IMG/VR virus record: IMGVR_UViG_3300035698_008003 | Coordinates: 1-24,400 of that record | Strand: one strand, 5' to 3' | DNA: 24,400 nucleotides | DNA from: a virus | Shown: one piece after another, positions 1 to 24,400 of the stretch | Numbering within the stretch: position 1 is the first letter of the stretch | Layout: every line of letters starts with the position of its first letter | The notes under the pieces: model-generated | What the model saw: only the letters and a program-made list of their open reading frames with translations | Databases searched by the model: none | Told to the model about the DNA's origin: nothing | Made by a program: the position numbers and the translations under genes

Positions 1-16
1 CAAAGTTACCATTCAT
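1..16 (-). CDS. start of a further late gene (partial, cut by window edge)
   Basis: An ATG on the minus strand at 16-14 follows two bases after the stop of the upstream structural gene and is open to the window edge (reads M-N-G-N-F). A GGGG run about 12 bases upstream could serve as ribosome binding site. Only five codons are visible, so the call rests on position in a tightly packed late operon. Confidence 0.3.
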
Positions 17-17
17 T

Positions 18-632
18 TTATGCTACCCCGCTTTTTAATACACCCATTTTGAATTTAGAAACTACTGCGTCACAGCTAAGGTCTACACTTGCTACTGCAT
101 TTCCGGTTAATGGATTAGTTATTCCGCTTCCATAATTCCAGATGTAAGTATAATCGTTATCAGCATTTAACTGCGTGCTAAATAATACAACATCAGATAC
201 ATCTTTAAATGTTGCGACCTGCGCTGTATTAGCAGAGTCAATCGCAAATATTTTACAATCGTCGCCGTCAAATTCTGTAACTGCATTAACAATCACTCCG
301 ACAGTAACGGTAGTTGCTGCATCTGGCAAGTCGTCGCCAGCTCCGCCACTAAATGTAATTGTACCAGTCGCCGTACTGTCAATATCGCAACCGTAACGAT
401 AACCAGCCGCCCAGACAATATCAATCGTTTCTGTGTCCGCAATCCCGTGAGCAGAAATAGTAATAACTCCGCTTGCGGCAGTAGTTCTAGTTGTAAGCGC
501 GCCACTCTGCCCTGCTGTAAGTTGAGTGCTTGCCACTTCGAGAGTTACAGTACCCTCTTGTGTATAGGTTGTATCTTTACGAAAAGATAACCCTGCGACT
601 GAAGCCTGTGATGTTTTTGTTCCACTAGCCAT
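18..632 (-). CDS. virion structural protein, beta-rich (tail-tube region)
   Basis: 204 residues, rich in Thr, Ser, Ala, Gly and Val and nearly free of Lys and Arg, in alternating polar/hydrophobic stretches typical of beta-sandwich virion proteins. A central segment (about residues 53-115) has the phage Ig-like pattern: a VITIS stretch, 'AHGIADTETIDIVWAAGYRYG', then 'FSGGAGDDLP' and a run of Val/Thr strands. It starts with a good AGGAG site eight bases before ATG, two bases after the preceding gene. Lying just downstream of two neck-type genes, it is the natural place for a tail-tube or major tail-associated protein, but I cannot name the family with certainty. Confidence 0.6.
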   Translation of the reverse strand: MASGTKTSQASVAGLSFRKDTTYTQEGTVTLEVASTQLTAGQSGALTTRTTAASGVITISAHGIADTETIDIVWAAGYRYGCDIDSTATGTITFSGGAGDDLPDAATTVTVGVIVNAVTEFDGDDCKIFAIDSANTAQVATFKDVSDVVLFSTQLNADNDYTYIWNYGSGITNPLTGNAVASVDLSCDAVVSKFKMGVLKSGVA

Positions 633-634
633 GA

Positions 635-1057
635 TTAACTCCTTATTTGCATTTCAATTAATGCGGTTGAATTACCACCCATAACGGGCATTGTTTTTAT
701 TATCTTATAGCGTTTTTCTACTACAACGCCCGTACTATAGTTTTTATCCTTAAGTATGAAATATGAGTTGTTATCTTTTATGATATTTCCCGATAGCTTA
801 CTATGCGCTACCGATGTTTTAGCATCTCCCATTAATATACTTGTACCGTCAATTAAGTTCTGAGAGTACTTTTGCGGAGGCTCACAAGCAATATCTTCTA
901 TTGTAGTAGGGTCGTCAGTTGCGCCCGTAGGCAATCCCGTATAATCATCAAGTGTTGCAGAACCAGCAATCTCTATATCACAAGTACCGCCTACAGAATT
1001 AAGCAAACTTACTGATAAATTTTGTGCGACTTTATCTAATATACCTAAACCCGCCAT
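635..1057 (-). CDS. neck / head-tail joining protein
   Basis: 140 residues. The body resembles small neck or tail-completion proteins of siphophage-type operons. A conserved-looking centre, 'EPPQKYSQNLIDGTSILMGD' (about residues 59-78), precedes beta strands and an ending 'ALIEMQIRS', like the closing strand of these proteins. Its ATG shares one base with the stop of the preceding gene (TAATG), so translation is coupled. Position after the connector-like gene and before the beta-rich tail-region protein supports a role closing the head or joining the tail. The family assignment is inference from pattern and order. Confidence 0.55.
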   Translation of the reverse strand: MAGLGILDKVAQNLSVSLLNSVGGTCDIEIAGSATLDDYTGLPTGATDDPTTIEDIACEPPQKYSQNLIDGTSILMGDAKTSVAHSKLSGNIIKDNNSYFILKDKNYSTGVVVEKRYKIIKTMPVMGGNSTALIEMQIRS

Positions 1058-1560
1058 TAGTAACGCTCCATTTTTATTGAACTACCGCCAACGGCAACCG
1101 TACCTAAACAACCGACTGCGCGAGTAGTGTTTGAATTGATTAATTCTTCCGGGCTTATATTATCCCTGTATTCAACTTCAAGTGATCCGACCTTTGCGCT
1201 CTTAATACTGTTGTCTTTTGCCCCCCCCGAAGTATCGCTTATGAATAGTAATAGCTCACAAGTTGCATTTGCTATTTCCGTAGGTATTGTATCGCTGTCT
1301 AGTTCTTCACCGTCGCAGTTATAAAGGTCATCGCGTGGAAAGCGCAACGCCTGTGTGCTAGAGGCTATATCCCCGTTCCAGCTATAAGACTGATCTAACA
1401 TGCGGGTTGCGTTGACGAGTAAAGCCTTTTGTACTTCCGCCGCAGCGTCGTCCCACGCGTCAGAACCTATACGAGTATCGAAATAAGTCTGAGCATCGGC
1501 AACCGTAATATAGCTGTTTGCTGTAGCAGAGCCAGCGGTTGCGATTATTGTAATAGCCAT
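1057..1560 (-). CDS. head-tail connector-like protein (annotated elsewhere as DnaT-like)
   Basis: 167 residues. The N-terminus ('SYITVADAQTYFDTRIGSDAW', near residues 16-36) is the signature of a phage family often annotated 'putative DnaT-like ssDNA-binding protein' but found in the position of gp6-type head-tail connectors. Helical segments follow ('AEVQKALLVNATRMLDQ', 'IANATCELLLFISD'), as in connector subunits. Its ribosome binding site (AGGGG) lies inside the last codons of the glycosyltransferase gene upstream. Role by position: adaptor ring below the portal. The DnaT label is probably a misnomer here, since a separate replication module exists at the other end. Confidence 0.65.
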   Translation of the reverse strand: MAITIIATAGSATANSYITVADAQTYFDTRIGSDAWDDAAAEVQKALLVNATRMLDQSYSWNGDIASSTQALRFPRDDLYNCDGEELDSDTIPTEIANATCELLLFISDTSGGAKDNSIKSAKVGSLEVEYRDNISPEELINSNTTRAVGCLGTVAVGGSSIKMERY

Positions 1561-1561
1561 G

Positions 1562-2869
1562 TTATGCCCCTATTAAATAAGTTCTTGTTATTTCTTCACT
1601 TATTTGGTTTTTAGTTAAATTACAAGAAAAGTTCATTGACTTAGGCTTGCCGCCGTTTACATTAAAGACTGCTTTTATTCTTTTCGGTGTTTTGATTATG
1701 CTATAAAATATTATAGACGGATTGATTTTTTTTGATTTTGTAATACATTTATTGAATATTTTTTCGTATTTTTCTACTATTATATTTACATCGTGGTGTC
1801 TTTCGGCAAAAGCCCTTGACCCTTTGGAAAGTTTTATTCGGAGCTTCTTGTCTTTTTTGAGTTTTGCTATTGCTTTTTTAATGCTTTCTGTTGAGCGATC
1901 ACAAAACAATACATCCTCACCGTCTTTCATTATCTCGCCGTGAAATCCAGCCTCTTTGGTCGTTATTATAGGGACTCCACACGCGCAGGCTTCCATTAGC
2001 GTATTAGAACAGCCCTCGCCGAGCGTTGGGTGTACTATGCAGTCTATTTGACTATAAAATTTTTCCATCATCTTATCATGTGGTATCTGCTCTTTTTTGA
2101 ATAACGCCGTTTTTAGCTGTACCCCTGAATCACTACAGGCTTTTTCAACAAAATCATATCCCTTATATTCTCTATATTGTGGGGTTGTTATATTGCCACA
2201 AAACCCGACTGTAAACTTTTTACGCGCATCGCGTTTTAATTTATTCCATTCGGTTAAATCTAAACCGTTAGGGATTAAATGGACGTTATCGTGTATTGCG
2301 CTGGCTATATCATACAGCTTTTTGTTTGTCGCGACTAGGCAATAACACTTTGACATTTCTAATAAAAGTGGCTCAAGTTTTTTAACACCGTCAAAATTTA
2401 GATTACCACCCATGCGGCATACGGTGCTTAGCCGATTTTTAAACTTTTTTAGCAATGAAACGTTTTGTGCAAATACCATATCATATCCCAAGCTGTTTAT
2501 TTTGTCGCCATTGTTATAAAAAACCCTGTCAAATTCAATGTCTATTTTTTTCTTAATCTCATTAAAGATCAACCCCCAACTCCAATTGGGAGTAAATTCT
2601 GCCGAAAGAATCCTTGTAGTCATTTTTTTATCGCCGTCCTTTTTAAATATCAGATTGCCAAAAATTCTAAATCCTGGCAAAAGTAAAAGCGTTTTTGAGT
2701 CCGCTGTGTATCCGCGCCTAAAAAAATTAGGTGAACAAATAAATTTAATGTCGCCTATATTGTTTTCGCCATCAACTACATGTTTATGACTTGGCATCTT
2801 GTTTTCAACATGTCTACATAAATTATCAAAAGCCCAGTTTTCCTTTTGTACTATCCAGTTAATTTTCAT
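1562..2869 (-). CDS. GT-B glycosyltransferase (group 1 / GT4-like)
   Basis: 435 residues. The C-terminal half has the donor-binding half-domain of GT4-type retaining glycosyltransferases. 'IPNGLD' lies at 199-204 and a GFCGN strand at 222-226. An E-x7-E motif (E285 and E293) sits in 'HPTLGEGCSNTLMEACACGVP', followed by 'DGEDVLF'. The N-terminal half (residues 1-190) is less conserved, as expected of the acceptor domain. No signal peptide or membrane segment is seen. It lies between the major capsid gene and the neck genes, where core virion genes usually sit, so it is an inserted cargo gene. Likely roles are glycosylation of virion or host surface, or modification of a nucleic acid; the substrate is unknown. 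A weak AGGTG site precedes the ATG. The next gene begins two bases after its stop. Confidence 0.85.
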   Translation of the reverse strand: MKINWIVQKENWAFDNLCRHVENKMPSHKHVVDGENNIGDIKFICSPNFFRRGYTADSKTLLLLPGFRIFGNLIFKKDGDKKMTTRILSAEFTPNWSWGLIFNEIKKKIDIEFDRVFYNNGDKINSLGYDMVFAQNVSLLKKFKNRLSTVCRMGGNLNFDGVKKLEPLLLEMSKCYCLVATNKKLYDIASAIHDNVHLIPNGLDLTEWNKLKRDARKKFTVGFCGNITTPQYREYKGYDFVEKACSDSGVQLKTALFKKEQIPHDKMMEKFYSQIDCIVHPTLGEGCSNTLMEACACGVPIITTKEAGFHGEIMKDGEDVLFCDRSTESIKKAIAKLKKDKKLRIKLSKGSRAFAERHHDVNIIVEKYEKIFNKCITKSKKINPSIIFYSIIKTPKRIKAVFNVNGGKPKSMNFSCNLTKNQISEEITRTYLIGA

Positions 2870-2916
2870 ATTAAATCATTACACCTATACCACCGACTCC
2901 ACAGCCTATATCGAGT

Positions 2917-3144
2917 TCATTGCTTATCCTTTAATATATGCTCATACCATCTACAGGAATCAATATGTAATATAGTGTTTTTGTTCGACTTAAAAAACTT
3001 AAAAAAATTAGGTGAGCAGACAAAATTAACATTTCCACTTTTTTTATCAAAAACATGATCGTGGCTAGACATTTTTTTAATTAAGTGTCGGCAAAGATTG
3101 CCAAATGCCCATCGTTTATCTTTTGTTACCCAATTAATTTTCAT
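2917..3144 (-). pseudogene. truncated paralogue of the adjacent glycosyltransferase N-terminus
   Basis: 75 residues. The first 50 align with the start of the neighbouring glycosyltransferase. Both open 'MKINW' and share 'AFxNLCRH', a K-M-S/P-S-H/D-H pattern and 'F(V/I)CSPNFF'. At DNA level a 16-base stretch encoding the SPNFF region is identical. After that the frame runs only about 23 more residues and ends, so the whole sugar-donor domain is missing. It lacks a clear ribosome binding site and lies just after a likely terminator behind the capsid gene. Either a decayed tandem duplicate or a small protein reusing the acceptor-side domain. Confidence 0.6.
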
Positions 3145-3146
3145 AG

Positions 3147-3173
3147 TAAAAGAACCCGCCCCACTTAAGGGGC
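3147..3173 (-). terminator. intrinsic terminator / attenuator after the capsid gene
   Basis: Read on the minus strand: a 5-bp GC-only stem (3169-3173 with 3158-3162), a 6-base loop, then GGG and a T-rich run TTCTTTT. It begins 25 bases past the capsid stop. The short stem suggests partial termination, which would leave capsid mRNA more abundant than downstream messages. Confidence 0.5.
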
Positions 3174-3197
3174 TAAGGCTGTATTAGGAGGTGCTAA

Positions 3198-4340
3198 TTA
3201 AGAAGCTGCACGAATAGCTGCTAATGCAGTTGCGCTATCTGTCAGATTAATAATCTTACAGTAACGTTGAGCCGCATTCTTGAACTCAAATGTAAGTTCA
3301 CCGAGAATAGTACGCTGGATTCCGTCAAAACCCTTAGTAGTGGTATCTTCATCTGATATTTTACCATTAGAGAGATTAGAGATAGCCAGTCCAGCCGGAT
3401 CAAGAACCCATGCTTGCGTATCTGGAATATCATAATCTGCTATGATAATCTGGTTTGCGCCAGTCATATCATTTACAACATTAGCGACATATTCGCCGCG
3501 TGTGCTGTCTGCTCGTACAATATTAACCTTATCCGCATTTGATGCAGAGATAACGCGAGCCTGACCAGGATTACAAATAATAACGCTAGGCATTCCACCC
3601 TCGTTAGTAATTGCTTGAGAAGCGTCATTGATAATGTAATTATCGAATGTTGAAGTGTCGGCATCAACTTCAAGAGCTGTTGCATAAGTATACAACCCGC
3701 CAGCTTCACCTTTAACGGATGCAGTTCCGGCTACTCTTGCGCCAAACAAAGCCATTTTGTTCAGATCGCGAGCGACCTGTTGCATTGCAAAGGTAAGTTG
3801 AGTTGCTAGGCTGTTTTCTATACCATATACACCAATTCCCATAGATGTACGAGAAAGCTGTACAAGTTTACGAATAATTTGCGTTTGGTTATACGCTGTA
3901 TCTGATTCGCGGTACTGTTGTTCGCCGTTAGAGTTACTAGAAGCTTCAATCATTGGAGTTGAAACAATAGGCATAACATCTGCTGCGCTAGGCGCAGTAG
4001 TGGCTGAGCCGTTAGCTGCAGCAAGTACAACGGTAAAAGTAGTAGTGCTATCAAGAACAGTTACACGGAAAAGAGCAGGGTCATCTGCGATAGTCAGGGT
4101 CGTTCCGACAAGCAGTTTAGCCACGTCTGCCGCACTTGCTGTAATAGTCAAAGTTGCAATACTTACAACGGTCAATGTGCGAGGTGCAATCTGGTCTTCA
4201 AGCCATTCATGTTTTCTTTGTTTAGCGTCTGGAGCTGATCCAAATAAGCTAATAAATTTAGGTTGTTCTGCGATAACGGTTGACAAAATATCTGTCAAAT
4301 CCCGTTTTTGATTGGAATAACTATATTCAAACTGTGCCAT
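3198..4340 (-). CDS. major capsid protein, SU10-like family (DUF5309)
   Basis: 380 residues. The N-terminal arm contains the family hallmark 'RKHEWLEDQIAPR' (42-54), followed by a beta-rich segment (about 55-128). 'NQTQIIRKLVQLSRTS' at 151-166 and a helical spine with 'QQVARDLNKMALFGARVAG' fit the SU10-type HK97 fold. Further on, 'MPSVIICNPGQARVIS' and a closing 'LTFEFKNAAQRYCKI' are typical of the P- and A-domains. The preceding gene is a scaffold-type protein, as expected. AGGAT five bases before ATG is the ribosome binding site. It forms the icosahedral shell around the packaged DNA. No cleaved propeptide is evident. Confidence 0.88.
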   Translation of the reverse strand: MAQFEYSYSNQKRDLTDILSTVIAEQPKFISLFGSAPDAKQRKHEWLEDQIAPRTLTVVSIATLTITASAADVAKLLVGTTLTIADDPALFRVTVLDSTTTFTVVLAAANGSATTAPSAADVMPIVSTPMIEASSNSNGEQQYRESDTAYNQTQIIRKLVQLSRTSMGIGVYGIENSLATQLTFAMQQVARDLNKMALFGARVAGTASVKGEAGGLYTYATALEVDADTSTFDNYIINDASQAITNEGGMPSVIICNPGQARVISASNADKVNIVRADSTRGEYVANVVNDMTGANQIIIADYDIPDTQAWVLDPAGLAISNLSNGKISDEDTTTKGFDGIQRTILGELTFEFKNAAQRYCKIINLTDSATALAAIRAAS

Positions 4341-4349
4341 TGTGTATCC

Positions 4350-5060
4350 TTAGGTTTGTTCAGGCGCGTAAAGCATCATGCTCTTAGTGTCGCCTTTCTT
4401 TTTGGCTTCTGCGTATGCAGTCGCCTTATCTGTCTGTGCGTTTGGCGTTCCATTCGGGCTTGTAGCCCCTGACCCATTCGACGGTAAACCGAACTTATCG
4501 GTTAGCGGATTCAAAAACTCCGCTACTGTTTTCCCGTCAGAGGTCATAACGTCGCCACCCTCTGAAATATCTAAAAAGGAAGCCCTTAATAATACATCAT
4601 CATCAAACTTCGGGTCTAGGTTTAATTCGCGGGCTGCTGCTCTCATTGCCTTTTCTATCTTTATTTGCTTTTTTTCTGTCTGCAAGCTAGAGATAGAATC
4701 GTTGGCGGTATTAAGCAACGTCTTTAAATCGTCTAAATCCTTTACAAGTTTAATTTTGTCAAGGTCTGCTTTCGGGTCAAGTTTGAGCGTTACCGCCTCG
4801 TCATGTGCCTTTAGCAATTCCTTATACTTAGCTGTATCTACTCCCTCATAACTCTTTTTCAGTTCGGCTAGTTCTTTCTCTACAGTCTTGCGGTTATCTG
4901 CCTCGTGTTTCTTTGCGTCCATAATCTTATCAATGTCCGCTTGAGTCTTGATCCCGTCAATGGCTGTCAGTTTAAACGTGCCGTCTATTTCCTCATACAA
5001 TGAGGCGTATTCTTTGGGAATGTCGGTTTCTGAATTGTACAACAATTTCAGCTTTTCCAT
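4350..5060 (-). CDS. capsid scaffolding protein
   Basis: 236 residues from the ATG at 5060, chosen because AGGAGA lies seven bases upstream; an in-frame ATG at 5090 has no such site. The protein is highly charged and helical, with a predicted coiled coil over roughly residues 45-140 (Lys/Glu/Leu heptads such as 'KTVEKELAELKKSYEG'). A Gly/Ser/Pro/Asn-rich linker ('LPSNGSGATSPNGTPNAQ') and an Ala/Lys-rich helical tail that could bind the coat protein follow. This is the usual architecture of phage scaffolds, and the gene sits directly before the major capsid gene. It is the first gene of the promoter at 5108-5136. Confidence 0.8.
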   Translation of the reverse strand: MEKLKLLYNSETDIPKEYASLYEEIDGTFKLTAIDGIKTQADIDKIMDAKKHEADNRKTVEKELAELKKSYEGVDTAKYKELLKAHDEAVTLKLDPKADLDKIKLVKDLDDLKTLLNTANDSISSLQTEKKQIKIEKAMRAAARELNLDPKFDDDVLLRASFLDISEGGDVMTSDGKTVAEFLNPLTDKFGLPSNGSGATSPNGTPNAQTDKATAYAEAKKKGDTKSMMLYAPEQT

Positions 5061-5107
5061 TTGTCTGTCTCCTTTTTTGGTTGTCGGCATACAATGCCTT
5101 ACCCTTT

Positions 5108-5136
5108 AATATAACTTACATAAACGTAAATGTCAA
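5108..5136 (-). promoter_or_regulatory. strong sigma70-type promoter for scaffold-capsid operon
   Basis: On the minus strand: TTGACA at 5136-5131, a 17-base spacer, TATATT at 5113-5108. Transcription would start near 5101, about 40 bases before the scaffold ATG. Consensus -35 and ideal spacing make this one of the best promoters in the window. Confidence 0.8.
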
Positions 5137-5146
5137 GCAAAAAATG

Positions 5147-5195
5147 ACAAAAATGTGAGATTTATTATAATAGTTACAAAAATGTGAGTTTTATT
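5147..5195. repeat. 20-bp direct repeat pair upstream of the late promoter (operator candidate)
   Basis: Two copies of acaaaaatgtgag(a/t)tttatt, at 5147-5166 and 5176-5195, match at 19 of 20 positions with a 29-base offset. They lie 45-95 bases upstream of the predicted minus-strand start and between two divergent promoters, a typical place for activator or repressor binding. No coding gene covers them. Confidence 0.55.
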
Positions 5196-5246
5196 CTAGT
5201 ATTATACGCTGTTTATAATTAATTTGGCTTTTTCTTTATTATTTTG

Positions 5247-5275
5247 TTGACATAACTTGTTTTATGGTATATGAT
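5247..5275 (+). promoter_or_regulatory. sigma70-type promoter for the plus-strand cassette
   Basis: TTGACA at 5247-5252, a 17-base spacer and TATGAT at 5270-5275; the start would be near 5282, followed at once by GGGAGG and the first ATG of the cassette at 5300. An independent promoter is what an inserted moron-type cassette needs when facing the other way from the late genes. Confidence 0.8.
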
Positions 5276-5299
5276 AGTAGAAACCAAGGGAGGTTTAAG

Positions 5300-5479
5300 A
5301 TGAAAAAAAACCAGATGTCTTTTTTAAACGATCTAAATTATGATATGCTTTTATACATGCAAGTTATAAACATAAGTGATAAAGATAGAGAAAAAGCTGA
5401 AATCATGTTTAGCATTACCGAGCATATTAGTAATAATTTCAAGCAAATGTTTAGAAAAAGAAAAGGATGTTTAAAATGA
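5300..5479 (+). CDS. hypothetical 59-residue helical protein, cassette gene 1
   Basis: 59 residues from the ATG at 5300, eight bases after GGGAGG; an in-frame ATG at 5264 lies inside the promoter and is rejected. The sequence is mostly helical with a basic end ('KQMFRKRKGCLK'), no Cys motif apart from one C-terminal Cys, no membrane segment. No family is recognised. Its stop overlaps the next start (ATGA), so both are translated together. In moron-type cassettes such small proteins act in host takeover, exclusion or regulation, but nothing here decides which. Confidence 0.65.
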   Translation: MKKNQMSFLNDLNYDMLLYMQVINISDKDREKAEIMFSITEHISNNFKQMFRKRKGCLK

Positions 5480-5850
5480 GTACAAAAGGAATGTGTATGA
5501 AATGGTCAGATGAACGGAAAGAGCGAAACCATCTCAAGCCAGAGTTAATAGAAGAAATTAAAGATAACGCTCTGTGTAAATTAAACAATATGTCTATGAT
5601 GTTAAAATGTGAGATTATTGATAACTGCGATGGATGGGATAACTATAAATCTAAATTTTTTTATAATCAGGATATATTTCGGTCTATTCGCACACAAATA
5701 AATTCTATTATTTACGATATTATATTTAAAGAAGAAAACAATAAAGAAAAATACACAAAGCGCAAGGAGCGACTTGCGCTTCTTGATAAAATTTGCAAAC
5801 AGCAATCCGAAGAAGCGCGGCAGGAAAGGAAAAAATTAAATAATAACTAA
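5476..5850 (+). CDS. hypothetical charged helical protein, cassette gene 2
   Basis: 124 residues from the ATG at 5476, overlapping the previous stop as ATGA and preceded by AAAAGGA; an in-frame ATG three codons upstream is less well placed. The protein is Lys/Glu/Asn-rich and helical. Its final third is strongly charged and likely coiled ('KEKYTKRKERLALLDKICKQ' then Glu/Arg/Lys repeats). Base use is markedly more AT-rich than in the flanking capsid genes, consistent with separate acquisition. No known domain is recognised. Confidence 0.65.
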   Translation: MSTKGMCMKWSDERKERNHLKPELIEEIKDNALCKLNNMSMMLKCEIIDNCDGWDNYKSKFFYNQDIFRSIRTQINSIIYDIIFKEENNKEKYTKRKERLALLDKICKQQSEEARQERKKLNNN

Positions 5851-5863
5851 AAGGAGGTTTAAG

Positions 5864-6091
5864 ATGAAGTGTCCAAAGTGTAAAAATGAGCTTGACAGAC
5901 TTAGAAATTGTTGCGAATGGCAATTATTAGATAAATTTAACGGCGACAACATAATATTGCCGGATAATTGCATAAAGGCAAGTATGGCAATAACAATGGA
6001 TACAGATTGTCAATCAGGTAATATGTTTTATTGCTTTAATAAATATTATACATTCTTTAGCTTTGATTGGATTAAGTCTAATCAATCGTAG
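5864..6091 (+). CDS. small Cys-rich protein, cassette gene 3
   Basis: 75 residues, with a perfect AAGGAGG site six bases before ATG. It begins 'MKCPKCKNEL', a CxxC half-knuckle at Cys3 and Cys6, followed by Cys16-Cys17 and three more Cys (residues 36, 49 and 57). The C-terminus is aromatic-rich ('FYCFNKYYTFFSF'). It could bind zinc, but the second knuckle is not canonical. Its last ten bases overlap, tail to tail, the end of the MuF gene on the other strand. Confidence 0.6.
   Translation: MKCPKCKNELDRLRNCCEWQLLDKFNGDNIILPDNCIKASMAITMDTDCQSGNMFYCFNKYYTFFSFDWIKSNQS
6065..6087. repeat. inverted repeat at the convergent gene junction
   Basis: GATT-(G bulge)-GATTA, loop AGTC, TAATC-AATC: a nine-pair stem exactly where the plus cassette and the minus MuF gene end on each other. 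There is no T-run on either side, so it is not a standard intrinsic terminator; it may slow or stop colliding polymerases or protect 3' ends. Confidence 0.35.
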
Positions 6092-7290
6092 ACCTCTGGA
6101 AACTTACCCCGCAACTCCTCAAGCGTCAGCGGTTTGCCGAGTCTATCCGTAAATTTATCAAGTGTCATTTCACCGGATCGGAACTTTTTAGCATTTTCAA
6201 CGCCTAGTACGCTGGATTGCAAATTACCGTCCTGCTTCTTTAGCCATGAGCTGTATGTAGTACCTGGAGGCTGACTGCCTATTACATCTTTGCCATATTC
6301 ACGCCTTGCTCTGTTAATATAGCCGTTCTTTGAGCTATTTGATAGATTATTCCACTTTGATTTAGCTGCTTTATCTGTTATACCACGCTTCTTGTTGCGA
6401 TTGATGTAATCCTTTTTGCCTTTATCGCGAAAGTTAGTACCGCCGACGCTTGGACGGTTTCCTATTAATCCTACACCGTCAATAACTGGAATTCTTGCGC
6501 TCCTGCAGTTAGGGTGTAACGGGGGTACTTCACCCTCTCCGGTCTTAAACTTTGTACCGTCAAGACTTGCACATATTACGCTTGTTCTGCCGTCTAGTAC
6601 AGCGGAGTATACCTCATAGTCTATTATATCAGCGTTAGCCTTGTAAAACTCTTGATTAGCCCCGTTTGCCACGCCGTTGGTTACTGTCCGGGATAGCGTT
6701 TCTATTTGATTGCGTGAAACCTGTACAGCCCCCGTATATTTACCGGTTAGCCGCGACTTAGTACCGATTACAGAGTTTATAGTCTGGTCTAGCGTGAAGC
6801 CGTTATTAATCGAAGCCCTGACAGTTGCCTCTATTCGTGCGTAATCAGATACAGACGTTTTTGTAAACCATTGCGATACACTTGCGCCGTCGTAAGCAGC
6901 AAAGGCGGTCAGGTTGTTAATTGCGCTTGCGCTCGGTGCCGATAACGCAACGTCAAACGGAATAGATCGCTGTAAGCTCTTTGCGATAAACTCTGCCTCG
7001 TCATTAGCCAGCCTTGCCATTGCAACCGTGTATTCTTTTTCGATACTGTCATATATAGGTTTGCGGATATTCTTATACTGGTTTCCGATAGTTGCAAAAC
7101 GCCCCGCACTCGTCGCTGTGTTTAATCCTGCGTGTATCTTTGGTATCTCGTCAGCTAACATGCCTTTAACGCCCCTATGCGTTGAATCAAGAGCCTTTTG
7201 CATGTCTAGCCCTAGTTTACGCGATAGTAGCTGTAATAGCGACCTGCGTTTAAGCATTGAGCTTTGTAGTTGTTCATTAGCTGTTGCCAT
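6082..7290 (-). CDS. MuF-like / SPP1 gp7-family head morphogenesis protein
   Basis: 402 residues. The diagnostic MuF domain lies at about 228-272: 'LDGRTSVICASLDG' (232-245) and 'PPLHPNCRSARIPV' (256-269), with Cys240, His259 and Cys262 in the usual spacing. The first 220 residues are helical, as in minor head proteins that contact the portal from inside. The C-terminal 120 residues are basic then acidic ('LTLEELRGKFPEVYD') and could carry a further cargo or capsid-binding region. Its start overlaps the portal stop (TAATG) and AGGAG precedes it. Likely a minor capsid protein ejected with, or guiding, the DNA. Confidence 0.85.
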   Translation of the reverse strand: MATANEQLQSSMLKRRSLLQLLSRKLGLDMQKALDSTHRGVKGMLADEIPKIHAGLNTATSAGRFATIGNQYKNIRKPIYDSIEKEYTVAMARLANDEAEFIAKSLQRSIPFDVALSAPSASAINNLTAFAAYDGASVSQWFTKTSVSDYARIEATVRASINNGFTLDQTINSVIGTKSRLTGKYTGAVQVSRNQIETLSRTVTNGVANGANQEFYKANADIIDYEVYSAVLDGRTSVICASLDGTKFKTGEGEVPPLHPNCRSARIPVIDGVGLIGNRPSVGGTNFRDKGKKDYINRNKKRGITDKAAKSKWNNLSNSSKNGYINRARREYGKDVIGSQPPGTTYSSWLKKQDGNLQSSVLGVENAKKFRSGEMTLDKFTDRLGKPLTLEELRGKFPEVYD

Positions 7291-8693
7291 TAAACTCCTA
7301 AATTAGCTGCTTGTTCTGTGTTCTGCTTCCATTTCTCGAATGTTTCAAACTTAGTATATCCGTTTTCTTTCAATATGTCATATATATCTTCTTGAGTATA
7401 CAGCCCGCTTGACACCTGCATTGCAAGCTTGGTAATATCTTCAACAGTTATAGTATTATCAGTAAAGTCATCGCTAGACTTAACGCTTATCTCTGCATCT
7501 GATATACCCATCCATCGAGCTATAATCTTAAGTATCTTCTCGATAGCCTGTGCGGAGGTGTTAGCTATAGTCGTCAGCTTGGCGGTCTTTGTCGTAAGCC
7601 TTATGCTTAGAGCTTCGCCTGATTCGCCAGCCCCTGCTTCCATTAGAGCAACGCCCTTTTGTGTCATTTCTTTTGCGATATTCTCAAGAGCAATACGCGC
7701 TTCTGATATACCTGCGCCGGATATTTCAGCAAAGAATACTTTTGCGTCTGCATTAGTTGAACTTACGCCGTCATTAACGCCGATCTGTATTTTAGCTTCT
7801 TCTTCGGTAAAGCCAGCCCTTACAAGTATAGCTATTGTCTGCATGTATAACAGTTCTTCATAATTTGCGCTATTGCGGTAGTAATGCAAGCTGTCATCTG
7901 CCAAAGGCTCTAAGCACGGGTCTTCTACGCTTGATATTGTATTAGTCGCGTTACAGAATACAAAGGGAATCTCTTTTGCGTGCTTGCCTTTTATTTCCGG
8001 GCGTATTGCATCTGTTGGCGCGATGGTTAAATCTAGCCCGTCTAAGTTATCTTCTGTTTCATAATTGTAATAGCCGTCTGCATCAATTCCTAACACCTTG
8101 CAACGATTAACCCACTCCCATTTGCCGTCTGTTTTATTGATTTTATAGCCAGACACGTCAAGTATAACTGATTCTGGCTTCTCATCGTTATCCTTAATCA
8201 GCGTGTCCCAGTTTAATATGCGCTCTGCTGTATAAACTACTGTATAGGGGTCGCTTCCCCCTTTATCAGCCTTAAGCATGTCTGTGAGCAACCCACAGCG
8301 TGAAGTAATAAGCTGCTGTTCGTTTATCCGCGCGTTTAATGCTTTTATATCTTCGCCGTTATCGGTTATGCTATCTGTCATAGCCTCCATTTGCGTTGGT
8401 ACTTTAACGATCAGCTTACTCTTTGCTAACAGCCCCGACATTGCGCGTTCTGTGTCAATTAGATTACTTGGAAAGTCAGCACATTTCTTTTTGTTTTGAT
8501 AGTCGGTTTCCCCGTTGGTCTTATCGGCAGACTGCCCGGAAGTCTTTGGTAGGTAGGTTTTAGTTGCCGTGCTTGAACCGTCGCGGTCTTTAACATATTT
8601 CCCACCTTGACAGTCGCGCATTTTAAGCCATGAATCTTCCATAGCCGTATAGTCAGGGTGTTTATTAATATTACTGCATACAGTGTTAGCCAT
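7290..8693 (-). CDS. portal protein, DUF4055 family
   Basis: 467 residues. The N-terminus shows the DUF4055 portal pattern: 'HPDY' (12-15), 'WLKMRDCQGG' (22-31) and 'TYLPK' (46-50), then an acidic/aromatic wing domain. A long helical region near 'RNSANYEELLYMQTIAILVRAG' fits the stem, and the C-terminal crown is helical ('LYTQEDIYDILKENGYTKF'). Portal forms the dodecameric ring at the unique vertex through which DNA enters and leaves. Order terminase, portal, MuF, scaffold, capsid supports the call. AAGGAG lies before the ATG; the MuF gene overlaps its stop. Confidence 0.85.
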   Translation of the reverse strand: MANTVCSNINKHPDYTAMEDSWLKMRDCQGGKYVKDRDGSSTATKTYLPKTSGQSADKTNGETDYQNKKKCADFPSNLIDTERAMSGLLAKSKLIVKVPTQMEAMTDSITDNGEDIKALNARINEQQLITSRCGLLTDMLKADKGGSDPYTVVYTAERILNWDTLIKDNDEKPESVILDVSGYKINKTDGKWEWVNRCKVLGIDADGYYNYETEDNLDGLDLTIAPTDAIRPEIKGKHAKEIPFVFCNATNTISSVEDPCLEPLADDSLHYYRNSANYEELLYMQTIAILVRAGFTEEEAKIQIGVNDGVSSTNADAKVFFAEISGAGISEARIALENIAKEMTQKGVALMEAGAGESGEALSIRLTTKTAKLTTIANTSAQAIEKILKIIARWMGISDAEISVKSSDDFTDNTITVEDITKLAMQVSSGLYTQEDIYDILKENGYTKFETFEKWKQNTEQAANLGV

Positions 8694-8695
8694 TG

Positions 8696-9031
8696 TTAAA
8701 TCTCCTTTTCTATCTTTAGTTTATTAAATGCTATTTTTCTCATATCGGCTAAATGCTCTTGAGTAGCCTTTAATGATCCGGCACTACCGGAACCCTCTGA
8801 TGGTCTTAACCCTGCATCCCAAAGATCGTCTATTAACCTTTGCGCCTCTATTGGATCTATTCCTATTGTGGGGTCTATAATGCAACCTTCAGGGTGTTCT
8901 GTGAATTGCATATCTTCAACCTTGACAAAACTCAACTTTCTTGTTTGAAAATTTTCAGATTGAATATATATAGCAATATCTCCAAACGGTGCTCGTTTAA
9001 ACGCCCTTAATATGACTTTTTCATCTTTCAT
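8696..9031 (-). CDS. conserved small phage protein between terminase and portal
   Basis: 111 residues. The second half carries a pattern common in small phage proteins: 'QRLIDDLWDAGLRPSEGSGS' (64-83), then 'ATQEHLADMRKIAFNKL'. The first half is a short beta-rich region. Its ATG overlaps the previous stop (ATGA), with AGAGG upstream. Neighbours are an HExxH protein and the portal, so it is in the packaging block, but no biochemical role is established that I can name. Confidence 0.65.
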   Translation of the reverse strand: MKDEKVILRAFKRAPFGDIAIYIQSENFQTRKLSFVKVEDMQFTEHPEGCIIDPTIGIDPIEAQRLIDDLWDAGLRPSEGSGSAGSLKATQEHLADMRKIAFNKLKIEKEI

Positions 9032-9408
9032 TTTTTCAACCTCTCTAGTTTAATTAATGATTCATATAAAAAGTATTCTTTTAAATATATATAGGCATGA
9101 TTATTATTATCTGGTATATAAGGAATCTCCATTTTATCCATTATATGCTGAACTGTATGATCTATCTCGTGGCATAGCGTTACTACATCATCAGGCTCAC
9201 CGTTAAAGCGTGGAAGCCATATACCCGATATAGCATTGCCATTATTTGTATATATTGTTGACATACCTCTATAATAAGATTGAGCTGTTTCTTTTATCTT
9301 ATATTTCTTATCCATATAATCGCAGTATTCTTGATATTTGCCGATAACAATAATTAGCGGTACGCGATAAACCTTCTCTTTAATCGTAAAATTAACCACG
9401 CAAGCCAC
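9028..9408 (-). CDS. putative zinc metallopeptidase-like protein (HExxH)
   Basis: 126 residues from a GTG at 9408; a second GTG three codons in (9399) has the better site, AGGTGG five bases upstream, so the true start may be there. 'VVTLCHEIDHTVQHIM' (75-90) holds an HExxH zinc-binding motif, His80, Glu81 and His84. 'NNNHAYIYLKEYFLYESL' follows, with His104 or Glu111 as possible third ligand. This gluzincin-like pattern occurs in small phage proteins beside terminase genes. It overlaps the terminase end by 17 bases. Activity on virion or host proteins is inferred, not shown; no prohead protease is otherwise visible in the window. Confidence 0.6.
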   Translation of the reverse strand: MACVVNFTIKEKVYRVPLIIVIGKYQEYCDYMDKKYKIKETAQSYYRGMSTIYTNNGNAISGIWLPRFNGEPDDVVTLCHEIDHTVQHIMDKMEIPYIPDNNNHAYIYLKEYFLYESLIKLERLKK

Positions 9409-10792
9409 CTACTCTTGAGATAACTACTACCTCTTTCTTTGCTAACAGCCTGTATCGCGCTTCATCTGCAATATGGTCTTCTGCATTTGTATCTATATCA
9501 TCTGTCTTTTTGCTATCCCGTGTAAGCGTTGGAATAGTCCGGCAGAACTGGCGACAGTTGTTAAATATGTAAAGCCCGGCTTCTTCTTTACTGCTTGAGC
9601 CTTTAAACATCTTACGCATAATTTCCCAGCCGTTAGCTCTACTCCCGGGCGACTTGTTAGCGTGAAGCCATGTTACGCCGACGCTTGCCATGTCGTCTGC
9701 TATACAGTTTCCGTTTTCTGTTGTGTATATAGAGGAGTCAGCAGCCCCAGGCTTCACATTTAGACCCATTTTAGTTTCGATTGTTTTGATCTTGTCCGCC
9801 ACTTGGACTGCTAACTCTTTAGTTCCCTCGTTTGGTGTACCATTCCAGCCGTATAGCTCGTTAATACGGTATAAGTCCCCTCTTACTGTGCTTTTTTTAC
9901 TTCCGTCTTTGAGTATTACATCTGTACCGTCCGATTCAGCCCACCAGCCGACAGAGTAAGGCTTTGAACTGCCCCAGTCAAATGATCGGTCAATATACCA
10001 GCTACTTGGAATAGCAAACGGCTCTATTTCGTGAATCACTTTATTATACAGGTCGTCAAACATACCGCCAGCGACTATATCCCAGTCGCCGTTAAGCATT
10101 GCTCGGACTAGCGCGGGGTTGCCTAGACCCTTAAGCATGTTTTCATACTCATCATAGTTTATGCTTGGGTTATCCTTGAGCATTGCAGGGATATACTGCC
10201 TTAACATTTTCCCATCACTCGGCTTTGTCTGCCATATAGCAAGAGCTGGCGCAGGATCAACAAACGCCGACTTTACCCAGTTGTGTCCTATGTTTCCCGG
10301 ATTGCTGCCTGAAAGTATAAGCGGTATTTTAATATTATCTGGTATATCAAGCCCCGCCACACGACAACGCCCCCTTAAGTAGACATACTGAAAGCGCGTA
10401 AAATGTGTTAGCTCATCAAAGAGCAATACGTTTATTTCCGCACCTTGATATTTGTATACGTCCTTTTCATACTGACAATGGCATAAATGAATCTTTGAAT
10501 TATTCCAGAAGCTTATCTTTGTCGGCGAGTTGGTTATCTTAGCTTGCTTATTCTCTATCATGGTTTCTAACATGCCATAATAACCGTTGACACCCTCGAC
10601 ATGATTCTTATACAAGTCTTCTGATAGTCGCCGGAATAGATAGACCTGGAGATTTGCAATTTGACAGCACAAGAGAATAGATACTACGCGAATAAGGTGG
10701 GATTTTCCACCACCAGCCGCACCACCGTACAATATCTCATTAGCCCTTGAGAGCAGTACATCACCCTGCTTTTTGTGTAGCTTAAATTCCAT
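9392..10792 (-). CDS. terL: terminase large subunit
   Basis: 466 residues. Walker A is 'GGAAGGGKS' (23-31) and Walker B is 'NVLLFDELTHF' (121-131), with Asp126 and catalytic Glu127. The coupling region 'LSGSNPGNIGHNW' starts at 160. The nuclease (RNase H-like) domain follows, with 'DRSFDWGSSKPYSVGWW' (Asp272 the likely first metal ligand) and 'KPGAADSSIY' (Asp352). The protein pumps DNA into the head at the portal and cuts the concatemer. Its ATG overlaps the small terminase stop (TAATG). Length and motifs are complete, so it should be functional. Confidence 0.93.
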   Translation of the reverse strand: MEFKLHKKQGDVLLSRANEILYGGAAGGGKSHLIRVVSILLCCQIANLQVYLFRRLSEDLYKNHVEGVNGYYGMLETMIENKQAKITNSPTKISFWNNSKIHLCHCQYEKDVYKYQGAEINVLLFDELTHFTRFQYVYLRGRCRVAGLDIPDNIKIPLILSGSNPGNIGHNWVKSAFVDPAPALAIWQTKPSDGKMLRQYIPAMLKDNPSINYDEYENMLKGLGNPALVRAMLNGDWDIVAGGMFDDLYNKVIHEIEPFAIPSSWYIDRSFDWGSSKPYSVGWWAESDGTDVILKDGSKKSTVRGDLYRINELYGWNGTPNEGTKELAVQVADKIKTIETKMGLNVKPGAADSSIYTTENGNCIADDMASVGVTWLHANKSPGSRANGWEIMRKMFKGSSSKEEAGLYIFNNCRQFCRTIPTLTRDSKKTDDIDTNAEDHIADEARYRLLAKKEVVVISRVGGLRG

Positions 10793-11154
10793 TAGTCGGT
10801 TTCTATTGTTATCTTAATGTTGTCATCAAATTTATGTGTATTGTCTAGCTCTGTGCGTGTTGAGTATTCTAATCTGCGTACACGTTCTAGATACCATTTG
10901 ACTGTAGAGGGGTCGCCATTGTTTAATAACTTAGCTAACTCTGATTTAGCTTTTAATGGGAGCTTCTCTTTCATGCTGTCTATTTTGTAAACAAAGTCTT
11001 CGTCTGCTTTCCGCCTGTTATAATACACGGGTCTTGTTATTCCCGCAAATGCACACGCTTCTGTATCGTTTGCACCTACCGCAAATGCTTCTAGCAGTTT
11101 ATTTACACACGCCTCGTCTAAAACCGTTGGTCTGCCCATGTTTTCATTACTCAT
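10792..11154 (-). CDS. terS: terminase small subunit
   Basis: 120 residues from the ATG at 11154, which overlaps the methyltransferase end by eight bases; an in-frame ATG at 11181 has no ribosome binding site. 'GRPTVLDEACVNKLLEAFAV' followed by 'NDTEACAFAGITRPVYYNRR' is the DNA-binding helix-turn-helix of phage small terminases. A charged coiled middle ('MKEKLPLKAKSELAKLLNNG') mediates oligomerisation, and 'PSTVKWYLERVRRLEY' is typical of the family. It recognises the phage packaging site and hands DNA to the large subunit. Confidence 0.85.
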   Translation of the reverse strand: MSNENMGRPTVLDEACVNKLLEAFAVGANDTEACAFAGITRPVYYNRRKADEDFVYKIDSMKEKLPLKAKSELAKLLNNGDPSTVKWYLERVRRLEYSTRTELDNTHKFDDNIKITIETD

Positions 11155-12556
11155 GATTAACCCACTTGTAATCTTCTCCATTACGTTTAATTATCGGTTT
11201 CTTGCCATTAGCCTCGCACCACGTTTTATAGCGGTTTATTGTAACATCGCAATAGTGTGTATCTAATTCCATTAATCTAGATATTCTGGTGGTTTTTTCT
11301 GATGCTATTATAGTCGTTCCAGATCCACAAAACAAATCTAATACTATCCCATTTAATTGACTTCCATCTTTTATCGCTTTTTCTACAAGAGGAACAGGTT
11401 TCATTGTTGGATGTAATTCATTTTTCTGTGTTCTTTTTATACGCCATATATCCATTCCATTATTTCCACCATAAAATTTATGGTCACTCACCCACCCATA
11501 AAATATTGGTTCATACATACTCATATAATCGCTATTACTTAAAGTGTGATTATTTTTATCCCATATTATAAGGCTTCTGCATTTTAGTCCTACCCTCTTC
11601 ATGCTAGAATAATATTTATCTATACCTAACCTATAAAAAGTAATATAAAAAGCTCCATCCACAAAGTCTTTTATTGTTTTATTTATAGAATCTAAAAAAA
11701 TATTTCCTTCTTCGACTGACATTTTATCATTCTTAATCTTGCCATGCTTAGCATTAAAACTCTTTGAGCCGTCTGCGTGAATACCTCCAGAAAAATCCAT
11801 TAAATAAGGTGGGTCAGTAAAGCACATATTTGCTTTCTTACCATCCATCAACTTCGCAACAGTAGCCCCGTCTGTGCTATCTCCGCAGAGTAATCTATGC
11901 TCTCCTAACTCCCATAAGTCGCCGAGTTTGGTTACTGGTTCAACATCATCGCTAACCTCATCATCTCCAACAGTTTCCATATTATCGTCTATAATCCCAA
12001 TAAGGCTAACTTCGTCAAACCCAGTCAAGTCCATATCAAAGTCGCTGAATATATCATCGTTGAGTAAATCCGATAGCATTTCATCGTTTATTTTTGCTAA
12101 CTCTGCAATCCTGTTATCAGCTATTAAGTCTGCATACTCGTCTGCTTCTGTATCGTAGTCCTGGCGTTCAATAGGCACTTTGTCAACTCCTATTAACTTT
12201 GCAGCTTCTAGTCTGCCATGACCCTTTACAATGAAGCCTGAGCGATTACTAATGGTTATAGGTTGTCTCCACCCTTGATTGCGTATAATCTTAGCGAGTA
12301 GTGCAATCTGTTTATCAGGATGCTTGTTGGGATTACGTGGATTTGGTATCAGGGAAACAATATCTACTTCGTCATCGTGTCGACACCATACTTTAATTGT
12401 GCTGATTTCTTTTTTGTCGGCAGCGTCTCGCTTGGTAGTGTCTCGCTTAGCAATTTTTTTCTTATCGGCTCTAATCTGCGAATCTCTATGCTTTTTCTCT
12501 TTCGCCTTTTCCTCTGGCGTTAAAGTTAGGCTTGATTTTATGAAGTTTTCAGTCAT
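11147..12556 (-). CDS. ParB-like domain fused to DNA methyltransferase
   Basis: 469 residues from the ATG at 12556, preceded by AGGATGG; earlier in-frame starts overlap the upstream gene and lack a site. A basic helical N-terminus (10-50) precedes a ParB/Srx-like domain ('LIPNPRNPNKHPDKQI' at 69-84, 'IVKGHGRLEAAKLIG' at 109-123). The methyltransferase has catalytic 'DPPY' at 248-251 and, near the C-terminus, 'LDLFCGSGTT' (406-415), the AdoMet-binding loop, then 'MELDTHYCDV'. This motif order is the beta class of amino-methyltransferases (N6-adenine or N4-cytosine). Such ParB-methyltransferase fusions commonly sit next to terminase genes. It probably protects phage DNA from host restriction or marks it for packaging. 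No cognate endonuclease is seen. Confidence 0.88.
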   Translation of the reverse strand: MTENFIKSSLTLTPEEKAKEKKHRDSQIRADKKKIAKRDTTKRDAADKKEISTIKVWCRHDDEVDIVSLIPNPRNPNKHPDKQIALLAKIIRNQGWRQPITISNRSGFIVKGHGRLEAAKLIGVDKVPIERQDYDTEADEYADLIADNRIAELAKINDEMLSDLLNDDIFSDFDMDLTGFDEVSLIGIIDDNMETVGDDEVSDDVEPVTKLGDLWELGEHRLLCGDSTDGATVAKLMDGKKANMCFTDPPYLMDFSGGIHADGSKSFNAKHGKIKNDKMSVEEGNIFLDSINKTIKDFVDGAFYITFYRLGIDKYYSSMKRVGLKCRSLIIWDKNNHTLSNSDYMSMYEPIFYGWVSDHKFYGGNNGMDIWRIKRTQKNELHPTMKPVPLVEKAIKDGSQLNGIVLDLFCGSGTTIIASEKTTRISRLMELDTHYCDVTINRYKTWCEANGKKPIIKRNGEDYKWVNHE

Positions 12557-12572
12557 TATCCATCCTATATTC

Positions 12573-12755
12573 TTAGCTATATATTTTATATTCAGGGTCG
12601 CGACAATCCATACAGATTTGCCACTCATCATTGGGTTTCTTTGCGCCACAATAAAACTCTTTGATTTGACTATTACACGCTGGACAATATATTATTCTTT
12701 CGCGCTGCACCGAATCAATTATATTTTTATTATAAATATCAATTATTTTGTCCAT
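12573..12755 (-). CDS. zinc-ribbon microprotein
   Basis: 60 residues; AGGAGA eight bases before ATG. Two CxxC knuckles, 'CPACNSQ' (24-30) and 'CMDCRD' (48-53), about 20 residues apart, form a treble-clef or rubredoxin-like zinc site. The N-terminal 20 residues are helical and acidic/polar. It is the first gene of the packaging transcript, 17 bases before the methyltransferase start. Zinc-ribbon microproteins often bind nucleic acid or another protein; no partner can be named. Confidence 0.7.
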   Translation of the reverse strand: MDKIIDIYNKNIIDSVQRERIIYCPACNSQIKEFYCGAKKPNDEWQICMDCRDPEYKIYS

Positions 12756-12778
12756 AATATCATCTCCTATTATTGTTT

Positions 12779-12838
12779 AAAAAGGACGGCAGGGGATTAA
12801 ACCCTGCTCGGTTGGCACTATTTATACTGCCACGCCCT
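12779..12838 (-). ncRNA. tRNA-like three-way-junction leader RNA
   Basis: Read on the minus strand, 12838-12832 pairs with 12789-12783 (six of seven pairs, one G-U), enclosing two hairpins. The first has stem GGCA/TGCC (12831-12828 with 12817-12814) and a 10-base loop. The second has stem CAGGG/CCCTG (12806-12802 with 12794-12790) and a 7-base loop. Four bases of the first loop (UAAA) can pair with four of the second (UUUA), as D- and T-loops do in tRNA. A T-run (12782-12779) follows the closing stem at once, so it may also act as an attenuator. It starts within a few bases of the predicted transcript start. No known riboswitch family is recognised. Confidence 0.45.
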
Positions 12839-12848
12839 GTGTTTACTA

Positions 12849-12877
12849 AATATACACCCGTTATTGCTCTTTGTTAA
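12849..12877 (-). promoter_or_regulatory. sigma70-type promoter for the packaging operon
   Basis: On the minus strand: TTAACA at 12877-12872, 17-base spacer, TATATT at 12854-12849; start near 12842. The -35 box begins directly after the stop of the upstream gene. It would drive the zinc-ribbon protein, methyltransferase, terminase, portal and MuF genes, all of which overlap or nearly abut. Confidence 0.65.
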
Positions 12878-12880
12878 GTT

Positions 12881-13159
12881 TTATAGCGGTAATATTATTT
12901 CAACATAACTTGCTGCAAATACTTTAGGCTTCATTGTTGAGAATCGACAGAACTCGTCTTTGACAATATAATCATGTTTACGTATTGTTTCTGATCCGGC
13001 TGTGGTCTTTATTGTTATGGGTAATTTTATTATCTCGTCGCTTCTTAGCCCCATTAGAGTTCTGTCTGGATAAATAAACCGCAACACCTCTTTTGTGTTT
13101 TTCCCGTTGAATAGTACCGCGTTAACAACAACAACTGGTTTTTTAATATATTTAGGCAT
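12881..13159 (-). CDS. conserved small phage protein ('KKPVVV' family), probably leaderless
   Basis: 92 residues. The opening 'MPKYIKKPVVVVNAVLFNGK' is the recognisable start of a widespread phage family that normally reads M-x-Y-x-KKPV-x-V-x-A. The ending ('DYIVKDEFCRFSTMKPKVFAASYVEI') matches its usual 'GDyIIkg...Kp.iFeatYe' close. Family agreement fixes the start at 13159, yet there is no ribosome binding site. A TATAAT box lies only six bases before this ATG, so the mRNA would begin at or next to the start codon. Function unknown. A strong terminator separates it from the upstream genes. Confidence 0.75.
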   Translation of the reverse strand: MPKYIKKPVVVVNAVLFNGKNTKEVLRFIYPDRTLMGLRSDEIIKLPITIKTTAGSETIRKHDYIVKDEFCRFSTMKPKVFAASYVEIILPL

Positions 13160-13165
13160 GTTATT

Positions 13166-13193
13166 ATTATAACATATTTTTACAATATTGCAA
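13166..13193 (-). promoter_or_regulatory. promoter placing transcription start at the ATG
   Basis: On the minus strand: TTGCAA at 13193-13188, 16-base spacer, perfect TATAAT at 13171-13166. The predicted start, near 13159, coincides with the ATG of the downstream gene. Confidence 0.55.
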
Positions 13194-13200
13194 GCTTTTA

Positions 13201-13232
13201 AATAAAAAAAGCGTCCAGAATTAACTAGACGC
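13201..13232 (-). terminator. strong intrinsic terminator
   Basis: On the minus strand: 8-pair stem (13225-13232 with 13211-13218, one G-T pair), 6-base loop TTAATT, then TTTTTTTATT. It lies 21 bases beyond the stop of the Gly-X repeat gene and ends that two-gene transcript. Confidence 0.85.
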
Positions 13233-13252
13233 GGTTATTGGTTGTTTTTTTA

Positions 13253-13519
13253 TTAGCCAGAGCCATCGCCATCGCCATAGCCATAGCCAGAGCCAGAGCC
13301 AGAGCCATCGCCAGAGCCATAGCCATAGCCATCGCCATCGCCAGAGCCATCGCCAGAGCCATCGCCATAGCCAGAGCCAGAGCCAGAGCCATAGCCATCG
13401 CCAGAGCCATCGCCATCGCCATAGCCATAGCCAGAGCCAGAGCCAGAGCCATCGCCATAGCCAGAGCCAGAGCCAGAGCCATCGCCATCCATTAAGAGTT
13501 TATCTTTAATTTTGTTCAT
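13253..13519 (-). CDS. Gly-X dipeptide-repeat protein (X = Asp, Ser or Tyr)
   Basis: 88 residues from the ATG at 13519, overlapping the previous stop by 14 bases; a second in-frame ATG at 13492 lies directly before the repeats. After a short basic head ('MNKIKDKLLMD') the whole protein is 39 consecutive Gly-X or X-Gly units in which X is Ser 17 times, Asp 13 and Tyr 9. Every Gly codon is GGC and X is only TCT, GAT or TAT, so the DNA is a hexamer array. This frame is preferred because it follows the upstream gene and ends in tandem stops just before a terminator. Such a chain would be disordered, acidic and aromatic, perhaps sticky or phase-separating. Function unknown. Confidence 0.6.
   Translation of the reverse strand: MNKIKDKLLMDGDGSGSGSGYGDGSGSGSGYGYGDGDGSGDGYGSGSGSGYGDGSGDGSGDGDGYGYGSGDGSGSGSGYGYGDGDGSG
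13256..13489. repeat. 39-copy imperfect hexanucleotide tandem array
   Basis: On the plus strand the tract is gcc followed by atc, aga or ata, 39 times without interruption (234 bases). A higher-order unit of eight hexamers (48 bases; X order S-S-S-Y-Y-D-D-S in the encoded protein) occurs twice, and the four-hexamer block S-S-S-Y four times, showing expansion by unequal exchange or slippage. Confidence 0.95.
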
Positions 13520-13913
13520 TTGGGTTTTTCCCCATAATTGATTTTTGAGAAATACCAGTGCAAAGAGTTGCTGAATAATCTTCAATTATTACTTTTTGAC
13601 CAACCGTTCCAGAAACTTTTGAATTGTCAGACAATCCAGACGTCGCAACTCCCTCGTACCATGACAGGGTGTAATCTGCTGGTCTATGATAATATAAGCG
13701 GCGACAATCACCAAGTATTATGCCCGTGTCGTCGGCTGCTAAAACCGTTCCAGCATTAATTCCCTCATTTCTGGTTCGCACCAATACAAATTTACCCAAT
13801 AATGAAGTAGCTACCTTGTTATCATTATCAATTTGTACTATTTTTTCTGTTACTTTGTCGGCTCTTATGTAGTCAACACCATCAATACTAATAGTTTGTA
13901 CTTCCTTAGCCAT
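13506..13913 (-). CDS. DUF6948-like phage protein
   Basis: 135 residues, GGAGG seven bases before ATG. The core, 'GKFVLVRTRNEGINAGTVLAADDTGIILGDCRRLYYHRPADY', followed by 'GVATSGLSDNSKVSGTV' and 'VIIEDYSATLCTGISQKSI', matches the DUF6948 pattern (VRTxxxGxxxGxL, ARRLWYW-like box, then a closing I-x-E box). Function of this family is not known to me. It is the first gene of the short minus transcript that starts near 14003 and ends at 13201; the Gly-X gene overlaps its end. Confidence 0.7.
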   Translation of the reverse strand: MAKEVQTISIDGVDYIRADKVTEKIVQIDNDNKVATSLLGKFVLVRTRNEGINAGTVLAADDTGIILGDCRRLYYHRPADYTLSWYEGVATSGLSDNSKVSGTVGQKVIIEDYSATLCTGISQKSIMGKNPNEQN

Positions 13914-13947
13914 CTTACTACCTCCAATAAAAAGTTAAAAGCAAAAG

Positions 13948-13992
13948 GTACGATCTTTTATAATTAGCTATTGGTTAGCTCTACCATCGTAC
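13948..13992 (-). promoter_or_regulatory. structured 5' leader of the DUF6948-like transcript
   Basis: A 7-pair perfect stem (13992-13986 with 13954-13948, GTACGAT/ATCGTAC) closes a 31-base interior. Inside, a 4-pair hairpin AGCT-7-AGCT (13966-13980) competes with an alternative TGGT/ACCA hairpin. CTTTTGCTTTT follows the closing stem on the minus strand. It starts about 11 bases after the predicted transcript start, so it is a leader fold: either mRNA-end protection or an attenuator. Confidence 0.4.
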
Positions 13993-14009
13993 GGCAGTTT
14001 GTATATATT

Positions 14010-14037
14010 ATTATAATCAACTTTTTGCATTTATCAA
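14010..14037 (-). promoter_or_regulatory. sigma70-type promoter for the DUF6948-like / Gly-X transcript
   Basis: On the minus strand: TTGATA at 14037-14032, 16-base spacer, TATAAT at 14015-14010; predicted start near 14003. Confidence 0.65.
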
Positions 14038-14078
14038 GCACTATTCAAATTATTTTCGCATTTTCTTTGCTTTCCCTG

Positions 14079-14106
14079 TTGACAATATGCTAGTTAGGTT
14101 TATAAT
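14079..14106 (+). promoter_or_regulatory. early rightward promoter
   Basis: TTGACA at 14079-14084, 16-base spacer, TATAAT at 14101-14106, start near 14113. Both boxes are consensus. It drives the long rightward string of small genes and the recombination/replication module. It is back to back with the promoter at 14010-14037, only 41 bases apart, leaving room for one shared operator. Confidence 0.8.
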
Positions 14107-14117
14107 AATAGATAACG

Positions 14118-14131
14118 GGGCAATTAAGCCC
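14118..14131 (+). promoter_or_regulatory. 5'-terminal mRNA hairpin
   Basis: GGGC-AATTAA-GCCC hairpin (14118-14121 with 14128-14131) within about five bases of the predicted transcript start and before the AGGAGG site at 14138-14143. A GCCAG direct repeat flanks the ribosome binding site. Confidence 0.4.
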
Positions 14132-14150
14132 AGCCAGAGGAGGCAGCCAG

Positions 14151-14594
14151 ATGAAAAACACTAAGTTCAAAACAGTAAAAGAAGGTGAAATGCTCCGTAT
14201 TATCGCACTTAAAGATTTTGGAATTGTAAGCAAGGGCGACAAGGGCGGTTTAATTGAGAAAAAAGAAAACCTATCTATTTACGGCAGTGCTTGGGTTTAC
14301 GGCGATGCTCGGGTTTCCGGCGATGCTCGGGTTTCCGGCGATGCTCAGGTTTACAAGGTTTCTAATATTTCTGGATTAAAATACAATGTACCAGCTTATA
14401 ATGGTTTTATACAAATAGGTTGCGAACTACATACATTTGATGAATGGGCTAAATTCACCAACAAAGAAATACTTGCAATGGACGGTAAGGACGGCTTAAA
14501 GTGGTGGAAAGAGTATAAACCTGTTATCACTCCGATTGCTAAATTGCATATCAAAAAGGTTAAAAAAATATCAAAGGCAAAGGAAATAAAATGA
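14151..14594 (+). CDS. hexapeptide-repeat (beta-helix) early phage protein
   Basis: 147 residues, AGGAGG seven bases before ATG. A head 'KTVKEGEMLRIIALKDFG' and 'GDKGGLIEKKENLSIYGSAW' lead into hexapeptide-type repeats 'VYGDARVSGDARVSGDAQVY' (about 50-69), as in left-handed beta-helix proteins. A C-terminal domain follows with 'IQIGCELHTFDEWAKF' and 'GLKWWKEYKPVI', a combination recurrent in phage and prophage proteins. The repeat block is short compared with relatives that carry many copies. The 18-base repeat units are nearly identical in DNA. Function unknown; first gene of the rightward transcript. Confidence 0.75.
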   Translation: MKNTKFKTVKEGEMLRIIALKDFGIVSKGDKGGLIEKKENLSIYGSAWVYGDARVSGDARVSGDAQVYKVSNISGLKYNVPAYNGFIQIGCELHTFDEWAKFTNKEILAMDGKDGLKWWKEYKPVITPIAKLHIKKVKKISKAKEIK

Positions 14595-14680
14595 AAACTT
14601 ATCACCGATCATTCACCCGTCGCACAGCGCAGCTACTCAAGCCAGCGAAAGCCAAAGTTTACATATCACCGCTAAAATAG
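14591..14680 (+). CDS. basic 29-residue microprotein
   Basis: Starts by ATGA overlap with the preceding stop and has AAAGGA upstream. Reads M-K-T-Y-H-R-S-F-T-R-R-T then 'AQLLKPAKAKVYISPLK'; strongly basic, no acidic residue at all, so RNA or DNA contact is conceivable. No family recognised. Confidence 0.5.
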   Translation: MKTYHRSFTRRTAQLLKPAKAKVYISPLK

Positions 14681-14689
14681 GAGCTGGTA

Positions 14690-14779
14690 ATGGGTAAAGG
14701 GCATAAGCCACGACCCGTAAGTAAAAACTACGGCAAGAACTACGACATAGCGTTTAAACATAAGCCAAAGGAGAAATAA
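14690..14779 (+). CDS. conserved phage microprotein ('GKGxKPRPVS' type)
   Basis: 29 residues: 'MGKGHKPRPVSKNYGKNYD' then 'IAFKHKPKEK'. The K-P-R-P-V-S followed by Y-G-x-N-Y-D-x-x-F pattern recurs in tiny phage proteins of unknown role. A GGAG site lies five bases before the ATG. Confidence 0.6.
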   Translation: MGKGHKPRPVSKNYGKNYDIAFKHKPKEK

Positions 14780-14780
14780 C

Positions 14781-14870
14781 ATGCTAGGCGAAATACTAAC
14801 AATAATCGGGCTATGCTTGATTTTGGCGTCAGTAATACTAAGTGCAATTCACAAGGAGAATGACAAATGA
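14781..14870 (+). CDS. one-pass membrane microprotein
   Basis: 29 residues: a short 'MLGE' head, a continuous hydrophobic stretch 'ILTIIGLCLILASVILSAI' (residues 5-23) long enough to span a membrane once, and a charged tail 'HKENDK'. AAAGGAG precedes it and the next gene starts by ATGA overlap. It could be an inner-membrane effector of early infection; no family is recognised. Confidence 0.55.
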   Translation: MLGEILTIIGLCLILASVILSAIHKENDK

Positions 14871-14992
14871 TTATCACTATCGACGGAAAACACAAAGTAA
14901 AAATTGAATCCAAAAATTTATATAAACAACTCAAGCTATACGAAAAACACGGTTGGAAAATAACCGAAATTGAAACGGGAGATAAACAATGA
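14867..14992 (+). CDS. hypothetical 41-residue protein
   Basis: Begins by ATGA overlap with the previous gene after AAGGAG, and ends by ATGA overlap with the next. 'MIITIDGKHKVKIESKN' is an amphipathic beta-hairpin pattern, followed by a helix 'LYKQLKLYEKHGWKITEIE'. Compact alpha/beta microprotein, unknown function. Confidence 0.55.
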   Translation: MIITIDGKHKVKIESKNLYKQLKLYEKHGWKITEIETGDKQ

Positions 14993-15198
14993 CTACATTT
15001 GACCAGGTAACGGCAATTCAAATCGAACACTATCGGAAGTCGCGACAGCGCAGAAAGCTACGTGAACGGTTAGAAGCTGAACGAACACGCCTAGAACAAA
15101 GCTGGCTGTCGAGAAGTCCCGGAGCTGGTTACAATATAGCACAGAAGCTTAAACGACTTGACAACCGCATTGGAGGACTAAATGGAAAAGCATTGTGA
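14989..15198 (+). CDS. hypothetical basic coiled-coil protein
   Basis: 69 residues, starting in the previous gene's stop (ATGA) with GGGAG upstream. Long Arg/Glu/Leu helix 'RKSRQRRKLRERLEAERTRL' (16-35), then 'GAGYNIAQKLKRLDNRIGGL'. Probably a helical hairpin; possible nucleic-acid or protein binder. No family recognised. Confidence 0.55.
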   Translation: MTTFDQVTAIQIEHYRKSRQRRKLRERLEAERTRLEQSWLSRSPGAGYNIAQKLKRLDNRIGGLNGKAL

Positions 15199-15331
15199 AT
15201 CATGGAATGAAATGAAAGCTCAAAAGCGAATAGCGTTTAAGCGGTTTATTCTTATTAAATCGCTGCGTGCCTTTGCGTTTCTGCTTTTTATCGTAGTTAC
15301 TTTTGTGTTAATTATCATATATGGAGATTGA
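15182..15331 (+). CDS. one-pass membrane microprotein with basic cytoplasmic head
   Basis: 49 residues in another frame, overlapping the preceding gene by 17 bases; GGAGG lies six bases before the ATG. A polar, basic N-terminus ('MKAQKRIAFKRFILIKSL' region) precedes a hydrophobic helix 'AFAFLLFIVVTFVLIIIYG' (30-48), so the N-terminus should remain inside by the positive-inside rule. Second membrane microprotein in this cluster. Confidence 0.55.
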   Translation: MEKHCESWNEMKAQKRIAFKRFILIKSLRAFAFLLFIVVTFVLIIIYGD

Positions 15332-15334
15332 ATT

Positions 15335-15760
15335 ATGACTTGTGGAAAAAACAAAAGACATAACTATAAAGGTGTTGGTGGTATCTGTACTACTTGTGGA
15401 TTTACCCAAAAACAAGTGGCATCAAAAAATACAATGGAATGGATTAAAAACAACCCCTGCAGGGTTAAGATTAATCGATCAAGACAAAAAGCATACAAAG
15501 AAGAAGAATTAAAGCTTTCATTAAAAGCTCTTAAAAAATCAAAATACAAATCTCCAGACAGCGCGATCAAGGCTTATTGTCGGGGAATGTGTAAATATCC
15601 CGGTATGGCGCAAGAAATAACACGGTTAAATTCAGGAATATATTGCACAAAAAAAGATTGTCCATTGTATCCATTCAGATATGGGAATCCACACAGAATA
15701 TTAATTAGTAAAAAAATTAATAACATAAACAAAACAATCAACAAAGGGGCTGCCAAGTGA
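15335..15760 (+). CDS. two-zinc-site phage protein
   Basis: 141 residues. N-terminal zinc ribbon with 'GICTTCGF' (Cys18, Cys21, perhaps with Cys3 and His9). A lysine-rich middle follows, then a second Cys cluster: 'AIKAYCRGMCKYPGMAQEIT' (Cys82, Cys86) and 'YCTKKDCPLYPFRYGNP' (Cys104, Cys109). The 'DCPLYPFRxGNP' ending is recurrent in phage proteins where it accompanies a Cys4 cluster. Likely nucleic-acid binding. GGAG lies upstream; the next gene starts at its stop. Confidence 0.65.
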   Translation: MTCGKNKRHNYKGVGGICTTCGFTQKQVASKNTMEWIKNNPCRVKINRSRQKAYKEEELKLSLKALKKSKYKSPDSAIKAYCRGMCKYPGMAQEITRLNSGIYCTKKDCPLYPFRYGNPHRILISKKINNINKTINKGAAK

Positions 15761-15963
15761 CTAAACTATGCAGCAGGTGCGGACTAGAACCTAGAGCCAA
15801 CGCAAGCTCATGGTGTCGGCTATGCCAGCGTGAATACGCAAAGCAACGCAGGGCTAGAGGTGATTACGTCCGACCCGATCATTTACACAAAAGGTCAAAG
15901 AGGCGGTTTACTGGCGCACAGCCTAAAGGTACTCACACAATGCAACCTAACTTTACTTGGTAA
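15757..15963 (+). CDS. zinc-ribbon microprotein with GTG start
   Basis: 68 residues from a GTG overlapping the previous stop (GTGA) with AAAGGGG upstream. 'LCSRCGLEPR' (Cys5, Cys8) and 'WCRLCQREYAKQRRARGDY' (Cys20, Cys23) form a compact C2C2 site with a basic helix after it, the layout of small phage DNA-binding zinc fingers related to HNH-associated knuckles. No catalytic HNH residues follow. Confidence 0.65.
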   Translation: MTKLCSRCGLEPRANASSWCRLCQREYAKQRRARGDYVRPDHLHKRSKRRFTGAQPKGTHTMQPNFTW

Positions 15964-15974
15964 GGAGATATACA

Positions 15975-16361
15975 ATGCACAAATTAATAAAAAAACAAAT
16001 AAAAACCGAAAAGAAAGGGACTAAGGCTCTTATCAAACTGTTAAAAAACGTAAACCCAGAACTTTTACGCTTAGGTGGGGATATTTCTTGTTTTATGGGA
16101 GATGTGGACATTTGTTTTAAGTGTAAAGATTATGATGAATTTTTAATAAAACTTGGCAGTGTTCAACGAACAATTAAACTTAAAATCGGAACGTATTGGA
16201 TTCCCTATGATGGTTTGGTGTGTGTTTCATATAAGGATGAAAAAAAGCGTTCTTTAAGGTTCAGTATTGCTGGCGATGAAAAAAACACCATTGAGAGAAT
16301 ATCTAAAGGCAAATGTCAAGTTACCGAAGAAACAAAACAAACCGTAACGTGTGGAATATAA
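15975..16361 (+). CDS. hypothetical alpha/beta protein
   Basis: 128 residues from the ATG at 15975, seven bases after AAGGAG; an in-frame ATG at 15957 is less well served. A basic N-terminal helix precedes 'LLRLGGDISCFMGDVDICFK', a cysteine pair 'CFKCKDY', and beta strands ('TYWIPYDGLVCVSYKDEKK'). Not a canonical zinc ribbon. Family not recognised. Part of the rightward early string. Confidence 0.6.
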   Translation: MHKLIKKQIKTEKKGTKALIKLLKNVNPELLRLGGDISCFMGDVDICFKCKDYDEFLIKLGSVQRTIKLKIGTYWIPYDGLVCVSYKDEKKRSLRFSIAGDEKNTIERISKGKCQVTEETKQTVTCGI

Positions 16362-16375
16362 CAACAGGAGATAAC

Positions 16376-16519
16376 GTGACCGAAAAACGCTGTACACTTT
16401 GCGGACATATCATACAAAAGTCAGAGAAAAACGCAGAGCAGAGCCGGATCAACGGGCGGAATCGTAAGATAGACCCGAATAGCGCAAGGCAAAAGAAGCT
16501 CAAATCAAAGGCAAATTAA
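16376..16519 (+). CDS. zinc-knuckle basic microprotein with GTG start
   Basis: 47 residues from a GTG five bases after CAGGAG; upstream in-frame ATG at 16313 lies deep in the previous gene and has no site. 'MTEKRCTLCGHII' holds one CxxC pair; the rest is basic ('RINGRNRKIDPNSARQKKLK'). Probably binds nucleic acid. Only one knuckle is present, so a metal site would need a dimer. Confidence 0.5.
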   Translation: MTEKRCTLCGHIIQKSEKNAEQSRINGRNRKIDPNSARQKKLKSKAN

Positions 16520-16530
16520 CTTTTTTTAGC

Positions 16531-16565
16531 AAAACGCTTGAATATGACGTTTTAGCGTATATACT
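16531..16565 (+). promoter_or_regulatory. candidate internal promoter with overlapping inverted repeat
   Basis: TTGAAT (16538-16543), 16-base spacer, TATACT (16560-16565). An inverted repeat AAAACG...CGTTTT (16531-16536 with 16548-16553) straddles the -35 box and could be an operator. It lies in the only 67-base gap of the early string, just before a gene with a good ribosome binding site. Confidence 0.4.
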
Positions 16566-16586
16566 AAATTAACAAGGAGTAGGATT

Positions 16587-16739
16587 ATGAAGTTTGAAAT
16601 ACACGGAACAGGAATAGACGGCGTGGAAGACAGCGTTGTAATTGAGGGATCAACTATAACCGAATGTCAAGAAAAAGCTAAAGAAGCAACAGATAGTCGT
16701 GGTTGGACGGATTGCTGGAGTACACAATTAACTGATTAA
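16587..16739 (+). CDS. hypothetical 50-residue protein
   Basis: AAGGAG lies eight bases before ATG. 'MKFEIHGTGIDGVEDSVVIE' is a beta-hairpin-like start, followed by a short helix ('TECQEKAKEATDSRGW') and 'TDCWSTQLTD'. Acidic overall. This strand-helix-strand layout is common in small phage proteins of unknown role. Confidence 0.55.
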   Translation: MKFEIHGTGIDGVEDSVVIEGSTITECQEKAKEATDSRGWTDCWSTQLTD

Positions 16740-16751
16740 CAAGGAGGCAAT

Positions 16752-17015
16752 ATGACACTCGCACAAGAAACCGCAATACTCCGAAGGGTTCGCAAACTTG
16801 ACAAGTCAAAAGCCAATGTATGTATAAGTCGCTCTGGAAATACTGGAACATTTGAAATAAGCGTTCACGAAAAAATGTCAGGTAAACACATTAGACGTGT
16901 ATATAGGTTTTTGGGTAGTGAAAAACAAAACGGGTGTATTGGATTTAACGATTATGACAAGGCTATCCGTGTACTCGACAAAATGATTGAACAATATCAA
17001 CAGGAGGCAATATGA
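16752..17015 (+). CDS. hypothetical 87-residue protein
   Basis: AAGGAGG five bases before ATG. Two helices ('LAQETAILRRVRKLDKSK' and 'YDKAIRVLDKMIEQYQQEA') flank an antiparallel sheet ('NVCISRSGNTGTFEISVHE', 'HIRRVYRFLG'). Looks like a small alpha-beta-alpha domain; no family recognised. Its translation start region is nearly identical to that of the next gene. Confidence 0.6.
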   Translation: MTLAQETAILRRVRKLDKSKANVCISRSGNTGTFEISVHEKMSGKHIRRVYRFLGSEKQNGCIGFNDYDKAIRVLDKMIEQYQQEAI

Positions 17016-17182
17016 ACAATCCACAACACTTTGCAAGCGCACAATGGCGGTATGAGAATCAAGAGCCTGATGACGATGGCGACGTAGTAGAAGAAATGGA
17101 CTGTCCCGAGTGCGGCACGGAGGTAAACTTACGGTACGGCAAAGGCACTTGTACTGGGTGTCAAACTGAATGTGAATATTAA
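17012..17182 (+). CDS. acidic zinc-ribbon microprotein
   Basis: 56 residues, overlapping the previous stop by ATGA, with CAGGAGG upstream. A 30-residue acidic head ('NQEPDDDGDVVEEMD') is followed by a rubredoxin-type pair of knuckles, 'CPECGTEV' (Cys31, Cys34) and 'CTGCQTEC' (Cys47, Cys50, extra Cys54). The acidic head makes DNA mimicry or protein binding more plausible than DNA binding. Confidence 0.65.
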   Translation: MNNPQHFASAQWRYENQEPDDDGDVVEEMDCPECGTEVNLRYGKGTCTGCQTECEY

Positions 17183-17198
17183 CCAAAGGAGAAGTGAG

Positions 17199-17315
17199 AT
17201 GAAAGAGCAAAAAGTAGTAATGGTTGGATATAAGGGATTTGATTATAATTTTAAATGCCTAAAAAAGCAGTATAAGGAAAATACAGTTTTCAGCTGTTGT
17301 TATGTGCGCAGGTAA
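17199..17315 (+). pseudogene. truncated DUF7666-like gene
   Basis: 38 residues after an AAAGGAG site. 'VVMVGYKGFDYNFKCLKKQY' then 'KENTVF' resembles the first 25-30 residues of the DUF7666 family, whose members typically read GYKGFNKDLTCRGFQYEVGKxYE and continue for well over 100 residues. Here the frame stops after 'SCCYVRR'. It is either a remnant or a very short derivative. Confidence 0.5.
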
Positions 17316-17322
17316 CAACTCA

Positions 17323-17487
17323 ATGGCTAAAGCAAAAAAAGGCTCATGGATAACTCTAGCAGAGTGGAAAGATATTAACGGGAAATATATTCCAGTTTGT
17401 GTTAAAACGGCAAAAGTAACAGGCAGAAAAATAAAAGCAGATACTTGGTATATGCTACAAGATGGCAAATTTATAGAAACAAAATAA
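17323..17487 (+). CDS. hypothetical 54-residue protein
   Basis: From the ATG at 17323 with a distant AGG upstream; an in-frame ATG at 17302 would overlap the preceding gene and has no site. 'MAKAKKGSWITLAEWKDING' then 'PVCVKTAKVTGRKIKADTWY' and 'MLQDGKF': a small beta-barrel-like pattern with basic residues. No family recognised; the start is uncertain. Confidence 0.5.
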   Translation: MAKAKKGSWITLAEWKDINGKYIPVCVKTAKVTGRKIKADTWYMLQDGKFIETK

Positions 17488-17509
17488 CAACAAATAAGGA
17501 GCTTGCAAA

Positions 17510-17797
17510 ATGAAAGACATAGACGTATCGATAATCATCAACGACGCTCTTGTTGAACAGCTTAACATTAAGCTAAAGGATATAAAGGATTATTCAACGC
17601 TGGCTAGACTTGGCGCGGATAGTCTGGATTTAGTAGAACTGGACATATTAATCGAAGAAAGTATTGATAAGAAAATAGTTATCGACGATTATTTAGTAAC
17701 AGGCAGAACGACGGTTAAAGAACTAACGGCTTATGTAAAAAACTTAACAGAGGTGGATGTATTGAATTTGAATTTATGCCAACAAAGAAAACAATAA
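17510..17797 (+). CDS. phage-encoded acyl carrier protein
   Basis: 95 residues with GGAG before the ATG. Residues 12-70 follow the AcpP plan helix by helix. The 'DALVEQLNIKLKDI' helix I comes first, then 'LARLGADSLDLVEL' (31-44) with the phosphopantetheine attachment serine Ser38 in DSLD and recognition helix II, then acidic 'LIEESIDKKIVIDD' and 'TTVKELTAYVKNL' as the last helix. Host AcpP is about 78 residues; here a 20-residue tail ('TEVDVLNLNLCQQRKQ') is added. To be active it would need a host holo-ACP synthase. No acyltransferase or ketosynthase is in the window, so it may tap or compete with host lipid synthesis, or act as a docking partner. Confidence 0.85.
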   Translation: MKDIDVSIIINDALVEQLNIKLKDIKDYSTLARLGADSLDLVELDILIEESIDKKIVIDDYLVTGRTTVKELTAYVKNLTEVDVLNLNLCQQRKQ

Positions 17798-17814
17798 CCA
17801 AAAGGATTAAAAAC

Positions 17815-18174
17815 ATGTTTAAATCATTCAACACTAGACTTATTGAAAATCTCGAAAAACAAATTGAAAAACAGTCCGCGAGAATTAGGGATTTAGAACG
17901 AACTGAAAGCACAAAAGTAAATAGTATTGCAACCCTGCAACAACAAGCTGGCTGTGGAATTGAGCATGAAACAGAGCGAGATATTACGGATTCAGCACCA
18001 TATCCCTGGCTCGAACGCGAACACTTTGAAACCTGCACCATCTGTGGAAAAGTATTGCGCAAGTTCGACACCAAGCTGGAAGCCGACGAGCGCGAAGCGG
18101 AGATACTGCAAGATGTAGCCGACAAGGCAAAGCGGGCGGTTAGAGAAGCAAAAGCAAAAAACAAGGAGGCGTAA
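17815..18174 (+). CDS. hypothetical coiled-coil protein with a zinc half-knuckle
   Basis: 119 residues from the ATG at 17815, eight bases after AAAAGGA; an in-frame ATG at 17776 inside the acyl carrier gene lacks a close site. An N-terminal coiled coil ('FNTRLIENLEKQIEKQSARI') leads to 'HFETCTICGKVLRKFDTK' with a CxxC. A long charged C-terminal helix rich in Glu, Ala, Lys and Arg ends the protein. Its start is only 18 bases after the acyl carrier stop, so the two are co-translated. Role unknown. Confidence 0.6.
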   Translation: MFKSFNTRLIENLEKQIEKQSARIRDLERTESTKVNSIATLQQQAGCGIEHETERDITDSAPYPWLEREHFETCTICGKVLRKFDTKLEADEREAEILQDVADKAKRAVREAKAKNKEA

Positions 18175-18175
18175 A

Positions 18176-18787
18176 ATGAAAGAGCTATTAGCAATTCAAA
18201 GTAAACTCGTAGTACCTAAAAATCAGTTTAATAGTCACGGTGGTTATAAGTTTAGAAGCTGTGAAGATATACTGGAGGCGATTAAACCATTACTGAGCGA
18301 ACACGATTGTTTTGTGGTCATTAATGACGACATAATAGAATCCGGCGGTTTTGTGTTCATAAAAGCAACTGTTGAAATGACAAACAGCGAGGGTAAAACT
18401 ATTACCTCAACCGCATTCGCCCGCCATGCAGATGTACAAAAAGGCATGCAGGCGGCGCAGATTACTGGCAGCACGTCAAGCTATGCCCGCAAGTATGCGT
18501 TAAATGGCTTGTTCTGCATTGACGACACAAAAGATGCCGACGCTACTAATAAGCACGACAAAACCCCTGCAAGGCAACATGCGACAGTTAGCGATGAAAA
18601 GAACACCGTAATATCAAAAGCCAAGCAAAATGCTTTCATAACTGCTGGTAAAAATAGCGGGTATTCAAACGAGCAAATCAAAGAGGCTTTATTCAACGCT
18701 GGATTTAAGACTTCCACCGATATTACAAATGATAAATTTCAACAATTAATAGATAGTTTGAAAAATAAAACGCTAAAGGTTCAGTAA
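18176..18787 (+). CDS. erf: ERF-family single-strand annealing recombinase
   Basis: 203 residues; AAGGAGG before ATG. The ERF core occupies about 1-123, with 'NSHGGYKFRSCEDILEAIKP' (19-38), 'ITSTAFARHADVQKGMQAAQ' (76-95) and the family hallmark 'GSTSSYARKYALNGLFCIDD' (98-117). The C-terminal part is a charged linker and a small helical domain ('KQNAFITAGKNSGYSNEQI'). It anneals complementary single strands during phage recombination, using ends made by the exonuclease encoded next, whose ATG shares a base with its stop. Confidence 0.92.
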   Translation: MKELLAIQSKLVVPKNQFNSHGGYKFRSCEDILEAIKPLLSEHDCFVVINDDIIESGGFVFIKATVEMTNSEGKTITSTAFARHADVQKGMQAAQITGSTSSYARKYALNGLFCIDDTKDADATNKHDKTPARQHATVSDEKNTVISKAKQNAFITAGKNSGYSNEQIKEALFNAGFKTSTDITNDKFQQLIDSLKNKTLKVQ

Positions 18788-19581
18788 TGATTAAGAAAAA
18801 CATATCACGCAAAGAGTATATAGCTCTGCCGGGAATAAACGCTTCCAGCTTAAAGCCGTATTACGAAAGTTCACTTAACGGCAATTATGAAAGCTCTAAA
18901 AAGCGGGTTGAAACGCCAGCTATGCGATTCGGGACTGCTTGCCATTCCTTAATACTTGAGCCGGCGAAGTTTAAAGCCGGTTATGATGTACTTGAGTTAC
19001 CCATAAACGAAAAGACGGGTAAGGAGTACGGATCTGAAACCAAAAAAGCTCAAGAATATATCGCCACATTGCCGACTGATAAAAAGTATTTATCTAGCGA
19101 GGAGTTCGCAACACTAAAGCGGATTGCCACAAACTTTAATTATAACCATGTCGCTACATCAATTATTGAGGACTGCCCCGACAGAGAAATGGCGGTTACT
19201 TGGACTGATGATATTACCGGCAAAGAGTGCAAAGCGTTAATTGACTTTGTCGGCGAAAACATGGCGGGTGATTTAAAAACTGCCCGTGAGATTAAGTTTC
19301 GGAATAACGATGATGATATTGCAAAGGCTATTCGATGGGATTTGATCGGTAACAAAAACCTGTTGCAATTTGCTTTTTACTATGACGGGTTAAAGGCTAA
19401 TAACATTGACGTTGATTTTTATGTGCTATTCGCGCAGAACGGTGGAAACTGCGAAACCCTCGCCGCCATGTTAAGTGAATCATCTATTGAGTACGGGCGT
19501 TCTATGTATAATCGCGCCATGCAAAACATTCTTTCCAAAGATGATAACTATTCCGCATTTAACAAGGTGATTATGATATGA
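18787..19581 (+). CDS. PD-(D/E)XK exonuclease (RecE / DUF3799-like)
   Basis: 264 residues. 'ETPAMRFGTACHSLILEP' (42-59) is the opening box of RecB-type phage exonucleases with His53. 'PDREMAVTW' supplies Glu134. 'CKALIDFVGE' (148-157) holds Asp153 and 'GDLKTA' (161-166) gives the D-x-K core, Asp162 and Lys164. 'LLQFAFYYDGL' is the Q-x-x-x-Y motif. It degrades one strand from double-strand ends to feed ERF annealing. It overlaps the ERF stop by one base and the next start by four (ATGA). Confidence 0.88.
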   Translation: MIKKNISRKEYIALPGINASSLKPYYESSLNGNYESSKKRVETPAMRFGTACHSLILEPAKFKAGYDVLELPINEKTGKEYGSETKKAQEYIATLPTDKKYLSSEEFATLKRIATNFNYNHVATSIIEDCPDREMAVTWTDDITGKECKALIDFVGENMAGDLKTAREIKFRNNDDDIAKAIRWDLIGNKNLLQFAFYYDGLKANNIDVDFYVLFAQNGGNCETLAAMLSESSIEYGRSMYNRAMQNILSKDDNYSAFNKVIMI

Positions 19582-20021
19582 GGAAAACTACGCTAATATA
19601 TAAAATGTCAGATAATAAATCGCAACCCGCCTACCCTAATCAAAAAATAGCGATGGACTCGACTATTCCAGAGGGTACATGGATTCAGGCGGTGTTCAGC
19701 AACATCGAGAACGCCAAGAGTGATAAACAGCTTGGATATTTATATTCAGCTATATACCCGCACTTTGTGGCTCACTATATGCAGACACAGGGTTATATAT
19801 TTCAAATACAAAAGGGTAATGAACTTATCGACATAGAGCCTAATACAATATCGGTTGATTTGTATTTAAAAGCTTTATTTTCAATTCACAAAAGCACAAA
19901 GGAGTTTAAAAAGGAGTTAGCAAGCGTTGAAGATTTAAAAGAATACATAAACTTTCTCGACATGCACAGTATTCAAAAATTTGGTTTTCCAATACCGGAA
20001 GCCAATAAAAAGGAGAAGTAA
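19578..20021 (+). CDS. conserved recombination-module protein
   Basis: 147 residues. 'KSDKQLGYLYSAIYPHFVAH' (about 47-66), 'DLYLKALFSIHKSTKEFKKE' and 'EYINFLDMHSIQKFGFPIPE' follow a pattern frequent in phage proteins encoded between a recombinase and SSB: S-x-x-Q near the start, an L-K-x-x-F box and an I-P-x-P-like end. It resembles NinB/Orf-type helpers in layout, but I cannot assign it firmly. It is translationally coupled on the left (ATGA) and has a spacing of three bases to SSB. Confidence 0.6.
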   Translation: MRKTTLIYKMSDNKSQPAYPNQKIAMDSTIPEGTWIQAVFSNIENAKSDKQLGYLYSAIYPHFVAHYMQTQGYIFQIQKGNELIDIEPNTISVDLYLKALFSIHKSTKEFKKELASVEDLKEYINFLDMHSIQKFGFPIPEANKKEK

Positions 20022-20024
20022 ATA

Positions 20025-20483
20025 ATGTCCTACGATAAAGCAATTATAATCGGTAACATAACTAGACAGCCAGAACTCAAGCATACACCGTCAGGCGTTA
20101 TAGTATGTGAGTTTGGTATCGCAGTAAACAAGAAACGCAAGGGCGAGAATAGGGCGTGTTTCCTTGACGTTGTGTCATTTAACAAAACCGCTGAATTTGT
20201 GCAAAAGTATTTTTGCAAAGGTTCTGAGATTCTCATAGAGGGTGAACATGACTATGAAACTTGGGATGATAAAGACACAGGCAAAAAGCGGTCAAAGATT
20301 AAGATTATAGCTAACCAAGTTAATTTTGTTGGCAAGCGTGAAGATAACCCGCAAGCCACACAGCAACCGCAACCAGCGCAAGAACCGCAATCGCAAGACA
20401 AGAGCTATCCTGGAGAACACGACCAGAGATTCCCAGTTAATCAAGAGTCGGAATTAGACCCTAAAGATGATATCCCATTTTGA
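20025..20483 (+). CDS. ssb: single-stranded DNA-binding protein
   Basis: 152 residues; AAGGAG upstream. OB-fold start 'AIIIGNITRQPELKHTPSG' (6-24) and 'CEFGIAVNKK' (28-37), then 'FLDVVSFNKTAEFVQKYFCK' and 'GSEILIEGEHDYETW', the canonical bacterial SSB pattern. A Gln/Pro-rich disordered tail ends in 'DPKDDIPF', the conserved acidic tip that recruits partner enzymes. It coats single strands in replication and ERF-driven recombination. Confidence 0.95.
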   Translation: MSYDKAIIIGNITRQPELKHTPSGVIVCEFGIAVNKKRKGENRACFLDVVSFNKTAEFVQKYFCKGSEILIEGEHDYETWDDKDTGKKRSKIKIIANQVNFVGKREDNPQATQQPQPAQEPQSQDKSYPGEHDQRFPVNQESELDPKDDIPF

Positions 20484-20496
20484 GCAAAGGAGAAAC

Positions 20497-20808
20497 ATGA
20501 AAGCAATACAAAAGCGACTAGACAAGCTCGCCAGCGAGCTATGCAGGCTTAGGCATGGTGAAATGTGCTTTACTTGCGGTTATCCAGGGACGGACACGCA
20601 CCACATAGCAAGCCGTAATCATAAGCGACTTAGGTGGAATCCAAAGAATCTAGTTTACCTCTGCCGAGCCTGCCACCTTAAAGCTCATGCTGAAAACATG
20701 GATTTTGGCAGGGAACTTGACCAGACTGTGCGGATATGGAGTCTGCCGGAGCTTCAAGAGTTGGAAAAAGAGCTTAAACAGAAAATAACCGCAATTAATT
20801 TCAGATAA
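20497..20808 (+). CDS. HNH-family nuclease / NinG-like protein
   Basis: 103 residues from the ATG at 20497 after AAAGGAG; an earlier in-frame ATG at 20467 overlaps SSB and has no site. Zinc pairs 'CFTCGYPG' (Cys24, Cys27) and 'YLCRACHLKAH' (Cys56, Cys59, His60, His64) frame the catalytic 'DTHHIASRN' (His35-His36) and Asn51 in 'WNPKNLVYLC'. This is a compact HNH treble clef. Next to ERF, exonuclease and SSB it most likely nicks recombination intermediates, as NinG-type proteins are thought to do. A selfish homing activity is the alternative. Confidence 0.78.
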   Translation: MKAIQKRLDKLASELCRLRHGEMCFTCGYPGTDTHHIASRNHKRLRWNPKNLVYLCRACHLKAHAENMDFGRELDQTVRIWSLPELQELEKELKQKITAINFR

Positions 20809-20834
20809 CGCTTGATATTTGATAAAACAGGGGA

Positions 20835-21221
20835 ATGGATTGTACGGAATCGGAACGAGCAGAAAGATTAGTCGGGGCAATGCCTAATCAAATTCATAGA
20901 TTTCCACTTATAAAGCAGTCAATAGGTAAGGAATATGCTCACGAAATATTAAAAGCTTCAGGAATTAAACGCCCGGCAATGTACGATCTCGGATATAACA
21001 ATAATAATTGTATTGGGTGTGTAAAAGGCGGCATGGGATACTGGAATAAAATAAGAGTAGACTTTCCTGAAGTATTCAATGAACGTGCAAAAATGGAAAG
21101 AGAAATCGGCGCATCATGCATTAAAAAAGTTTTTCTTGATGAACTGGACCCGGAAGCTGGTCGACATACAAAAGAAGTTATGGACGATTGCGGTATTTTT
21201 TGCGAACTAATTAAATTGTAA
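20835..21221 (+). pseudogene. N-terminally truncated PAPS-reductase-like protein
   Basis: 128 residues. 'RFPLIKQSIGKEYAHEIL', 'AMYDLGYNNNNCIGCVKGGM' and 'GYWNKIRVDFPEVFNER' match the C-terminal half of phage phosphoadenosine phosphosulphate reductase-like proteins, including Cys59-x-x-Cys62 and the ending 'DDCGIFCE' (Cys119, Cys123). The N-terminal nucleotide-binding half with its S-G-G-K-D-S loop is missing: an in-frame stop lies four codons before the ATG. The only ribosome-site-like bases (AGGGGA) abut the ATG, too close to work. The reading frame itself is intact, so it may have a cluster-binding role on its own, or be decaying. Confidence 0.65.
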
Positions 21222-21237
21222 TAAAAGGAGAATAATA

Positions 21238-22011
21238 ATGGCTAGACCAACAAAAGCAACAGTTGAATATTTCCCTTTGGATTGCTCTTTTTCGGATAGC
21301 ATGAAAATAATAGAAGTTAAATTTGGTAATGACGGATTTGCTTTCTGGGTAAAATTATTACAAAAGCTAGGGCGTACAGAAAACCACTTTATAGATTGCC
21401 GGAATATATCCAAGTGGAAGTTATTGTCAGCAGAAATGCTAGTTGATGAGGATAAATGTAAACAGATACTCAATGAACTATCTGAATTAGAATGTATAGA
21501 TACTGAATTGTGGCAGCATAAAATAATATTTTCTCAAAAGTTTGTTGATGGACTAGCCGATGTTTATAAACGGCGTAATGTTGGTTTACCTAAAAAGGCT
21601 GATATATGTAAACAGTTATCTATTAGCAAGAGGGTTAATGCAAACCATAAGCCAGTAGATGTTAGCAATAACCCACAAAGTAAAGTAAACTATACTAAAG
21701 TAGATAAGAGTAAAGTAATAGAACCGCCAACACTTGAAGAATTTACTGACTATTGCCAAGATAAATTAAAAGATTATGAATTAGACCCTGAAAACATATA
21801 TTATTTTTATTCTGATAATGATTGGTTTGATAGTAATGGCAAAAAGGTAAAGAACTGGAAAACAAAGATAAGGTCTGTTTGGTGTAAAAATAAAAAGAAA
21901 ATTATAGAATCGGAGCTAGATAAACAAATTGCAGGTATGCCTTCACAGTTTGATGCCGACTTTGTGGAAAATTCAAATGCAGACATGCCGGAGATAGCCA
22001 ATGAAAATTGA
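21238..22011 (+). CDS. replisome organiser, Lin1244/Lin1753-type (DUF4373)
   Basis: 257 residues, AAGGAG before ATG. The N-terminal domain has the family winged-helix pattern: 'EYFPLDCSFSDSMKIIEVKF' (10-29), 'GNDGFAFWVKLLQKLG' (30-45), 'LSAEMLVDEDKCKQILNELS' and 'HKIIFSQKFVDGL'. A low-complexity linker follows. The C-terminal DnaD-type helical module reads 'PTLEEFTDYCQDKL', 'YYFYSDNDWFDSNGKKVKNW' and 'KTKIRSVW'. These proteins bind the phage origin and load the helicase. The helicase gene begins inside its last codons. Confidence 0.82.
   Translation: MARPTKATVEYFPLDCSFSDSMKIIEVKFGNDGFAFWVKLLQKLGRTENHFIDCRNISKWKLLSAEMLVDEDKCKQILNELSELECIDTELWQHKIIFSQKFVDGLADVYKRRNVGLPKKADICKQLSISKRVNANHKPVDVSNNPQSKVNYTKVDKSKVIEPPTLEEFTDYCQDKLKDYELDPENIYYFYSDNDWFDSNGKKVKNWKTKIRSVWCKNKKKIIESELDKQIAGMPSQFDADFVENSNADMPEIANEN
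21681..21717 (+). repeat. TAAAGTA iteron-like triplet within the initiator gene
   Basis: TAAAGTA at 21681-21687, 21696-21702 and 21711-21717, exactly 15 bases apart, in the AT-rich linker-coding part. The protein reads S-K-V-N-Y / T-K-V-D-K / S-K-V-I-E. Origins of some phages lie inside the initiator gene, so these could be initiator-binding sites, or simply a coding repeat. Confidence 0.4.
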
Positions 22012-23878
22012 GGAACTAAAACAGCAGATAGGTATATCCGCTAAAGATATTATTGCTACCGGCATGGGGCTTGAGAAACGAGGCACAGCTTATGACTGCC
22101 CTTATAAAGACCACAAGAAAGGTAAAACTATATCGGCTCAATGGTATAACGACGGATTACATTTCAAGTGCCACGATTGCAATAGACTTTTCGACATTAG
22201 CGACTATGCAGCACAACGGGGGGAGCGCATGCAAATATTGCACGACCTTGCAAACGTAGCATATAAACCATTTGAGTTTAAGCCTATTAAGCCAGTAACA
22301 AAAGAAAAATCAGAGAATGGAATTAATTATTTAGTTAATCGCGGAATATCAAAAGAAACCATAAAAGAATATCATATAACCTGTAGTAATCAATGGATTT
22401 GTTTTAATTATTGTCTGCCTGACAATGGCGGGCTTGTTAAAATCAAACAGCGCATAATAGGTGATTGCGAAAATGGAGATAACAAATATACAGCTCCAGC
22501 GGGGGGGCAGAATATTCTTTACGGTATGCACTTACTAAAGGCTCAAAAGCTACTTGCTATATGCGAGGGCGAGATAGATGCATTATCGTTGCGAGAGTGC
22601 GCTAAGTTAGCCGAAAAAGATAAAAATATTATATGCTCCAGTATTCCAAGCGGATCTAAAAGCTTTGGGTGGATAGAAACTTGCAAAAATTGGCTTGATT
22701 CATTTAGCGGAATAATTATAATTCCAGATTCAGACGATTCGGGAAGCGAGTTTTTAGAAAAATCAATAGAGTTACTATCTGAATATAACTTATTAAAAAT
22801 AGACCTGCCGACAAATGACGTAAACGAATATTTATGCAGTCCAGATTGTAACCCTGCCGAAATATTTAATTACATGAAGCAAATAGTCCCAGAGATAAAA
22901 GGAATTAAAAACAGCGCAGAAGTCGGCAAGCGTAAAAAGATAAAATCTATTGCAACTGGATATTTAACGCAGGATTACAACGATTCAGGTTATCGCATGG
23001 GTTGCTTATCGCTTTACACGGGCAGACGTGGACACGGGAAAACGACATATACACGCCAGGGGCTAATAAGCATAGCCAAGCAAAAGGAAAAGTGTTTTAT
23101 GTTTACTGGCGAAACTACGATTGAAAACGAAAAAAATAAACTTGCGAGAATGTGTGCTGAAAAAACCGACATTGAAACCTCGTTAAATATTGGCGGCAGA
23201 ACTGAATACAACGCAGGGGATAGCGCCTTAAATTATTTTAACAAGGTTTATGGCAAATATATATTGCTTTCAGATTGTGAAACTATGGCAGAAAACTTCC
23301 CAGAGCTTAAAAAAAGCAAGGTGATGTTGTTTGATAATCTGCTAATGGAAATGGAAAAGCTGGCTAAATATTTTTGCGTTAAAGTTTTCATTCTTGACAA
23401 TCTTATGGTATTTTGCGCCAATCAGGGACAGGGTAAATTCAGCAAGCAAGAAGATATAATTGCAAAGTTAAAGGAGTTTGTCAATAAGAACAACGTTCAT
23501 TGCTGTTTAATAGCTCACCCAAAAAGCGGAGATGGACACCAAAAAGTATCGGGAGCAATGGAATTAGAAAATAGCGCCGATTCAATATTCCGCTATGTTA
23601 GAATTGAAGATGTAAACCAGGACGGAATGGCTAAAAGATTGCCGGAACATATCAAATCAAGGGTTTCAGCTATGCTATTAACCGAAAAGGTTAGAGATGA
23701 TGGGACTAGCATTATATCATTTTTAGAGTGGGACGCTGCAAGAGGGGCAGTTTACGATTTAAACACGATGCACAATGCTAAAGAATACGAGAAGTTTGGA
23801 TATTGGACTAGAGCGGTAAGCAAGTTTACAGAACTAGACCAGCCGAACCGTCATAATCGCGGTGCTGGTAAACAATAA
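22001..23878 (+). CDS. TOPRIM primase-helicase (T7 gp4 / Twinkle-like)
   Basis: 625 residues. N-terminal zinc site: 'CPYKDH' (33-38) with 'CHDC' (57-60). TOPRIM core: 'ICEGEIDALSLREC' (187-200; Glu189, Asp193) and 'IIPDSDDSG' (240-248). RecA-like helicase: Walker A 'GRRGHGKTT' (341-349), 'FTGETTIENE', Walker B 'VFILDNLMVF' (462-471; Asp466), 'CCLIAHPKSG' (501-510), and 'SGAMELENSADSIFRYVR' as the DnaB-like motif 4 region. It both primes and unwinds at the phage fork. The ATG overlaps the initiator's stop and a GGAGA site lies six bases upstream. Confidence 0.93.
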   Translation: MKIEELKQQIGISAKDIIATGMGLEKRGTAYDCPYKDHKKGKTISAQWYNDGLHFKCHDCNRLFDISDYAAQRGERMQILHDLANVAYKPFEFKPIKPVTKEKSENGINYLVNRGISKETIKEYHITCSNQWICFNYCLPDNGGLVKIKQRIIGDCENGDNKYTAPAGGQNILYGMHLLKAQKLLAICEGEIDALSLRECAKLAEKDKNIICSSIPSGSKSFGWIETCKNWLDSFSGIIIIPDSDDSGSEFLEKSIELLSEYNLLKIDLPTNDVNEYLCSPDCNPAEIFNYMKQIVPEIKGIKNSAEVGKRKKIKSIATGYLTQDYNDSGYRMGCLSLYTGRRGHGKTTYTRQGLISIAKQKEKCFMFTGETTIENEKNKLARMCAEKTDIETSLNIGGRTEYNAGDSALNYFNKVYGKYILLSDCETMAENFPELKKSKVMLFDNLLMEMEKLAKYFCVKVFILDNLMVFCANQGQGKFSKQEDIIAKLKEFVNKNNVHCCLIAHPKSGDGHQKVSGAMELENSADSIFRYVRIEDVNQDGMAKRLPEHIKSRVSAMLLTEKVRDDGTSIISFLEWDAARGAVYDLNTMHNAKEYEKFGYWTRAVSKFTELDQPNRHNRGAGKQ

Positions 23879-23891
23879 ACAAGGTGAAGCT

Positions 23892-24400
23892 ATGACAACT
23901 ATTAACCTACACAATATTGATTGCATGCAGTTTATGAAAAGCAAACCGGATGGTTACTACGAGTTGGCTTGCGTAGACCCTCCGTATGGGATAGGTTGCG
24001 ACGGCAAAGGTATGAGCAATAGAGCAAGTAATAGCCCTAAATTTAGAGGATATAAAGGAAGAGAATTTAAGGGAGGCGAGTGGGATAAAAACCCATCAAC
24101 TAAAGAATATTTCATTGAACTAAAAAGAGTTAGTAAAAATTATATAATATGGGGTGCTAATCATTTTATTGAAAACATATCAAACGCAAATAGTCCGTCA
24201 TGGGTCGTATGGCATAAAAATATGCAAAACCCAAATGCGACTAATGCTGATTGTGAACTAGCATTAACGTCTTTTAAAACATCTGTTAAATATTTCCGTT
24301 ATGATTGGAGTGGATTTGGTGCTGTTAATTCAGGAGAAAAAAAGACCCATCCAACACAAAAACCAGTTAAACTCTATGAATGGCTATTGAAAAACTACGC
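23892..24400 (+). CDS. DNA amino-methyltransferase (partial at window end)
   Basis: 169 codons visible, open to the window edge; AAGGTG precedes the ATG. 'NIDCMQFMKSKPDGYYELAC' leads into the catalytic 'VDPPYGIG' (28-35), then 'YIIWGANHFIENI' and 'THPTQKPVKLYEWLLKNYA' near the edge. Motif IV comes first and the AdoMet-binding loop should follow beyond the window, the beta-class order of adenine-N6 or cytosine-N4 methyltransferases. It lacks the ParB part of the other methyltransferase at 11147-12556. Likely protects replicated DNA from restriction. Confidence 0.85.
   Translation, partial: MTTINLHNIDCMQFMKSKPDGYYELACVDPPYGIGCDGKGMSNRASNSPKFRGYKGREFKGGEWDKNPSTKEYFIELKRVSKNYIIWGANHFIENISNANSPSWVVWHKNMQNPNATNADCELALTSFKTSVKYFRYDWSGFGAVNSGEKKTHPTQKPVKLYEWLLKNY

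Follow-up and report, generated by a model that had tools for sequence, protein, structure and literature searches.

An acyl carrier protein gene in a phage early operon

The window, a stretch of 24,400 bases from an IMG/VR virus record classed as linear, contains leftward structural genes (terminase, portal, Mu F-like, and SU10-type capsid) and a rightward early operon, from ~14.1 to 23.9 kb, encoding Erf, a RecE-like nuclease, a single-strand DNA-binding protein (SSB), HNH and Lin1244-type proteins, and a primase-helicase. In this operon, an open reading frame on the plus strand (17510-17797) encodes an acyl carrier protein (ACP) of 95 aa. It starts with ATG, 8 bases downstream of a strong ribosome-binding site, AAGGAG, which can be read directly in the sequence (17495-17509, plus strand). 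The early-operon position given in the original prediction holds, as the gene lies just upstream of those coding, all on the plus strand, for the Erf single-strand annealing protein (18176-18787; Pfam ERF, 1.4e-41), the RecE/exonuclease VIII-like PDDEXK nuclease (18787-19581; PF12684, 2e-13; PHROG 412, 2.8e-29), the SSB (20025-20483; Pfam SSB, 5.9e-27), and the primase-helicase (22001-23878; PHROG 239, 1.9e-56). Sharing 24.4 kb with terminase, portal, capsid, Erf, SSB, and primase-helicase genes, the ACP is borne by a phage genome. As was also predicted, no enzyme of fatty-acid or polyketide synthesis (FAS, PKS) is encoded nearby: in the whole window we found neither these nor acyltransferase or phosphopantetheinyl transferase (PPTase) genes, and no linked fab genes, so that any modification and loading of the ACP would have to come from the host. 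Among cultured phages, compared for clues to the host, the nearest terminases were those of Acinetobacter and Pseudomonas phages (~50%), and no good match was found for the primase. Weak PRTase matches (PADLOC/Pfam, residues 22-84 / 35-81), considered as a possible link with defense, were taken as chance.

Profile searches assign the protein to the PP-binding family (Pfam PF00550, 25.2 bits against a curated cut-off of 20.8, E = 1.9e-5), with additional matches to TIGR00517 acyl_carrier of NCBIfam (E = 1.2e-7; 31.5 bits, under the equivalog cut-off of 70.45) and, over residues 10-79, to PHROG 5934 "acyl carrier protein" (E = 2e-4; PHROG has no curated cut-off). A PDB sequence search retrieved E. 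coli-type and Acinetobacter ACP structures (best E = 4.5e-6). As a control, a profile built exclusively from 79 bacterial ACPs was run on the 388 frames of the window and on 2,000 shuffles; the ACP obtained an E-value of 7.6e-15, with the runner-up frame at 0.28, and scored 49.3 bits versus 8.5 bits for the best shuffle. The ACP domain covers approximately residues 6-78, and the phosphopantetheine (PPant) serine, Ser38, is found in the motif GADSLDLVEL. In the AlphaFold2 model (pLDDT 81, pTM 0.68), which has four helices (6-18, 38-51, 60-64, and 69-92), Ser38 opens helix II. Foldseek comparison of this model with the PDB returned only ACPs from E. coli and Acinetobacter as top matches (probability 1.00, TM by target 0.75-0.81), and ~20 viral carrier proteins were recovered from BFVD. 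The AcpP layout with a DSLD serine at residue 38, first noticed by eye, is thus confirmed, and 17510-17797 encodes an ACP with a predicted four-helix fold. A C-terminal tail is also present, although it comprises ~17 residues (79-95) instead of the 20 initially counted; it may be a chance read-through to the next stop codon, since it is absent from the ACP of the related phage G052 described below.

The adjacent gene does not form a conserved pair with the ACP

Only 17 bases separate the ACP gene from the next one (17815-18174, plus strand), whose ribosome-binding site directly follows the ACP stop codon. From its alignment to a homolog and its structural model, the 119-aa product would consist of a long helix, Cys47/His51, Cys74/Cys77, and a second long helix. 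The model, of low confidence (pLDDT 69, pTM 0.33), shows two long helices and a Cys-bearing hairpin, and it had no fold match. We detected one homolog, in G052 (40199-40606; L106:199-603), with 32% identity over the alignment and with C47, H51, C74, and C77 kept; further searches for relatives recovered G052 only. This homolog begins at the same residue, which supports the start proposed at 17815. The suggestion that the two genes would recur as a pair in other phages did not survive: although both G052 and the window phage carry both genes, those of G052 are 28 kb apart, and they are therefore not a conserved unit. We also considered a programmed -1 frameshift that would fuse the ACP to the next gene, given an in-phase A_AAA_AAC at 17737 and a -1 frame open from 17719. 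We rejected it, as the operon is AT-rich and contains 23 such heptamers in phase, the RNA that follows the site is only weakly structured, and the G052 homolog, starting at the residue that matches 17815, has its own ribosome-binding site.

Relatives, distribution, and phylogeny

A tblastn search with the window ACP against 50,697 phage records gave no match even at E = 0.1, and we found no close DNA relative of the gene. Its best bacterial matches (48% identity over 66 residues) were housekeeping-type ACPs of Desulfobulbaceae, and its identity to the bacterial ACPs on our tree, where it forms a very long branch, was at most 40% over 78 columns. With the primase as query we collected three early-region relatives. 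One of them, G052 (L101; 55,017 bases), is probably a complete genome since it has a 127-base terminal repeat; its primase is 75% identical to that of the window. G052 has a second ACP of this phage group, a very divergent protein of 81 aa (DMDSLDEM; Pfam E = 1.6e-6) encoded upstream of an annealing-type gene, read as such from the sequence with no Pfam hit, and of a nuclease gene; we found no PPTase gene in G052. The two ACPs are 27-30% identical. L099, a fragment, is a nearer relative (primase 80% identical), and it has no ACP in the interval between its zinc-ribbon homolog and its annealing-type gene. The ACP is therefore an accessory gene of this phage group. The early region falls outside the records of the relatives that share virion genes (L025-L027), and none of 48 terminase-related viral records, many of which are fragments, had a PP-binding hit over the cut-off. 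The tree places the ACPs of the window and of G052 apart, but it is built on few columns, its phage branches are very long, and it is too weak to judge orthology. The starred branches nonetheless require no fewer than four changes between phage and bacterial labels, and phage ACPs taken together therefore do not form a single clean clade.

Several other traits of these genomes were observed. The terminase and virion genes of G052 are unrelated to those of the window despite the similarity of their primases, which reads as a modular swap of the entire replication half against the entire virion half. Peptide deformylase genes were found in G052 (L104, 11048-11533) and in L100 (1236-1721); in G052, a relative that also bears an ACP, the gene belongs to the early operon. 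At 17199-17487 of the window, two short ORFs resemble the two termini, N and C, of a single gene of ~300 aa, of which G052 has an intact copy (9615-10541, minus strand), with 17302-17487 matching residues 255-310 of the 312 of PHROG 4433; this pattern points to an internal deletion immediately before the ACP gene.

Conserved cofactor core and divergent partner face

In AcpP numbering, D35, S36, L37, D38, E41, E47, and E48 are all kept in the window ACP, and the serine is present in 18/18 phage ACPs compared, a partly ascertained set. For the surface comparison we used the 79 bacterial ACPs (45 distinct helix II sequences), most of them collected by peptide patterns (ADSLDLVE), which makes the invariance from D35 to E41 circular. 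By contrast, the comparison at positions 31, 43, 44, and 50 is not circular because they are outside those patterns. At these partner-contact positions, the window ACP has R31, D43, I44, and I50, whereas the bacterial proteins have D at 31 (75/79), V, I, L, or T at 43, with an acid in 0/79, M at 44 (77/79), and F at 50 (77/79). Thus, the window ACP resembles the bacterial FAS II ACP (AcpP, TIGR00517) in fold, PPant serine motif, and helix II core acids, and differs from it by D31R, V43D, M44I, F50I, a two-residue insertion before helix III, the 17-aa tail, and a net charge of -6 compared with about -15.

These differences can be read against mutants of E. coli AcpP. The substitutions V43E, M44I, and F50S, as well as 12 residues added at the C-terminus, reduce or eliminate the binding of AcpP to SpoT, MukB, FabA, and PlsX; that to SpoT is lost or weakened and that to MukB lost, in proteins that can still be used for growth (PMC3340395). 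The window ACP has a similar change at position 43, the same one at 44, a milder one at 50, and an extension of 17 aa, which together argue against simple docking on SpoT, MukB, FabA, or PlsX, although the E. coli mutation data may fail to transfer to the phage's own host.

Acyl carrier proteins in other phages

Stand-alone phage ACPs are a known kind of protein (PHROG 5934/4154), common and already described; an E. coli-type ACP query matched ~100 phage records. They recur, with no assigned role, in phages of cyanobacteria, Caulobacter, Vibrio, Flavobacteria, and others, and the literature treats them as auxiliary metabolic genes whose function is unclear (PMC5463345, PMC10152775, PMC8224337, PMC11705849). 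According to the annotated surroundings in eight cultured phages, they lie among small genes, with no FAS enzymes and no common neighbor. Members of PHROG 5934/4154 (Erythrobacter phage vB_EliS-R6L gp32, Olleya phage Harreka_1 gp68, and Vibrio phage eugene 12A10) share with the window ACP its small stand-alone form, the DSL serine, and surroundings of small genes lacking adjacent FAS partners, but the window ACP departs from them by its distant sequence, altered helix II face, and tail. Cyanophages P-HM1/P-HM2, with an ACP plus an ACP synthase (gene clusters T4-GC457 and T4-GC500), also carry the ACP without adjacent FAS genes. P-HM2, in contrast with the window record, in which we found none, encodes its own 4'-phosphopantetheinyl transferase, the only such record among 17 sampled; this combination had been noted before (PMC3037559) and suggests an importance of the holo form for at least one phage. 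The roseophage acpP (Rhodobacteraceae prophages) is likewise phage-borne but part of a fabG-acpP-fabF block as in bacteria, unlike the window ACP, alone in its early operon. To this picture we add two related phages with an ACP in the early operon, the accessory nature of the gene in their group, the rejection of its pairing with 17815-18174, and a specific prediction on partner binding.

In two viral contigs (L009, 4971-6310, and L023, 4645-5429), ACP genes are directly followed, judging by eye, by an apparent ribonucleotide reductase small subunit (L009) and an apparent JAB/MPN-type metalloprotease (L023). The BFVD matches include carrier-protein-like models from Salmonella phage ViI and Delftia phage PhiW-14 (E1XTD1 and C9DG88). 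Both phages are known for hypermodified thymine, and phage ACPs may be connected with the modification of bases.

Possible roles during infection

We favor, at about an even chance, a host-activated holo-ACP working as a specialized or rival carrier with few partners. The ACP would be made early, together with the replication and recombination genes, and its Ser38 would be charged by the host phosphopantetheinyl transferase (AcpS), the likeliest candidate because the core residues are kept and no transferase was found in the phage record. Once presumably loaded with acyl groups, the holo-protein would function in the infected cell as an acyl carrier, either accessory or competing, with a putative benefit to the phage. 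The altered helix II face and the tail probably narrow its partners to a subset of the host ACP-dependent enzymes. Alternatively, its partner may be a single phage or host protein not yet recognized; in either case, it would not be a general AcpP substitute. Against this reading, the phage could use its ACP unmodified, as MukB is stimulated by apo- and holo-AcpP alike (PMC8602292). The coexistence of an intact cofactor core and an altered partner face allows a direct test of whether such proteins supply lipid synthesis, inhibit it, or have been redirected to another partner.

A less probable explanation, to which we nonetheless give some weight, is that a host-type ACP was taken up as an auxiliary metabolic gene and simply contributes to the host's type II fatty-acid synthesis, supplying or tuning, for instance, membrane lipids during infection. 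This is the published reading for the roseophage acpP and for Alteromonas R22Y, and it agrees with the intact helix II acids and with the growth supported by AcpP mutants altered in helix II (PMC3340395). It fits poorly, however, with the lack of any FAS gene found in the window, as opposed to the fab genes flanking the roseophage acpP, with the length of the branch and the low identity to bacterial ACPs, and with D31R, V43D, M44I, F50I, and a tail, all unusual for a FAS ACP.

The original prediction also proposed docking on host proteins, and the ACP could upset the stringent response or chromosome organization by binding a regulator or chromosome protein of the SpoT, MukB, or IscS type, acyl carriage being secondary. 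AcpP does bind SpoT, MukB, IscS, and SecA (PMC8602292), and the gene sits among recombination and replication genes. Nevertheless, we consider such docking unlikely: in its E. coli style, it is disfavored by V43D, M44I, F50I, and the extension, since comparable changes in AcpP abolish its binding to MukB and abolish or impair that to SpoT, and neither SpoT nor MukB is universal.

Equally doubtful is a two-protein module in which the ACP would work with a phage partner, either the helical, Cys-rich neighbor of 119 aa or the annealing/recombination protein. The close spacing of the two genes, the homologs of both in G052, and the position of the ACP upstream of an annealing-type protein in both phages (in G052, as inferred from sequence) would accord with it, but the partner homolog is distant from the ACP in G052, the annealing-type proteins of the two phages have no detectable homology, and the genes downstream of the ACPs in the eight cultured phages look unrelated in annotation and length. 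We regard as similarly improbable a repurposed holo carrier that has lost its general host partners and serves a dedicated partner in phage replication or recombination as a switchable thiol-bearing docking subunit, not as a fatty-acid carrier. Finally, a moron-like passenger in transit, decaying or newly captured and with little effect on infection, would suit the absence of the ACP at the matching place in L099, its low GC content (34%, against 38-44% in its neighbors), and a tree with multiple separate phage acquisitions, but is very improbable given that an open frame, a strong ribosome-binding site, and the full PPant core survive great divergence and that G052 also keeps an early-operon ACP.

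Other features of the window

A tandem array of ~39 copies of a 6-base unit, with a 30-base super-unit (13254-13488), is open in several frames on both strands (Ala/Met-rich or Gly/Ser/Asp-rich). An 18-base tandem repeat (14278-14354) in the ORF 14151-14594 encodes a short beta-solenoid-like stretch (YdcK-type repeat). Among the virion genes, a glycosyltransferase group 1 gene (1562-2869) has a distant homolog in G052, and a short ORF before it resembles its N-terminus, as in a partial duplication (1562-2869 and 2917-3144).
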